The notes below the pieces were generated by a model that saw only the letters and a program-made list of their open reading frames with translations, was not told where the DNA came from and did not search any database. Of a stretch of DNA of 64,000 nucleotides, positions 1 to 64,000 are shown piece by piece. The stretch's first letter is position 1. Every line of letters starts with the position of its first letter. The position numbers and the translations under genes were made by a program. Source of the stretch: Rhodovulum euryhalinum (GTDB lineage: Bacteria; Pseudomonadota; Alphaproteobacteria; Rhodobacterales; Rhodobacteraceae). The DNA lies in the NCBI RefSeq assembly GCF_004342445.1, contig NZ_SLWW01000001.1, positions 186,001-250,000 on the forward strand, in the 5' to 3' direction.

Positions 1-28
1 CCGATCGCGAAGACATTCCCCGGCATGC

Positions 29-107
29 TTCTTCTTGGCCGAAATACTCCGGGGGGTCGCGGGGGGCAGCGCCCCCCGCGCGGGTCGCCCCGGCGTCAGC
101 CGGGGCG
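29..107 (+). repeat. Composite intergenic repeat, copy 1 (box plus two hairpins)
   Basis: A box reading TTCTTCTTGGCC then GAAATACTCC (29-50) is followed by a perfect 10-bp hairpin (58-67 with 71-80, loop AGC) and a perfect 9-bp hairpin (86-94 with 99-107, loop GTCA). The same box followed by different hairpins recurs at 3121-3031 (minus strand) and 7344-7394. The stems differ in sequence between copies while the box and layout are kept. Whether it acts as a terminator, an mRNA stabiliser or a mobile REP-like element cannot be told from sequence alone. Confidence 0.7.
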
Positions 108-188
108 AAACTCCGGGTGCTGCAATCGACCCCGGGCCCGGTTTCGCAAGGCGACCCAAAGATGACTCTTTGACATAGCTCCGGATTC

Positions 189-208
189 GGGCGTATACGG
201 GCGCATAC
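189..208 (+). promoter_or_regulatory. Tandem 10-bp direct repeat upstream of sqr
   Basis: GGGCGTATAC is immediately followed by GGGCGCATAC, 35 bases before the sqr start codon. The surrounding 180-230 stretch is the most AT-rich part of the leader, so this could be a regulator site or part of the promoter. I could not match it to the SqrR/BigR site. Confidence 0.3.
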
Positions 209-243
209 ACATGCAATTATGCGAATGTTTTGGGAGGAGACCC

Positions 244-1563
244 ATGAAGCACCCGGACCGTATCGCCCTCTCGCGGCGGGGATTCCTCGGGATGGCGGCG
301 GGGGGCATGGCGCTGGCCGGCGCCGCGGCGCCCGCACGCGCCCAGAAGGTCGCGACCTCGGCGCGCATCGTGATCCTGGGCGCCGGGGCGGCCGGGACCG
401 CGATGGCAAGCCGGCTCGTCGAACGGCTCGACGGCGCGACGATCACCATCGTCGACGGGCGCAAGCGCCACCTCTACCAGCCGGGGTTCACCCTGATCGC
501 GGCGGGCCTGAAACCGGCAAGCTACTCGGTCTCTTCCACCGGCGAATGGCTGCCCCGGGGCGTCGAATGGATCGAGGAGGCCGCAGCCGAGATCGACCCC
601 GAGGCCAACCGGATCGTTACCACGGGCGGCAAGACCGTCGCCTATGATTTCCTGATCCTCGCAAGCGGGCTGAAACTCGACTGGGACGCGATCGAGGGCT
701 TCGACATGGCCCTTGTCGGCACCAATGGCATCGGCGCGGTCTATGCCGGTCCGGAACAGGCCGCGGCCACCTGGGGCGCGATGGACCGCTTTACCGACGA
801 GGGCGGCAAGGCGGTGTTCTTCCGGCCCGCCACGGAAATGAAATGTGCCGGCGCGCCGCTGAAATACACCTTTCTTACCGACGACTATGCGCGGCGCAAG
901 GGCAGCCGGGGCCGGGTGGAAATCCACTACGCCGCCCATAACAAGAGCTTCTTTTCGGTCCCGATCGTGAACGAGAAGGTGCGGATGCTGTTCGACGACC
1001 GGGGCGTGAAGCCCAGCTTCGACCACGTCCTGAAAGCCATCGACCCGGGCAAGAAGATCCTCACCTTCGCCACGCCCGAGGGCGACCGCGAGATGGATTA
1101 CGACTTCACCAACGTGATCCCGCCCATGGTGGCCCCCGACGTCGTGCGCAATTCGCCCCTGCCCTGGCAGGACGGCCCCTGGGTGAACGAGGGCTGGGCC
1201 GAGGTCGACAAGGAGACGATGCGCCATGTCCGCTACCGCAACGTCTTCGCCGTGGGCGACATCGCAGGCGTGCCCAAGGGCAAGACCGCGGCCTCGGTCA
1301 AGTGGCAGGTACCGGTGGCCGAGGATCACCTGGTCGCCGATATCGAGGGCAAGCTGAGCCCGGCCGTCTATAACGGCTACACCTCCTGCCCGATGATCAC
1401 CCGGGTCGGCCGCGCCATGCTGGTCGAGTTCGACTACAAGAATAACCTGACCCCGTCCTTCCCCGGCGTCATCGCGCCGCTGGAAGAATTGTGGATTTCC
1501 TGGCTGATGAAGGAGGTGGCGCTGAAGGCCACCTATAACGCGATGCTGCGCGGCAAGGCATAA
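244..1563 (+). CDS. sqr: Sulfide:quinone oxidoreductase, type II, Tat-exported
   Basis: FAD-dependent flavoprotein of 439 residues that oxidises sulfide and passes electrons to quinone. The N-terminus carries a twin-arginine signal (SRRGFLG followed by a hydrophobic Ala/Gly stretch), so it should act in the periplasm. A Rossmann GxGxxG lies at residues 46-51 and the second FAD motif FAVGD at about 335-339. Two cysteines stand in the contexts MKCAGAP (C201) and YTSCP (C382), the redox pair typical of type II (mitochondrial-like) SQRs. I place the start at 244 because a GGGAGGAG ribosome site lies just upstream; an in-frame codon at 211 would put 11 extra residues before the Tat signal. It heads an operon with two membrane-protein genes. 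A flavocytochrome c subunit is less likely because no cytochrome partner is present. Confidence 0.85.
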   Translation: MKHPDRIALSRRGFLGMAAGGMALAGAAAPARAQKVATSARIVILGAGAAGTAMASRLVERLDGATITIVDGRKRHLYQPGFTLIAAGLKPASYSVSSTGEWLPRGVEWIEEAAAEIDPEANRIVTTGGKTVAYDFLILASGLKLDWDAIEGFDMALVGTNGIGAVYAGPEQAAATWGAMDRFTDEGGKAVFFRPATEMKCAGAPLKYTFLTDDYARRKGSRGRVEIHYAAHNKSFFSVPIVNEKVRMLFDDRGVKPSFDHVLKAIDPGKKILTFATPEGDREMDYDFTNVIPPMVAPDVVRNSPLPWQDGPWVNEGWAEVDKETMRHVRYRNVFAVGDIAGVPKGKTAASVKWQVPVAEDHLVADIEGKLSPAVYNGYTSCPMITRVGRAMLVEFDYKNNLTPSFPGVIAPLEELWISWLMKEVALKATYNAMLRGKA

Positions 1564-1575
1564 GGAGGAAGACCG

Positions 1576-1935
1576 ATGAAAGACCTCACTCTCGAAACTT
1601 TGATCGCCGTCTTCGAAGAGATGTACGGCCCCCTGCTGTTCTGGACTATGGTGGCCGTCGCCATAATCATTACTCTTGCATTCATCTTTGTTCTGATTCG
1701 CGACCGCAGCATCGAGGGCCGCTATCTTGCGCGGGCCGAACTGACGGCGCCGATCGGGGCAATCGCCGCGATCCTGTTCGTGCAGAACATCACGAATTCC
1801 GGCTTTTCCGATATCGGGGGGCCGATCGACGTGATCGTCGTCCTGCTGACCGGGGTTGCGGGGGCGGGTGGCCTGATATTCCTGGCCTATGTGGTCCAGG
1901 CGTTCATGCGCCAGCCCGGGAACAACCGACACTGA
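1576..1935 (+). CDS. Small membrane protein (DUF5368-like) in sqr operon
   Basis: A 119-residue protein with three likely hydrophobic helices (about residues 20-42, 58-75 and 85-110) separated by a charged IRDRSIEGRY loop. It begins 12 bases after sqr, with AAGGAGGAAG as ribosome site. It resembles small uncharacterised Rhodobacteraceae proteins that I recall as DUF5368; that family name is from memory. No catalytic motif or cysteine is present. Lying between sqr and an anion-channel gene, it may help membrane docking or transport of sulfur species, which is inference. Confidence 0.75.
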   Translation: MKDLTLETLIAVFEEMYGPLLFWTMVAVAIIITLAFIFVLIRDRSIEGRYLARAELTAPIGAIAAILFVQNITNSGFSDIGGPIDVIVVLLTGVAGAGGLIFLAYVVQAFMRQPGNNRH

Positions 1936-1954
1936 CCGAGGAGTCACCGCTGCG

Positions 1955-2938
1955 ATGAGCGCATCCGCCGAAACCGGGCATGGGGCACAGGAAAGCCGCC
2001 TGGCCCATTTCCCGATCACCTTCTTCGCCACCGTGATGGGCATGCTGGGCCTGACGCTGGCGCTGCATGCCGCGGAAAATGCCTATGGGCTGACCGTGCA
2101 TTACTCTCACTACGTGCTGCTGGCCTCGGCGGCGCTGCTGCTGGCGGTGGCCATCCTCTACACCCTGAAGGTCCTGACCCATTTCAGGATGGCGGCCTGG
2201 GAATGGCACCATCCGGTGCGGCTGGCCTTCTTTCCGACGATCTCGATCTCGCTGATCCTGATGTCGATCGCGACATTGGGCGAGTATCCGGCGATCGCCG
2301 GGCCGCTGTGGATCTTCGGCACGGCGTTGCAGGGGGTGCTGTCGCTGCTGGTGATCTCGGACTGGATCGGGCATCGCGACTTCAAGCCGGGCCACATGAA
2401 CGCAGCCTTTTTCATTCCGGCGGTCGGCAACATCCTGGTGCCGATCGCGGGGGCGCCACTTGGTTATACCGATATCTCGTGGCTGTTCTTCTCGGGTGGG
2501 CTGTTGTTCTGGGTGGTGTTGCTGACGCTTGTGATGAACCGGCTGATGTTCCACGAACCGCTGCCGGCGCGCCTGCAACCGACCCTGGTGATCCTGATCG
2601 CGCCGCCGGCAGTGGGATTCATCTCGTGGATGCGGCTCAATGGCGAACTGGATCACCTGGCGATGTTCCTGATCAACTCGGCCTATGTCTTTGCGCTGAT
2701 CGTGGCGACGCAACTGCCCAAGATCCTGCGCCTTCCCTTTGCGCTGTCGTTCTGGGCGCTCTCCTTCCCGCTGGCCGCGCTGACCATCGCGACCTTCCTG
2801 TATGCGGGCACGACCGGATCGGCCTTTCACAAGACGCTGGGCGGCGGGCTTCTGGCGCTGCTTGTCGTCGTGATCGCGGTTCTGGTGGGACGGACCGCGG
2901 TGGCGATCGCGCGTCACGAGATCTGCCAACCGGAATAG
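1955..2938 (+). CDS. SLAC1/TehA-family anion channel or exporter
   Basis: Integral membrane protein of 327 residues with about ten hydrophobic helices, matching the TDT/SLAC1 family (TehA, malate transporters, yeast sulfite exporter Ssu1). Recognisable features are the N-terminal HFPITFFATVMG segment, the HPVRLAFFPT loop and central FFIPAVGNILVPIAG. The start at 1955 is 19 bases after the preceding stop, with CGAGGAG upstream. Position behind sqr suggests efflux of a sulfur oxyanion such as sulfite made from sulfide, in analogy with Ssu1. That substrate is an inference; organic acids or tellurite are alternatives. A strong terminator follows. Confidence 0.75.
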   Translation: MSASAETGHGAQESRLAHFPITFFATVMGMLGLTLALHAAENAYGLTVHYSHYVLLASAALLLAVAILYTLKVLTHFRMAAWEWHHPVRLAFFPTISISLILMSIATLGEYPAIAGPLWIFGTALQGVLSLLVISDWIGHRDFKPGHMNAAFFIPAVGNILVPIAGAPLGYTDISWLFFSGGLLFWVVLLTLVMNRLMFHEPLPARLQPTLVILIAPPAVGFISWMRLNGELDHLAMFLINSAYVFALIVATQLPKILRLPFALSFWALSFPLAALTIATFLYAGTTGSAFHKTLGGGLLALLVVVIAVLVGRTAVAIARHEICQPE

Positions 2939-2963
2939 ACCCGGCAGGGGCTGGTTACGGGAA

Positions 2964-2990
2964 GGGCGGTCCGCAACGGGCCGCCCTTTT
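2964..2990 (+). terminator. Rho-independent terminator of sqr operon
   Basis: A 9-bp stem (2964-2972 with 2978-2986, one G-U pair) around the loop GCAAC is followed by TTTT, 25 bases after the last gene of the operon. Confidence 0.85.
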
Positions 2991-3030
2991 CATGCGCGCG
3001 GCGGTCGGGGGCTCTCCCGCCCCGCGCCGC

Positions 3031-3121
3031 GCGGGGCTTGCGCCCCGCTTGCACGGCGTTGGGCCGGGCCGCGCGCTGACGCGCGCGGCGCCTCCGGCGG
3101 GAGTATTTGGGCCAGGAAGAA
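3031..3121 (-). repeat. Composite intergenic repeat, copy 2 (box plus two hairpins)
   Basis: Read on the minus strand, the box TTCTTCCTGGCCCAAATACT (from 3121) lies just after the znuB stop. It is followed by a 9-bp hairpin (3089-3081 with 3076-3068, loop GTCA) and a 7-bp hairpin (3048-3042 with 3037-3031, loop GCAA). The order box-hairpin-hairpin matches copy 1, and the loops GTCA and GCAA recur among the copies. Confidence 0.7.
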
Positions 3122-3131
3122 ACGGGCGGGG

Positions 3132-3917
3132 TCAGGCCCGGCGGGGAGCGAGACGGCTGAGCGCGAACAGCACCGTCGCGGCGACCACGATGCTGGGGCC
3201 CGCGGGCGTATCGAAGGCGAGCGAACCCCAGAGCCCGCCCAGCGCGGCCAGTGCCCCGAGCGCGGTCGCCAGCAGCGCCATCATCTCGGGCGAGCGGCTC
3301 AGCGGGCGGGCCGCGGCCGCGGGGATGATCAGCATCGCCACGATCAGCAGCGCGCCGACGACCTGCAGCGCCACCGCCACCACGAGGGCCAGCGCGACCG
3401 TCAGCACAAGCCGTTCGCGGGCGGGATCAAGCCCTGCCGCCTTGGCGAGATCCTCGCTGACGGTGACGGTCAGAAGTGCGCTCCAGCGCCACAGCAAGAG
3501 CGCGAGAACCGCCAGCGCACCCGTCCAGATCACCGCGAGTTCGGCCCGGCCGACGGCGAGGATATCGCCGAAGAGATAGGCCGAAATATCGACCCGCACC
3601 GCCGGCAGGAACGAGACCGCCACCAGGCCGAAGGCAAGCGCGCCATGGGCGAGGACGCCAAGCGCGGTGTCCATCGCGAGGCCGCGCCCGGCAAGCGCGC
3701 TGACCGTCATCGCCATCGCGAGCGCGACCGCCAGGGTGCCCGCGAAAAGCGAGACCTGGAAACCCAGCGCCAGCGCCACGCCCAGGATCGCCGCATGCGC
3801 CGTCGCCTCGCCGAAATACGCCATGCGCCGCCAGACGACAAAGGCCCCCAGGGGCCCCGCAGCCAGCGCCACCGCAAGCCCGGCAAGCCCGGCCCGCATC
3901 AGGAAATCATCCAGCAT
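3132..3917 (-). CDS. znuB: Zinc ABC transporter permease ZnuB
   Basis: Permease of 261 residues in the ABC-3 (metal) family with about eight hydrophobic helices. Typical segments are the WRRMAYFGEATAHAAILG stretch near residues 27-44 and the ALLIVAMLIIPAAAA helix. It forms the membrane channel that receives Zn(II) from ZnuA and is powered by ZnuC. The start at 3917 overlaps the end of znuC by 11 bases, indicating translational coupling; in-frame upstream codons would read through the His-codon-rich end of znuC and are unlikely. It is last in the zur-znuC-znuB operon and is followed by a composite repeat. Confidence 0.93.
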   Translation of the reverse strand: MLDDFLMRAGLAGLAVALAAGPLGAFVVWRRMAYFGEATAHAAILGVALALGFQVSLFAGTLAVALAMAMTVSALAGRGLAMDTALGVLAHGALAFGLVAVSFLPAVRVDISAYLFGDILAVGRAELAVIWTGALAVLALLLWRWSALLTVTVSEDLAKAAGLDPARERLVLTVALALVVAVALQVVGALLIVAMLIIPAAAARPLSRSPEMMALLATALGALAALGGLWGSLAFDTPAGPSIVVAATVLFALSRLAPRRA

Positions 3918-4713
3918 GGGCGGGCTCCTCGCGTTCGCGATGCGCGTGGCCGTGGTCGGGATCGTGCCCGGACTCGTGGTCGGGATCGTGGCTGTGGTCG
4001 CAGGCGTCGTGGTCGTGGTCATGCGCATGCTGGTAAAGCGCCATGGTGCCATGGGTGCCAAGGCCGAAAAGCGCGCGGTATTCCGGCGCCGCGGTCACCA
4101 CATGGGGCTGGCCCTGGCAGCAGATATGGCCATTCAGGCAGATCACCCGGTCCGAGGCCGCCATCACCACGTGCAGATCGTGGCTGACCATCAGGATGCC
4201 TGCGCCGGTCTCGCGCCGGACATCCTCGATCAGTTCGTAGAACGACGCGGTGCCGGGCTGGTCAAGCCCCTGGGTCGCCTCGTCCAGGATCAGCAGTTCG
4301 GGATCGGCCAGCAGCGCGCGGGCCAGCAGCACCCGCTGGAACTGTCCGCCCGACAGCGACGTCAGTTGGCGGCCCTCCAGTCCCGGCACGCCGACACGGC
4401 CAAGCATGGCGGAGATCTCGCCCCGACCGCGGCGGTCGGGCAGCGACAGGAAGCGGGCCACGCTCAGCGGCATCCGGTCGTCCACCGCCAGCCGTTGCGG
4501 CACATAGCCGATTCGCAACCCCGCGCGGCGGGTGATCCGGCCTGCGGATGGCCGGACCACGCCCAGCAGCGCGCGGACCAGCGTCGACTTGCCCGAGCCG
4601 TTCGGCCCGACCACCGTGACGATCTCGCCCGCGTCGATCTGCATGTCGACGTCGCGCAACGCGACAACGCCCCCGTACGAGGCCCCAAGCCCGCGCGCGG
4701 CGATCAGCGTCAT
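3907..4713 (-). CDS. znuC: Zinc ABC transporter ATPase ZnuC with His-rich tail
   Basis: ATPase of 268 residues: Walker A GPNGSGKST (36-44), signature LSGGQ (120-124), Walker B LILDE (141-145) and switch His in VSHD (H178). The family motif CLNGHICC is at about 192-199. The last 40 residues form a His/Asp-rich tail with about 13 histidines (228-266), longer than the short His cluster at the end of E. coli ZnuC, and may bind or sense cytoplasmic zinc. The start at 4713 overlaps the zur stop as ATGA. The operon should be repressed by Zur when zinc is plentiful. Confidence 0.93.
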   Translation of the reverse strand: MTLIAARGLGASYGGVVALRDVDMQIDAGEIVTVVGPNGSGKSTLVRALLGVVRPSAGRITRRAGLRIGYVPQRLAVDDRMPLSVARFLSLPDRRGRGEISAMLGRVGVPGLEGRQLTSLSGGQFQRVLLARALLADPELLILDEATQGLDQPGTASFYELIEDVRRETGAGILMVSHDLHVVMAASDRVICLNGHICCQGQPHVVTAAPEYRALFGLGTHGTMALYQHAHDHDHDACDHSHDPDHESGHDPDHGHAHREREEPAHAG

Positions 4714-5222
4714 GGCCTGTCCTTCCGGTGATCGGGCTCGCAGTCCGGCCGGCAGGCGGGACAAAGGCCCACGGCCTCGACGCTCATCCGCTCGATCTCG
4801 AAACCGGCGCCCGCGGCGGCCTGCCGCAACGCCTCGGCCACCGCGGCCCCAGGCGCCTCGGCCAGCGCGTTGCAAGCCGAACAGATCAGGAAGGCGGGGA
4901 TGTGAACCTCGCCCGGATGCATGCAGGCGGCAAAGGCATTCAGCCGGCGGATGCGGTGCGCCAGCCCATTCTCGACCAGGAATTCGAGGGCGCGGTAGGC
5001 CACCGGGGGCTGGCGGCCGAACCCGTCCTCGGCCAGCCGGTCCAGCACCTCATAGGCACCCAGCGCCTGATGCGCCTCGAGCAAGATTTCCAGCGTCCGG
5101 CGGCGCACCGGGGTCAGGCGCAGGCCCTGTGCCTCGGCCAGCGCCTCGGCGCGCGCCAGTGCCTCGGTCCGGCAGGCGCCGTGGTCATGGCTGGCAAAGG
5201 CCAGCGTGCCGTCCGGGTCCAT
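4710..5222 (-). CDS. zur: Zinc uptake regulator Zur (Fur family)
   Basis: Fur-family metalloregulator of 170 residues. A winged helix occupies about residues 30-95 (LTPVRRRTLEILL, then PVAYRALEFLVENGLAHRI) and is followed by a dimerisation/metal domain with two CxxC pairs, C114-C117 and C154-C157, expected for the structural zinc site. An extra HDHGAC cluster sits near the N-terminus. It heads zur-znuC-znuB and is divergent from znuA, with a palindromic box in the 77-base gap, so autoregulation and control of both arms are expected. Assignment as Zur rather than Fur rests on the znu neighbours. Confidence 0.92.
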   Translation of the reverse strand: MDPDGTLAFASHDHGACRTEALARAEALAEAQGLRLTPVRRRTLEILLEAHQALGAYEVLDRLAEDGFGRQPPVAYRALEFLVENGLAHRIRRLNAFAACMHPGEVHIPAFLICSACNALAEAPGAAVAEALRQAAAGAGFEIERMSVEAVGLCPACRPDCEPDHRKDRP

Positions 5223-5238
5223 GGGATTCCCCTTGACT

Positions 5239-5253
5239 TGTTATCTTATAACA
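5239..5253. promoter_or_regulatory. Zur operator between zur and znuA
   Basis: TGTTATCTTATAACA is a perfect 6-3-6 inverted repeat of the Fur/Zur type, the only AT-rich palindrome in the divergent region. It begins right after a TTGACT hexamer (5233-5238) that could be the -35 of znuA, so bound Zur would cover the znuA promoter and could block the zur operon as well. Confidence 0.8.
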
Positions 5254-5299
5254 TATTCTTTATGCGCCGAACCGCAACCCCGAACCGACGGAGCCTGTC

Positions 5300-6298
5300 A
5301 TGCGTTCGCTGACCGCCCTTGCCCTTGTCCTGGCCGCAGCCCCGGCGCTGGCCGCACCGCCCAAGGTAATGACCGATATCCCCGCCGTCCATGCGCTGAC
5401 CGCCTCGGTGATGGGCGATCTCGGCACGCCGGGCATCCTGCTCGACCAGGGGGCCGATGCGCATCACTTCCAGTTGCGTCCGTCGCAGGCCAAGGCCCTG
5501 TCCGAGGCGGATCTTCTGCTTTGGATCGGCCCGCGGATGACGCCCTGGCTGGAGCGTGCCGTCGCGGGTGTCGGCCTTGCGGGCGAGAGCGTCATCCTGA
5601 TCGAGGCCCCGGGCACCTTCCGGCGCGACTTCGACGAGGCGGCCGGGAAGGACGGGCACGCGGACGAGGATGACCACGCCGAGGCGCACGATCATGTCGA
5701 GGAAGACCATGCACATGGGCAAGAGGACCATGCCGGGGCCGACGATCACGACCACGGCCACGCCAAGACCGGGCTCGACCCCCATGCCTGGCTCGACCCC
5801 GAGAACGCGCGGGTCTGGACGCGGTTGATCGCTGACCGGCTTGCAGCGCTCGACCCCGGGAACGGCGCCGCCTACGCGGCGAACGCCGCGGCGACGCTAG
5901 CCGCCATCGACGCGGCCGAGGCCGAGACCCGGGCGCTGCTCGCGCCCGTGGACGATGCCGCGATCATGGTGTTCCATGATGCCTACGGCTATTTCGCCGA
6001 CCATTTCGGCGTCAATGTCGCCGGCGCCATCGCGCTGGGGGACGCCGCCGATCCGGGCGCGGGCCGGCTGGACGCGCTGCGCGACGAGTTGCGACACGAG
6101 GGCGTCGCCTGCATCTTTCCCGAGGCGCAGCACGATCCCGCCTATGTCGCGGCCATCGTCGAAGGCACCGGCACCCGCGTCGGCGCTCCGCTCGACCCCT
6201 CGGGCAGCACGCTCGCCTACGGCCCCGATCTCTACCCTGCGCTCCTGACCGGGCTTGCCCGCAGCATCGCTGATTGCGTGACCGGCGCGGGGGGCTGA
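5300..6298 (+). CDS. znuA: Periplasmic zinc-binding protein ZnuA
   Basis: Solute-binding protein of 332 residues with a Sec signal peptide cleaved after about ALA (residue 19). It captures Zn(II) for ZnuBC. Candidate ligands are the His in IPAVH (H31), the HH of DAHHFQLRPSQ (near 55-56), DPHAWLDP (H162) and VFHDAYGYF. A His/Asp/Glu-rich loop at about 120-154, with roughly ten histidines, is the flexible zinc-collecting loop that distinguishes ZnuA from manganese-binding relatives. It is transcribed divergently from zur and under the same palindromic box. Confidence 0.93.
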   Translation: MRSLTALALVLAAAPALAAPPKVMTDIPAVHALTASVMGDLGTPGILLDQGADAHHFQLRPSQAKALSEADLLLWIGPRMTPWLERAVAGVGLAGESVILIEAPGTFRRDFDEAAGKDGHADEDDHAEAHDHVEEDHAHGQEDHAGADDHDHGHAKTGLDPHAWLDPENARVWTRLIADRLAALDPGNGAAYAANAAATLAAIDAAEAETRALLAPVDDAAIMVFHDAYGYFADHFGVNVAGAIALGDAADPGAGRLDALRDELRHEGVACIFPEAQHDPAYVAAIVEGTGTRVGAPLDPSGSTLAYGPDLYPALLTGLARSIADCVTGAGG

Positions 6299-6321
6299 CC
6301 CCGCGCCGCCCCGTCGTCGCC

Positions 6322-7287
6322 TCAGAAATCGATCTCGACCGCCACGCCCTTTGCTCTGGCAAGGTCCACCGCCCTTGAGGCCACCGCAAGGTCCTGCAGC
6401 CCCACGCCGGTTCCGTCAAACAGCGTGATCGCGTCGACCGAGGTTCGCCCGGGCGCCATGCCCTCGATCACCGCGCCGATCTGGGTGATGTCACCCTCAG
6501 CGATCAGCCCCGCCGCAACGGCGTGCTGCGCTTCGCCGATGCTGACCGACTGCGCCACCTCGTCGGTGAACACCCGCGCGCGCGCCAGGATCGCCGGGTC
6601 CACCTCCTGCTTGCCCTTGGTGTCGGTCCCCATGCAGGCCAGATGCGTGCCAGGGCGGATATGGCCATCCTTCAGCTGCGCCTCGAAACTCGAGGTGATC
6701 GTCACGATCACGTCCGCCTGCGCGCCCAGTTCCTCCAGCGACACCGCCTCGAAGGGCAGGCCCAGCTCCTCGGCCGTCTCGGCCAGCCGCGGCAACATCT
6801 CGGGGTGATAGTTCCAGCCCACCACCCGTTCGAAATCGCGCTGCGCCACCGCCGCGCGCATCTGGAACGCCGACTGGTGCCCGGCACCCACCATGCCCAA
6901 CACCTTCGCATCTTCGCGCGCAAGGTGCTTGATCGACACCGCCGACGCCGCCGCGGTCCGAAGCGCCGTCAACAGGTTGCCGCCGACCAGCGCATGCGCC
7001 CGCCCGGTATCGGCATCGAACAACACCACGGTCGACTGGTGATTGGTCAGCCCCTTCTCGGCATTGCCCGGCCAGTACCCGCCCGATTTCAGCCCCAGAA
7101 CCAGCCCCGCCCGGTCGAAGCCCGACTTGAACCCATACAGAGCATCCGCATGCCCGATCGCCTCGCGGATCACCGGGAAATTGGTGGCCTCCCCCCGCGC
7201 CATCGCAGCGAACACCGCCTCGACCGCATCGAAACATTCCTCGGCCGAGATCAGCCCGGCGATTTCCTTCTCCGGCACGATGATCAT
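6322..7287 (-). CDS. bhcD: Iminosuccinate reductase BhcD
   Basis: Ornithine cyclodeaminase/mu-crystallin-family enzyme of 321 residues. In the beta-hydroxyaspartate cycle it reduces iminosuccinate with NADH to L-aspartate, which returns the amino group to BhcA. A conserved FKSGGYWPGN-type active-site region appears as GLKSGGYWPGN near 66-76, and a Rossmann motif GMVGAGHQS follows at about 131. The assignment depends mainly on context: it is the last gene after bhcA-bhcB-bhcC, as in Paracoccus denitrificans. A 112-base gap to bhcC contains a composite repeat and hairpin, which may tune its expression. Taken alone it would only be called an ornithine cyclodeaminase-like protein. Confidence 0.9.
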   Translation of the reverse strand: MIIVPEKEIAGLISAEECFDAVEAVFAAMARGEATNFPVIREAIGHADALYGFKSGFDRAGLVLGLKSGGYWPGNAEKGLTNHQSTVVLFDADTGRAHALVGGNLLTALRTAAASAVSIKHLAREDAKVLGMVGAGHQSAFQMRAAVAQRDFERVVGWNYHPEMLPRLAETAEELGLPFEAVSLEELGAQADVIVTITSSFEAQLKDGHIRPGTHLACMGTDTKGKQEVDPAILARARVFTDEVAQSVSIGEAQHAVAAGLIAEGDITQIGAVIEGMAPGRTSVDAITLFDGTGVGLQDLAVASRAVDLARAKGVAVEIDF

Positions 7288-7343
7288 GCCTGCCCCTCCT
7301 TGTCATGGAAAAGGGCGCCGGGATCGCGCCCGCGCGCCCTCAC

Positions 7344-7394
7344 TTCTTCTGGCGTCAAATATCCCCGCCGGAGGCAGCCGCCCGCAAGGGCGGC
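7344..7394 (+). repeat. Composite intergenic repeat, copy 3 (box plus hairpin)
   Basis: The box TTCTTCTGGCGTCAAATATC (from 7344) is followed by CCCGCCGGAGG and a perfect 7-bp hairpin (7377-7383 with 7388-7394) with the loop GCAA. It lies between bhcC and bhcD, antisense to their transcript, in which the hairpin is still able to form. It shares CCGCCGGAGG with copy 2. Confidence 0.65.
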
Positions 7395-7399
7395 CCCGG

Positions 7400-8563
7400 T
7401 CAATACGCCTTGCCGCGCGCCGAGACCGGCCAGACCGTCTCGACCTTGCCCCCTCTGACACCCACGTACCAGTCGTGCACGTTGCAGGTCGGGTCGCAAT
7501 GGCCTGGCACCAGTTTCAGCTTCTCGCCCACCTTCAGCACGCCCTTCGGATCGGAAATCACGCCATGCTCGTCCGAGCATTTGACGTATTCCACGTCGTC
7601 CCGGCCATAGATGACGGGCAACCCGCTATCGACCGACTGCGCCTTCAGCCCCGCGTCGCAGATCGCCTTGTCGGCCTTGGCATGGCTCATCACGCTGGTC
7701 AGCAGGAACAGCGCGTTCTCCCACTCGCCCTGGTCGATCCGCTTGCCGTCCTTGTCGAGGATACGGCCGTAATCGGCATCCATGAACGCGTAGGACCCGC
7801 ATTGCAGCTCGTTGTAGACGCCCGAATTGCCCTCGAAGTAGTAAGACCCGGTGCCACCTCCGCCGACGATGTCGCAGTCCAGCCCCTCGGCCTTCAGCCC
7901 CTCGACCGCGTCCCGGACCATCGCCACCGCGATGTCGATCTTCGCCTTGCGGTCCTCGTAAAGGTCCATGTGCTGCATCGCGCCCTGGTAGGCCTGGATG
8001 CCGGCGAATTTCAGCCCCGGCGCGGCATCGATCGCCTTGGCGATCTCGACCACCGCCGGCGTCGTCGTCACGCCGCAGCGCCCGGCGCCGCAGTCGATCT
8101 CGACCAGACACTCGATCCGGGTGCCGTGCTTGACCGCCGCCGCCGACAGGTCGGCCACGTTCGCCACGTCATCGACGCAGACGATGGTCCGCGCGCCCAG
8201 CTTCGGGATCCGCGCCAGCCGGTCGATCTTGGCCGGGTCGCGCACCTGGTTCGACACCAGAACGTCCCTGATGCCGCCGCGGGCAAAGACCTCGGCCTCG
8301 CTCACCTTCTGGCAGCAGACCCCGCAGGACCCGCCCAGCTTCTCCTGCAACAGCGCCACGTCCACCGACTTGTGCATCTTGCCATGCACCCGGTGGCGCA
8401 TGCCGTGTTCCTTGCACCAGTCGCCCATCTTCCTGATGTTGCGCTCCAGCGCGTCCAGGTCCAGCACCAGGCACGGGGTCTGGATGTCGGCCTCGTCCAT
8501 GCCCGGCACGGCGGGAATGTCATAGCCCACCTCGAGCCCCTGGAAATCGGTCACGTCCTTCAT
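7400..8563 (-). CDS. bhcC: beta-Hydroxyaspartate aldolase BhcC
   Basis: PLP-dependent aldolase of 387 residues in the D-threonine aldolase/alanine racemase N-terminal fold. It joins glycine and glyoxylate to erythro-beta-hydroxyaspartate. The Schiff-base lysine is expected at K62 in RVHGKMHKS. A metal site of the HxD type lies near the C-terminus in PGHCDPTCN (H355 and D357), as in D-threonine aldolases. GGGGTGSYYFEG is a likely phosphate-binding loop. It lies 15 bases downstream of bhcB in a compact operon. Context makes the cycle enzyme far more likely than a catabolic D-threonine aldolase. Confidence 0.92.
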   Translation of the reverse strand: MKDVTDFQGLEVGYDIPAVPGMDEADIQTPCLVLDLDALERNIRKMGDWCKEHGMRHRVHGKMHKSVDVALLQEKLGGSCGVCCQKVSEAEVFARGGIRDVLVSNQVRDPAKIDRLARIPKLGARTIVCVDDVANVADLSAAAVKHGTRIECLVEIDCGAGRCGVTTTPAVVEIAKAIDAAPGLKFAGIQAYQGAMQHMDLYEDRKAKIDIAVAMVRDAVEGLKAEGLDCDIVGGGGTGSYYFEGNSGVYNELQCGSYAFMDADYGRILDKDGKRIDQGEWENALFLLTSVMSHAKADKAICDAGLKAQSVDSGLPVIYGRDDVEYVKCSDEHGVISDPKGVLKVGEKLKLVPGHCDPTCNVHDWYVGVRGGKVETVWPVSARGKAY

Positions 8564-8578
8564 CTGCGTTCTCCCTGT

Positions 8579-9550
8579 TCAGCCCTTGATCCAGGGCAGC
8601 TTGTCCAGATCGACATTGCCGCCGGTGATGATGACGCCCACGCGCTTGCCCGCGAAGACCTCACGGTTCTTCAGGATGGTGGCCAGCGGCACGGCGCAGC
8701 TTGCCTCCATCACGATCTTCATCCGCTGCCAGGTCAGCTTCATGGCGTCGATGATCTCGTCCTCGCTGGCGGTAAGGATGTCGGTCACGTGGTGCGACAC
8801 GAAATGCCATGTGAGTTCCTTGAGCGGCACCTTCAACCCGTCGGCCACCGTGTTCGGCGCGTCGTCGGCGATGATGTGACCGGCCTTGAAACTCCGGTAA
8901 GCGTCGTCCGCCTGTTCCGGCTCGGCGGCGTAGATCTCGATATCGGGCGCGATGGTCGACAGCGTCAGGCAGGTCCCCGACACCATGCCGCCGCCGCCGA
9001 TCGGCGCGATCACCGCGTCCAGCCCCGGCACCTGTTCGTTCAGCTCGCGCGAACAGGTCCCCTGCCCCGCGATCACGCGCGGGTCGTTATAGGGGTGCAC
9101 GAATTCCGCGCCGGTCGCGGCCTGCACCTCGGCGAACACCGCCTCGCGGCTCGACGTGGACGGCTCGCATTCGGTGATGATCCCGCCATAGCCGCGCACG
9201 GCGTCCTTCTTGGCCTGCGGCGCGGTCCGGGGCATCACCACGTGGCAGGGGATTCCCCGCCGTCCGGCGGCATAGGACAGCGACAGCGCATGGTTGCCCG
9301 AGGAATGGGTGGCCACGCCCTTCTTCGCCGTCTCGTCGTCCAGCCCGAATACCGCGTTGCAGGCGCCCCTCACCTTGAACGCGCCCGCCTTCTGGAAGTT
9401 CTCGCACTTGAAGTAGAGCTCGGCCCCGGTCAGTTCGTTGAAATAGCTCGAGGTCAGGACCGGCGTGCGGTGGATGTAGGGGGCGATCCGCTCATGGGCG
9501 GCCACCACGTCGTCATAGGTCGGGATGTACATCGGCTTGTCGTCTTTCAT
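8579..9550 (-). CDS. bhcB: beta-Hydroxyaspartate dehydratase BhcB
   Basis: PLP-dependent fold-type II lyase of 323 residues, related to serine/threonine dehydratases. It removes water from erythro-beta-hydroxyaspartate to give iminosuccinate. The PLP lysine is K59 in AGAFKVRGA, and GGGGMVSG near residue 175 is the glycine-rich phosphate cradle. No C-terminal ACT domain is present, unlike biosynthetic threonine deaminase. The start at 9550 is chosen over an in-frame codon 75 bases upstream because the extra residues would be Arg-rich and family members begin close to this Met. It lies 7 bases after bhcA. Confidence 0.92.
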   Translation of the reverse strand: MKDDKPMYIPTYDDVVAAHERIAPYIHRTPVLTSSYFNELTGAELYFKCENFQKAGAFKVRGACNAVFGLDDETAKKGVATHSSGNHALSLSYAAGRRGIPCHVVMPRTAPQAKKDAVRGYGGIITECEPSTSSREAVFAEVQAATGAEFVHPYNDPRVIAGQGTCSRELNEQVPGLDAVIAPIGGGGMVSGTCLTLSTIAPDIEIYAAEPEQADDAYRSFKAGHIIADDAPNTVADGLKVPLKELTWHFVSHHVTDILTASEDEIIDAMKLTWQRMKIVMEASCAVPLATILKNREVFAGKRVGVIITGGNVDLDKLPWIKG

Positions 9551-9557
9551 CGCACCC

Positions 9558-10736
9558 TCACGCCGCCGCCTGCACCGGGGCGGCCTTGTTCGTCCGGTAA
9601 TAGTCCTGCGCCGCGGCGACCCCACTGCCCAGCGTGACCGGCACGCCCATGTCGGCCATCGCCATCTCGGCCGTGGCGATCCCCAAAAGCGCCATCACGT
9701 CGGTCAGCATGCCCAGGTGGCCGATCCGAAACACCTTGCCCGCGACCTCGCCCAGCCCCGCGCCATACGCGACGTGATAGGCATCGGCCGCGTGGCGAAC
9801 CAGGGCGTTGCCATCCACGCCCTCGGGCAGAACGATCGCCGTCACCGTATCAGAGTAGAGCGCGGGCGAGACCGCGCAAGGCCGCAGCCCCCAGGCGGCG
9901 ACGGCGGCGCGCACGCCCTCGGCGATCCGGCGGTGGCGGGCGAACACGTTGTCCAGCCCCTCGGCCAGCAGCATGTCGCAGGACGCGCCCAGCCCGTTGA
10001 TCAGGCCGACGGCGGGGGTGTAGGGCGTACCCAGCTTCAGCATGTCGCGGAAATCGAAGAAACAGCGCGACAGTTTCGCACCTTCCATCGCGGCCAGCGC
10101 CTTGGGGCTGACACCGACGACCGCCAGGCCCACCGGCAGCATGAACCCCTTCTGCGAACCGGTCACCGCCAGGTCGACGCCCCATTCGGTCATGCGAAAG
10201 TCCATCGAGGCGATGGAACTGACCCCGTCGACCATCAACAGCGCCGGGTGGTTCACCGCGTCCAGCGCCGCACGCACCGCCGCCACGTCCGAAACGACGC
10301 CCGTCGCGGTCTCGTTATGGGTGACCAGCACCGCCTTGATCTCGTGGCCCGTGTCGGCGGCCAGGATCTCGGCGAAACGGTCCACCGGCGCGCCCTCGCC
10401 CCAGGGGCATTTCACGACCTCGACATCCAGCCCATGCCGCTGGCACAGGTCGATCCATTTCAGCGAGAACATGCCGTGCTGGGCGGCCAGCACCTTGCCA
10501 CCGGGGCTCAGCGTGTTGGTGATTGCGGCCTCCCAGCCGCCCGTGCCCGAGGCCGGGAACAGGATCACCTCGCCCTCGTCCATCTTCAGCACCTTCCGCA
10601 CGCCGGTCTTGGCGCGCTCGAACAGCGGCGGGAACGCGGCCGAGCGGTGGTCCATCGTGGGGATGTCGCAGGCCCGGCGGATCGATTCCGGGATGTTGGT
10701 CGGGCCGGGAATGAAGACGGGGTTCTGGCTGGACAT
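9558..10736 (-). CDS. bhcA: Aspartate-glyoxylate aminotransferase BhcA
   Basis: Class V aminotransferase of 392 residues in the alanine-glyoxylate/serine-glyoxylate transaminase family. It moves the amino group of L-aspartate to glyoxylate, making glycine and oxaloacetate, the first step of the beta-hydroxyaspartate cycle. The N-terminal substrate motif FIPGPTNIPESI and the PLP lysine K196 in TGSQKGFMLP are visible. The start at 10736 has AAAGGA about ten bases upstream; an in-frame codon nine residues earlier is weaker. It heads bhcABCD and is divergent from bhcR across 186 bases holding palindromes, so control by BhcR is expected. Confidence 0.93.
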   Translation of the reverse strand: MSSQNPVFIPGPTNIPESIRRACDIPTMDHRSAAFPPLFERAKTGVRKVLKMDEGEVILFPASGTGGWEAAITNTLSPGGKVLAAQHGMFSLKWIDLCQRHGLDVEVVKCPWGEGAPVDRFAEILAADTGHEIKAVLVTHNETATGVVSDVAAVRAALDAVNHPALLMVDGVSSIASMDFRMTEWGVDLAVTGSQKGFMLPVGLAVVGVSPKALAAMEGAKLSRCFFDFRDMLKLGTPYTPAVGLINGLGASCDMLLAEGLDNVFARHRRIAEGVRAAVAAWGLRPCAVSPALYSDTVTAIVLPEGVDGNALVRHAADAYHVAYGAGLGEVAGKVFRIGHLGMLTDVMALLGIATAEMAMADMGVPVTLGSGVAAAQDYYRTNKAAPVQAAA

Positions 10737-10863
10737 GGGTTCATCCTTTTCGTGTCGCGCCATGGGGATACCGCGGCGGCGGGGTGCGGCGCAATTTTTT
10801 TGAAAAAATCATGCGCTGGATGAAAAAACCAGTAACACCCCTGAAATCGCACCGCTTTTCGGC

Positions 10864-10889
10864 TTTCATTAAATGAAAAAATATTTCAT
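10864..10889. promoter_or_regulatory. Overlapping IclR-type operators (BhcR candidate sites)
   Basis: Two palindromes share one half-site: TTTCATT-A-AATGAAA (10864-10878, perfect 7-1-7) and ATGAAA-AAATA-TTTCAT (10873-10889, perfect 6-5-6). They lie 34 bases before bhcR in the AT-rich bhcA-bhcR gap. A weaker copy of the half-site (GGATGAAAAAACC) sits about 45 bases closer to bhcA. TGAAA/TTTCA dyads suit IclR regulators. Confidence 0.65.
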
Positions 10890-10922
10890 TTTGCTGCAAC
10901 GCCGACGGAGGACCCGACTCGC

Positions 10923-11738
10923 ATGACCCAGGCCAGGCCCCGCGGCCGCCCCCGCGCCTTTCACGACAAGACCGAGCAGAACACGATCCAGTCGCTCGAC
11001 CGGGCGATGGCGCTGCTCAGGGCGCTGGCCAAGACAAACGGGCTGACGCTGACCGAACTGGCCGACCGCTCGGGGCAAAGTGCGGCCACCGTCTACCGCG
11101 TGCTGGTCACGCTCCAGGGCCACGAGATCGTCGAGTTCGAGGAGGGCGCCCAGCGCTGGCATGTGGGCGCGGGGGCGTTCCGCATCGGCTCGGGCTTCCT
11201 GCGCCGGGCCAATGTCGCCGAACGCTCGCGGGGCGCGATGCAGGCGCTGATGCGCGCCACCGGCGAGACCGCCAATCTGGGCATCGAGAACCGCGACGAG
11301 GTGCTGTTCCTGACCCAGGTCGAAACCCACGAGGCAATCCGCGCCTTCTTCCCCCCCGGCACCCGCAGCCCGATGCATGTCTCGGGCATCGGCAAGGCGC
11401 TGCTGGCCTACTACCCCGAGGCGCGGGTCGCGCGGATCGTGGCCGAGAAGGGGCTGAACGGCTTCACCTCGCTCTCGATCACGTCCGAGGCCAGCCTCGC
11501 CCGCGATCTGGCCCGCACCCGCGAGCGCGGCTTCGCCATCGACGACCAGGAACGCGCCGAGGGCATGCGCTGCGTCGCCGCCCCCATCTTCAACGCCCAT
11601 GGCGAACCGGTCGCGGGGCTGTCGGTGTCGGGCCCGGCCTTTCGCATGACCCTGTCCGAGGCCACGCGCATGGGCCAGGAGGTGCGCCGCGCCGCCGACA
11701 GCGTGACCGCGGCCATCGGGGGCAGCACGCCGGGCTAG
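10923..11738 (+). CDS. bhcR: IclR-family regulator BhcR
   Basis: Regulator of 271 residues: a winged helix-turn-helix at about 22-80 ([38 protein letters not shown], of which the last part is the recognition helix) and an IclR effector domain at about 95-265, including the typical [13 protein letters not shown] segment. In Paracoccus the orthologue controls the bhc operon in response to glyoxylate. The same divergent arrangement and dyads in the gap support that role here. GGAGGA precedes the ATG at 10923. Its TAG stop interlocks with the TAG stop of the convergent 5-oxoprolinase gene inside one CTAG. Confidence 0.92.
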
Positions 11739-14700
11739 CGCGTGCCCCAGCCCCCGCCGCCCGGCGTGCGCAGCTCAAACAACGCGCCCGCGGGCAGCGC
11801 GATCTCGTCATTGCCCTTCAGCCGTTCCCGCCGGCCGTCGGGCCATTCCGTCCAGTTCTCGCCCACCGCGCCCGGCGCCCCGCCATCGACGCCGAAAGGC
11901 GGGATTTCCCGATGCGAACACAGCGTCGTCACCGTCACGTCGTCCAGGAACCGCAGCCGCCGGATCACCCCGTTGCCGCCATGCCAGCGCCCCGCGCCAC
12001 CGGACCCGGCCCGGATGCCGAACGCCTCCAGCCGCACGGGGAAGCGTTTTTCCAGCACTTCCGGGTCGGTCATCCGCGTGTTGGTCATGTGGCTTTGCAC
12101 CGCGTCGCAGCCGTTGAACCCGGGACCCGCCCCGGTGCCACCCGCGATCGTTTCATAGTTCTGAAAGCGGTCGTTGCCCCAGACGAAATTGTTCATCGTC
12201 GCCTGGCTGCCCGCGATCACCCCCAGCGCGCCATAGAGGGCGTTGCAGGCCGCCTGGCTGACCTCGGTGTTGCCCGCGATCACCGCCGCCGGATAGGCCG
12301 GGTTCAGCATCGAGCCCTCGGGCGCGATGATCTTCAAAGGCTTCAGGCAGCCCTCGTTCAGCGGAATGTCCGCCCCGACCATCGTGCGGAAGACATACAG
12401 AACCACCGCCCGGCAGACCGCGAAGGGCGCGTTGTAATTGCCGGCATGCTGGGCCGACGTGCCGGTGAAGTCGATCGCCGCCTCTCGCGCCGCGCGGTCC
12501 ACGCGCACCGCCACCTTGATGACCGCGCCGTGGTCCATCGGGTAGGTGAAGCTGCCATCGGACAGCCGCCCGATCACCCGGCGCACGCTTTCCTCGGCAT
12601 TGTCCTGCACATGGGCGGTATAGGCCACCACCACGTCGCGGCCGTACTGTTCCACCACTTTCAACAGCTCGCGCCGCCCGGTCTCGTTCGCGGCCACCTG
12701 CGCCTTGAGATCGGCCATGTTGTGCGCGACGTTGCGGCAGGGATAGCGGCCCGAACGCAGCACGGCCTCGGCCTCCGCCTCCAGCAGCCGCCCCCGGTCG
12801 ACCAGGCGCACATTATCGATCAGCACGCCTTCTTCCTCGATATGGCTGGAGTCGGGCGGCGAAGACCCCGGCGTGCGCCCGCCGATATCGGCATGGTGCC
12901 CGCGCGAGCCCAGCCAGAACAGCACCTCGTCACCGACAAACACGGGCGTGACCACCGTCACGTCGGGCAGGTGCGTGCCGCCATTGTAGGGCGAGTTCAG
13001 CATGAAGGCGTCGCCGGGCCGGATCGCGCCGGTATTCTCGCGCATCACCGTCTTGATGGAATCGGACATGGACCCGAGATGCACCGGCACATGGGGCGCG
13101 TTGGCCACCAGGTCGCCCGCCGCATCGAAGATGGCGCAGGAAAAATCCAGCCGTTCCTTGATGTTGACCGACCACGAGGTATTGGCCAGCGTCGCGCCCA
13201 TCTGGTCGGCCACCGACATGAACAGGTTCGACATGACTTCCAGCAGCACCGGGTCCGCCTCGGTGCCCAGCGCGCGGGGGCGGGCCTTGGCTTTGACGCG
13301 GCTAAGGATCAGGTTGCCGCGCTCGTCCACTTGGGCCGCCCAGCCCGGTTCCACCATGTTGGTGCCGGTGGGTTCGGTGATGATCGCGGGGCCGTCGATC
13401 CGCGCGCCCGCGCCCAGCGTCGCCCGGTCATACAGCGGCACCTCGACCGCCTCGCCCTCAAGGTAGACCGGCACGCGGGCCTTGACCTGCGCCGCGGCCT
13501 CAGGCGCCATCGCGGCGGGTGCCTCGCCGGTCTCGCCGATCGCCTCGACGTCCAGCATGTCGAAGAACAGCGCGCGTTCCGGCGAGGTGAAGCCGAACCG
13601 CGCCAGGTGCGTCTCCTCGAACGCCGCCTGAATCTGCTCGGGCGTGCCGAAGGGCACCTCCAGCGTCTGGTGCGAGCCTTCATAGCGCAGATGGGCGCGC
13701 GCCACGCAGCGGATCGCGTCCTCGGGCACGCCCTGCCCCGCCACCTCGGCCACGGCCTTCCGCCGCAACCCGTCCAGCGCGGCCTCGGCCCCCGCGATAT
13801 CGGCCAGCGGCGCGTCCAGCTGGCATTCCTCCATCGCCCGGATCTCGGCCAGTCCCATGCCATAGGCCGACAGCACGCCCGCGAAGGGGTGCAGGAACAC
13901 CCGCTTCATCCCCAGCGCGTCGGCGACAAGACAGGCATGCTGCCCGCCCGCGCCCCCGAAGCACTGCAGCGTATAGCCGGTCACGTCATGGCCGCGCTGC
14001 ACGCTGATCTTCTTGATCGCGTTGGCCATGTTGTCGACCGCGATCTTGAGGAAGCCCTCGGCCACCTCTTCGGGGCTGCGCGGCGCCTCGCCGGTCTCGG
14101 CGGCGACCTCCTCAGCCAGCGCGGCGAACCCCTTGCGCACCGCTTCAACGTCCAGCGGCTGGTCGCCCTCCGGCCCGAACACCGCCGGGAAATGGTCGGG
14201 GTTCAGCTTGCCCAGCATCACGTTGCAGTCCGTCACCGTCAGCGGCCCGCCGCGCCGGTAACAGGCCGGGCCCGGATCGGCGCCCGCGCTTTCCGGCCCC
14301 ACCTGGAAGCGGCCGGAATCGAACTTGCAGATCGACCCGCCGCCCGCTGCCACCGTGTGGATGTCCATCATCGGCGCACGCATCCGCACGCCCGCCACCT
14401 CGGTTTCGAAGCTGCGCTCGTATTCCCCGGCATAGTGGCTGACATCGGTCGACGTGCCGCCCATGTCGAACCCGATCAGCCGGTCGAAGCCCGCGGCCTC
14501 GGCGGTCTTGACCATGCCGACGATCCCGCCCGCGGGCCCTGACAGGATCGCGTCCTTGCCCTGGAACAGCGCGGCATCGGTCAGCCCCCCGTTCGACTGC
14601 ATGAACAACAGCCGCTCGCACCCCCCCGCGCCCACGTCCAGCGCGCCCGCCACCTGGTCGACATAGCGGCGCAGGATCGGCGAGAGGTAGGCGTCGACCA

Positions 14701-15331
14701 CGGTCGTATCGCCCCGCCCCACCAGCTTGATGAGGCGCGAGACGCGGTGGCTGGCCGAAACTTGCGTGAACCCTTCCTCGGCCGCGATCTCGGCCAGCCG
14801 CGCCTCATGCGCGCCGTTCAGATAGGCGTGCATCAATGCGATGGCGACCGCCCGGATGCCACGCGCGTGCGCCGCCCTGAGCGCCGCCCGCGCCGCGTCC
14901 TCGTCCAGCGGAATCAGGACGTTGCCTTCGGCATCCAGCCGCTCGGCCACCTCGGCCACGTCCTCGTACAGCAGCTCGGGCCGCTTGATTTCAAGGTCGA
15001 ACAGCCGCGGCCGGGTCTGATAGCCGATCCGCAGGAGATCGCGGAACCCTTCGGTGATCAGCAGCAGAACCCGCTCGCCCGTGCGCTCAAGCAGCGCATT
15101 GGTGGCGACCGTCGTGCCCATCTTGACCGCCCGGATCGCGCCCTCGGGCAACGGATCGTCCGCCTCCAGCCCCAGCACCTCGCGGATGCCCTGCACGGCC
15201 GCGTCGCGGTAGCGTTCGGGGTTCTCGGACAAAAGCTTGTGGGTCGCCAGCCGCCCGTCCGGGGCGCGCGCCACGATGTCGGTGAAGGTGCCGCCCCGGT
15301 CGATCCAGAATTCCCACGCCGCTCTGCCCAT
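11735..15331 (-). CDS. Fused hydantoinase/5-oxoprolinase (HyuA-HyuB type)
   Basis: A 1198-residue enzyme made of a hydantoinase/oxoprolinase A half (about 1-680, with actin-like ATPase motifs such as [16 protein letters not shown] and [11 protein letters not shown]) and a B half (about 690-1198, starting [20 protein letters not shown]). Eukaryotic and some bacterial 5-oxoprolinases share this single-chain layout and open 5-oxoproline to glutamate using ATP. The first Met before [12 protein letters not shown] at 15331 fits family N-termini. Related hydantoinases and N-methylhydantoinases cannot be excluded. It stands alone on its strand between bhcR and a divergent Lrp gene, which could regulate it. 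Confidence 0.85.
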
Positions 15332-15479
15332 GCCCGCCCCCTGTGCCTGACCGCGCCACCTTGTCCACCGGGCCCGGCCGAGGTCAAGACCGCGAACGCC
15401 GTCCCACCGGGACGCGCTTTGCCCTTGCATCCAGAGGATATCGTTCCGAATGTGGCCCCGGAACGGACGGGAGTGAGCG

Positions 15480-15965
15480 ATGGCACGAACTGACGAAGGA
15501 CCGGCGCTCGACGCGCTCGACCGACGCATCCTGGGTGAATTGCAGGCCGATGCCGGGCAGTCGCTGGACGAGATCGCCCGCAAGGTCGGCTCGTCCAAGA
15601 CGCCCGTGTGGAACCGCATCCGCAAGATGCGCGAGGCGGGAGTGATCCGCCAGCAGACGGTGATCGTGGACCCCGGGGCGCTGAACCGCGGCACCTGCTT
15701 TTTCGTGCTGATCCGCACCTCGGAACACGAGGCCGAGTGGCAGCGCCGGTTCCTCAACGCGATCCGCAACCGCCCCGAGGTGCTGGAGGCGCACAGGCTG
15801 GCGGGCGAGATCGACTATATCCTCAAGGTTCGCGTGGCCGATGCCGCGGCCTATGACACGTTCTACCAGGCGCTGATCTCGGATGTGCGCATCTTCAACG
15901 TCACCGCCCTTCTGTCGATGGAGGAGATCAAGGCCACCACCGTGCTGCCCGTGGACCAGCCCTAG
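15480..15965 (+). CDS. Lrp/AsnC-family transcriptional regulator
   Basis: Regulator of 161 residues with an N-terminal AsnC helix-turn-helix (about 10-60, [20 protein letters not shown] then [12 protein letters not shown]) and a C-terminal RAM ligand-binding domain (about 70-155). It is divergent from the 5-oxoprolinase gene and convergent with the UspA gene of the TRAP operon, so either may be its target. AsnC-type regulators accompany ectoine transport/catabolism genes in related bacteria (AsuR), which would fit the TeaA-like TRAP system next door; that link is inference. The TAG stop interlocks with that of the UspA gene in CTAG. Confidence 0.9.
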
Positions 15966-16399
15966 ACCACCAGCACCGGGCAATCGGCCAGCCCCGTCAC
16001 CTTGTGCGAGACGCTGCCCAGAAGGTAGTTCTCGATCGAGCCCAGCCCCCGGCTGCCGATCACGATCACGTCGTGGCCGTGTTCCTTGGCAAAGCGGATG
16101 ATGGTCCGCGCCGCGGGCCCGGACTTGACGAAGGCGCGCACGCTCTCCAGCCCCTCCTTCACGCAGATCGCCTTGGCATACTCGGCCACCTCGCGCGCGT
16201 GCCCGCGCATCACGTCGTCCAGGTTGCCGGGTTCCTCCTTGCGCACCATCGAGAGCGACGCCTCAAGCATCGAATGGTGGCGATAGACCGTCAGGATTTC
16301 CAGCCTGGCCCCGCACAGCCGGGCCAGGTCGATGGCCTTGCCCAGCGCCCGCTCGGCGCCCCGGGATCCATCGAACGGCACCAGGATCGACGTGAACAT
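15962..16399 (-). CDS. UspA-family protein of the TRAP operon (TeaD-like)
   Basis: Universal stress protein of 145 residues. The N-terminal ILVPFDGSRGAERAL and the C-terminal VIGSRGLGSIENYLLGSVSHKV carry the G-2x-G-9x-GS nucleotide loop of ATP-binding UspA proteins. The start at 16399 follows AAGGAGGA; an upstream in-frame codon lies inside the preceding permease gene. It is the last gene of the SBP-small-large permease-Usp order, the same as teaABCD of Halomonas, in which TeaD binds ATP and modulates the ectoine transporter. A similar regulatory role is inferred here. Confidence 0.88.
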   Translation of the reverse strand: MFTSILVPFDGSRGAERALGKAIDLARLCGARLEILTVYRHHSMLEASLSMVRKEEPGNLDDVMRGHAREVAEYAKAICVKEGLESVRAFVKSGPAARTIIRFAKEHGHDVIVIGSRGLGSIENYLLGSVSHKVTGLADCPVLVV

Positions 16400-16421
16400 C
16401 TGTCCTCCTTTCGTCGCGGCG

Positions 16422-17708
16422 TCAGTCGGCAAAGGCGAGGTCACGCAGGAACAGCGCGATCTGAGGGAAGAAGATCAGCAGCACCGACACCCCCAGCAGG
16501 ATCACGATGAAGGGCGGCGTGCCGCGGATCACCTCCCAATAGGGCCGCTTGAACACCGCGATGGCCGTGAAGATATCGCAGCCGAAGGGCGGCGTGGCCG
16601 ACCCGATCGCCACCTGCAGCGTGATCAGCGTGCCCACCAGAACCGGGTCAAGCCCCACCGAACTCACCACCGGCGCGAAGATCGGCACCAGGATCAGGAT
16701 CACCACGATGGGGTCCACGAACATGCAGCCGATGAAGAAGGCGATCGAGATGACGAACAGAACCCCGATCTGCCCCATCTCGTCGATGCCCACCCCCGAC
16801 AGGATCGCCTGCGGGATCTGGGCGAACGAGATCACCCAGGAAAACGCCGCCCCCGCCGCCACCAGAATGAAGACCACCGCGGTGATCAGGCCGGTGGACT
16901 TCGCGGTGCGGTAGACGCCCGCGACATCCAGTTCACGAAAGACCACCATCTCGATGATCAGCGCATACAGCACGCAGGCCGCCGCCGCCTCGGTCGGGCT
17001 GAAGATGCCGCCGTAGATCCCACCGATGATGATCGCCGGAAACCCCAGCGGCCAGAGCGCGGCCCGCACCGCGCGCAGGCGCAGGCCCCAGTCTGCCTTG
17101 TCCTCGGTCGGCACGCCGGTCCGCGCCGCGTAGATCCAGGCATAGATCGAGAACAGCACCAGGATCAGCAGCCCGGGCCCGATCCCCGCGATGAAAAGCT
17201 CGGCGATCGAGGTGTTCGACACCACGCCGTAGATGATCATCCCGATCGAGGGCGGGATCAGGAAGGCGATGTCGGAGGCGTTCACGATCAGCGCCAGAAT
17301 GAAACTGTCGCCATAGCCCGCCTTCTGCATCCGGGGCCGCAGCGGCCCGCCGATGGCGACCACGGTGGCCTGGGTCGAGCCCGACACCGCCCCGAACATG
17401 GTGCAGGCCGCGGCGGTGGAAATCGCCAGCCCACCCCGCAAATGGCCGACAAAGGCCATCACCATGTCGATCAGCCGCCCCGCCGACTGGCCGCGCGTCA
17501 TGATGTCGGCGGCGAAGATGAACATCGGCACCGCGATCAGCGAGGCGGGCCTTATCCCCGCCATCATCTGCTGGATCATGGTTTCCAGTTGGCCAAGCCC
17601 GCCGAACAGCGTGACGAAGCCCACGAAGGCCCCCACGATCAGCGGGATCATCATCGGAAAGCCGAGCAGAAGCAGGACGAGCATGATGGAAAAGATCGTG
17701 ACCCCCAT
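16422..17708 (-). CDS. TRAP transporter large permease (DctM/TeaC-like)
   Basis: Large membrane subunit of 428 residues, with about 12 hydrophobic helices of the DctM family. Characteristic stretches are GMTIFSIMLVLLLLGFPM-like N-terminus, the VPMFIFAADIMTRG segment and the FGAVSGSTQATVVAIG loop. It carries the substrate pathway and uses a sodium gradient. Three bases separate it from the small permease gene upstream, and the UspA gene follows after 22 bases. The substrate is inferred from the binding protein at 18427-19449. Confidence 0.9.
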   Translation of the reverse strand: MGVTIFSIMLVLLLLGFPMMIPLIVGAFVGFVTLFGGLGQLETMIQQMMAGIRPASLIAVPMFIFAADIMTRGQSAGRLIDMVMAFVGHLRGGLAISTAAACTMFGAVSGSTQATVVAIGGPLRPRMQKAGYGDSFILALIVNASDIAFLIPPSIGMIIYGVVSNTSIAELFIAGIGPGLLILVLFSIYAWIYAARTGVPTEDKADWGLRLRAVRAALWPLGFPAIIIGGIYGGIFSPTEAAAACVLYALIIEMVVFRELDVAGVYRTAKSTGLITAVVFILVAAGAAFSWVISFAQIPQAILSGVGIDEMGQIGVLFVISIAFFIGCMFVDPIVVILILVPIFAPVVSSVGLDPVLVGTLITLQVAIGSATPPFGCDIFTAIAVFKRPYWEVIRGTPPFIVILLGVSVLLIFFPQIALFLRDLAFAD

Positions 17709-17711
17709 GGC

Positions 17712-18341
17712 TCAGACCTCCATCTCATCTTCCTCGTAGCCCTCGAGGACCACGGTGGACAGGTAGATATCCCTGGATATGATGTTCTTGATGGCGGTCA
17801 GCAGGTATTGCAGCCCGGTCATGAAGAAGCCCACGGGCACGATGATCAGCGTCGTCCAGACCGGGATCTGCAACGCAGGCAGGACCCGCCCGCGCCCGGC
17901 CTGGGTCAGCAGGTATTGCGCCGAATACCAGCACAGAAGGAACATGAACCCGGCGGTCACCAGCGCGATCACGATCATCAGCCCCTTGCGCGCGCGGCCG
18001 GGCAGCGCGTCGTAGATCGCCGACATGCGGATGTGCCGACCCTGCCGCGCGGCATAGGAAATACCGGCAAAGGTGATGACGATGATCAGGATGCGATTCA
18101 GTTCTTCCGAGAAGAACAGCGAGCTTTGAAAGACATAGCGCCCGACCACGTTGGCGATGGTGTTGACCGCCATGAGCAGCACACCACCCGCCAACAGCAC
18201 GGACTCCAGCCGCGCGATCCCGACGTCCAGCGTGCCCAGAACCCCCGGCAGGGTCGAGACATAGGCCGTTTCGACCGCGTCATCCGTCGATGTGGTATCG
18301 GTCTGGGACTGGGTTTGCGACGAAGAAGGGATGTCCGACAA
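17712..18341 (-). CDS. TRAP transporter small permease (DctQ/TeaB-like)
   Basis: DctQ-family subunit of about 209 residues with four hydrophobic helices and the typical [16 protein letters not shown] loop between helices 2 and 3. It pairs with DctM and docks the binding protein. I favour a TTG start at 18341 because GAGGA lies at ideal spacing (18350-18354). An ATG at 18386 would add 15 residues but lacks a good ribosome site. The hydrophilic N-terminal Ser/Thr/Gln-rich segment before helix 1 is long for the family. The gene begins 85 bases after the binding-protein stop. Confidence 0.85.
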
Positions 18342-18426
18342 TGCGGTGGTCCTCAGAAGGGCTCGAAGGCGCGGGCACGCCGCCATGGCGCGCCCGCCGA
18401 TGCACTCTCCGGCCGGGGCCAGGCCG

Positions 18427-19449
18427 TCAGCTCGAGGATGCCTCCTGCGCCTCGGCAAGGTCCTTCTTCATCTGGTCGAGGATCGCCTGGCCGCCCTCGC
18501 CCGTCATCTCGATGAACCGCGCCTCGACCTCCTGCGCGGCCTCCCGGAAGGGCGCGCGCTGCTCCTCGGTCAGCGTGGTGAAGGTCATCGAAGGCTTGGC
18601 CTCCTTGATCTTCTCGATCGAGGTCTCGTGCAGCCCCTTCTGGTACTCGATGATATGATCGAAGGCCACGTCGATGGCGTTTTCGATCACCTGCCGATCC
18701 TCTTCGGGCAGCCCGTCATAGAAGTCCTTGTTGGCCATCACCGCGGTGGTGAAGTTGTTGTGCCCGATCATCGTGACGTGGTCGGTCACCTCGTACATCT
18801 TGGTCGACTCGATGAAGAACATCGGGTTTTCCTGGCCCTGGATGATGTTGGTCTGCAACGCGCCGTAGACCTCGCCCCAGGGCAGCGGCGTGGGCGTCGC
18901 GCCGAACGCCTTGTAGCTTTCGACCAGCAGCGGGTTGGTCATGGTCCGCACCTTGACCTCGTCCAGTTCGTCGGGGCTGGCGAAGGGTTCCTTTGTGGTG
19001 ATCGCCACCTCGCCCTCGGGGAACATCGTCAGCAGTTCCAGCCCCTGCTCGGCGTACAGTTCGGGGAACATGCCGTTGATCGCCTCCGAGTTCCGGAAGA
19101 AGCTGGCCAGCGTCTCGGTGTCGGTCGGCAGCAGGTAGGGAACGAAGAACACCTGCGCCTCAGGGATCAGCGACCCGGTGAAACCCGGGCTCTGGTCGAC
19201 GAATTGCAGGATGCCGGCCTGCGCCTGTTCCATGGTGTCGGCGGATTCGCCCAGCGTGCCATAAGGAAACAGCTGGATCTCGTGGTCGGAATTGGCCTCG
19301 ACCTCTTCCTTGAACTTCTGCGCGAAGATGCCCTGCACCTCGTCCAACGCTTCTTCGAAGGCATAGCGCCAAGTCTCGGCGCCGGCGGTCGGGGCGCTCA
19401 GCGCAAGACCGAGCGCGGCGGTCGCCATCAGGCGGTGGATATGGGTCAT
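18427..19449 (-). CDS. TRAP substrate-binding protein, TeaA/UehA-like (ectoine type)
   Basis: Periplasmic DctP-family protein of 340 residues with a Sec signal (about 1-24). It strongly resembles my recollection of Halomonas TeaA, the ectoine/hydroxyectoine-binding protein: [10 protein letters not shown] at the mature N-terminus, [15 protein letters not shown] (82-96), VRTMTNPLL (167-175), [16 protein letters not shown] (184-199) and [11 protein letters not shown] (205-215). Aromatic residues F90, W191 and F233 and the charged E33 and R168 fall in the regions that line the TeaA pocket. No ectoine-degrading gene (eut/doe) is in the window, so uptake may serve osmoprotection or a distant pathway. 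It is the first gene of the operon. Confidence 0.85.
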
Positions 19450-19747
19450 GTTGTGTCTCCTCTGGTTGCTGTCGCACGGGCCGGAAAGGCCCGACCCTTC
19501 GGCCCGGTCGCGGGCGCCGCAGCGGGCGCCATCTGCTTCATGTGACGAAGGGATTTTCCGATCCAGACAGACCGTGACCGCGCCAGATCGCTCCGGCTCC
19601 GGTTATGAAAACAACTTTTTTCATTGCAGCAAGGGTTGCAGCCCACGCCCCGATTGTCAAGCAGCCGCCCCCGGAATCCCACAAATGATTAGTCAATATA
19701 AACTATCTTCGCCCGGACGGACCACCGCAACGACAGTCCCGCCCCGA
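19450..19747. other. Intergenic region holding the TRAP operon promoter area
   Basis: About 300 bases without a gene. Two AT-rich patches occur, near 19605-19625 and 19683-19710, on the upstream side of the TRAP operon; the second contains TTGACT on the minus strand, a possible -35. No convincing operator dyad or small gene was found. The TRAP promoter most probably lies here. Confidence 0.4.
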
Positions 19748-19785
19748 AAGAAAACGCGCGGCGCCCGGTTTCCGGGCGCCGCGCG
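19748..19785 (-). terminator. Terminator downstream of GMC dehydrogenase genes
   Basis: A perfect 14-bp GC stem (19755-19768 with 19772-19785, loop TTT) is followed on the minus strand by GTTTTCTTTC, the U-rich tail. It lies 21 bases after the GMC oxidoreductase stop. Confidence 0.88.
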
Positions 19786-19806
19786 CGGGATCTGACCGTC
19801 CGTCGC

Positions 19807-21378
19807 TCAGAGGGTCTGCGCGGACATCTCGCGGGCGATGTGGTCGGCCTGCCGGATCGCCAGCGCCACGATGGTCAGCGTCGGGTTCTCGGCCGCCCCC
19901 GTGGTGAATTGCGAGCCGTCCGAGACGAACAGGTTCGGCACGTCGTGGGTCTGCCCCCACCGGTTCACCACCCCGTCGCGCGCCTTCTCGCTCATCCGGT
20001 TGGTGCCCAGGTTGTGCGTGCTGGGGTAGGGCGGCGTGGGGAAGGTGCGGGTCGCCCCCACCGCCTCGTAGACCGCGACGCCCTGCCTGTAGGCGTGGTT
20101 GCGCATCGCGATGTCGTTGGGGTGGTCGCTGAAATGGACGTTCGCCACCGGCAGGCCGAACTGGTCCTTGACGGCGTGGTTCAGCGTTACCCGGTTGGTC
20201 TCCTGCGGCATGTCCTCGCCGACGATCCACATGCCCGCCATGTTCTCATAGGCATCGAGCGCACTGGTGAACTCGCGCCCCCAGGCGCCGGGATCGAGGA
20301 AGGCCGCCATGAACGGAATGCCCAGCGCCAGCGTCTCCAGTTCATAGCCGCCGACGAAGCCGCGGCTTGGATCGTGCCGCGCCTCGTCCTGGATGATCCC
20401 CGCCATGGTGGTGCCGCGCCACATCCTGACCGGCTTGTCGAAGGTCGCGTAGACCGACCCCGTCATGTGCCGCATGTAGTTGCGCCCCACCTGCCCCGAG
20501 GAATTCGCCAGCCCATCGGGGAACATCGACGAGGCCGAGTTCAGCAACAGCCGCGGGCTTTCGAACGAGTTGCCCGCCACGCAGACCACCCGCGCGGCCT
20601 GCATCTGCAGGTTTCCGTCCGCGTCGAAATACTCGACGCCGGTGACCTTGCCGCTGTCGTCATGCAGGATGCGCGCCGCGTGGCACCGTTCCCGCACCTC
20701 CAGGTTACCGGTCGCCTCGCCCCGCGGGATGTCGGTATAGGCCGAGGACCACTTGGCCCCCCATTTGCAGCCCTGGAAACAGAACCCGGTCTGGTGGCAG
20801 AAGGTGCGCCCGTCATACTCGGCCGAGTTGATCGCCATCCGGCCGGTATGGACCTCGGTGTAGCCCAGCGCCTTGGCGCCCGCCTCGAACACCTTGTAAT
20901 TGTTGTTGCCCGGCAGCCCCTCGCGCCCGCCGGTGCGCGTCACGCCCAGCTTGGCCTCGGCCTTGTCGTACCAGGGCGCCATCTCGGCGGCGTCGATCGG
21001 CCAGTCCAGCAGGTTCGCCCCCTGCACCGGCCCATAGGTCGTCGCGGCCTTCCATTCATGGTCCTGGAACCGCAGCGAGGCCCCCGCCCAGTGCGTCGTG
21101 GTGCCCCCCACCGCCTTGACGATCCAGGCGGGCAGGCCGGAAAAGTCCTTCGCCACGCGCCAGTCGCCGCTTGTCGTGCGCGGGTCCACCCAGGCCAGTT
21201 GCCCGAAGCTTTCCCACTCGTCGTTGACGTAATCCTCGGGCAGGTACCGTCCGCCCGCCTCCAGCGCCACGACGCTCACGCCCTTCTGGGCCAGTTCGTT
21301 CGCAAGCACGCCCCCGCCCGCGCCGGTGCCGATGATGACGACCACGCTGTCGTCGGTCAGATCAAAAGGTGCAGCCAT
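19807..21378 (-). CDS. GMC-family dehydrogenase, large flavoprotein subunit
   Basis: FAD-containing GMC oxidoreductase of 523 residues, like the large subunit of gluconate 2-dehydrogenase and related alcohol/sugar dehydrogenases. The FAD motif VVIIGTGAGGG is at about 13-23, the TTTHWAG loop near 93-99, and the C-terminal catalytic region PSTHNLGTNRMS near 452-463, with a final FAD segment DGSQFTTGAAENPT. It has no signal peptide of its own and would be carried across the membrane with the Tat-signal small subunit encoded just upstream. GGAGGAAAG precedes the start. The substrate is unknown, and no cytochrome c subunit gene is adjacent. Confidence 0.85.
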   Translation of the reverse strand: MAAPFDLTDDSVVVIIGTGAGGGVLANELAQKGVSVVALEAGGRYLPEDYVNDEWESFGQLAWVDPRTTSGDWRVAKDFSGLPAWIVKAVGGTTTHWAGASLRFQDHEWKAATTYGPVQGANLLDWPIDAAEMAPWYDKAEAKLGVTRTGGREGLPGNNNYKVFEAGAKALGYTEVHTGRMAINSAEYDGRTFCHQTGFCFQGCKWGAKWSSAYTDIPRGEATGNLEVRERCHAARILHDDSGKVTGVEYFDADGNLQMQAARVVCVAGNSFESPRLLLNSASSMFPDGLANSSGQVGRNYMRHMTGSVYATFDKPVRMWRGTTMAGIIQDEARHDPSRGFVGGYELETLALGIPFMAAFLDPGAWGREFTSALDAYENMAGMWIVGEDMPQETNRVTLNHAVKDQFGLPVANVHFSDHPNDIAMRNHAYRQGVAVYEAVGATRTFPTPPYPSTHNLGTNRMSEKARDGVVNRWGQTHDVPNLFVSDGSQFTTGAAENPTLTIVALAIRQADHIAREMSAQTL

Positions 21379-21399
21379 AGTTCTTTCCTCCCTATGGCC

Positions 21400-21924
21400 T
21401 TACAGCCAGCTGATATCGTCGAAGCCGCGTTCCAGATAACCGCCCTGGCTATAGCTCTCGCCCTCGTAGCCGAAGATCGGCCAGACCGCTTTCTGGTTGT
21501 AAAGCCCGGTCACCAGCCCGCCGCGGATCATCTGGAAGAACCCGCTTTCCTCCATGCCGCGCAGGATATCCACGCGGTCCCGCTCCCACCCGGTGCCGAG
21601 ATAGCCGGGAAAGCCCTTGCCATGCGCCGCGGCATCCAGCGCGGCGATGCCGGCCTCGATCGCGGGCGCGGCCTCGGGCGTGTCATAGCCCTTGACCGCG
21701 AGCACGTAGTTCTCGTCGGGGATGCGGTCGTGGGGGTAGATATCGCGCGCCATCTGCACCAGCGTGGCGAAGGCTTCGGGCTTGATATGCGTGGTTTCAT
21801 AGGCCCAGGCCGCGTCGGGCGCGGCGATGAAGCCCGCCCCCACGACGAAGGATGCCCCCGCCGCGGTGGCTCGCGACAAGAGCTGGCGCCGGGTCATCCC
21901 CCGGACGTCTGCGGTGGTTGTCAT
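21400..21924 (-). CDS. Gluconate 2-dehydrogenase subunit 3-like protein, Tat signal
   Basis: Small subunit of 174 residues with a twin-arginine signal (TRRQLLSRATAAGASF, cleavage near AAWA). The rest matches the subunit 3 family: MARDIYPHDRIPDENYV near 55-72 and the C-terminal VWPIFGYEGESYSQGGYLERGFDD. It escorts and stabilises the large flavoprotein, whose gene starts 21 bases downstream. Together they should form a periplasmic dehydrogenase feeding electrons into the respiratory chain. Confidence 0.85.
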   Translation of the reverse strand: MTTTADVRGMTRRQLLSRATAAGASFVVGAGFIAAPDAAWAYETTHIKPEAFATLVQMARDIYPHDRIPDENYVLAVKGYDTPEAAPAIEAGIAALDAAAHGKGFPGYLGTGWERDRVDILRGMEESGFFQMIRGGLVTGLYNQKAVWPIFGYEGESYSQGGYLERGFDDISWL

Positions 21925-21976
21925 TGTTTCTCCTCCCTCGAAATGACAGGCGGCCTCCCAACCGCCCGGAAATGCG

Positions 21977-22372
21977 TTACTTGAACCGTCCTCCGCGCTC
22001 CAACACCTCGATCTGGTAGCCGTCCGGGTCCGCGACGAAAAAGAACCGCGCGATCACCTCGCCCGCCGGGGCAAAGGCGACCAGCTTGCGCGGGTTCAGC
22101 CCCACAGCCTCGAAGCGGGCATGTTCCGCGTCCAGGTCGTCGACCGACACCGCCAGATGGCCATAGCCGTTGCCCAGGTCATAGGGCTCGGTCCGGCCCT
22201 TGTTCACGGTCAGCTCGACCTCGAACTCGGATTCCGGGTTCGACATGTAGACAAGCGTGAATTCGGGAAAGTCGAGCCGGTCCGCGACCCTCAACCCGAA
22301 CGCCTTTTCGTAGAACGCCACCGAGCGCGCCTCGTCGAGCACGCGGATCATGCTGTGGATCGCCTTGGCCAA
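21977..22372 (-). CDS. Glyoxalase I-type lactoylglutathione lyase
   Basis: VOC-fold protein of 131 residues similar to GloA, which isomerises the hemithioacetal of methylglyoxal and glutathione. Metal ligands expected by comparison with E. coli GloA are H6, the Glu in FEVELTVN, the His in GYGHLAVS and the Glu in GYQIEVLE. Translation starts at a TTG (22372) behind a strong AGGAGG; beginning at the next ATG would remove the ligand H6, which settles the start. It lies 52 bases before the Tat subunit gene on the same strand. Other glyoxalase/bleomycin-resistance functions are possible. Confidence 0.82.
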   Translation of the reverse strand: MAKAIHSMIRVLDEARSVAFYEKAFGLRVADRLDFPEFTLVYMSNPESEFEVELTVNKGRTEPYDLGNGYGHLAVSVDDLDAEHARFEAVGLNPRKLVAFAPAGEVIARFFFVADPDGYQIEVLERGGRFK

Positions 22373-22469
22373 GCCTTCCTCCTGCCTGTCGTTGCGGGAT
22401 CGGAAGGAATCATAGACCGGACGGGCAGGCCCCCGGGTAGTAGCGATCTACTACCCCCGCCGGGGCGCG

Positions 22470-22760
22470 CTATTCGGCGGCCATGGCCACCCCGCCCCGG
22501 CGCCCGGTTTCGATGAAGACCAGGCAGGCGCAGCGCAAGAGCGAGGTGAAGTTCACCGGCTCACCATGCAGTTCCAGAACCTCGGCATGCAGCTTCGACA
22601 GGAAGGCGGGCGTGGTCACCCCCTCGGTCGTGGCGATCTCGTCCAGGATCGCCCAGAAGCTGTTTTCCAGCCTGATGCTGGTGCTCTGACCATTCAGGCG
22701 CAGCCGCCTGGTGGTACATTCATAGCGGCGCGGATCCTGACCCGCAAAGATCTGGCACAT
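22470..22760 (-). CDS. Ribbon-helix-helix domain protein
   Basis: A 96-residue protein of the RHH_4 type (PF13467, recalled from memory). Its N-terminus MCQIFAGQDPRRYECTTRRL is followed by the DNA-binding strand GQSTSIRLE and helices FWAILDEIATTEG and TPAFLSKLHAEVLE, then a conserved NFTSLLRCACLVF segment. It probably binds DNA as a dimer, but its targets are unknown. The start at 22760 has GGGAGGA upstream; an upstream in-frame codon would add an Arg-rich stretch atypical for the family. Confidence 0.82.
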   Translation of the reverse strand: MCQIFAGQDPRRYECTTRRLRLNGQSTSIRLENSFWAILDEIATTEGVTTPAFLSKLHAEVLELHGEPVNFTSLLRCACLVFIETGRRGGVAMAAE

Positions 22761-22885
22761 GGGCCTTGTCCTCCCTGTGGGCCGGCGCCGACGCCCATGA
22801 CGCGCCACCCCGTTCTTCCAGAGGACAAGTCTAACCCGAGTCCGAAGCCCGGACCAAGCGCCTTGGGCCGCGCGCGGGCCGCCGG

Positions 22886-23347
22886 TCAGTTCAGATGCCG
22901 CGCCAGCGGCGCGCCGGGGCGGGCGCGCAGCAGCCCCAGCAGCGCAAGGCCCAGCCGCTCGGCGACGATCACCGCCTCGAACGCGGCCTCGGGGCCCATC
23001 AGCGCCAGCGCGAACACCAGCGCCTCGTCGCGCTCGCCGCCGACCGCGGCCGCCACCATCTGGGCAAAGGCGTTCTCGTCACCGCCGACCTCGGGATGAT
23101 CCGGGGCGTTCCGCGCCAGCGGCCGCCGCGCCGCCCCCAGCACCAGATCCATCAGCACGTCCAGCGCCTCTTGCTGCACGTCGGCGGCGGCGCCGAAGAC
23201 CCGGGCAAAGTTGCGCCGCATCCGAACCCGCGCCGCCGTCCCGCCGGTCCAGCCCCGCAGGCATCGCACCGCCGCCCGCTCGACCGGTGGCAACTCGTCC
23301 AGCAGGGCAACGGGAGCCGCGCCGCGGGTTCGGGAAAGCGCGCTCAT
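22886..23347 (-). CDS. Hypothetical protein coupled to hemP
   Basis: I do not recognise this 153-residue protein. It is mostly helical, with an Arg-rich segment (ARVRMRRNFARVFG, 39-52) and a hydrophobic Ala/Leu C-terminal helix (EAVIVAERLGLALLGLLRA). It contains one Cys and few His, so heme ligation is not evident. Its ATG overlaps the hemP stop as ATGA, indicating translational coupling and a shared role in hemin uptake or iron response. No signal peptide or clear membrane segment is present. Confidence 0.7.
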   Translation of the reverse strand: MSALSRTRGAAPVALLDELPPVERAAVRCLRGWTGGTAARVRMRRNFARVFGAAADVQQEALDVLMDLVLGAARRPLARNAPDHPEVGGDENAFAQMVAAAVGGERDEALVFALALMGPEAAFEAVIVAERLGLALLGLLRARPGAPLARHLN

Positions 23348-23499
23348 TTCGTCAGGATCAGCTTGCCTGCGCGGGTGATGCGCAGGGTGTAGGCGCTGCC
23401 ATCCAGCACGATCACCGCGGTCGTCCCGCCCCCGGTCAGGATGCGCGCGTCATGCACCGGCGCGGCGGTGTTCTCGCGGATCGACGCGACCATGCTCAT
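23344..23499 (-). CDS. hemP: Hemin uptake protein HemP
   Basis: A 51-residue protein ending in the HemP signature: VIVLDGSAYTLRITRAGKLILTK (key features: the DG-Y-LR-T-GKLILTK spacing, residues 32-51). HemP proteins promote hemin uptake by activating outer-membrane hemin receptor expression in some proteobacteria. GGAGGGG lies at good spacing before the ATG at 23499, so the much longer in-frame upstream reading is rejected. No receptor or hmu ABC gene is adjacent, so the partner genes must be elsewhere. Confidence 0.85.
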   Translation of the reverse strand: MSMVASIRENTAAPVHDARILTGGGTTAVIVLDGSAYTLRITRAGKLILTK

Positions 23500-24179
23500 C
23501 GCCCGCCCCTCCGGATCGCGTTCCGCCCCACTGTACCGCCCACCCATCCGATGCGCCCGCATCCGGTTTCGTTCCGCGTCATTCTCGACCTCCTGTCCTT
23601 GTTCCGTTTGTCCCGCCCATGCCGGCCGCACCCGCCCTTCCGGGCCGTGCATTGTTGCGAAGATCGGGGGCAGCCCGTTCGCGGATGCAGCAGCATGGAA
23701 CCGGATGGAGTCATCCCGACCTCTGTCACATTCACGCAGGGGACCGGGCATAAGGGCTGGGGCCTGGTGTTTTCCGGACGGGCCAACCACAAAGGACCGG
23801 CCCGTTACCCGACTCTTTCTATCAACTTTCAATTCGCAGGAAAAGGGCCTTGTCATCCCCGCATGCCGACGACGCAGGGGCACCGGAACGGACCGGCGTC
23901 ACGGGATTGCCTGCCCCGCGCCATCTCGGGCGCCGCCGTTAAGGCCATATTCATTCTGTCCCGGCAAGCTCCGGGCGCCGCTTCCCTGGCCGACAGAGCC
24001 CGCATGGACGTTGGACACAAGCCCGGCCCCGGCCTTTGCGCCGGCAGGCCCCAGCCCCCGGGCGGGCGACGCGCCGACCAACGGGGCCGCGCGCTGCGCT
24101 GCCGTGCGACCGCCAGGGCAGGACCGACCGGTACCGGCCAGGACCCGGCCAACGGACGGCGGTGCGCGGGAGATCCCGC
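23500..24179. other. 680-base intergenic region between hemP and the RTX gene
   Basis: No credible gene was found. It must hold the divergent control regions of hemP (minus) and the RTX gene (plus). A 7-bp inverted repeat ACGGGCC/GGCCCGT lies at 23778-23784 and 23799-23805, next to the AT-rich stretch 23812-23842, the best promoter candidate for hemP. I see no clear Irr or iron-rhodo box. The length leaves room for an unrecognised small RNA or short leader peptide. Confidence 0.4.
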
Positions 24180-26852
24180 ATGACCACCTATGCCGTCACG
24201 CTCAACACGTGGAATTCCAGCGCATTCTGGGCCGGCATCGCGGAATCCGGGCCGGGCCACACGCTCGACTTCTCGTTGCTGCCGTCGGATTTCTCGGTGC
24301 AGTTCGACCCCGGGCTGAACACGATCACCCTCAGCGATGGCACTACCAGCTTTGTCGTCGGCGACGCCGGATATATCGGCAGCCCGGATGCGACGCTTGG
24401 CGGGGCGACGCTGCTGTCCTTCTTCCAGACGGTCATCGGGAGCCAGGGCGGCGATTCTCTGGTTGGCACGACTGCGGCGGACAACCTCCTTGGCGGGGAC
24501 GGGGCGGATACCGTGATCCTAGACGACGGGTTCGGCGCCGACACGATCACCGGGGGCGAGGGCGGCACCGATTCCGATATCGTGGACCTGTCGCTGCTCG
24601 GCGGGCGGGTGACGGTCGACTATTTCGGCAACGAGGCCGGGATCATCACCGACGGCACCGATACCGCCACCTTTTCCCAGATCGAAGGGTTCATCCTTAC
24701 CGGCAGCGCCGATTTCCTGACCTCCGGCGCGGACCTGAGCGGCCAGACGGTTCTGGCGGGCGCGGGCGATGACACGATCTGGGCCGGGCGCGGCAACGAC
24801 ACGATCTTCGGCGAGGAGGGCAACGACGAGATCTACGCCGATCTCGGGAATGACAGCATCGACGGCGGCATCGGCAACGACGATCTCGGCGGCGACGGCG
24901 GCGACGACACGGTCCTCGGCGGCGCCGGGAACGACTATGTCGAGGGGGCCACGGGCAACGACCTGCTTGCCGGCGGCACCGGCGCCGACACCATCCTCGG
25001 CGGCGCGGACTCTGACACGATCCTGATCGAGGACGGTTTCGGAGCGGACCAGATCACGGGTGGCGAGACCGGCATCGACGACGACCTCATCGACCTGTCG
25101 GCGCTGGGCGGCCCGGTCAGCGTCAGCTATACCGGGGTCGAGGCCGGACGGATCACCGACGGCACCGATATGCTGACCTTCTCGGGGATCGAGCGGCTGA
25201 TCCTCAGCGATTTTGCAGACACGCTGAGCGGAACCGCAGACACAATCGGCATAGATGTCGATGCCGGTGCCGGAAACGACCGGATCTTCTCGGGCAGCGG
25301 GGCCGACAGCATCTCCGGTGGGGACGGCAACGACACGATCACCGCGGATTACGGCGATGACACGCTGTCCGGCGGCGACGGGAATGACAGCATCAGCGCC
25401 AGTTTCGGGAACGATCTGGTCGATGGCGGCGCGGGCAACGACACCATCTATGACGGCTTCGGCACCGACACGGTCCATGGCGGCGCCGGTGACGACGTCC
25501 TGTGGGCGGGCCGTGGCGATCTGGACATGATCTATGGCGACGACGGGGCCGACACCATCAATGTCGACACCGAATTCGGCAGCGACACCATCCATGGCGG
25601 CGAGGGCGGAACCGACTCCGACGCATTGAACTTCTACTTCTTCGACTACGTCGACCGCGCGGTGACGGTCACCTATTCCGGCAGCGAGACCGGTACCTTC
25701 ACCGACGGGATCGACACCGCCACCTTCCACGAGATCGAGCGGTTGTCGCTGACCGAGCAGGCCGACCGCGTCGACGCGACTCTGTCGCTGGCCGCGGTCA
25801 CCGCCGACGGCCGCCTCGGCGACGACACGCTGCTGGGCGGGTCGGGGAACGACTCGCTTTCCGGCGGCATCGGCGCGGACACGCTGTCGGGCGGCTCGGG
25901 GCAGGACACGCTGGCGGGGGGAGGTGGCAGCGACAGCCTGGCGGGCGGATCTGGCGATGACAGCTTCGTCTATGCCGCGGGCGACGGCACCGACACGATC
26001 GCCGATTTCAACACCGGCAATTCGGGCACGCTTTCCGATGGCGACGCCTCCAACAACGATTTCATCGACCTTTCGGCCTTCTACGACAACCTCCAGCAGA
26101 TCTATGCCGACCAGGCCGATGACGGCCTCCTGAACCAGTCGAACACCGTGGATGCCAAGGGCCGGGCGGTCGATTATTCCGACAACGCCCAGTTCGGGAC
26201 GGGCAGCCTGACCCTGACCGGCGCCACCGCCGACAGCAGCTTCTACACCGAGGAAAACACTGCCGTCGTCTGCTTTACCGCCGGCACCCTGATCCGCACG
26301 CCAGGCGGCGAGGTACCGATCGAGGTGCTGCGCCCCGGGCACATGGTGACCACCCGCGACGGCGGCCCGCAGCGGATCGTCTGGATCGCAGAGCGCCGGC
26401 TTGGCCCGGCCCAGCTTGCGCTTAACCCGCGGCTGCGTCCGGTGATCCTGGCGCCCGGGCTTCTTGGCGGCCAGTCACCGCTGGTCGTCTCGCCCCAGCA
26501 TGGCGTCGTGGTGCCGCGGGCGGGCGGCGGCGAGACGCTGGTGCGCGCGATCCACCTGGCCCGGATGAGCGGCGGCAAGGCGCGGGTGGCGAAAGGATGC
26601 CGCAGCGTCACATACATCCACCTGATGTTCGGACAGCACCAGATCGTCTACGCCAACGGCACCCCCTCCGAGAGCTTCTATCCCGGCCCCTGGGCGCTGG
26701 CCGCCCTCGATCGCGGCCCCCTTGACGAACTTGCCCGCCTTTTTCCCGCGATGTTCCACACCGCACCCGACCGCAGCTATGGACCCACCGCCAGACGCTT
26801 TGCACGGTTCGCCGAACTGCCGCCCACGATCCGCGATCTGGCCGGATGGTAG
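24180..26852 (+). CDS. RTX calcium-binding protein with C-terminal Hint domain
   Basis: An 890-residue acidic protein, probably secreted. Residues 1-85 form a distinct N-terminal region, and many GGxGxDxLx calcium-binding nonapeptides follow (about 98-600). Three ~80-residue modules recur at about 113-190, 281-360 and 461-540, each with a DGFGADTITGGE-like opening, a beta segment (VTVDYFGNEAGIITDGTDT in the first) and an IERL/IEGF end, separated by RTX blocks. A Hint_2-type domain (about 695-840) starts at C698 in VVCFTAGTLI, with H774 in SPQHGV and GQHQIVYANG near 818-827, suggesting autoprocessing or lipid attachment. No type I secretion genes are adjacent. GGGAG precedes the start; earlier in-frame codons read Arg-rich noncoding-like sequence. 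Confidence 0.85.
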   Translation: MTTYAVTLNTWNSSAFWAGIAESGPGHTLDFSLLPSDFSVQFDPGLNTITLSDGTTSFVVGDAGYIGSPDATLGGATLLSFFQTVIGSQGGDSLVGTTAADNLLGGDGADTVILDDGFGADTITGGEGGTDSDIVDLSLLGGRVTVDYFGNEAGIITDGTDTATFSQIEGFILTGSADFLTSGADLSGQTVLAGAGDDTIWAGRGNDTIFGEEGNDEIYADLGNDSIDGGIGNDDLGGDGGDDTVLGGAGNDYVEGATGNDLLAGGTGADTILGGADSDTILIEDGFGADQITGGETGIDDDLIDLSALGGPVSVSYTGVEAGRITDGTDMLTFSGIERLILSDFADTLSGTADTIGIDVDAGAGNDRIFSGSGADSISGGDGNDTITADYGDDTLSGGDGNDSISASFGNDLVDGGAGNDTIYDGFGTDTVHGGAGDDVLWAGRGDLDMIYGDDGADTINVDTEFGSDTIHGGEGGTDSDALNFYFFDYVDRAVTVTYSGSETGTFTDGIDTATFHEIERLSLTEQADRVDATLSLAAVTADGRLGDDTLLGGSGNDSLSGGIGADTLSGGSGQDTLAGGGGSDSLAGGSGDDSFVYAAGDGTDTIADFNTGNSGTLSDGDASNNDFIDLSAFYDNLQQIYADQADDGLLNQSNTVDAKGRAVDYSDNAQFGTGSLTLTGATADSSFYTEENTAVVCFTAGTLIRTPGGEVPIEVLRPGHMVTTRDGGPQRIVWIAERRLGPAQLALNPRLRPVILAPGLLGGQSPLVVSPQHGVVVPRAGGGETLVRAIHLARMSGGKARVAKGCRSVTYIHLMFGQHQIVYANGTPSESFYPGPWALAALDRGPLDELARLFPAMFHTAPDRSYGPTARRFARFAELPPTIRDLAGW

Positions 26853-26859
26853 GGGGCCG

Positions 26860-28065
26860 TCAGCGCACCAGGTCGCCGAGTAGCCGCGCCTTCGCCGGAT
26901 AGATCGAGGACGCCGCGAACAGCCGCGCGGCGGCCGCGCGCGCGCCCTGCCCCAGCCGCGCCGCCCGCGCGCGGTCGTCCAGAAGCCGCGCGATCGCCGA
27001 GGCCAGCGCCTCGGGGTCGCGGTGGTCGACCATTTCGGCCGAGATGCCGGGCACGACCGCCTCGCGCACCGGGGCACAGTCCGAAACCACCAGCGGCGCG
27101 CCCGCCGCCATCGCCTCGATCATCGACCAGGACAGCACGAAGGGCACCGTCAGGTAGACATGCACATGCGTCGCCTGCAACAGCGTCCGCCAGGGCCGCC
27201 GCGGCAGCAGGCCCGGCCAGTGCAACCGCGTCTCGTCGAGGTCGAGCTCGTCCAGCATGCGTGCCTTCCAGCCCTTGCCGTCCGTGGGCTGCGCGCCATA
27301 GGCGACCCGGTCCTGCCCGCCGATCACCACGTGCAGCCTTGGCCGGCGCGCCTGCAGCACGGCGACCGCGCGCATGAATTCCGGAAAACCCCGGGTGGGT
27401 TCCATGCCGCGGGTGGCATAGCTGACGATCTCGGCGTCGTCGGGCAAGGCGACGCCCGGCACGTCGGGCCGCGCCCCGGGGTCCGGTGTGAAGAAGTCGG
27501 TATCGACCCCGTCGTGCAGCACCGTGATCCGGTCACGCATCCAGCCGGGAAACTGGTCAGCCTGGAACCGCGTCGGGCAAAGCACCAGATCGGCCTCGGC
27601 CAGGTCCATCAGCGTGGGCGCGTTCCGGGCCAGCGCCAGCGCCCGGCCGTCGGGGTCGTTGCCCCCCGGCACGGCGCCGACCGCGTCCACCGGCGGGTGG
27701 CGGTAGTACCATTCGACATAGCTGACATATTTCACCCGCGGCCAGACCGCCTTGGCAAAGGTGCCCGCGCCCCAGCCGGAATGGGCGACCACGATATCCG
27801 GCGACAGCCCCTTGCGCTGCGCCGCCAGCGCGGCATTGGCAAAGGCCTGCCCGTTGATCATCGCGCCTTCCAGCGGCCGGGCAAAGCGGTGGACACCCTC
27901 GGTCGGCGCGCGATGCGGCGTCATGCGGAGCACCCGGCACCCGGAGGGCGGCGTTACCCCCTCGCGCTCGGTCACGAAGGTGACCGACCAGCCCTGCCGC
28001 GCGAGATAGGCGCCGAAGGCCCCGAACTGCGCCGGGAAGTTCAGATGCGAGAACAGGATCTCCAT
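26860..28065 (-). CDS. Glycosyltransferase family 4-like protein
   Basis: A 401-residue GT-B fold glycosyltransferase. The N-terminal domain begins MEILFSHLNFPAQFG; the C-terminal domain contains YATRGMEPTRGFPEFMRAV (about 217-235), with the sugar-nucleotide region SWSMIEAMAAGAPLVVSDC near 319-337, including the E-x7-E-like EAMAAG motif. Acceptor and sugar are unknown; surface polysaccharide or glycolipid assembly is likely. It ends 8 bases from the convergent RTX gene and lies 78 bases downstream of the Kef-type antiporter on the same strand. Confidence 0.82.
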   Translation of the reverse strand: MEILFSHLNFPAQFGAFGAYLARQGWSVTFVTEREGVTPPSGCRVLRMTPHRAPTEGVHRFARPLEGAMINGQAFANAALAAQRKGLSPDIVVAHSGWGAGTFAKAVWPRVKYVSYVEWYYRHPPVDAVGAVPGGNDPDGRALALARNAPTLMDLAEADLVLCPTRFQADQFPGWMRDRITVLHDGVDTDFFTPDPGARPDVPGVALPDDAEIVSYATRGMEPTRGFPEFMRAVAVLQARRPRLHVVIGGQDRVAYGAQPTDGKGWKARMLDELDLDETRLHWPGLLPRRPWRTLLQATHVHVYLTVPFVLSWSMIEAMAAGAPLVVSDCAPVREAVVPGISAEMVDHRDPEALASAIARLLDDRARAARLGQGARAAAARLFAASSIYPAKARLLGDLVR

Positions 28066-28143
28066 GGCCGAGGCCTACGCGACGCCGGTGAACAAAGCCT
28101 TGCCGGGCGCCCCGCGCGCCCGGAAGGGCGGATCGCGGCGCGG

Positions 28144-30057
28144 CTATTTCTCGGGGGTGTCTTCGGCGCTTGCGATGATCTCGGTTGGCGAGATCGGCTC
28201 GGTATGGCTGCGCGGCGAGGCCTCGCCCAGCGGCGCCTGGGCAAAGGCGTTCTCAAGCTCGGCGTTCAGCACCTTGCTCAGCGCCATGTACTCTTCGTTC
28301 TGTTCGATCGGCACGCCGGGCTTCCATACCGTGGCAAGGTCGCGCAGCGCCGCGCGGTCGAACTCGAAAAATGTCTTCTCGGCGGCCTCGGCCTCGAACG
28401 GCGTCAGCCCGGTCTGCTCCATCGCGTATCGGCCCGCACGCAGCGCACTGTCGAACAGTTCCCGCACCACGTCATTGGCGCCCGCGCGATACAGTTCGAA
28501 GACATGCACCCGGTCGCGGGCCCGCGCGATGATGTGCAGGTCGGGCCGGATGCGGCGGGCATAGGCCACCAGCTTGGTGTTCGCCTCGGGATCGCCCAGA
28601 CAGGCCACCAGAACCTCGGCCGTCTCGATTCCGGTCGAACCCAGCAACTCGGGCCGCGTGGGGTCGCCGTAATAGGCCTTGAACCCCATCCGGCGCAGCC
28701 GCTGCACCGCCTTCAGGTCGTGATCCATCACCGTGGTCTTGGCGCCGGTCATCGTCACCATCCGGTGCACCGTCAGCCCGAACCGGCCCATGCCCGCGAT
28801 GATCACCGGGTGCTGCTCGTCGATCCGGTCATGCGCGGGGCTTTCGCCATGGGCCCTGGACCAGCGCACCAGCAATTCCTGCAGAATGAACAGCGCGGGC
28901 GTGATCAGCATCGACAGCGCAATCACCAGGTTCGACATGTTGGCCACGTCTTCCGGCAGGATCCGCTGCGAGGCGGCAAAGGCGGTCAGAACGAAGCCGA
29001 ACTCGCCCGCCTGCGCCAGCCCCAGGGTGAACAGCCAGCGGTTGTCGCGGTCCAGCTTGAAGGCGCGGGCGATCACCGACAGCACCGCCACCTTGATCGC
29101 GACAAGGCCGACCACATAGACCGGCAGCAGCACCGGCGCCTCGAGGAAGATCGCGAAATTCATCCCCGCGCCGACGGTGATGAAGAACATGCCCAGGAAC
29201 AGGCCCTTGAACGGCTCGATCGAGCTTTCCAGCTCGTGCCGGAATTCCGAATTCGCCAGCACCACGCCGGCCAGGAACGTCCCCAGCGCGGGCGACAGCC
29301 CCACCATCAGCATCAGCGAGGCGATCCCCGCCACGATCACCAGCGCCATCGCGGTATTCAGTTCGCGCAGCCGCGCCGCCTGGACATAGCGGAACAGCGG
29401 CCGCACCAGGGTGTGCCCGGCCAGCACCGTGCCCGCGACCGCCCCCAGCGTGACCAGCGTCACGCCCCAGGCGGGCAGCCCCGCGATCAGGCTCATCGCG
29501 CCGTGGTGCCCGGCCTCGTCGCCCGCGCCGCCATGCCCGCCCCCGCCCAGCGCGAGAAACGGCATCAGCGCCAGCATCGGGATCACCGCGATGTCCTGCA
29601 TCAGCAGCACCGAAAACGCGCTGCGCCCGCCGGGCGTGTTCATCAGCTTCTTCTCGGTCAGGGTCTGCAAGACGATCGCAGTCGAGGACAGCGAAAAGAT
29701 CATCCCCATCGCCAGCGCCGCCTGCCAGGTCTGGCCAAAGACGATCGCCGCAGCCGTGACCAGCGACACGGTGATGAGGATCTGCAATCCCCCCATGCCC
29801 ACCAGCCGGTCGCGCATCGCCCACAGCGCGCGGGGCTCAAGCTCCAGCCCGATCAGGAACAGCATCATCACCACGCCGATCTCGGCGACATGGCGCAGGC
29901 CGTCCATCTCGGCCCCGACAATGCCCAGCACGGGGCCCAGCGCGATCCCGATCAGGAGATAGCCCAGCACCGAGCCGAGCCCCAGCCGCGAGGCGATCGG
30001 CACCGCCAGCACGATCGCCCCGAGATACAGCGTGGCCTGGATCAGAAAGCTTTCCAT
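28144..30057 (-). CDS. Kef-type monovalent cation:proton antiporter (CPA2) with RCK domain
   Basis: A 637-residue CPA2 antiporter: about 12 hydrophobic helices (residues 1-385) followed by a TrkA-N/RCK nucleotide-binding domain starting HPVIIAGMGRFGLTVHRMV near 400 and a hydrophilic C-terminus. The LIGLELEPR motif near 58-66 and the QDIAVIPMLALMPFLALGGGGHG segment are typical of KefB/KefC, which expel K+ in exchange for H+ under electrophile stress. The start at 30057 (MESFLIQATLYLG) fits the family; the upstream in-frame Arg-rich extension does not. The regulatory ligand, glutathione or NAD(H), cannot be read from sequence. Confidence 0.88.
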   Translation of the reverse strand: MESFLIQATLYLGAIVLAVPIASRLGLGSVLGYLLIGIALGPVLGIVGAEMDGLRHVAEIGVVMMLFLIGLELEPRALWAMRDRLVGMGGLQILITVSLVTAAAIVFGQTWQAALAMGMIFSLSSTAIVLQTLTEKKLMNTPGGRSAFSVLLMQDIAVIPMLALMPFLALGGGGHGGAGDEAGHHGAMSLIAGLPAWGVTLVTLGAVAGTVLAGHTLVRPLFRYVQAARLRELNTAMALVIVAGIASLMLMVGLSPALGTFLAGVVLANSEFRHELESSIEPFKGLFLGMFFITVGAGMNFAIFLEAPVLLPVYVVGLVAIKVAVLSVIARAFKLDRDNRWLFTLGLAQAGEFGFVLTAFAASQRILPEDVANMSNLVIALSMLITPALFILQELLVRWSRAHGESPAHDRIDEQHPVIIAGMGRFGLTVHRMVTMTGAKTTVMDHDLKAVQRLRRMGFKAYYGDPTRPELLGSTGIETAEVLVACLGDPEANTKLVAYARRIRPDLHIIARARDRVHVFELYRAGANDVVRELFDSALRAGRYAMEQTGLTPFEAEAAEKTFFEFDRAALRDLATVWKPGVPIEQNEEYMALSKVLNAELENAFAQAPLGEASPRSHTEPISPTEIIASAEDTPEK

Positions 30058-30184
30058 CGGTCCTTCCGCAGGTCTGGGGGGCTGCCGCCCATACACGGGC
30101 AGAGTCGCCCGGCGCCTCGGGCGGCGCAACCCTAGCGCACGCTGCGCGCGCGGCAAGCGGGAAACCGGCACGGTCCGCAACCGC

Positions 30185-32698
30185 TCAGGCCGCTTCCTGC
30201 CCCTCCAGCAGCAGGGCCTCGGGGTCGATGCCGCGTTTGCGGGCGCTGTCGCGCACCGCCGCCTGCAGGGTGGGGCTGCGCTTCAGCAGCCGCCGGAACC
30301 GCGCCTCGTCCAGCACCAGCAGCGTCGAGGGCGCGATGGCCCTTATCTCGGCGCGGCGCGGCTTTTGCAGCAGGATCGCCATCTGCCCGAACATCTCGCC
30401 CCGGCCCAGGCGCCAGCTTTGCCCCGCGCTGTCCAGTTCGACCGCGCCCGAGGCGATGAAGAACACGCTGCGCGGCAGCGAATCCTTGCGGATCACGATC
30501 TCGCCCGCATTCGCATAGCGCGTCACCAGCGCCCGGCTCAGGCGCTTTTGCGCCTCGGCGTCGATCCCGGCGAACAGGGGGAAACCGCGTACCAGTTCGG
30601 CCTTTTCCACCGCCAGGTCCAGCCGAGGCCGTTCTTCGCAGGCGGCGCGGCGCTGCGCGATGTCCTGCATCAGCGCGGTGTGCAGCTCCGCGCCGATCAG
30701 CCCGTCCTCGCGCATCGCGTCGTATTCGCGTTCCTCCAGCCGCAGCGCGGTGCGGCGGATGAAGCGGCGTTCCAGTTCCTCGGCATAGCCCGGATATTGC
30801 AGGCGCAGAGCCTCCAGCGCGGTCTCGACCGCCTCGATCCGGCGCGACAGCAATTCCTGCAACAGCTCGGCCACCCGGCGGCCATGGATGCGGCGGATCC
30901 GGCCGTCGATAAAGCCCCCGAGGTCGCGCAGGATCAGCCGCTGCGACAGCAGGATCTCGAACCGGTCCGCGCTCATCCGGGCCAGCGGCCGCGACAGGCG
31001 CAGCCGGTTGTGCAGCATCACCGCCGCCCGGAAGGTGCGCCCATAGCCCACGCTGGTGCGCGCCGCACGCTGATAGCCCGTCCGTCCGCCCGAACGCGCC
31101 CCCTCGATAAGCCGGTCGGCATTCGACAGGATCTGTTCGGCCAGATTCGACGACATCGTGCGGTCGCGGATGCGGGCAAGGATCGCGTCGCGCTCGGCAC
31201 CGGCCAGCGCGATCAAGCCCAGCGTGATCCGGTCGCGATCCAGGATCTCGGCATTTTCCTCGGCCGCCTTGACGGCGGCATCCAGCCGCTCGCCGAACCG
31301 CTTGGCCTCGGACCGGACGATGTCATGGGTCAGTTCGTAATTTTCGGTGGTCCTTGCCACGTCCTCGCGCACGGTCTGCAACGCCACCGCGATCACCTGG
31401 TTGGACAGCGCCTGGTTGATCGGCGACAGCCGGTCCAGCCCCAGCCGCGCGATCACCCAGCGCAGCGTCGTGCCCTGCACGATCAGCGTGAACAGCGTGA
31501 ACCCCGTGGCCAGGATGCCGACCACCCGCTTGACCTCGACCGGCACCCGGAAACTCTCGGTCACCGCCAGCGCCAGCGCCAGCGTCACCGCCCCCCGCAG
31601 CCCGCCCCACAGGATCGCGACCCGGTAGGGCCGTTCCACCACCGGCGACAGCCGCAGCAGCGACAACAGCGGCAACAGCCCGAACAGGATCACCACCCGC
31701 GCGGCCAGCGCGGCCAGGATCACCACGCCGATCAGCGCGAAATCGCCGGCCTGCACCTCTTCCAGCAGCCGCGGGATCAACAGCGCGGCCAGGATGAAGA
31801 TCAGCGCACCGGCCCAGTGCGCCAGCAGGTCCCAGACCTCGCGCAGGTTGGCCCAGGCCGCCGGCGGCAACCGCCCCGGCCCCGTCAGGTTCAGCGTCAG
31901 CCCCGCGGCGACCACCGCGATCACGCCCGAGGCGCCGATGCTCTGTTCCGCGCCGATATAGGCCAGGTAGGGCAGCGCGACCGACACCGAGATCTGCGCC
32001 AGTTCGAAGCGCCCGAACAGCGCCATTATCCAGACCGCTACCCGCGCCGCCAGCCAGCCGGCTGCAACGCCCCCCGCGATCAGCAGCGGGAACCGCGCCA
32101 GCGCATCGCCCAGCCGCGGATCCGGCATGCCCAGCATGACAAACCCCATGAAGAGGCCGAACAGCGCGATGGCGGCAGCGTCGTTCAACAGGCTTTCGCC
32201 CTCGATGATCCGCGCCAGCCTTCGCGGCGCCGAGATCGAGCGGAAGATGCCCACCACCGCCGACGGATCGGTCGTCGACACGATCGCCCCCACCAGCAGG
32301 CAGGCCGCGATCGGCAGCGCGCTTGCCGCGGCCAGCGCATAGCCGACCGAAAGCGTCGCGACCACCACCGCGACCACCGCCAGCACAAGGATCGGCACCC
32401 AGTCGTCCAGCATCCGCCGCAGGTTCATCCCCAGGGTCACCTGGAACAGCAGCGTCGGCAGGAAGACGTAGAGGAACACGTTCGACCGGATCGGCAGCCC
32501 CAGGATCGCCTCGGCCACCGGATTCAGCGCGTCGGTCAGGTCCGTGCGCAGAAAGAACAGCGCCCCGGCCCCGATCAGAACCCCAAGCGCGGCAAGGATC
32601 ACGCTGTAGGGCAGGCGCGCCCGCGCGGCCAACGGCTCGGCCGCCCCGATCAACAGGAACAGGAAGGCCGCGATGGTGGTCAGAACGACGATATCCAT
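30185..32698 (-). CDS. CPA1 Na+/H+ antiporter with C-terminal cyclic-nucleotide-binding domain
   Basis: An 837-residue protein in the NhaP/SOS1 architecture. Residues 1-400 hold about 12 helices with the CPA1 motifs STTDPSAVVGIF (about 148-159) and ESLLNDAAAIALFG (about 173-186), containing the ion-binding ND pair. A long cytoplasmic helical region follows (about 430-690), then a cNMP-binding domain (about 700-810, with FFIASGAVELDS and GEMFGQMAIL). It probably exports Na+ with allosteric control by a cyclic nucleotide or similar ligand. The start at 32698 follows GAGGG. The gene is divergent from malate synthase G. Confidence 0.88.
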   Translation of the reverse strand: MDIVVLTTIAAFLFLLIGAAEPLAARARLPYSVILAALGVLIGAGALFFLRTDLTDALNPVAEAILGLPIRSNVFLYVFLPTLLFQVTLGMNLRRMLDDWVPILVLAVVAVVVATLSVGYALAAASALPIAACLLVGAIVSTTDPSAVVGIFRSISAPRRLARIIEGESLLNDAAAIALFGLFMGFVMLGMPDPRLGDALARFPLLIAGGVAAGWLAARVAVWIMALFGRFELAQISVSVALPYLAYIGAEQSIGASGVIAVVAAGLTLNLTGPGRLPPAAWANLREVWDLLAHWAGALIFILAALLIPRLLEEVQAGDFALIGVVILAALAARVVILFGLLPLLSLLRLSPVVERPYRVAILWGGLRGAVTLALALAVTESFRVPVEVKRVVGILATGFTLFTLIVQGTTLRWVIARLGLDRLSPINQALSNQVIAVALQTVREDVARTTENYELTHDIVRSEAKRFGERLDAAVKAAEENAEILDRDRITLGLIALAGAERDAILARIRDRTMSSNLAEQILSNADRLIEGARSGGRTGYQRAARTSVGYGRTFRAAVMLHNRLRLSRPLARMSADRFEILLSQRLILRDLGGFIDGRIRRIHGRRVAELLQELLSRRIEAVETALEALRLQYPGYAEELERRFIRRTALRLEEREYDAMREDGLIGAELHTALMQDIAQRRAACEERPRLDLAVEKAELVRGFPLFAGIDAEAQKRLSRALVTRYANAGEIVIRKDSLPRSVFFIASGAVELDSAGQSWRLGRGEMFGQMAILLQKPRRAEIRAIAPSTLLVLDEARFRRLLKRSPTLQAAVRDSARKRGIDPEALLLEGQEAA

Positions 32699-32924
32699 AT
32701 CCCTCACATAGCGGATGATGCGGCCCTGGCACCACAACCGACGCGCGACGGCGGCGGGAAAGCGCCCCGCGTGACCGCCCTTCGGGCAGCCGGGCCCGGC
32801 GGCGGCGGCATTTGCGGCAGGATCGCGCGCGCGGGCCGCTCTGCCCGCTGCCGGATGCATGCCCTTGCAAAGCGGGTCTAGAATTGCTCTGACAAGGCCG
32901 GATCAGGGAACGATGGAGTCGAGC

Positions 32925-35090
32925 ATGTCGAACGGCGGCGTTTACGTGGACAAGGCAGGGCTCAAGGTGGCGGACGTGCTGGCCGCCTTCATCGAGGACA
33001 GGGCCCTGCCCGGCACCGGGATCGACGCCCGCACCTTCTGGGACGGCCTCGCCGGGCTCGTCCGCGACCTCACCCCCCGGAACCGGGACCTTCTGGCGGT
33101 CCGCGATCAGATGCAGTCGCAGATCGACGCCTGGCACATCGCCAACCGCGACCGGCCCCACGACCACGAGGCCTACAAGGCGTTCCTGGCCGAGATCGGC
33201 TATCTGCGCCCCGAAGGCGAGCCGTTCGAGATCGACACCGCCAACGTGGACCCCGAGATCGCCACCGTCCCCGGCCCGCAGCTGGTGGTGCCGATCACCA
33301 ATGCGCGCTACGCGCTCAACGCCGCGAACGCCCGCTGGGGCAGCCTGTATGACGCGCTTTACGGCACCGACGCGATGGGCGGCCCGCCGCCCGCGGGCGG
33401 CTATGATCGCGGCCGCGGCGCCCGCGTCGTGGCCCGCGCGCGCGTGTTCCTGGACGAGGCGTTCCCGGTCCAGGGCACCAGCCACGCCGACGCGCGGCGC
33501 TATCACGTCAGGGGCGGCGCGCTGCTGGTCGACGACAACCCGCTGGAACAGCCGGAGAAATTCGCCGGCTTCCGCGGCCATCCCCGCGCGCCTGACGCGG
33601 TGCTCCTGCGCAACAACGGGCTCCACGTGGAACTGGTCTTCGACCGCACCCACCCGGTCGGCGCCCGCGACCAGGCGGGGCTGGCCGCCGTGCGGCTGGA
33701 ATCGGCGGTCTCGGCGATCATGGATTGCGAGGATTCGGTGGCCTGCGTCGACGCCCCCGACAAGGTCGCGGCCTATGCCAACTGGCTGGGCCTGATGGAG
33801 GGCGACCTGACCACCGAGTTCGACAAGGGCGGCGAGACGGTCACCCGCACCCTCAACCCCGACCTTGCCTATACCTCCCCCGACGGCAGCCCCTTCACCG
33901 TCAAGGGCCGCGCGCTGATGCTGGTGCGCAACGTGGGCCACCTGATGACCAATCCCGCGATCCTCGATGCCGAAGGCCAAGAGGTGTTCGAGGGCCTGAT
34001 GGACGCCGCCATCACCACGCTGATCGCGCTGCACGACCTGCAAAAGACCGACGGCCCGCGCAATTCCCCCGCGGGCTCGATCTACGTCGTCAAACCCAAG
34101 ATGCACGGCCCCGACGAGGTGGCCTTTGCCGACGACACCTTCACCCGGGTGGAGGCCATCCTCGGCCTGCCCCGCCACACCGTGAAACTCGGCATCATGG
34201 ACGAGGAACGCCGCACCTCGGTCAACCTCAAGGAATGCATCCGGGCGGCGAAACACCGCGTCGCCTTCATCAATACCGGGTTCCTCGACCGCACCGGCGA
34301 CGAGATCCACACCTCGATGGAGGCCGGCCCCTTCAGCCGCAAGGACTTCATCAAGCGCAAGTCCTGGATCACCGCCTATGAAAACCTGAACGTCGATATC
34401 GGGCTGGAATGCGGCCTGTCGGGCCGCGCCCAGATCGGCAAGGGCATGTGGGCGATGCCCGACCGGATGGCGGCGATGCTGTCGACCAAGATCGAACACC
34501 CCAAGGCCGGCGCCACCTGCGCCTGGGTGCCGTCGCCCACCGCCGCCACCCTGCACGCGCTGCACTACCACCAGGTCGACGTGCTGGCGGTGCAGAAACA
34601 GCTCAGGGCGGGCGGCCGGCGCGCCCATGTCGACGGCCTTCTCGACATCCCGCTGGCGGCCTTCCGCAAGTGGTCCAGCACCCAGATCATCCGCGAGGTC
34701 GAGAACAACGCGCAAGGCATCCTCGGCTACGTGGTGCGCTGGATCGACGCCGGCGTGGGCTGTTCCAAGGTGCCCGACATCAACGATGTGGGCCTGATGG
34801 AGGACCGCGCCACCTGCCGCATCTCGGCCCAGCACATCGCCAACTGGCTGCACCATGACGTGATCGACGCGCAGGAGGTGATGGCGGTGATGCGCCGGAT
34901 GGCCGAGGTGGTCGACCGCCAGAACGCGGACGACCCGGCCTATGTGCCGATGGCGCCGGGCTTCGACGGCATCGCCTTCCAGGCCGCCTGCGACCTGGTG
35001 TTCAAGGGCCGGGTGCAGCCCTCGGGCTATACCGAACCGGTGCTGCACGCCCGCCGCCTGGAACGCAAGGCGGAACGCGCGCGGTCCTAG
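32925..35090 (+). CDS. glcB: Malate synthase G
   Basis: A 721-residue enzyme, the usual length of malate synthase G, condensing glyoxylate and acetyl-CoA to malate. Recognisable segments are [15 protein letters not shown] (about 266-280), [27 protein letters not shown] (about 466-480) and the C-terminal [19 protein letters not shown]. Two in-frame starts are possible; 32925 has GGAG six bases upstream, while 32913 has AGGGA only three bases away. It supplies a second glyoxylate-consuming route besides the bhc cycle. Its TAG stop interlocks with the HisD-like gene's TAG stop in CTAG. Confidence 0.94.
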
Positions 35091-36418
35091 CCCGCGTTGC
35101 CGAACGCCGTGTCGCGCATCGCCGACACGGCGTTCGCATGCGCGTCGAACCCCTCGTATTCGGCGAAGCGCCTGGCCTTGGGCGCCAGCAGGTCATAGCC
35201 CTTGCGCGTCACGTAGCCGAGGCCAATGGTCTTGAGGTAATCGTGCACCCCCAGCGGCGAGCGGGTCAGCGCGGCCATGTTGGTCGGCAGCACCGCGTTC
35301 GGCCCCAGCGTGAAATTCCCGATGCAGATCGGCGTATGCGCGCCCAGCAGGATCTCGCCCGCGTTGCGGATCGCGCCCAGGTAATCATGCGGCACCTCGG
35401 CGTGAATCTGCAGGTGTTCCGGCGCGTAGTCGTTCACGAAATCGCTGGCCGCGCCCATGTCGGGGGCCAGCACCACGCCGCCCCGCGGCCCGCACAGAAC
35501 CGCCTGCGAATAGCCCACGCGTTCCGTGCCCATCTCGGCCCAGTAGCCGGGGATCGCGGCGATGGCCGCGTCGGCCACGGCGCGGCTGTCGGTCACCAGC
35601 CAGGCGGAACTGTCCGGCCCGTGCTCGGACTCGATCAACAGGTCCAGCGCGGCAACCCGCCCGTTCGCGGTGCCGTCCGCCAGGATGATCGCCTCGCTCG
35701 GCCCCGCCGGCGTGCCCGGGTCCAGCCGGTCCGCCAGCAGGCGCTTGGCCGCCACCACCCAGGGGCTGCCCGGCCCCACGATCTTGGGCGCGCGCGGCAC
35801 GGTTTCGGTGCCATAGGCCACCGCCGCCACCGCTTGCGCGCCGCCGCATTTGTAAACCTCTTCCACCCCCGCGATGCGCGCGGCGACCAGCGTGGCCGCA
35901 TCCACCTTGCCGTCCGGCCCCGGCGGCGTGACGATGAAGGGCCGGCCAACGCCCGCCACCACCGCCGGGATCGTCGTCATCATCACCACCGACGGGAACG
36001 ACCCCTTGCCGCGCGGCACGTAGCAGGCGACGCTGTCGATCGGCACCACCTTTTCGCCGGCAAAGACGCCCGGGTGCATTTCCTTCCACCACATCTCCTC
36101 GGGCATCTGCGCGGCATGAAACCGCCGCACGTTGTCCGAACAGAATTCCAGAACCTCGATCATGTCGCGGTCCACCGCGTCGAAGGCCGCGTCGAAATCG
36201 GCGCGGGTCGCCGCGATGGCGTCCGCCGTCACCGGCGCCCGGTCGAAGTCCTGCGCGAACCGCGCCAGCGCCGCGTCGCCCTCGACCCGCACCGCCTCGA
36301 TGATGGGGCGGGCCTTTTCCATCACCGGGCCAAGGTCGCCCTCGGTCCGTTTCAGCAGGCCCGCGCGGGCGTCCGCATCCAGCGTGGCGAGGTCGTGAAA
36401 GGTGATCTTGGGCGACAT
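35087..36418 (-). CDS. HisD-like NAD-dependent alcohol dehydrogenase (possible HpsN)
   Basis: A 443-residue homologue of histidinol dehydrogenase. The catalytic pair E334-H335 in APEHLQ and two zinc-type histidines (H266 in ESEHGPDS, H427 in FDAHAN) are kept. Three positions differ from biosynthetic HisD by alignment with the E. coli enzyme: zinc ligand Gln259 is E263, zinc ligand Asp360 is N368 ([10 protein letters not shown]), and substrate-contacting His367 is A375. It lies in an ABC importer/SDR cluster rather than a his operon. Sulfopropanediol 3-dehydrogenase (HpsN) is a catabolic HisD paralogue and a reasonable candidate. The start at 36418 has GGAG at six bases; an upstream ATG at 36436 overlaps the permease stop but lacks a ribosome site. 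Confidence 0.8.
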
Positions 36419-36432
36419 GGGCGACTCCGGGG

Positions 36433-37233
36433 TCATTTCGAGCGCAGGAAGATTTCCAGCCCCACCAGCCGGTCCAGCAGGACCACGGCGATGAGCGCAA
36501 TGGCGATGTAGAGGACCGACACCGCGGCGAGGTCGGGCGTGATCACCGACCGGATCGAGTTGTAGATCTGCACGGGCAGCGTCACCGTGCGGCTGTCGGT
36601 CAAAAACAGGCTGACGAGGAACTCGTTGAAGGCAAGGATGAACATCAGGAGGCCCCCCGTGATGACGCCGGGCATCACCGCGGGCAGCGTGACGGTCAGG
36701 AAGGTCTGCAGCGGCGGCGCGCCGCAATTCATCGCCGCGTTCTCGATCTCGGGGTCGATGGCGTTCACCGATGCCGCGACCGACCAGATCATGAAGGGCA
36801 GGTTGATGATGCAGAGCGCGACGCCGACCGGCCAGAGCTGGCCGAGGATGCGGATTTCCCCGAAGAGGATCATCATCGACAGCCCCGAGACCACCAGCGG
36901 AATGGTGAAGGGCAACAGCAGATAGACCTGCACGGCGTTGCGGAACCGGATCCGGTAGCGCACCGTGGCGATGGCGGCCAGCGTGCCGACCGGCAGGCTG
37001 ACCGCCGTGCAGATCAGCGAGACCTGGAAGGTCCGCGCCAGCGCCGCGCGAAACGAGTCGAGCTGCCAGAGCTCGCCATACCACCTGAGCGAAAAGCCCT
37101 CGGGCGGAAAGCGGATGATCTCTCCGGCGGTGAACGACGCCCCGATCACGATCAGCGTGGGTAGGCTGAGGGTGACGAGACTCACCCACACCAGCCCCCA
37201 GATCACCAGCCGCTTGCCCAGGCTCCCCCTCAT
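36433..37233 (-). CDS. ABC transporter permease, PotC-like
   Basis: Inner-membrane permease of 266 residues with about six helices and the binding-protein-dependent EAA-type loop (MNCGAPPLQTFLTVTLPAVMPGVITGG, about 167-193) that meets the ATPase. It belongs to the spermidine/putrescine-type family. Its start overlaps the stop of the second permease gene (ATGA). The substrate cannot be read from the permease; the neighbouring dehydrogenases argue for a catabolic substrate rather than polyamine. Confidence 0.88.
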   Translation of the reverse strand: MRGSLGKRLVIWGLVWVSLVTLSLPTLIVIGASFTAGEIIRFPPEGFSLRWYGELWQLDSFRAALARTFQVSLICTAVSLPVGTLAAIATVRYRIRFRNAVQVYLLLPFTIPLVVSGLSMMILFGEIRILGQLWPVGVALCIINLPFMIWSVAASVNAIDPEIENAAMNCGAPPLQTFLTVTLPAVMPGVITGGLLMFILAFNEFLVSLFLTDSRTVTLPVQIYNSIRSVITPDLAAVSVLYIAIALIAVVLLDRLVGLEIFLRSK

Positions 37234-38156
37234 TTCGCGCCCCTCACCCCCAGCGTGCCGGTGCCCGCCACCAGGAACACCCCCGCCACGATCAGGCTGC
37301 CCAACGTTACCAGCACCATCGACAGCGCCGCGCCCAGCCCGGGGTTCGAGATCTGGAAGAAACTGTCATAGATCGCCGAGGCGATGAAATCCGACGTGCC
37401 GCCGCCCAAAATCTCGGGCATCGCGAAATCGGTCAGCGTCAGCGTGAACACCACGACCGAGGCCCCGATCAGCCCCGGTTTCGCCATCGGGATCACCACG
37501 TGGCGAAAGGTCGAGATCCAGCGTGCCCCCAGGCTTTCGGACGCCAGTTCCATGTCCTCGGGGATCGCGGCCAGTGCGGGGACCAGCAGCAGGATCGCAA
37601 ACGGCAGCATGTATTGCACCAGCCCGAAGATCACCGCCGGATAGGTGAACAGCAGATCGACGGTCGGCAGCCCCATCCCCGCCAGCGCCGAATTCACCAG
37701 CCCCTCGCGCCCCAGCACGATCAGCCAGCCATAGGCCCGCACCACCTGCCCGATGAAGAACGGCAGGAACAGCGCCACCAGCAGCGCCTTGCGCAGCGCC
37801 GCCGACCGCGTGCGCACCAGCGCATAGGCATAGGGAAAAGCCAGCGCGACCGCGATCGCCGTCACCAGCACCGCACCCAGCAGCGTCCGGCCCAGGACGC
37901 GGGCATAGACGGGCCGGTCCAGGATCGTCTGGTAATTCGTCAGGCTATAGGCCTCTGTCAGCCGGTAGGTGGCCAGGTCCAGCTCGTGCAGGCTGTATTC
38001 CAGCATGTAGCCCAGCCCGATCACCAGCACGCCGACCAGCACCAGCGCGGGCGCCAGCAAGCCCCACGCCGTCAGGCGCCGCAGCCGCGCGGGCCATAGC
38101 ACCGCCGCGGCGGCCTCCAGCCCGTCGAGCAGGCGCCAGGACAGGGGGTATTTCAT
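37230..38156 (-). CDS. ABC transporter permease, PotB-like
   Basis: Permease of 308 residues with about six helices; a cytoplasmic N-terminal stretch precedes helix 1 (LLAPALVLVGVLVIGLGYML). The EAA-type loop is SESLGARWISTFRHVVIPMAKPGL (about 217-240). It pairs with the PotC-like subunit to form the channel. The gene follows the binding-protein gene by 51 bases and overlaps the next permease gene by four. Confidence 0.88.
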   Translation of the reverse strand: MKYPLSWRLLDGLEAAAAVLWPARLRRLTAWGLLAPALVLVGVLVIGLGYMLEYSLHELDLATYRLTEAYSLTNYQTILDRPVYARVLGRTLLGAVLVTAIAVALAFPYAYALVRTRSAALRKALLVALFLPFFIGQVVRAYGWLIVLGREGLVNSALAGMGLPTVDLLFTYPAVIFGLVQYMLPFAILLLVPALAAIPEDMELASESLGARWISTFRHVVIPMAKPGLIGASVVVFTLTLTDFAMPEILGGGTSDFIASAIYDSFFQISNPGLGAALSMVLVTLGSLIVAGVFLVAGTGTLGVRGAK

Positions 38157-38207
38157 GCGCGACTCGCGGGGGTTGGGCGGGGCCGGTCAGGCCCCGCCGC
38201 ACGGGGC

Positions 38208-39293
38208 TCAGCCTTGGAAGATCTCGTTGAACTTCGCAAACCAGATCGGCTGGTTTTCCACCAGCACCGGCGAGGGCACCGAGACGAGACGCGCGAAATC
38301 TTCCGGCTTCGTCGGATAGGACGGATCGCCCACCAGGTCCGCGGGCGGCGCGATCCCCGGATAGACGGGCGGCAGGCCCAGCAGCGAACACCACTTCTCC
38401 TGCGCCTCGCGCGACAGGGCGAAGTTGACGAACTCCCTGGCCCAGTGCTCCTCGTTCGCAGGCAGGCCCCTGGGCACCCACAACCCGTCGGTATCGACCT
38501 TGCAGCCCTCTTTCGGCACGGTCCATTCCACGTCGATCCCGCTTTGCCGCGCGGCGCGCGCGTTCACGGAAATCGTGCAGGCCAGGTCGATCTCGCCATT
38601 CTGGAACCAGGTGGTGAAATCGGCATCCTCGCCCAGAAGCGGCGCGTTCTCCTTGAGCTTGCGGTAGAATTCATAGCCCGGCTCCATGTTGCCGGGGATA
38701 TCCTCGAACGTGCCGCCGCCCGCGATCACCGCGATCGGGTTGAAGCCGATCCCGTCATCGTAAAGCGCCACCCGCCCCTTGAATTTCGGGTCCAGCATGA
38801 CCGTCCAGCTGTCGGGCGCCCCGTCGGGGAAGGCTTCGGGCCGGTAGGCGCAGACATAGACATAGGCATAGGTGTTCACCAGCGGATAGCCGTCCAGCCC
38901 CGTGGGCTTGGCCAGCGGCAGCAGCCCGTCGAGGTTGGACAGGTCGCTGAGGTCGACCGTCACGCCGCGCAGCGCGGAAATCGTGGCGTTGGTGGTGGTG
39001 TCCCAGTTGACGTGAATGGGCGGGATGCGCCCCTGGTCGACCGCGGCCCAGATCTTGGGCTTGATCTCGTTATCCTCGGTGAAATCCAGCCGCACGGGGA
39101 TGCCGGTCGCGGCGGTGAACGGGTCGGCCACGCCTTCCTTCAGCGCGTCGCCCCAGGCGCCGCCCCAGGCCCGCACGATGATCTCGGACGGCTTGTCCTG
39201 CGCCCGCAGGATGCCCGGCATGGCCAGCGCGCCGGCCCCCGCCGCGCCCAGTTTCAGGAATGTCCGCCGCCCGGCGAAATCGGTGATCGTCAT
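38208..39293 (-). CDS. ABC transporter substrate-binding protein, PotD-like, Tat signal
   Basis: Extracellular solute-binding protein of 361 residues with a twin-arginine signal (GRRTFLKLGAAGAG, cleavage near LRAQD). The mature part resembles PotD/PotF-type proteins (EIIVRAWGGAWGDALKEGV, then GVALYDDGIGFN-like and DFTTWFQNGEIDLACT segments). Tat export suggests folding before secretion. The key polyamine-binding acidic and aromatic residues could not be matched with confidence, so the ligand is open. Its ATG overlaps the stop of the ATPase gene. Confidence 0.85.
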   Translation of the reverse strand: MTITDFAGRRTFLKLGAAGAGALAMPGILRAQDKPSEIIVRAWGGAWGDALKEGVADPFTAATGIPVRLDFTEDNEIKPKIWAAVDQGRIPPIHVNWDTTTNATISALRGVTVDLSDLSNLDGLLPLAKPTGLDGYPLVNTYAYVYVCAYRPEAFPDGAPDSWTVMLDPKFKGRVALYDDGIGFNPIAVIAGGGTFEDIPGNMEPGYEFYRKLKENAPLLGEDADFTTWFQNGEIDLACTISVNARAARQSGIDVEWTVPKEGCKVDTDGLWVPRGLPANEEHWAREFVNFALSREAQEKWCSLLGLPPVYPGIAPPADLVGDPSYPTKPEDFARLVSVPSPVLVENQPIWFAKFNEIFQG

Positions 39294-40423
39294 GTCGTAA
39301 GGCTCCCCGTTGGTTTGTTTTCCGTGGTCACGGCAGGGGCGGGCCCCGCCGGAAAGGCGATCAGGTCGCGCGCCGCCCATTCCAGCCGCACCGGCTGGGT
39401 CTCGTCGTAAACCGAATGGCTGACCGGATCGTGGTCGAACACGTTCAGCACCGCGCCGCCCAGCCCCGGCACCTCGACCGCATAGACCATCCGCTCGCCC
39501 TCGAAGATGCGCTGGCGCACGATGCCGTCCACCGCGTTCTCGAACCGGGGCGCGCCGTCCCGCGGGCCGATGGCGATCTGCTCGGCGCGGATCGCGCATT
39601 CGACCGCCGCACCGGCGCCCAGCACCGCGCCGCCGCCGCGGGCGGTCAGCGTGGCCTCGCCCGCCGCCACCGTCACCGCCTCGCCTGTCTCTTTGGTCAC
39701 CCGGCCCGGGAACATCGAGGTCACCCCGATGAACCGCGCGACGAAGGGCGTTCCGGGCTGGCGATACAGCGATACCGGGTCGTCGGCCTGCTGGATCACG
39801 CCGCCCTCCATCACCACGATCCGGTCCGACATCACCAGCGCCTCGCGCTGGTCATGGGTGACGTTGATCGTGGTCACGCCAAGTTCCTGCTGAATACGGC
39901 GGAATTCCAGCTGCATGTCCTCGCGCAACTTGCGGTCCAGCGCCGACAAGGGTTCGTCCAGCAGCAACAGGTCCGGGCTGAAGACCAGCGCGCGGGCGAT
40001 CGCCACCCGCTGCTGCTGGCCGCCCGACAGTTCATGCGGGCGGCGGTCCTTGAAATCGCCCAGCCGCACAAGGCCAAGATACTCGTCCACCAGCCCCGGG
40101 ATCTTCGCCGGAGCGAACCGTCTCATCTTCAGCGGATAGGCCACGTTCTCGGCCGCCGTCATGTGCGGAAACAGCGCCAGCTTCTGGAACACCATGCCGA
40201 TGGACCGCCGGTAGGGCGGCACCGCGTCGACCCGCCGCCCGCCGATCCGGATCTCGCCCGCGTCCGGGTGTTCGAACCCCGCGATCATCCGCAACAGCGT
40301 GGTCTTGCCGCACCCCGAGGGGCCGACCACGGTCAGGAAATCGCCCCGGTCCACGTGCAGCGTGGCGTCCGACACCGCGGCGACCGTCCCGAACAGCTTC
40401 GAGACGCCTGCGATTTCGACCAT
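39290..40423 (-). CDS. ABC transporter ATPase, PotA-like
   Basis: ATPase of about 377 residues: Walker A GPSGCGKTT (about 34-42), Q-loop VFQKLALFPHM, signature LSGGQQQR (about 134-141), Walker B LLLLDEP and H-loop THDQ. A C-terminal TOBE-type domain follows (about 240-360). Translation may begin at ATG 40423 or at an upstream GTG (40447) that adds eight residues; neither has a strong ribosome site. It is the first transporter gene, 128 bases after the SDR gene on the same strand. Confidence 0.87.
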   Translation of the reverse strand: MVEIAGVSKLFGTVAAVSDATLHVDRGDFLTVVGPSGCGKTTLLRMIAGFEHPDAGEIRIGGRRVDAVPPYRRSIGMVFQKLALFPHMTAAENVAYPLKMRRFAPAKIPGLVDEYLGLVRLGDFKDRRPHELSGGQQQRVAIARALVFSPDLLLLDEPLSALDRKLREDMQLEFRRIQQELGVTTINVTHDQREALVMSDRIVVMEGGVIQQADDPVSLYRQPGTPFVARFIGVTSMFPGRVTKETGEAVTVAAGEATLTARGGGAVLGAGAAVECAIRAEQIAIGPRDGAPRFENAVDGIVRQRIFEGERMVYAVEVPGLGGAVLNVFDHDPVSHSVYDETQPVRLEWAARDLIAFPAGPAPAVTTENKPTGSLTT

Positions 40424-40551
40424 CCGTTTACTGGAACCCGTGTCCACCGACCCACCCCCGCGCGTGCCCGGATGCTGGTCGGGCGCGCGGGAAGTGTCAA
40501 GTTGACCCTTCGGCTGCGACCGGACGGGATGGCCGGAAAATTCCGTGGAGT

Positions 40552-41337
40552 TCAGATCGACGCCAGATAGCCGCCATCGACGTAAAGGATCTGCCCGGTG
40601 ACATAGGCCGCCGCGTCCGAAGCAAGAAAAACGGTGGCGCCCACCAGGTCCTCCAGCCGGCCGAACCGGCGCATCGGGATCTTGCCCAGCATGGCCTTCT
40701 GCCAGTCCTCGTCCCGGTAGAACACCTCGGTCAGCTCGGTCCGGAAATAGCCCGGCCCCAGCGCGTTGACCCGTATCCCCGCCCCCGCCCATTCGGATGA
40801 CAGCGCCCGCGTCATTCCCATAAGCCCGCTTTTCGACGCAGTATAGGGCGCCGCCGTCGGCACCCCCACCGCCGAGGTCAGCGAACCAAGGTTGACGATG
40901 CTGCCTCCCCGCCCGGCGGCCAGCAGCGGCCGGGCGAACCCCTGGGCCACAAAGAACGCGCCCTTCAGGTTGGTGTCGACGATCCTGTCCCACAGATCGG
41001 GCATCACCTCGGCAGAGGGGCAGACCTCCTCGATTCCGGCATTGTTCACCAGGATGTCGGGAGACATTCCAAGACTTTGAATACGTTTGAAAAGTTCGTC
41101 TATAGCAGCAATATCCGACACGTCGGCGGCCAGCGGGATCGCGGTCCGGCCCTGCGCCGCGACCGCCTCGCAGACCGGGTCGAGCGTGACCTCGTCGCGG
41201 CCCACGGCAAGGATGTCGGCCCCGTGCGCGGCCAGCCCCTCGGCCAGCGCGCGGCCGATCCCCCGGCTTGCCCCGGTGACCAGCGCCACCCGCCCCGTCA
41301 GATCGAAATTCGCCCCTGTCACAGCCCCGCCCCGCAT
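40552..41337 (-). CDS. Short-chain dehydrogenase/reductase (SDR)
   Basis: Classical SDR of 261 residues: nucleotide motif GASRGIG (about 22-28), NNAG (about 94-97), catalytic Ser in LGSLTSAVG and the YTASK pair (Y and K about 158-162), then NALGPGYFRT. It oxidises or reduces a secondary alcohol with NAD(P). As first gene of the HisD-like/ABC cluster it may do the first step on an imported diol or sugar acid; HpsO of dihydroxypropanesulfonate breakdown is an SDR, which fits that idea. A GTG at 41322 is an alternative start. Confidence 0.85.
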   Translation of the reverse strand: MRGGAVTGANFDLTGRVALVTGASRGIGRALAEGLAAHGADILAVGRDEVTLDPVCEAVAAQGRTAIPLAADVSDIAAIDELFKRIQSLGMSPDILVNNAGIEEVCPSAEVMPDLWDRIVDTNLKGAFFVAQGFARPLLAAGRGGSIVNLGSLTSAVGVPTAAPYTASKSGLMGMTRALSSEWAGAGIRVNALGPGYFRTELTEVFYRDEDWQKAMLGKIPMRRFGRLEDLVGATVFLASDAAAYVTGQILYVDGGYLASI

Positions 41338-41497
41338 TTTCGCACGGCCGCATCAGACCCCGTTCGCGGGCGGACTGTCAAACCCGAACCGCGCCGGGCA
41401 GCATCGGGGTCGCGGCCGGGGCGATGCCCCCTTCAGCATCGCGCACGGCTTGACTAAAGTGGCGCCGACCCGCCCAGCCCCGGCAAGGACCACCCCC

Positions 41498-42508
41498 ATG
41501 ACCACCCCCGTCCCGCCCGCCGCCCGCCCCTCGCCCGCGCCCCGCCGCGTATTCCTGCTGGGGGCCACCGGCACCATCGGCCGGGCAACGGTGACAGCCC
41601 TGCTCGAACGCGGGCACGAGGTCGTCTGTTTCGTCCGCCCGGACAGCAAGGGCGCGCGGGACAGGGGCCTGCCGCCGGGGGCGGATCTGCGGCAGGGAGA
41701 CGTGACCGACCCGGCCTCGCTGGCCCGCGACGGGTTCCGGGGCGAGCGGTTCGATGCGCTGGTATCCTGCCTCGCCTCGCGCACGGGGGCACCGCGGGAC
41801 GCCTGGGCGATCGACCACAAGGCCCATTCCAATGCGCTGGCCGCGGCACGCAAGGCGGGGGTGGGCCAGGTGGTCCTGCTGTCCGCGATCTGCGTGCAAA
41901 GGCCGCTGCTGGCCTTCCAGCAGGCCAAGCTGGCCTTCGAGGAGGAACTGGCCGCCTCGGGGCTGGACTATTCCATCGTGCGGCCGACGGCGTTCTTCAA
42001 GTCGCTTTCGGGCCAGGTCGAACGGGTCCGGCAGGGCAAGCCGTTCCTGATCTTCGGCGACGGGCGGCTGACGGCCTGCAAGCCGATCAGCGACGCCGAT
42101 CTGGGCCGCTACATGGCCGACTGCCTGGACGATCCGGCGCTGAGGAACCGCATCCTGCCGATCGGCGGGCCGGGCCCGGCGATCACCCCGCGCGAGCAGG
42201 GCGAATACCTGTTCCGGGCGCTGGGGCGCGAGGCCAGGTTCCGGGCGGTTCCGGTGGCGATGATGGATGCGATCATCGGCGGGCTGGGCGTACTGGGCCA
42301 CATCTCGCCCCGGATGCGCGACAAGGCAGAGTTCGCGCGGATCGGGCGATACTACGCGACCGAGTCGATGCTGGTCCTCGACCCTGCAACCGGGCGCTAC
42401 GATGCCGGGGCAACCCCCTCCTACGGGACCGAGACGCTGTTCGACTACTACGACCGGCTGCTGCGCGGCGAGGAACGCGTCGATCTGGGCGAGCACGCGG
42501 TGTTCTGA
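41498..42508 (+). CDS. bciA: Divinyl (proto)chlorophyllide 8-vinyl reductase, BciA type
   Basis: NAD(P)H-dependent extended-SDR protein of 336 residues. It reduces the C8 vinyl group in bacteriochlorophyll synthesis. The Rossmann motif FLLGATGTIGRATV is near 19-32. Family-specific segments are KPISDADLGRYMADCLDD (about 194-211), PIGGPGPAITPREQGEYLFR (about 221-240) and IGRYYATESMLVLDP (about 284-298), which match plant DVR and Rhodobacter BciA as I recall them. No other photosynthesis gene is in the window, so it lies outside any photosynthesis gene cluster. It is divergent from the SDR gene. Confidence 0.82.
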   Translation: MTTPVPPAARPSPAPRRVFLLGATGTIGRATVTALLERGHEVVCFVRPDSKGARDRGLPPGADLRQGDVTDPASLARDGFRGERFDALVSCLASRTGAPRDAWAIDHKAHSNALAAARKAGVGQVVLLSAICVQRPLLAFQQAKLAFEEELAASGLDYSIVRPTAFFKSLSGQVERVRQGKPFLIFGDGRLTACKPISDADLGRYMADCLDDPALRNRILPIGGPGPAITPREQGEYLFRALGREARFRAVPVAMMDAIIGGLGVLGHISPRMRDKAEFARIGRYYATESMLVLDPATGRYDAGATPSYGTETLFDYYDRLLRGEERVDLGEHAVF

Positions 42509-42597
42509 CGGCACCGCGCCCGGGCCGTTGGTTGACAGCCCGGCGGCCCGGCCCCTATGCCGGTCGGACACCGCCCCCAACAGCCGAAGGGCCAAGG

Positions 42598-43548
42598 ATG
42601 ACCCGCCAAAAGGACCGATCCGCCCGGCCCGACCGGCCCGGCACCGCCGGGATCCCCGGCGGGATGGCGGCGATGGCGGTGGCGATGCTGCTGCTGCCTG
42701 TGGGCGATGCCTTTGCCAAGCTGCTGACCGGCGCCATGCCGCCGCTCGAGGTGGCGCTTTGGCGACTCGCCTCGCAGGTGCTGTGGCTGCTGCCGGTGGC
42801 AGTCCTGCTTCGAGGTCGGTTTCGCGGGCGGATGCTCTCGCCGGTGGTGGCGCTGTCGGGCCTTTTGATGGCAACGACCCTTTTCGGTCTCATCACTGCC
42901 TTCGCCGTGATGCCGATCGCGACCGCCATCGCGATCTTCTTTGTGGAACCGCTGCTGCTGACGCTGCTGGCGGGGCCGCTTCTGGGCGAAGTGCCGGGGC
43001 CGAAGCGGCTGATCGCGGTCGGGGTCGGCCTTGTCGGCGCGCTGATCGTGATCCGGCCCAGTTTCGCCGCCTTCGGGCCTGCGGCGCTGTTCCCGCTGCT
43101 GGCCGCGCTGGCCTATGCGCTGAACATGATCCTGCTGCGGCGGGCCAGTGCCACCCGCTCGGCGCTGACGATCCAGATGGGCGCCTCGATCTATGCGGCG
43201 CTTGCGATGGCGGTTCTCGTCGGCGGACTGGTTGCGGCCGGCCGGCTGGAGATGGCGATTCCGGCACTGCCCGGCTGGGAATGGGCTGCGATCCTGGGGG
43301 CGGGCGCGACCGCGACCGCGGCCTTCGTGCTGATCGCCGAGGCGTTCCGCCGCGCCGAGGCCAGCAGCCTGGCACCGCTTCAATATCTTGAAATCGTGGG
43401 CGCGACCGCGGTGGGGTATCTGGTCTTCGGGGAGTTCCCGGACCGTGTGACCTGGCTGGGCGTCGCGATCATCCTGGGCTCGGGGCTGTATGTCTATCGC
43501 CGGGAACGCCAGCAGGACCGGGATGTGGGCCGGCGGGTCGGGCCCTGA
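42598..43548 (+). CDS. EamA/DMT-family transporter
   Basis: A 316-residue membrane protein with ten hydrophobic helices arranged as two EamA repeats (about 22-150 and 160-295), the drug/metabolite transporter fold. The second repeat ends LQYLEIVGATAVGYLVFGEFPD, a typical EamA signature. Family members export amino acids, nucleobases or other metabolites; the substrate here is unknown. It follows bciA by 89 bases on the same strand but probably is functionally separate. Confidence 0.85.
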   Translation: MTRQKDRSARPDRPGTAGIPGGMAAMAVAMLLLPVGDAFAKLLTGAMPPLEVALWRLASQVLWLLPVAVLLRGRFRGRMLSPVVALSGLLMATTLFGLITAFAVMPIATAIAIFFVEPLLLTLLAGPLLGEVPGPKRLIAVGVGLVGALIVIRPSFAAFGPAALFPLLAALAYALNMILLRRASATRSALTIQMGASIYAALAMAVLVGGLVAAGRLEMAIPALPGWEWAAILGAGATATAAFVLIAEAFRRAEASSLAPLQYLEIVGATAVGYLVFGEFPDRVTWLGVAIILGSGLYVYRRERQQDRDVGRRVGP

Positions 43549-43645
43549 CCGGCCCGCCGATCCGGCCACGCGCATACAGCCTTGACCTTCCGGTTGCAGG
43601 AAGCCGCATAAGGGCGGACAGCGACCAGTCCAGCAAAGGCGCGAC

Positions 43646-43840
43646 ATGCGATTTTCCATTCCGGACATGATCTGCGGTCACTGCACCGGCACGATCGAGA
43701 CGGCTATCCGCGGCCTTGATCCATCGGCCCGCATCGACTGCAACCTCGATGCCCACACCGTGCGCGTCGAAACCGTGCTTGATCCCTCGGTGGTTATCGC
43801 GGCCATCGAGGAGGTGGGCTATGGCGTGACGCAGATCTGA
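43646..43840 (+). CDS. Heavy-metal-associated (HMA) domain protein, CopZ-like
   Basis: A 64-residue ferredoxin-like HMA domain with the metal motif MICGHC (Cys10 and Cys13) and a conserved C-terminal EEVGYGVTQI. It probably shuttles Cu(I) or another soft metal in the cytoplasm. The usual partner P-type ATPase CopA is not adjacent. GH in the CxxC spacing (C-G-H-C) differs from the common CxSC, which could tune metal affinity. Confidence 0.85.
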   Translation: MRFSIPDMICGHCTGTIETAIRGLDPSARIDCNLDAHTVRVETVLDPSVVIAAIEEVGYGVTQI

Positions 43841-43856
43841 CCGGCCGGGGCCGTCC

Positions 43857-45515
43857 TCAGCGTTGCCGGGTCTGCCAGTCAGGGTGACTCCAGGGCACGG
43901 CCTCGTCGCGCGGCAGGGGCGGGCGGCCGAGGATATGGTCGCTGGCCTTCTCGCCCACCATGATCGAGGGCGCGTTCAGGTTGCCGTTGGGGATGCGCGG
44001 AAAGATCGAACTGTCGGCCACGCGCAGCCCCTCGACCCCGATCACGCGGGTTTCGGGATCGACCACCGCCAGCGGATCGCTTGCCGCGCCCATCCGGCAG
44101 GTACCGCAGGGGTGATAGGCGCTTTCGACATGTTCGCGCACGAAATCGTCGATCTCGTCGTCGGTCTGCACCTGCGGCCCCGGCTGGATCTCGTGCCGAA
44201 CGAACGGGCGGAACGCCTCTTGTGCAAAGATCTCGCGGGTCAGGCGGATGCAGGTGCGGAAATCCTGCCAGTCCTGCGGGGTCGACATGTAGTTGAAACG
44301 GATCGCGGGCGGGGTGGCCGGATCGGCGCCGCCCAGCGTGACAGCCCCGCGCGAGGGGCTGCGCATCGGGCCGACATGGGCCTGGAAACCATGCCCCTCG
44401 GCCGCGGCCTGCCCGTCATAGCGCACGGCGATGGGCAGGAAGTGATACTGGATGTCCGGATAGTCGACGCCCGCGCGCGACCGGATGAAGGCCGCGCTTT
44501 CGAACTGGTTCGACGCCCCCGGCCCCTGCCGGGTGACCAGCCATTGCGCCCCCACCAGCGCCTTGCCGAAGAGGTTCCAGTAGCGGTAGAGCGTCACCGG
44601 CTGGCTCGCGGCCATCTGGATGTAAAGCTCCAGGTGGTCCTGAAGGTTCTGCCCGACGCCGGGGCGGTCGGCGATCACCTTGATCCCATGGTCGGCCAGA
44701 TGCGCCCCCGGCCCGATCCCCGACAGCATCAACAGCTTTGGCGAATTGATGGTCGAGGCCGCAAGGATCACCTCGCGCCGCGCGCCGATCACCTCGACCC
44801 GGCCGCCGCGGTCGACCTCGACGCCGGTGGCGCGGCCCGCCTCGATCACCACGCGCCGGGCCAGCGCGCGCACCAGCCCGCAATTGGACCGCCTCAGCGC
44901 CGGTTTCAGGTAGGCCGTCGCCGCCGACCAGCGCCGCCCGCGCCAGATCGTGCGGTCCATCGGGCCGAAGCCCTCCTGCTTGGCGCCGTTGTAGTCGGGC
45001 GTCAGCTCATAACCCGCCTGCCGCCCGGCCTCGACGAAGGCATGGAACAGCGGATTGCGCCGCGGCCCACGGGTGACGTGCAGCGGCCCCGTGCTGCCCC
45101 GCCACGCCGGATCGCCGCCCTGCCCGCCCGCGTGCCAGTGTTCCATCCGCCGGAAATAGGGCAGCACGTCCGCATAGGCCCAGCCCGTCGCCCCCGCCTC
45201 GGCCCAGTGGTCGAAATCGCGCGCGTGGCCCCGGACATAGACCATGCCGTTGATGCTGGACGATCCCCCGATCACCTTGCCGCGCGGACAGGCCAGGCGG
45301 CGGCCGCCCAGGTGCGGCTCGGGCTCAGTGCGGAACCCCCAGTCGTAGCGGGCCATGTTCATCGGGTAACTCAGCGCGCCCGGCATCTGGATGAACGGGC
45401 CCGCATCGGTGCCGCCATGTTCGATCACCAGCACGCTTGCACCCGTCCCGGACAGCCGGTCGGCCAGAACGCAGCCCGCCGAGCCCGCGCCAACGATGAC
45501 GAAATCGGCCTCCAT
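43857..45515 (-). CDS. betA: Choline dehydrogenase BetA
   Basis: GMC flavoprotein of 552 residues that oxidises choline to betaine aldehyde. The FAD motif [15 protein letters not shown] is at 6-20, the second GMC signature [14 protein letters not shown] near 83-96, and the catalytic histidine lies in [13 protein letters not shown] (about 462-474), followed by [15 protein letters not shown]. It lies 9 bases downstream of betB, in the betI-betB-betA order on the minus strand. Close GMC relatives with other alcohol substrates exist; the betB/betI/choX neighbours make choline by far the most likely. Confidence 0.92.
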
Positions 45516-45524
45516 CCCCGCCCC

Positions 45525-46982
45525 CTAATACGGCGCCTCAACCCGTCCCATCCGGACGAAGACCGACTTCAACTGCGAATAGTGCTCGATCGCGGCGGCG
45601 GCGTTCTCGCGGCCCACGCCCGACATCTTTACCCCGCCGAAGGGCATCTCGACCGGCGCGTCGTTGTAGGAATTCACGAAACAGGTGCCCGCCTGAAGCC
45701 GCGCGATCACCCGGTGCGCCCGCGCGATGTCGCGGGTGAAGACCCCCGCCGACAGCCCGTAATCGGTCGCGTTGGCCCGCGCGACGGCCTCGTCCTCGTC
45801 CTCGAAGTCCAGAACGCACATGACGGGGCCGAAGATCTCTTCCCGCGCGATGGACATCGCATCGGTCACATCGGCAAAGACCGTGGGCTCGACCCAGAAA
45901 CCGGGCCGGTCGGGCACGCCCCCGCCCGCGACCAGCCGCGCCCCCTCGGCGATCCCTGCCGCGATATAGCGCGCGACGATGTCGCGCTGGGCGGCACTCG
46001 CCATCGGCCCGAAATTCGTGGCCTCGTCCAGCGGATCGCCCATCCGCACGCCCTTGAGCCGCTCGACCAGCCGGGCGAGGAAGGCGTCCCGGATGCCCTT
46101 CTGCACGAAGACCCGCGTCCCGTTCGAACAGACCTGCCCCGTGGAGTAGAAATTCCCCAGGATCGCGCCGCCCACCGCGTCGTCGAGATCGGCGTCGTCA
46201 AAGACCAGCAAGGGCGACTTGCCGCCCAGTTCCATCGTGACGTGCTTCATCCCCTCGGCGGCCATTGCATAGACCTTGCGCCCCGTCGGAACGGACCCCG
46301 TCAGCGAGACCTTGGCCACCCGCGGGTCCGCGACCAGCCGCGCGCCGACCTCGCCTGCCCCCTGCACCACGTTGAACAGCCCCGGCGGCGCCCCCGCCTC
46401 GGTCAGGATCTCCGCGATCTTCAGCGCGCAAAGCGGCGTCACCTCGGAGGGCTTGAACACCATCGCGTTGCCGCAGGCCAGCGCAGGCGCGGCCTTCCAG
46501 CAAGCGATCTGGGTGGGATAGTTCCAGGCCCCGATGCCCACGCAGACCCCCAGCGGCTCCCGGATCGTATAGGCCCAGTTCTGGCCCAGCGGGATGTGCT
46601 GTCCGGTCAGCGTGCCCGCCATGCCGCCGAAATACTCCAGCGCATCCGCGCCGCTGCTGGCGTCCGCGACCAGCGTCTCCTGCAACGGCTTGCCGGTGTC
46701 GAGCGTCTCCAGCCGGCTGAGGTCGCGGTTGCGCGCGCGGATGATGTCGGCGGCGCGGCGCAGCACCCGGCCCCGCTCGGCCCCCGTGCGCGCCGCCCAG
46801 TCGGCCTGCGCGGCGGCGGCGCCGGCAAGGGCGGCCTCGATCACGGCGGGCGTGGCGGCATGGACGGTGGCGATCACCGCGCCGGTGGCGGGATGGATCA
46901 CGGGGATGGACGCACCCGCGGTATCCTCGAGATAGGCGCCGTTGACGAAATGGCTGGCCACGGGCTGCACGCTGTCGGTCAT
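45525..46982 (-). CDS. betB: Betaine aldehyde dehydrogenase BetB
   Basis: Aldehyde dehydrogenase of 485 residues converting betaine aldehyde to glycine betaine with NAD(P). The catalytic cysteine is C285 in [11 protein letters not shown], the general base E251 in [10 protein letters not shown], and [18 protein letters not shown] (151-168) is typical of BetB. The start [15 protein letters not shown] at 46982 fits the family; an in-frame extension upstream lies within betI. It lies 26 bases after betI. Confidence 0.94.
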
Positions 46983-47008
46983 GGGTCGGATCCTGTGGTA
47001 GGGGGCCG

Positions 47009-47593
47009 CTAGCGCGCTGCGCCGCGAAGTTCGAGGTCGAGATAGTCCAGCACCTGCGCCGCCGCGGCGGCCCCGTCGGGCGGGCCTTCGCCCAGGCCCT
47101 CGTTCAGGTAGGCCCCGTCGATCAGGAAGGCCATCCGCCGGGCAACGCCGGGCGCCCGCACGCCCAGAAGCGGGCGCAACTCGCACAGCAGGTTGGACAT
47201 CAGCCGCCGCCGGTACAGGGTCAGCAGCCGCCGCGCCGTGGGGTTGGAATGGGCCAGCAGGTAGAAGTTCATCCAGGCGCTGATCGTGCCGCGCTGGAAA
47301 TGCCGGGCCGAGAAGCTTTGTTCGACGATCCCGCGCAACCGGGCCTCGGGCCCCGCGGCAGCCGCCAGCGCGCGGACCACGTCGGCGCGGTACTGCGCCA
47401 GCGTATAGCGCATCGCGGTCAGGAACATCTGTTCCTTGCTGCCCAGGTAATGATGTGCCAGCGCGCTGGAGACCCCCGCCCGCCGCGCGATCCGCGCAAC
47501 GGGGAAGTCAAGCGAGCCCGCCTCGCCGATTTCGGCGATGGTCGCCTTGATCAGCGCCTCGCGCCTGATAGGCTCCATTCCGACCTTTGGCAT
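47009..47593 (-). CDS. betI: TetR-family repressor BetI
   Basis: A 194-residue repressor nearly the same length as E. coli BetI (195). It begins [18 protein letters not shown], matching the BetI N-terminus, with the helix-turn-helix [20 protein letters not shown] (about 32-51) and a C-terminal ligand domain. It should repress bet and cho genes until choline is present. The start at 47593 is preferred over an ATG four codons upstream because it matches E. coli BetI. A BetI-like dyad lies 42 bases upstream. Confidence 0.92.
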
Positions 47594-47634
47594 GACTTCA
47601 TCCATCGGGTTGCTTTTGGACTCTAGATTTGTTT

Positions 47635-47650
47635 TTGATTGATCAGTCAA
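47635..47650. promoter_or_regulatory. BetI-like operator between betI and choX
   Basis: TTGATTGATCAGTCAA is a palindrome around TGATCA with one mismatched pair, in the 91-base divergent gap. Longer T-rich and A-rich arms (GTTTTTG at 47631, CAAAAAC at 47652) flank it. One site could control both the betIBA and choXWV operons. Confidence 0.7.
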
Positions 47651-47684
47651 CCAAAAACACGAACCGGAAAACAGGGAGGAAGCG

Positions 47685-48611
47685 ATGCGCTTCAGAACGA
47701 CACTTGCCGCGGCCCTGCTCGCGGCTGCCGCCACACCCGCACTGGCCGATTGCGACACCGTGGTGTTCTCGGACGTCGGCTGGACCGACATCACCGCCAC
47801 CACAGCCGCCGCCACCACAGTGCTCGAGGCGCTGGGCTACGAGACCGAGACCAAGATACTGGCCCTGCCGGTCACCTTCACCTCGCTGGCCAATGGCGAC
47901 GTGGACGTATTCCTGGGCAACTGGATGCCGACGATGGAGGCCGACATCGCCCCCTATCGCGAGGCGGGCACCATCGACACGGTCCGCACGAACCTGACCG
48001 GGGCGAAATACACGCTGGCCGTCAACAAGGCCGCCGCCGATCTGGGAATCGCGGATTTCGCCGATATCGCGTCCTTCAAGGACCAGCTCGAGGGCAAGAT
48101 CTACGGCATCGAGCCCGGCAATGACGGCAACCGGCTGATCATCGAGATGATCGAGCAGGACGCCTTCGGCCTGAAGGGGTTCGAGGTGGTGGAAAGCTCG
48201 GAACAGGGGATGCTGGCGCAGGTCGCGCGCGCCGACCGGCGGGGCGAACCGATCGTGTTCCTCGGCTGGGAGCCGCACCCGATGAACGCCAATTTCCAGA
48301 TGTCCTACCTGACCGGTGGCGACGATGTCTTCGGCCCCGATTTCGGCGGCGCGACGGTCCACACCCTTACGGAAAAGGGCTATGCCGAGACCTGCCCGAA
48401 CCTGGGCCGGTTCCTCGGCAATCTCGAATTCTCGCTGGCGATGGAGAACGAGATCATGGGCGCGATCCTGAATGACGGGGCGGACCCGGGCGAGGCCGCG
48501 ACGGCCTGGATCAAGGCCAATCCCCAGGTGCTGGACGGCTGGCTTGACGGCGTGACCGCCAGGGATGGCGGGGATGGCCTTGCCGCCGCAAAGGCCGCGC
48601 TGGGGCTTTGA
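47685..48611 (+). CDS. choX: Choline-binding protein ChoX
   Basis: Periplasmic solute-binding protein of 308 residues (OpuAC fold) with a Sec signal cleaved after PALA (about residue 21). The mature part begins DCDTVVFSDVGWTDITATTA, and FLGNWMPTMEADI (about 76-88) and FLGWEPHPMNANF (about 192-204) supply the tryptophans expected to cage the quaternary amine. A GGGAGGA site precedes the start. It is the first gene of choXWV, divergent from betI. A GC hairpin after the gene may make it more abundant than its permease. Confidence 0.92.
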   Translation: MRFRTTLAAALLAAAATPALADCDTVVFSDVGWTDITATTAAATTVLEALGYETETKILALPVTFTSLANGDVDVFLGNWMPTMEADIAPYREAGTIDTVRTNLTGAKYTLAVNKAAADLGIADFADIASFKDQLEGKIYGIEPGNDGNRLIIEMIEQDAFGLKGFEVVESSEQGMLAQVARADRRGEPIVFLGWEPHPMNANFQMSYLTGGDDVFGPDFGGATVHTLTEKGYAETCPNLGRFLGNLEFSLAMENEIMGAILNDGADPGEAATAWIKANPQVLDGWLDGVTARDGGDGLAAAKAALGL

Positions 48612-48619
48612 CGCGACCG

Positions 48620-48644
48620 AAGGGCGGCCCGCCGGGCCGCCCTT
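48620..48644 (+). terminator. Intercistronic hairpin after choX
   Basis: A perfect 11-bp stem (48620-48630 with 48634-48644) has a GCC loop and no following T-run. It lies 8 bases after choX and 141 bases before choW, so it more likely protects the choX mRNA 3' end or partly attenuates transcription than ends it fully. Confidence 0.6.
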
Positions 48645-48785
48645 GCCCACCGGCGGCGCCCGCCGCGATCCGGGCGCAAGACAGCCGACAGGAATAGAGG
48701 GTAAGGTCGGTCATCGGACAGCCGGGCAGCGGACTGGCATCCACACTGAAAACGCCCCCCGGACGGGCAGGGATGAAGGAACGGC

Positions 48786-49619
48786 ATGGACTGGGTGGAG
48801 CAGACGAAGATCCCCGTCGGCAAGACCGCGGCCGGCCTGTTCGATTGGCTGCAGACGAATGGCGGGTGGGTCTTCGACGGCCTCTCGGACGGGATGGAAG
48901 CGCTGATCGAGGCTGTGCTGTGGGTTCTCCAGACCCCGCCGCCGCTGGCCGTCATCGCCGCCTTCGCCGCCCTCGCCTTCGCCCTGCAACGCAGTTGGAA
49001 ACCCGCCGTTCTGGTCGCGCTCGGGTTCCTGTTCATCCTGAACCAGGGCTACTGGGAAGAGACGACCGAAAGCCTGACGCTGGTGCTGTCGGCCTGCGTC
49101 GTCTGCATGAGCGTCGGCGTGCCGATCGGCATCGCGACGGCGCACCGGCCACGGCTTTACCGGGGTCTCAGGCCGATACTCGACCTGATGCAGACCCTGC
49201 CCACCTTCGTTTACCTGATCCCGGCCATCGTGTTCTTCGGCATCGGCATGGTGCCGGGGCTGATCGCGACGGTGATCTTCGTGCTGCCCGCGCCAATCCG
49301 GCTGACGCATCTGGGGGTCTCCTCGACGCCCGTGGCCCTGCTGGAGGCCGCGCGGGCCTTTGGCGCGACGCCCTGGCAGACCTTGTGGCGGGTCGAACTG
49401 CCCTCGGCCTTTCCGCAGATCATGGCCGGGCTGAACCAGACGATCATGCTGTCGCTGTCGATGGTGGTGATCGCGGCGCTGGTGGGGGCGGACGGACTGG
49501 GCGTGCCGGTGGTCCGCGCGCTGAACCAGGTCAACACCGCGCTCGGTTTCGAAAGCGGGATGGTCATCGTGGTCGTGGCGATCATGCTGGACCGGATGCT
49601 GCGGGTGGACCGGAAATGA
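48786..49619 (+). CDS. choW: Choline ABC transporter permease ChoW
   Basis: A 277-residue permease of the OpuAB/ProW family with about six helices. The N-terminal amphipathic region (1-50) resembles that of ProW, and the EAA loop EAARAFGATPWQTLWRVELPSAFPQIMAGLNQ lies at about 190-221. LMQTLPTFVYLIPAIVFFGIG is a typical family helix pair. GAAGGA precedes the ATG. Its stop overlaps the choV start (ATGA). Confidence 0.9.
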   Translation: MDWVEQTKIPVGKTAAGLFDWLQTNGGWVFDGLSDGMEALIEAVLWVLQTPPPLAVIAAFAALAFALQRSWKPAVLVALGFLFILNQGYWEETTESLTLVLSACVVCMSVGVPIGIATAHRPRLYRGLRPILDLMQTLPTFVYLIPAIVFFGIGMVPGLIATVIFVLPAPIRLTHLGVSSTPVALLEAARAFGATPWQTLWRVELPSAFPQIMAGLNQTIMLSLSMVVIAALVGADGLGVPVVRALNQVNTALGFESGMVIVVVAIMLDRMLRVDRK

Positions 49620-50638
49620 GCGCAGTGTCCTTCAGGAACGTGTCGATCGTCTTCGGCGACCGTCCCGAGGCCGCGCTGCCGCTGATGGACCAGGGGCTTG
49701 ATCGGACCGAGATCCAGAAGTCGACGGGCCAGGTGCTGGGGGTGCATGACTGTTCGCTCGAGGTGGACGAGGGTGAGATCCTGGTACTCATGGGACTGTC
49801 GGGCTCGGGCAAGTCGACGCTGTTGCGCGCGGTCAACGGGCTGAACCCCGTGGCGCGCGGCGAGGTGCTGATCGGGCGCGGCGGCGAGATGGTGTCGGTC
49901 ACGCAGGCCGACCGCAAGACCCTGCGCGACATCCGGCTGAACGACATCTCGATGGTGTTCCAGCAGTTCGGCCTACTGCCCTGGCGCAGCGTGCGCGAGA
50001 ATGTCGGGCTGGGGCTGGAACTGGGCGGCGTGCCGGCCCGGCAGCGGCGCACGCGCGTCGACCGCCAGCTGGAACTGGTCGGGCTGACCGACTGGGCCGA
50101 CCGCAAGGTGGGGGATCTTTCGGGCGGCATGCAGCAGCGCGTCGGGCTGGCCCGCGCCTTCGTGACCGACGCGCCGATCCTGTTGATGGACGAACCCTTT
50201 TCCGCGCTCGACCCGCTGATCCGGACCCATCTGCAGGACGAGTTGCTGGCGCTGCAGAAACAGCTTGCCCGGACGATCATCTTCGTCAGCCACGACCTGG
50301 ACGAGGCATTCAAGCTGGGCAACCACATTGCGATCATGGAGGATGGCCGGATCGTGCAATGCGGCAGCCCGCGCGAGATCTTCACCAACCCCAGGAACGA
50401 CTACGTCGCCGATTTCGTGGCGCACATGAACCCGCTGGGGGTGTTCTGCGCCCGCGACGTGATGGAACCCGGCGAGGCGCCGGGTGCCGCGGCGATCGGC
50501 CCCGATGCACCGCTGGGCGAGGTGATCGACCTGTTGGCGCAGAAGGGCGAGCCGGTTTCGGTGGGGACGGACGGCCGCGTTCTGGGGCGGATCTCACGCC
50601 AAAGCGTTCTGTCGCGGCTGAGGGGAGAGCGGAGCTGA
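49616..50638 (+). CDS. choV: Choline ABC transporter ATPase ChoV
   Basis: A 340-residue ATPase of the ProV/OpuAA type: Walker A GLSGSGKST (about 59-67), signature LSGGMQQRV (about 170-178), Walker B ILLMDEP and H-loop SHDLDEAFKLG. The N-terminal extension FGDRPEAALPLMDQGLDRTEI is typical of choline/betaine importers. A short C-terminal CBS-like region (about 285-340) may sense ionic strength or nucleotides. It completes choXWV. Confidence 0.9.
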   Translation: MSAVSFRNVSIVFGDRPEAALPLMDQGLDRTEIQKSTGQVLGVHDCSLEVDEGEILVLMGLSGSGKSTLLRAVNGLNPVARGEVLIGRGGEMVSVTQADRKTLRDIRLNDISMVFQQFGLLPWRSVRENVGLGLELGGVPARQRRTRVDRQLELVGLTDWADRKVGDLSGGMQQRVGLARAFVTDAPILLMDEPFSALDPLIRTHLQDELLALQKQLARTIIFVSHDLDEAFKLGNHIAIMEDGRIVQCGSPREIFTNPRNDYVADFVAHMNPLGVFCARDVMEPGEAPGAAAIGPDAPLGEVIDLLAQKGEPVSVGTDGRVLGRISRQSVLSRLRGERS

Positions 50639-50731
50639 CCGCCCGCTTATGGGAACAGAAGGAAATCCGATGCGACGGGCCCGGCGGCACCGGATAAGCA
50701 GGACTGACCCAGACAGCCACCGGGAAAGCCC

Positions 50732-51742
50732 ATGAAGATCGTCCGGACCGACCGCGAGTTGCAGATGCCGCTGGTGGATGCCCGGCTGGTCGAGATGGGG
50801 CACGACCTGGTGTTGCTGCCCGACGGGATCGCCGAGGCGGACCTTGCCGCGGCGGTGGCCGGCGCGGACATCCTGCTGATGTGCTACACCCCCGTCACAC
50901 GGGCCGTGATAGAGGCCGCGCCGCACCTGCGCGGCATCGTGAAATACGGCGTGGGCATCGACGCGATCGACATTCCCGCCGCGATGGAACGGGGCGTGGC
51001 CGTGGTCAACATTCCCGAATACGCCGAGGAAACGGTTGCCGAGGGCGCCTTTGCACTGATGATCGCGCTGGCGAAACGGCTGCCCGCGCTGGGCGACCAG
51101 ATGGCGCGAACCGGCTGGGCCTGGCCAGAGCCGCAGTGGCTTGGCCGCGATATCGCAGGGGCGACGGTCGGCATTGTCGGGCTGGGCCGGATCGGCCAGT
51201 CGATGGCACGGATGGCGGGCGCGGGATTCCGGGCGCGGGTGATCGCCTACGATCCGAACGTGGACGCCGGAACGATGCGCGCGGCGGGAGCCGAGAAGAT
51301 GGACGGCCTGCACGCGCTGCTGGCGCAGTCCGACTACGTGACGCTGCACGCGACGCTGACGCCCGCGACCCGCCACATGATCGGCGCGACGGAATTCGCG
51401 GCGATGAAACCCGGCGCGGTGCTGATAAACACCTCCCGCGGCGCATTGGTGGACGAGGCGGCCCTGATCGCCGCGCTGGACAAGGGGCAACTCGGCGGCG
51501 CCGGGCTGGACGTGTTCGGCGCCGAACCCCTCGCGCTGGAGGGCCACCCCCTCAGCCCGCTCTTCGGCCGGCCGAACGTCATCCTCACGCCGCACCTGAC
51601 ATTCTACACCGAACAGGCGATGGCGCGGCTGGAGCGTGAAACGCTGGACCGCTGCCTGGAACTGATCGAGGGCCGCCCGGTCACGGTGAAATCCCGCGAC
51701 CCGCGCCTGCGCGCCCAGCGCCGCGGCGTCATCTTCGCCTGA
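50732..51742 (+). CDS. D-2-hydroxyacid dehydrogenase
   Basis: An NAD(P)-dependent 2-hydroxyacid dehydrogenase of 336 residues. The Rossmann motif GIVGLGRIGQSMAR is at 147-160 and the catalytic triad is R236 (NTSRG), E265 (FGAEP) and H288 (TPHL). Likely substrates are glyoxylate/hydroxypyruvate or a related 2-keto acid. It starts 93 bases after choV and may share its transcript. Given the nearby glyoxylate enzymes a glyoxylate reductase role is attractive, though phosphoglycerate or formate dehydrogenase relatives cannot be excluded. Confidence 0.82.
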   Translation: MKIVRTDRELQMPLVDARLVEMGHDLVLLPDGIAEADLAAAVAGADILLMCYTPVTRAVIEAAPHLRGIVKYGVGIDAIDIPAAMERGVAVVNIPEYAEETVAEGAFALMIALAKRLPALGDQMARTGWAWPEPQWLGRDIAGATVGIVGLGRIGQSMARMAGAGFRARVIAYDPNVDAGTMRAAGAEKMDGLHALLAQSDYVTLHATLTPATRHMIGATEFAAMKPGAVLINTSRGALVDEAALIAALDKGQLGGAGLDVFGAEPLALEGHPLSPLFGRPNVILTPHLTFYTEQAMARLERETLDRCLELIEGRPVTVKSRDPRLRAQRRGVIFA

Positions 51743-51908
51743 GGACCTATCCAGCATTGCCCAAAATTTTGCATTTCGCAACATGCTTGAGGGGCATATT
51801 ATTCACTGAAACGGTTTAACGCCGGTCAACCTCGTGCGTTCGCATTGGTGCGAGCAGTCACGCCGCGGCCAACAGGGCGAGTCGTCGCTTTCAGCTAGGT
51901 ATGGAATA

Positions 51909-53051
51909 ATGTTTCGCTTTACGATATCGTACACAATTGTTGCACTGGGGTTCATCCTCTTCTCGGCAGTAGGCGCACTTTCCGCAGACATCGAACTGAT
52001 CCGCGGTGGTCCCGCTGACCGTTCGTTCATCGTCGTCAGCGGGGAAATCTTACCCGGCGATGACGAAAAATTCCATGACGCGGCGGGCAATCTTGAGACC
52101 GCGACTGTCATTCTCGAGTCTCCCGGCGGCAATGTCGAGGCGGGCCTCTCGATCGCGGCCGAGACCCGGATGAGGAAATTCTCTACGCTAGTCACCGGCA
52201 ATGGCGGCTGCTTTTCGATTTGCGCCGTCGTATGGGTATCCGGTACCGGGCGTGCCATGACGACGGATGCGAAGATCGGCGTCCATGCCGCCTATAGCCC
52301 GCAAGCCATTGATGGCCTCGGCCCCCTGATGCTTGAATCCGGCATGGCCAACGCCGATATCGGCGCCTTCCTGAATTCAATTGGATTGAGCCGCAAGGCG
52401 ATCAGGTATTTCACCGCGGCGGGACCGGGCGAGATCAACCCGGTAACGCCGGAGATCGCGCAGGTCCTCGACATCGACGTGGCTCTTATCACGGCGAATG
52501 CCGTCATCACGCCGGCGCAGAGACCGACTCCCCGTCGCATTGCCCACCAAGCGGCACGAATATCCGCGTTTGGAAATCTTTGCGCAGGTCTTTTCGACCT
52601 CGACCCCGGCTCTTTGCACAAACGCGCTATCCAGGTTCTCGAAAATGGCCATGATCTTTTTGGCGGCGAAATCTTCGTGGAGTCGTTGCCGCTCATCAGT
52701 GATGCGGAGAAGCGCAGGCTATCGGAGATCGGAACTATGTCCTATTGCCTTGAGACAGAATATACGTTGCGCGATGAAGGATTCACTACCGAGGTGGCGG
52801 GTCCAAGCTTCGACTGCAGAAAAGCGGTCAGTCTCACGGAATACACGATTTGCAGCTCACGGGATCTCTGGGCACTGGATCGAGCAACGGCACATCTATA
52901 CTTTCTCTTGCGCGCGAGCTACGATCGTCAGAACCGCGCTATCCTCCTCAAATCGCAGCGCGCCTGGATCGTCGAGCGCGATAACTGCGGGCGCGATATC
53001 TCGTGCCTCTATACTCGCTACCTCGATCGCATCGCAGATTTCGGATTCTGA
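51909..53051 (+). CDS. Predicted exported ClpP-fold protease with LprI-like C-terminal domain
   Basis: A 380-residue protein of no firm family name. A Sec signal (1-25) is followed by a ClpP/crotonase-like domain (about 28-190): the SPGG strand-loop at 71-74, a nucleophile-like S103 in GGCFSICAVV (bracketed by C101 and C105) and a His in KIGVHAAY (H126). The C-terminal 80 residues (299-380) resemble the LprI/DUF1311 lysozyme-inhibitor domain, with FDCRKAVSLTEYTIC, a W in SQRAWIVERDNC and four cysteines (C303, C315, C360, C366). GC content and codon use are visibly lower than in all neighbours, suggesting recent acquisition. It probably acts in the periplasm. Confidence 0.75.
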   Translation: MFRFTISYTIVALGFILFSAVGALSADIELIRGGPADRSFIVVSGEILPGDDEKFHDAAGNLETATVILESPGGNVEAGLSIAAETRMRKFSTLVTGNGGCFSICAVVWVSGTGRAMTTDAKIGVHAAYSPQAIDGLGPLMLESGMANADIGAFLNSIGLSRKAIRYFTAAGPGEINPVTPEIAQVLDIDVALITANAVITPAQRPTPRRIAHQAARISAFGNLCAGLFDLDPGSLHKRAIQVLENGHDLFGGEIFVESLPLISDAEKRRLSEIGTMSYCLETEYTLRDEGFTTEVAGPSFDCRKAVSLTEYTICSSRDLWALDRATAHLYFLLRASYDRQNRAILLKSQRAWIVERDNCGRDISCLYTRYLDRIADFGF

Positions 53052-53052
53052 T

Positions 53053-55062
53053 CTAGCGCAACCGCCAGGCCTGGGTGCGCCTGAGAAGCCCGCGCGAGGC
53101 CGCCGCATGCAGCATGCGAGCCGCGGCATTGGTATAGAAGATCATCATCCCCATTGCCGCCGCCGGCGCCACGTCGCCCGCATCGTCCATGTTCAGCACC
53201 GCCACCGAGGCCAGCGCGGTATGCGTCGAGTAGAGGAACACCACCGCCGAGACCGTCGTCATCGCGTTGACGAACAGGTAGATCGAGATATCCAGGATCG
53301 ACGGCAGGCATACGGGCACCGTGACCCGCGCGAAAAGCCGCCAGAACGGCGCGCGCAGCGAACTGGCCACCGGCTCGAACTCGGCGTCGATCTGCTTCAG
53401 CGCGGTCAGCGCGGTCAGGTGGCCGACCGTGTAGAAATGCGTCACCGTCGAGATCACGAGGATCGCCATGGTGCCATAGACGAAGTTCAGCGGATTCTCG
53501 GGATCGTTGAAGAAGAAGATGTAGGCCAGCCCCAGCACCATCCCCGGGATCGCCATCGGCAGCATGGCAAGGAACTGGAAGCCTGCGCGCCCAAGGCGAA
53601 AGCCGTCGATCTTCTCGACCACATAGGCGCCGGTGAAAACGATGACCGTGCCAACCACCGCCGTCAGCGCCGCCATCCGCAGCGAATTGAAATAGGCCGC
53701 CCAGCCGCCGCCATCCATCCGGTCGAATTCGTAGTTCCTGAGGCTGAAGCTGAGGTCATAGGGCCAGAACTTTACCAGCGCGGCGAACTGGCAGATCCCG
53801 ATGATGCCGACGATGAACAGCGCGACCAGCGAACACCAGCCCAGCATGGCCATGTCGAAGCGCCGGTTCGGCCTGGGCTGGTAGGGAACCGAGCGCGCCG
53901 ACAAGAGCGAGACCTGCTTCTTCTGCACGATGCGGTCGACCGCAAAGGCGATCACGGCTGGGATCAGCAGCACCACCGAGACCACCGCCCCCATCTCGAA
54001 GTTCTGCTGGCCGATCACCTGCTTGTAGATGTCGATTGCCAGAACGTTGTATTGCCCGCCGATCACCTTGGGCAGGCCGAAATCGGTGATGACCAGGGTA
54101 AAGGTCACGAAGGCGGCCGAGATCAGCCCATAGCGCGCACTCGGGATCGTCACCGTCCAGAACGTCCGCCATTTCGAGGCCCGCAGCGATTCCGCCGCCT
54201 CGTATTGGCGCTGGTCGGAAATCGACAGCGCGGTGGAAATGATGATCAGGGCGTGCGGAAAGGTGAAGAAGATCGAACCGATCACGATGCCCAGCGGCCC
54301 ATAGATCGACTGGCCCATCAGCAGGGATTTCAACAGTCCCTGGTTGCCGAACAGATAGATCAGTGCGATGCCCGGCAACAGCGACGGCACCAGGATCGGC
54401 ATCATCGCGATCAGCCGGAACGCGCCCTTGAACTGCATGCAGCTTCGGTTCAGCGCATAGGCAAAGCCGAAGGCCGCCGTGACCGTCAGGACGGTGGAAA
54501 CCGTTGCTATGAACACCGAGTTGCCGATGGAGGACAGCAGCGTGGGGTTGGTGAAATAGGCGCGATAGTTCTGCAAGCCCGCCGTCGCGACGGGGCGCAG
54601 GTTCACCCGGCGAAAGGTATTGCCATCGAATTCGCGCCACTCGGTGGAATTCTGAAGGTCGAGGCCGACCAGATAGGGCGCATCCGCCACCGTGCCGCGC
54701 AGGCGGTACTTGACCGGGCTGCGAAAGCTGAACTCGGGAAAGAACCCGGTGACGGCAAGCCGCCCGTTGGTGCTGGTCCTCAGGTCATCGGGATCGAAAA
54801 GGTCCAGCCGGGCGTTCAGGTCGGCGGCACTGACAGGATCGGACCAGATCGTGCCGGTCTCGTCGCTGACCTGGAATTCATAGCGCGTCAGGTCGAAGCT
54901 GTAGGTGACGAAGCTTTTCGACAGCATCGCGTAAAGCGGCAGCGCCAGCGCGGCGAAAAGATAGGCGGCGATCACCAGCATCAGGCCGCGCTTGATGACA
55001 CCGTCGCGGTCAAGCTTCAGGCGGGTGGTCCGGCCCGGCGGCAGGGTCGCGGCGTCGGTCAC
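53053..55062 (-). CDS. aepW: 2-Aminoethylphosphonate ABC transporter permease AepW (fused double permease)
   Basis: A 669-residue permease with two binding-protein-dependent permease halves in one chain (about 160-390 and 420-660, roughly 12 helices) and a periplasmic insert of about 130 residues between helices 1 and 2. EAA-type loops appear as EAAESLRASKWRTFWTVTIPSARYG and EPVASSLRAPFWRLFARVTVPV. Iron(III)/AEP-type importers share this layout. It starts at a GTG overlapping the ATPase stop (GTGA). The AEP role follows from the phn genes upstream in the same orientation. The 3' end lies one base from the convergent low-GC gene. Confidence 0.85.
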   Translation of the reverse strand: MTDAATLPPGRTTRLKLDRDGVIKRGLMLVIAAYLFAALALPLYAMLSKSFVTYSFDLTRYEFQVSDETGTIWSDPVSAADLNARLDLFDPDDLRTSTNGRLAVTGFFPEFSFRSPVKYRLRGTVADAPYLVGLDLQNSTEWREFDGNTFRRVNLRPVATAGLQNYRAYFTNPTLLSSIGNSVFIATVSTVLTVTAAFGFAYALNRSCMQFKGAFRLIAMMPILVPSLLPGIALIYLFGNQGLLKSLLMGQSIYGPLGIVIGSIFFTFPHALIIISTALSISDQRQYEAAESLRASKWRTFWTVTIPSARYGLISAAFVTFTLVITDFGLPKVIGGQYNVLAIDIYKQVIGQQNFEMGAVVSVVLLIPAVIAFAVDRIVQKKQVSLLSARSVPYQPRPNRRFDMAMLGWCSLVALFIVGIIGICQFAALVKFWPYDLSFSLRNYEFDRMDGGGWAAYFNSLRMAALTAVVGTVIVFTGAYVVEKIDGFRLGRAGFQFLAMLPMAIPGMVLGLAYIFFFNDPENPLNFVYGTMAILVISTVTHFYTVGHLTALTALKQIDAEFEPVASSLRAPFWRLFARVTVPVCLPSILDISIYLFVNAMTTVSAVVFLYSTHTALASVAVLNMDDAGDVAPAAAMGMMIFYTNAAARMLHAAASRGLLRRTQAWRLR

Positions 55063-56189
55063 GCCACGCCCTCGCGCGGGAAGACGAGCAGCCGCTCGGG
55101 CGGAATCTCGACGGTCATCCGCGTGCCCGAGGCAAGCCCGAAGCGGCGCACCGCGTTGATCGAGAAATTGGCCACCAGCGGCGTGTTCGCGAACTCGGGG
55201 TTGTTCAGATGCGCGCGCCAATACGACCCGAGAAACTCCATGTCGGCGATGTCCACGGGCAGTTGGTTGGGTTTCATCTCGGCCTCGTAGCCCACCGCAT
55301 GCGGCAGCACGTCCTCGGGCCGGACGACCATCACCACGGCCTGCCCGTCCCGCAGCCCGTGGGTTTCGGTCTGCAACACCGCATGGCCCACCCTGACCGC
55401 GCCGCCGGTATGGGTCGTCTCGATCCGGTTCGTCTCGCCGATGAAATCAGCGACGAACAGTGTCGCCGGATGGCGGTAGATTTCCGTCGGCGTGCCGACC
55501 TGTTCGATCACGCCCTGATTCATCACCGCAATCCGGTCGGCCATCGACAGCGCCTCTTCCTGGTCGTGGGTGACCATGATCGTGGTCACCCCGAGCTTGC
55601 GCTGAAGCTCCTTGATCTCGTGGCGCAGATGGACGCGGACCTTGGCATCAAGCGCCGACAGCGGTTCGTCCAGCAGCAGAAGGCCGGGATTGATCGCGAT
55701 TGCGCGGGCCAGGGCGATGCGCTGCTGCTGGCCGCCCGACAACTGCGCGGGATACTTGTCGGCCTGCTCGGGAAGACCCACCAGATCAAGCAGTTCATCG
55801 ACGCGCGCCGAGATCTCGGCCCGGGGCCGTCGCGTGTTCTCCAGCCCGAAGGCGATGTTCTTTGCGATCGTCAGGTTCGGGAACAGCGCGTAGGACTGGA
55901 ACACGATGCCGTAATCGCGTTGCGACGCGGGCATGTCCGAGATGTCGCGCCCGCCCTGGCGGATCGTGCCCCGGCTTTGCGGATCCAGTCCGGCAACGGC
56001 GCGCAAAAGCGTTGTCTTGCCACAGCCCGACGGGCCGAGAAAACAGATGAACTCGCCTCTCTCGATGTCGAGGGAAACGTCGCGCAGCGCCACGAAGTCG
56101 CCGAACGCCTTCCAGACGTTCTCTATCCTCAGATAAGGCTCGGCGATACCGGTCGCGGCGCGCAAGCCTTCTGCGTCCAGGGCTGTCAT
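55059..56189 (-). CDS. aepV: 2-Aminoethylphosphonate ABC transporter ATPase AepV
   Basis: A 376-residue ATPase: Walker A GPSGCGKTT (about 52-60), VFQSYALFPNLT Q-loop, signature LSGGQQQRIA (about 149-158), Walker B LLLLDEPLSALD and H-loop THDQEEA; a TOBE-type C-terminal region follows. The start at 56189 (MTALDAEGLRAAT) is in the best agreement with the context; an in-frame upstream codon lies in the intergenic hairpin region. It energises AepW. Confidence 0.86.
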   Translation of the reverse strand: MTALDAEGLRAATGIAEPYLRIENVWKAFGDFVALRDVSLDIERGEFICFLGPSGCGKTTLLRAVAGLDPQSRGTIRQGGRDISDMPASQRDYGIVFQSYALFPNLTIAKNIAFGLENTRRPRAEISARVDELLDLVGLPEQADKYPAQLSGGQQQRIALARAIAINPGLLLLDEPLSALDAKVRVHLRHEIKELQRKLGVTTIMVTHDQEEALSMADRIAVMNQGVIEQVGTPTEIYRHPATLFVADFIGETNRIETTHTGGAVRVGHAVLQTETHGLRDGQAVVMVVRPEDVLPHAVGYEAEMKPNQLPVDIADMEFLGSYWRAHLNNPEFANTPLVANFSINAVRRFGLASGTRMTVEIPPERLLVFPREGVA

Positions 56190-56236
56190 GGGCGTATTCC
56201 GTGGGCTGGCCGGGTCGGGAATGGCGGACTGGCGAA

Positions 56237-56263
56237 CCGGGGGCACGCAGCGCGCGCCCCCGG
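56237..56263 (-). terminator. Intercistronic hairpin between aepX and aepV
   Basis: An 8-bp GC stem (CCGGGGGC at 56237-56244 with GCCCCCGG at 56256-56263) sits 11 bases after aepX, without a T-run. As with choX, it may stabilise the binding-protein message or attenuate the downstream genes. Confidence 0.55.
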
Positions 56264-56274
56264 CGGAACCGGGA

Positions 56275-57294
56275 TCAGCCCTTGGGTTCGGACTTGGTAT
56301 CGTAGCGCTTCGTCCACTCTGCCAGGATCGCGTCGCGGTTGTTCGCGGCCCATTCGAAGTCGTTGTCGATCATCTTCTCGGGAATGTTCGGCGGGAAGTG
56401 CTCGACCGGCTTGGCAATGCCGGGAATGGCCACGACGGCATAGCCGACGTTGTACATCTCCATCGCCTTGGGCGTGATCGACCAGTCGACCAGCGTCTGC
56501 GCGGCTTCGAGATTGTCGGTGCCGGCGACGATCGCGGTCGATTCCATGTCCCAGCCAATGCCTTCCTCGGGGATGATGATCTCGATCGGCGCGCCCTCGG
56601 CCTTGGACTTGGCGCCACGGAAGGCGAAAGAGACACCGATCACGGTTTCACCCGCGGCCGCCATCTTGCAGGGCTTGGACCCCGAATGGGTATAGGCGCC
56701 GATGTTCTCGTGCAGCGCGTCCATGTAGGCCCAGCCCTGCTCTTCGCCGAAGAGTTGCAGCCAGCTCGACACATCCAGGAAGCCGGTGCCCGACGAGGCG
56801 GGGTTCGGCATCACCACGTGGCCCTTGTATTCGGGCTTGGTCAGGTCCTGCCAGCTCGTGGGCGCGGTCAGGCCCAGCTTGTCGCCCTCGACGGTGTTGT
56901 AGCAGATCGCCGCCACCCACGCGTCCATGCCGACCCACGAAGGGGGCGTGTCGCTGTCGCGGAACTTGGGGTCCAGCGCGTCCAGCCCGGCAGGGGTGTA
57001 GGGTTCCAGCATGTCCTCGCTCTTGAGCACCAGAAGCGAGGTCGCGGCGAGGCCCCAGATCACGTCGGCCTGAGGGTTGTTCTTTTCCGCCAGCAGCTTG
57101 GCTGTGACGACGCCGGTGGAATCGCGAACCCAGTTGATCTTGATGTCCGGGTGGTCCTGGTTGAAGGTCTCGGCGTAGCGGGCCAGATCCTCGGCCTCGA
57201 CGGCGGTATAGACCGTCAGTTCGGTCTCGGCCAGAGCGGCCGAGCCCAGGGCGATTGCGGCAAGGCCCATCGCGAACGGTTTGATCTTGGTCAT
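56275..57294 (-). CDS. aepX: 2-Aminoethylphosphonate-binding protein AepX
   Basis: A 339-residue periplasmic binding protein with a Sec signal cleaved after about ALA (residue 22). The mature part starts ETELTVYTAVEAEDLARYAE, a pattern of the Fbp/AEP-binding family. Further family segments are WVRDSTGVVTAKLLAEKNNPQADVIWG (about 55-81, broken here by DST, where the phosphonate group is expected to bind) and VVMPNPASSGTGFLD. It feeds AepWV. It is separated from the PbfA-like gene by 258 bases with a dyad, so it may have its own promoter. Confidence 0.87.
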   Translation of the reverse strand: MTKIKPFAMGLAAIALGSAALAETELTVYTAVEAEDLARYAETFNQDHPDIKINWVRDSTGVVTAKLLAEKNNPQADVIWGLAATSLLVLKSEDMLEPYTPAGLDALDPKFRDSDTPPSWVGMDAWVAAICYNTVEGDKLGLTAPTSWQDLTKPEYKGHVVMPNPASSGTGFLDVSSWLQLFGEEQGWAYMDALHENIGAYTHSGSKPCKMAAAGETVIGVSFAFRGAKSKAEGAPIEIIIPEEGIGWDMESTAIVAGTDNLEAAQTLVDWSITPKAMEMYNVGYAVVAIPGIAKPVEHFPPNIPEKMIDNDFEWAANNRDAILAEWTKRYDTKSEPKG

Positions 57295-57438
57295 GTCTTT
57301 ACCCCTGGTCTGGATTTTATCGTTCAGCCGGTCAGCACCCGAACGGGCGCCGGGTAACGCTGGACGGACGTTGCCGTCGGTAATGGTCCTTGATGACGTT
57401 CTTGTGTCAAAGCCCTATCGATCGCAGGCCCATTCCCA

Positions 57439-57451
57439 CCGAAAGTTTCGG
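57439..57451. promoter_or_regulatory. Palindrome upstream of aepX
   Basis: CCGAAAGTTTCGG is a perfect 6-1-6 inverted repeat 145 bases before aepX in the 258-base gap after the PbfA-like gene. TTGACA on the minus strand (57410-57405) could be a -35 between it and aepX, though the matching -10 is weak. A regulated internal promoter is plausible. Confidence 0.45.
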
Positions 57452-57552
57452 AACTCCGGTCTGATAAGTAAAATCTATTTCCCTTATGAAACGGAAAGCA
57501 ACCGCGATGGACGGTTTGGGCATGTCCTGGCCGCGCGATCGCGCCGCGGTGC

Positions 57553-58908
57553 CTAGTTTTCCGCCAGAACCGCGGCGGCCACGATACCCAGCGCCCGGTC
57601 GAGGTCGTCCTGCGGAATCGTCAGCGGCGGCGACAGCGTCAGAACCGAACCCGCGCTGATCTTGAAGCTGAGACCCGCCGCGAGGCAGCGGTAATAGATG
57701 CGCTCGGCCCGCGCCTTGTCGGGGGTGCGGGCCTCGCGGTCGGTGACGATCTCGACCCCGAACATCAGGCCCCGCCCCCGGATGTCGCCCACATGCGGGC
57801 TGCCCGCCAGCGTCTCGCCAAGCCGCTCCAACGCATGCGCGCCCAGTTCCGCCGAGCGGTCCACCAGCCCCTCGTCGCGGATGATCTCCAGCGTGGTCAG
57901 CGCGGCGCGCGCGGTCACCGGGTTCTTCTCGTGGGTGTAATGCCCGATGGCGAAGTCGCCGCAGACATCCAGGTCGTGCCGCGCCACCACCGCCGCGACG
58001 GGCAGCACGCCGCCCCCCAGCGCCTTGCCCAGCGTCACGATGTCGGGCACCACGCCGTCATGTTCGAAGGCGAACATCCGGCCGGTCTTGCCCAGCCCGG
58101 TGGGGATCTCGTCCAGGATCAACAGCGCCCCGTGCCGGTCGCAGGCCGCCCTGACCGCCTGCCAGAACCCCGGCGGCGGCACCACCGGCACCGCGCGCAT
58201 CGGTTCCGCGATCACCGCGGCCACGTCGCCTTCGCGTTCCAGCACGAACTCCACCATCTTCGCGCAGGCCAGCCCGCAGGTCTCGGGCCCCGGGTGGCCA
58301 TAGGCGCAGCGGTAACAGTTGAAGGGCGCGACATGCTCCGCGCCGGGCAGCAGCGGCCCGGCGATGTGGCTGCGGAACGTCGCCTCACCGCCCACCGACG
58401 ACGCCCCGAACCCCGCGCCGTGGAACGCGTCCCAGAAGCTGACGGTCTTGAACCGCCCCGTGGCGGCGCGGGCGATGCGCAGCGCCACCTCGTTGGCGTC
58501 CGACCCGCCCGTGGTGAACAGCACCTTCGACAGGTCGCCCGGCGCAAGCGCCCCCAGCGTCTCGGCCAGTTCCACCGCCACCTCGTTGGTGAACCGGCGG
58601 GGCGAGAAACTCAACTGATCCAGCTGGTCCTTGATCGCCGCCACCAGCCGCGGGTGGCCATAGCCGATGTGGTGCACCGAATTGCCGTGGAAATCCATGT
58701 AGCGCCGGCCGGCGGTGTCCTCGATCCAGATGCCCTCGGCCTTGGCGATGGTCGACACGCAGGGCGAGGACAGCGACTGGTGCAGGAAGGCGTCGGCATC
58801 GCGGGCCAGCAGGCCGCGCGTCGCCGCATCCGGGTGCCTCGCCGCCCAGGCCCGCCGCGCCTCGGACGTGTTCGATTCCCCCTCGGTATGGGTGATCGGC
58901 CCGGTCAT
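57553..58908 (-). CDS. pbfA: Class III PLP enzyme, probable (R)-1-hydroxy-2-aminoethylphosphonate ammonia-lyase
   Basis: A 451-residue fold-type I PLP enzyme of the class III aminotransferase family. The PLP lysine is K295 in LGKALGGG and the cofactor Asp is D266 in ILDEIPTG. It is fused into the phosphonate operon: its ATG overlaps the phnY stop, and aepX follows. PbfA lyases found in such operons convert hydroxylated AEP to phosphonoacetaldehyde and ammonia, joining the PhnW-PhnY-PhnA route. Sequence alone cannot separate this from a transaminase, so the PbfA call rests on context. Cysteines in [20 protein letters not shown] (about 197-215) are an unusual cluster. Confidence 0.75.
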
Positions 58909-60350
58909 CCCCGCGGCCAGGGCAGCGAGTAGGTCTTGACGTTGGTGAAGAACTTCATCGCCTCCATCACCCCCTCCTTCACCCCGTTGCCGGAATCCTT
59001 GATGCCCCCGAAGGGCGACATCTCGATCCGGTAGCCGGGCTGTTCCCAGATGTTCACGGTGCCCACGTTCAGCCCCGCGATGAAGGCCTGCATCCGGCGG
59101 AAATCGTTGGTGCAGACGCCCGAAGACAGCCCGAACGGCGTGGAGTTCGAAATCCGCATCACCTCGGCATCGTCGTTAGGCACCCGCACGATGGGCACGA
59201 TGGGGCCAAAGGTCTCCTCCATCACCAACTCGCTGTCATGCGGAACCCGGTCCACCGTGATCGGCGGCAGCAGCGCCCCCTGCCGGCCGGGGTGATAGAG
59301 GATCTCGGCCCCGCGTGCCTCGGCGTCGTGGACGCGACGCTCGAAAAGCTCGGCGGCTTGAGCCGAGATCACGCAGCCAAGCTCCGTCGCCGGGTCCATC
59401 GGATCGCCGAAGCGGATCGCGCGCGCCCGCTCCAGCACCATCGGCACGAAGGCGTCGGCCACGCTCTCCTGCACGAGGATGCGCTTGACGGCGGTGCAGC
59501 GCTGGCCGGAATTGCCCGTGGCGCCGGCCACCGCGATCTGCGCCGCCTTCGCAAGGTCCGCCTCGTCCAGATCGTTCAGCACGATCAGCGGATCGTTGCC
59601 GCCGAGTTCCAGCGCCTGCCGCTTGTAGACCGCCTTGGCCGCGATCATCTTGCCCACCGGCACGCCGCCGGTAAAGGTCACGATGTCGATGTTTTCATTG
59701 GCGATCATCTCGTCGCCGATGTCCTTGGGCCAGCCGGTGACCACCTGGAACATCTCGGGCGGCAGCCCCGCGTCATACAGGATGTCGGCCAGCGCGATGG
59801 CGGTCAGCGGCGTCAGTTCGGTCGGCTTGCAGACCACGCAGTTGTTCGTCGCGATGGCGGGCGCGACCTTGTGCGCCACCATGTTCAGCGGGTGGTTGAA
59901 CGGCGTGATCGCGCTGATCGCGCGGACCGGCTCGCGCATGGTGTAGATGCGCCGGTCCTTGCCGTTGGGCGTCAGGTCGCAGGAAAAGATCTGCCCGTCA
60001 TCCATCAGCGCCAGTTGGCCCGCAAAGGTGAACACGTCGCAGGCCCGGCCGGTTTCATAAAGCGCGTGCTGCCAGCAGATGCCCAGTTCCAGCACCAGCC
60101 CCCGCGCCAGCGCCTCGCGCCGCTCGCGGATCAGCTCGGCCGCGCGGGACAGGACCTGCTGGCGCTCGTAGCGCGTCAGCCGCGCGGTATAGTCCCCCGC
60201 GATCTGGAACGCGCGCCGGGCGTGCTCGGCCCGGCCCGCGGGCACGGTGCCGATCACCTCGTCGGTATAGGGATAGCGGACCTCGATCACCTCGTCGGTG
60301 AACACGGCCTCGCCGCCGATCCGCATGCCCTCGTGCCGGATGTCCGCCAT
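58905..60350 (-). CDS. phnY: Phosphonoacetaldehyde dehydrogenase PhnY
   Basis: An aldehyde dehydrogenase of 481 residues that oxidises phosphonoacetaldehyde to phosphonoacetate with NAD. Catalytic residues are C285 in SGQRCTAV, E248 in ALELGGND and N152 in TPFNHPLN. It lies between phnA and the PbfA-like gene, in agreement with the three-step PhnW-PhnY-PhnA pathway of Sinorhizobium. General non-phosphonate aldehyde dehydrogenases look similar; the operon decides the call. Confidence 0.88.
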
Positions 60351-60360
60351 CCCCGCCCCC

Positions 60361-61611
60361 TTACAGCGCCGCCGCCATGCAGGCGTAGTGGAACGCGTCG
60401 AAGTTCCTGAGTTCCGGCGCGTTGGGCAGGTCGAGCCTGCGGTTGACGATGAACGGCACCTCCTGTTCGGTCAGCCCGCCATGGCTGCGCAGCGGCTCCT
60501 TCAGCGCCGCCAGGTCGTGGCGGTGGGCCGAGGTGCCGATGGTCATGTTTTCCCCGGAAATCATCACGATATCGCCGATCCGGTCGGCGGGCAGCTCGAA
60601 CCGGCGCACCGCCTCGTCGCGGTCCACGACGCAGATCAGGTCCGGCAGCGCGGCGAGGCGGGCCATGATCCCGGCCCGGTCCGCGCCCTCGGGCAGATAC
60701 GCGGTGGCGAACCCGCCCAGTGCGCCGTGGTGCACCACGTACGGGTCGGTGATCGGCAGGATCACCCGCGCCGCGCCCGCGCCCAGCCAGCCGTCCAGCA
60801 GGTCCTGGACATAGATCACCGCCGGGCTGCCATCGGCCTTGTGCTTGGGCTTCATGCCGTGATCGGCGGTCAGCACCACCGCCGCCCCGCCCGCGTCCAG
60901 CGCCCCCAGGTAGCGGTCCACCATCGCGTGGAAGTCCAGCGCCCCCTGCTCCTCGGGGGCGAACTTGTGCTGGATGTAGTCGGTGGTCGACAGGTACATC
61001 ACGTCCGGCCGCCACTCCGTCAGCAGCTTGACCCCGGCGGCGAAGACGAATTCCGAGAGATCCCCGGAATAGACCTCGGGCACCGGCCGGCCCAGCCAGC
61101 GGGCGGCATCCCCGATCCCGTTCGCCGCCTCGGTCGCCTGATCCGACTTCTCGGACGAAAAGCAGATCGCGCGGCCCTCGTCGAATTTCAGCCCCGCGCC
61201 CAGCAGCGCCCGCAGCTTGTCCTTGGCGGTCACCACCGCCACCCGGGCGCCCGCGTCGAAAAACGCCTGAAAGATCGTCGGCGCCCGCAGGAAGCGGACG
61301 TCGTTCATCATCACCTCCTGGCCGGTCTCGGGCTCGAAAAGGTAGTTGCCGCAGATGCCGTGCACGGCGGGCGGGCGGCCCGTGGCGATCGACAGGTTGT
61401 TGGGGTTGGTGAAGGACGGGATCACCGAATGGGCGCGGCGTTCCGTGCCCGTCGCGCGGATGCGGGCGAGGTTCGGCATCAGCCCCCGCTCGATCGCCAC
61501 CTCCAGGTAGCCCGGTTCGCAACCGTCGAGGCAGATCGCCACCGCGGGCACCTTCGGCCAGGCATAGGTCCGGCCGTTCGCCGTCACGGGGGCGCGGGTC
61601 GTCATGTCCAT
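60361..61611 (-). CDS. phnA: Phosphonoacetate hydrolase PhnA
   Basis: A 416-residue alkaline-phosphatase-superfamily hydrolase that splits the C-P bond of phosphonoacetate to acetate and phosphate. The nucleophile Thr is expected in [17 protein letters not shown] (about 62-78). Metal ligands fit D29 in CLDGCEP, the D-H of [10 protein letters not shown] (about 210-219), [11 protein letters not shown] (about 249-259) and the late His in GTSAHRHD. Two Zn ions are typical. The start at 61611 has AAGGAA seven bases upstream. It is second in the operon, 28 bases after phnW. Confidence 0.9.
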
Positions 61612-61639
61612 CACAGGTTCCTTGTTCGTCGGGCCGCGC

Positions 61640-62827
61640 TCAGGCGGCAAGTTTCGCGCGTTCGGCCAGCGCCGCCGCGGGGGGTGCCGCACTTTCCACG
61701 CCCATCTCGGCCAGCGCATCGGCGGCGGCCTGAACCACGCGGGCCATGACGTGCTCATCCATCCGCCCGATCACGCCGATGCGGAAGCTGTCCACCACCG
61801 TCAGCTTGCCGGGATAGATGATGAACCCACGGGCCTTCATCAGGTCGTAGAAGGTCTGGAACACGAAGGCTGGATCGGCCGGGCAGAAGAAGGTCACGAT
61901 GATCGGCGACAGCCACCGGTCGTCCAGCAGCGTCTCGAACCCCAGCCCGCGCATGCCGGCCACCATCACGTCGCGGTTGCGGGCATAGCGCGCGCCCCGC
62001 CCGGCCACGCCGCCCTCTGCGGCGTGGATCTCCAGCGCCTTGAGGAACGCCGCCACCGCGTGCGTGGGGGGCGTATAGCGCCACTGGCCGGTCTTTTCCA
62101 TGTAGGCCCATTGCGCGTGCAGATCGAGCGCCAGCGAGTGGCTGTTGCCCTGCGCCGCCTCCAGCGCGTCGCGGCGGGCGATCACGAAGCCGAAGCCCGG
62201 CACGCCCTCGATGCACTTGTTCGCGGAACTGACCAGCGCCGCGCAGGGAATCTCCCCGACATCCAGCGGGATCGCCCCGAAGGCCGACATCGAGTCGATC
62301 AGCAATTTCCGGCCCCGGACGTGCACCGCCTCGGCGATCTCGGCCAGCGGGTTCAGGATGCCCGACGAGGTCTCGCAATGGATCGCGACGACATGGGTGA
62401 TGGCGGGGTCGGCGTCCAGCGCCGCGGCCACCTCGGCGCCCCTCGGCGGCAGGTAGTCGCCCTTGTCGATGACCGTATGGGCCCGGCCCAGATAGCGCAG
62501 CGTCTCGGCCGCCCGCAGCCCATAGGCCCCGTTCGCCAGCACCAGCACCTTGCCGTCCTTTGGCACCAGGCTGCCCAGCATCGCCTCGACCGCGAACGAC
62601 CCCGAGCCCTGCATCGGCACGCAGGCGTACTCCCCCGCCCGGTCGCCCGCCAGCACCAGCAGCCGGTCGCAGAGCGTACGGGTCATCGCGCGGAAGTCGG
62701 AATCCCACGACCCCCAGTCGCGCAGCATGGCCTCCTTCGTGGCGAAATCGGTGGTCAGGGGGCCCGGGGTCAGAAGGAAGGGCTCGCCCAGGCGGGGGGC
62801 GGGAAGAGGCGCGGCGGGCTCGGTCAT
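61640..62827 (-). CDS. phnW: 2-Aminoethylphosphonate:pyruvate transaminase PhnW
   Basis: A 395-residue class V aminotransferase that turns AEP and pyruvate into phosphonoacetaldehyde and alanine. The N-terminal LLTPGPLTT (18-26) and the PLP lysine K204 in SSANKCIEG are typical of PhnW. It is the first gene of phnW-phnA-phnY-pbfA-aepXVW. Its class V fold is shared with BhcA, but the two are distinct in sequence. A 17-base palindrome lies 35 bases upstream. Confidence 0.9.
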
Positions 62828-62862
62828 CGAACGCTCCTGGGATCGGGTGGGGCCGTCTGCGC

Positions 62863-62879
62863 CCGATGTCCCACATCGG
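62863..62879. promoter_or_regulatory. Palindrome upstream of phnW
   Basis: CCGATGTCCCACATCGG is a perfect 7-3-7 inverted repeat 35 bases before the phnW start, in the gap after the Na/Pi cotransporter gene. It could be a repressor operator or an RNA hairpin. AT-rich sequence beyond it (62885-62925) is the likely promoter. I do not see a Pho box. Confidence 0.5.
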
Positions 62880-62936
62880 AAAGCATCTGTAAAATCGCTA
62901 ATTCAGATCACACTATAAACCTTTCCGATAGCTGCC

Positions 62937-64000
62937 TCACTCCGCCACCTGCGCCAGCCGGCTTTTCAGCAACTGGCCGCTTTCGGCAAGGATGGGGTAG
63001 CCGATGGTGACGAGCGCCGAGTTGATCTCCTTCAGCGCCCGGGCGGTCTCCAGGTGCAGGTTGCTGGTCGCGATACTGCGCTCGGCGCCTTGCCGCAGGC
63101 GGGCCATGTGGCGGGTGTAGGTGTCGCGTTCGAGCCGCCGCAACTCCTCCTTCTCGCGCGCCAGCGCCCGGGCGCTGGCCACATCGCCCGAAACCAGCAC
63201 GTTCAGCGCAAGCTGCATGTTGGCCTGTACCCTTGCGTGCAGCGCGCACAGTTCCGCCCAGCCCTCGTCGGAAAAACTGACCCCCTGCGCGGCCTTCTTT
63301 TCGGCCAGCACCAGCAGGGTCTTGGCGATCAGGTCGCCGATATGTTCCAGGCTGATCGCGAACTGGGTCAGATCGGTCGCGCGCCGGTTCTCGTCCTCGC
63401 TCAGCGGGCCGCGGCGAACCTCGGCGAGGAACAGCTTGATATCGGTATGCAGCCGGTTCACCTGCGCGTCGAGGTCGCGCACGCGGCGGATCTGGGCCGC
63501 ATCGCCGCCCTCGATCAGGTCCATCACAGGGCGGAACATGATCTCGACGGTTTCGCCCATGCGCAGCAGTTCCCGCATGGCGCTGGCCAGCGCCAGCGGC
63601 GGCGCCCCCAGCGTGGACCGGTCCAGCGCGCTTGCGGGCAGCGTCTCGGCGCGGTCGGCCACGGCCTGGGGCGCATCCGGCAACAAAAGCCGCGCCAGCC
63701 GCTCGACCGGACCGATCAGCGGCAGCGCGACGCAGACCAGCGCAAGGTTGAACAGGAGGTGGAAGTTCACCAACTGGTGTGCCACGTCCTGCCCCAGCCG
63801 CTCGACCGGCAGCGGCACCAGCAGCACCAGCGCCAGAACCGACAACGCCCCCACGCCGCGCAGCAGCAGGTTCGCCTGCGGGATGCGCCGCGCGCACGGC
63901 TCCATGCCGCGGGTCAGCCAGACCGCCACCAGCCCGCCGCCCAGGTTGGCCCCCAGAACCATCGGCAGCGCCGCCTCGGCAGGCAGCATCCCGTGCCCCG
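62937..64000 (-). CDS. Na/Pi cotransporter with PhoU-like domain (3' part, start beyond window)
   Basis: The last 354 codons of a NptA/PhoU-type Na/Pi cotransporter; the 5' part runs off the window. The visible N-terminal half is membrane-embedded (MVLGANLGGGLVAVWLTRG, NLLLRGVGALSVLALVLLV and NFHLLFNLALVCVALPLIGPVERLARLLL), with the family motif GANLGG. A PhoU-like helical domain (about the last 220 residues, from LASAMRELLRMGETVEIM) follows. It lies 109 bases upstream of phnW on the same strand, so it could move the phosphate released from phosphonoacetate; whether they are cotranscribed is unknown. Confidence 0.85.
   Translation of the reverse strand, partial: GHGMLPAEAALPMVLGANLGGGLVAVWLTRGMEPCARRIPQANLLLRGVGALSVLALVLLVPLPVERLGQDVAHQLVNFHLLFNLALVCVALPLIGPVERLARLLLPDAPQAVADRAETLPASALDRSTLGAPPLALASAMRELLRMGETVEIMFRPVMDLIEGGDAAQIRRVRDLDAQVNRLHTDIKLFLAEVRRGPLSEDENRRATDLTQFAISLEHIGDLIAKTLLVLAEKKAAQGVSFSDEGWAELCALHARVQANMQLALNVLVSGDVASARALAREKEELRRLERDTYTRHMARLRQGAERSIATSNLHLETARALKEINSALVTIGYPILAESGQLLKSRLAQVAE

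Follow-up and report, generated by a model that had tools for sequence, protein, structure and literature searches.

Among the described systems, the closest to the gene reported here in Rhodovulum euryhalinum are the proteases of the ClpP fold and the proteins of the LprI/DUF1311 family (PF07007). The gene lies in a window of 64,000 nucleotides, i.e., the whole stretch of DNA that was analysed. Its predicted product resembles ClpP (peptidase family S14; 6hwm/6hwn, 7eko) in the fold, in the SPGG loop and in a Ser starting a helix, with a His 23–25 residues after this Ser and an acidic residue in register with D171. Unlike ClpP, the window protein appears to be exported and disulfide-rich, carries a C-x-S-x-C nucleophile motif and fused C-terminal domains, and has no known ATPase partner. 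The stomatin-specific protease NfeD1b/1510-N and SppA (S49) likewise have a ClpP-like fold and need no ATPase for their work, which takes place outside or at the membrane; these enzymes use a Ser-Lys dyad, whereas the window protein has an invariant His at the ClpP position. The exported ClpP-fold proteins of phages (PHROG 30575; Agrobacterium phages Atu_ph07 and Atu_ph08) have in common with it the signal peptide, the C-x-S-x-C motif and the invariant Ser/His, but are devoid of the LprI-like tail.

The LprI/DUF1311 proteins, such as Mycobacterium tuberculosis LprI and Salmonella ScwA, share with this tail a four-cysteine, all-helical signature (SFxC...A...E..C...L...D...Y...Q..W...R..C...C...Y..R); the window tail differs in its Pfam score, which is below the cut-off, in having no MliC domain and in being joined to a ClpP fold. 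The LprI domain of ScwA gave no sign of lysozyme inhibition, and ScwA, which needs its disulfides, increases the amount of the lytic transglycosylase MltD; the inhibitory activity of the M. tuberculosis protein is ascribed to MliC, a separate domain (PMC7933661). No functional study of exported ClpP-like proteins or of COG3904 was found in the open-licence literature searched, which does not prove that none exists.

Structure and organization of the gene

The features of the locus are reported in Table 1. The likely start codon is the ATG at 51909, an alternative GTG at 51834, 75 bases upstream, being likewise open. The hydrophobic segment of the signal peptide has an 11-residue mean hydropathy of 2.6. 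In the region scanned for promoters, two sites were found versus 0.6 ± 0.8 expected, on consensus match only. Just one base separates the stop codon from the end of the convergent permease gene, and no convincing flanking repeats were found as insertion scars around the gene.

Table 1. Features of the locus (positions in the window).
Feature	Position	Strand	Evidence
2-Hydroxyacid dehydrogenase gene (5' neighbour)	50732-51742	+	
Putative promoter and leader, GC 0.52	51743-51908	+	One weak sigma-70-like site, 51775-51802
Gene for an exported ClpP-fold/helical/LprI-like protein, 380 aa	51909-53051, stop codon included	+	Sole ORF of the stretch
Signal peptide, ~residues 1-25, MFRFTISYTIVALGFILFSAVGALS, without lipobox	51909-51983	+	Sequence
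ClpP-fold domain, residues 26-200: SPGG (71-74), C101-x-S103-x-C105, H126, E175	51984-52508	+	Pfam, conservation, model, PDB fold search
Middle helical domain, residues 208-290, conserved C225 and C280	52530-52778	+	Alignment, model, Atu_ph07 match
LprI-like domain, residues 297-380, C303, C315, C360, C366	52797-53048	+	Sub-threshold Pfam, homologues, cysteine conservation
2-Aminoethylphosphonate transporter permease gene (3' neighbour)	53053-55221	-	
2-Aminoethylphosphonate (AEP) uptake and degradation cluster	53053-62800		

ClpP-like domain and active site

The Pfam Clp_protease profile matched residues 65-128 with 21.6 bits (cut-off 20.2). Searches of NCBIfam and PDB by sequence yielded weak ClpP matches only; the scores for the NCBIfam ATP-dependent ClpP models (S14 equivalogs) were 11-14 bits, far from their cut-offs of 228-361, and those for the NfeD1b family (PF25145, cut-off 40 bits) reached at most 21.9. 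A weak NfeD1b_N match was present in six of the seven members of the alignment. An AlphaFold model was obtained from a deep alignment of 37 relatives, contributed by the window, by the genome loci and by viral contigs, with a pLDDT of 89.4 and a pTM of 0.82; it replaced a first model built from six sequences, whose ClpP part was poor (pLDDT 65) and whose fold search was meaningless. In the model the domain adopts a predicted ClpP/crotonase fold, and the best matches retrieved from PDB by Foldseek were ClpP structures (probability 1.00, TM by target length up to 0.69), with the stomatin-specific protease 1510-N (6m4b) also among them. The periplasmic ClpP-like domain with SPGG, S103 and H126 proposed in the sequence-only reading is thus recovered by the signal peptide, Pfam, the model, whose core is ClpP-like, the PDB fold search and conservation.

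Among 88 distinct homologues, S103 is invariant (88/88), as is H126 (87/87). E175 is located six residues ahead of a conserved Pro, in register with the catalytic Asp of ClpP, a position which we take to be that of Asp171 of E. coli ClpP, likewise six residues before a Pro; it is occupied by E or D in all the intact two-domain members and by an acidic residue in about half of the wider family. It might be supposed that the domain is a non-catalytic scaffold that oligomerises or binds a partner, the tail doing the work. The weak sequence similarity to true ClpP, the variation of the third catalytic residue in the wider family and the export of these proteins without a Clp ATPase speak for such a scaffold; however, S103 and H126 are kept at the ClpP spacing across very divergent homologues, which a scaffold would not need, and we consider this explanation rather doubtful. 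The protein is better described as a candidate exported ClpP-fold serine hydrolase. For its export, its fold and its family membership the computational support is good; we infer catalysis from these conserved residues, as a candidate activity.

The C-x-S-x-C motif (C101, C105) was found in 81 of the 88 homologues, and a crude hydropathy test revealed an upstream hydrophobic segment in 93 of 98 members with the motif versus none of the seven without it, counts that are biased since many viral members were collected by a pattern requiring C-x-S-A-C. The seven proteins without the motif resemble phage head-maturation proteases. A periplasmic disulfide at the turn that bears the nucleophile would agree with this split. 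The position of S103 between two cysteines had been correctly recognized from the sequence, but it is not unusual, as was then believed: the motif is the signature of the exported family and tracks with export, and exported C-x-S-x-C ClpP-fold proteins are common in Alphaproteobacteria and phages.

Middle domain and LprI-like tail

Between the ClpP-fold domain and the tail lies a helical domain that the sequence-only reading had not mentioned. The best viral structural match, a protein of Agrobacterium phage Atu_ph07, spans 298 alignment columns and seems to possess this domain too.

The tail scored 19.3 bits against Pfam LprI, below the gathering score of 22, and the best orthologue, scored individually, reached 21.0. 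It nevertheless carries the LprI signature, i.e., four conserved cysteines (kept in 27-30 of 29-30 sequences) plus D/Q/W/R, and by BLAST it matches LprI proteins above the Pfam cut-off, L021 and L010 (1e-10 to 1e-12), the latter being an LprI-MliC protein. Because of these matches to proteins that pass the cut-off, we accept the tail as a homologue of LprI proteins; the C-terminal four-cysteine LprI-like domain suggested earlier therefore holds in spite of the sub-threshold profile score. The same cannot be said of the lysozyme-inhibitor-like function that had been attached to it, for which no support emerged: the LprI domain of ScwA did not act as an inhibitor, and the activity of the M. tuberculosis protein is attributed to MliC, a domain absent from the window protein. 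"Lysozyme inhibitor" would be a name only, and inhibition is not expected from LprI alone.

Distribution and phylogeny

Besides the window gene, the same architecture was found at seven Hyphomicrobiales loci, two of which are degraded. A full-length relative with 39% identity is located on a Sinorhizobium medicae plasmid; the copy on pSymB of S. meliloti USDA1021 (L032:5989-7876, + strand) is frameshifted and directly followed by another C-x-S-x-C ClpP-fold gene; the others belong to a Roseibium MAG, Neorhizobium SOG26, Rhizobium ruizarguesonis, a Rhizobiales genome and Mycoplana, where the copy is truncated. Neither the 60 relatives sampled, 15 congeners included, nor a sample of 384 further genomes of the class yielded a two-domain relative, and a viral scan with the two-domain alignment retrieved no full-length viral relative. 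The combination, whose taxonomic spread had been indicated as a point to check, is rare.

In the phylogenetic tree, the eight two-domain proteins form one clade (100/78) within a group supported 100/98 that also includes the Atu_ph07 protein and several plasmid-encoded proteins of Rhizobium and Microvirga, whose tails are of the PAN, peptidoglycan-binding or other types. The sister clade of the eight bears PAN or peptidoglycan-binding tails in place of LprI; LprI, PAN, tandem peptidoglycan-binding and other tails have been swapped on related ClpP domains inside one supported clade. Members with C-x-S-x-C from the family and genus to which the window belongs branch far off in the tree. This placement agrees with a horizontal transfer from a Hyphomicrobiales-like donor.

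No gene neighbour is common to all eight loci, and none names a target; an FtsH-like gene is located 1-4 kb away at three Rhizobiaceae loci only. Among three Rhizobiaceae orthologues dN/dS is ~0.07, with dS near saturation, so that in Rhizobiaceae the protein is maintained under strong purifying selection. On the other hand, two of the eight loci are frameshifted or truncated, and therefore the gene is dispensable.

Base composition and origin

The sequence-only reading had also pointed out a lower GC content and a different codon use between the two neighbouring genes, and both were confirmed on 464 kb of the same genome. The GC content is 0.575 versus 0.680 (sd 0.034) in windows of the same size, only 0.8% of which are as low. 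Compared with 267 sampled genes of at least 200 aa, the gene has the lowest GC3 (0.666; mean 0.868, sd 0.037) and the lowest CAI-like value (0.421; mean 0.717, sd 0.063); because a simple codon score served to call the reference genes, these ranks are approximate, yet the gap is a large one. The adjoining transporter gene has a slightly low GC content (0.633) and a normal codon use. In the same genome, the start of contig 10 (G000:C10:1-20000) is likewise low in GC, down to 0.52, and phage-like.

On the basis of its composition, of its sporadic presence and of the Hyphomicrobiales kinship revealed by the tree, the gene was probably acquired horizontally from other bacteria. The AEP operon beside it is accessory too: none of the 15 congeners has a match to its permease, and plasmid-borne copies resembling the cluster occur in Aminobacter, Sinorhizobium, Shinella and Leisingera. 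The gene might be a passenger of a mobile region, with no role in its present host; the host-atypical codon use, the absence of a close copy and of the flanking operon from the 15 congeners, and the decayed copies at other loci agree with this idea. A passenger, however, would hardly explain why the frame is open and why the catalytic residues and all eight cysteines are kept at ~38% identity to the relatives, and we regard it as quite improbable.

A second fusion and phage relatives

A viral-classified, prophage-like contig, rich in transposases, encodes a 332-aa fusion of a C-x-S-x-C ClpP domain with an LprI domain, without the middle domain (L143:11438-12433, + strand). Its LprI domain scores 27.1 bits, above the Pfam cut-off, and the fusion branches elsewhere in the tree, on a long branch. 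We take it as a second, independent ClpP-LprI joining; that the two domains were brought together twice speaks for a useful pairing. No relatives of this fusion were found in plasmids, phages or viral contigs, and its search in 398 genomes of the phylum matched the ClpP part only. An integron attC site next to it was considered and discarded: a hairpin exists just upstream, where the strict core motif is missing.

In two other prophage-like contigs (L149:1212-2539 and L150:7286-8313), an exported ClpP-fold gene is located 2-3 bases behind a gene for an XRE-like-looking regulator, an adjacency that suggests expression in the lysogen and lysogenic conversion. In four phages (L124, L141, L166 and L146), the exported C-x-S-x-C ClpP-fold gene has beside it or close by another gene of the ClpP fold, which lacks these cysteines and resembles a head-maturation protease.

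The phage relatives, two of them directly behind a regulator gene, and the mobile and sporadic nature of the gene are what might be expected of a role in envelope defence or immunity, the LprI-like tail capturing an incoming lytic enzyme (a phage endolysin, a T6SS lysozyme-like effector, or the lysozyme of a predator or host) for cleavage by the ClpP domain; LprI/DUF1311 proteins, taken as immunity candidates, are also found beside WHIX effectors of the T6SS (PMC12135965). Nevertheless, none of the PADLOC models of known anti-phage proteins matched, no toxin or secretion gene adjoins the gene in the window or is common to the loci, and ScwA showed no lysozyme-inhibitor behaviour (PMC7933661); such a defence function is unlikely, even if not without arguments.

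Proposed function

We give about an even chance to the gene product being a horizontally acquired, exported, ATP-independent ClpP-fold serine peptidase, whose C-terminal modules would select an envelope- or peptidoglycan-associated target. According to this proposal, the protein would be exported by Sec and cleaved near residue 25, as its sequence indicates, and would fold with disulfides in the oxidising periplasm, where, judging from the covariation with export, the Cys pair around the nucleophile turn might fix the active-site elbow. Hydrolysis would then be carried out by S103 and H126, with E175 as the probable acid, as their invariance, the ClpP register and the secondary structure suggest. 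In place of a Clp ATPase, the helical and LprI-like modules may select the substrate, or they may keep the enzyme at a target in the envelope or associated with peptidoglycan; a specific envelope protein, e.g., a peptidoglycan-acting enzyme, might in this way be pruned or degraded. This is the least supported step of the scheme. We infer such targeting because of the tail swapping, the repeated fusion and the precedent of ScwA (PMC7933661), and an envelope role is plausible. A more far-reaching version, very improbable in our opinion, would see a mobile family of periplasmic ClpP-fold proteases with swappable tails (LprI, PAN, peptidoglycan-binding), in which the C101-C105 disulfide, bracketing the nucleophile, would be a switch, either export-dependent or redox, and the tail would guide the protease to lytic enzymes that attack the envelope.

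The gene is well delimited, and it represents a real and rare domain combination within a widespread exported ClpP-like family. Its architecture offers a testable hypothesis, i.e., that the tail may choose the substrate or the site for a periplasmic protease working without ATP, and it gives a partner context to the LprI domain, whose function is disputed.
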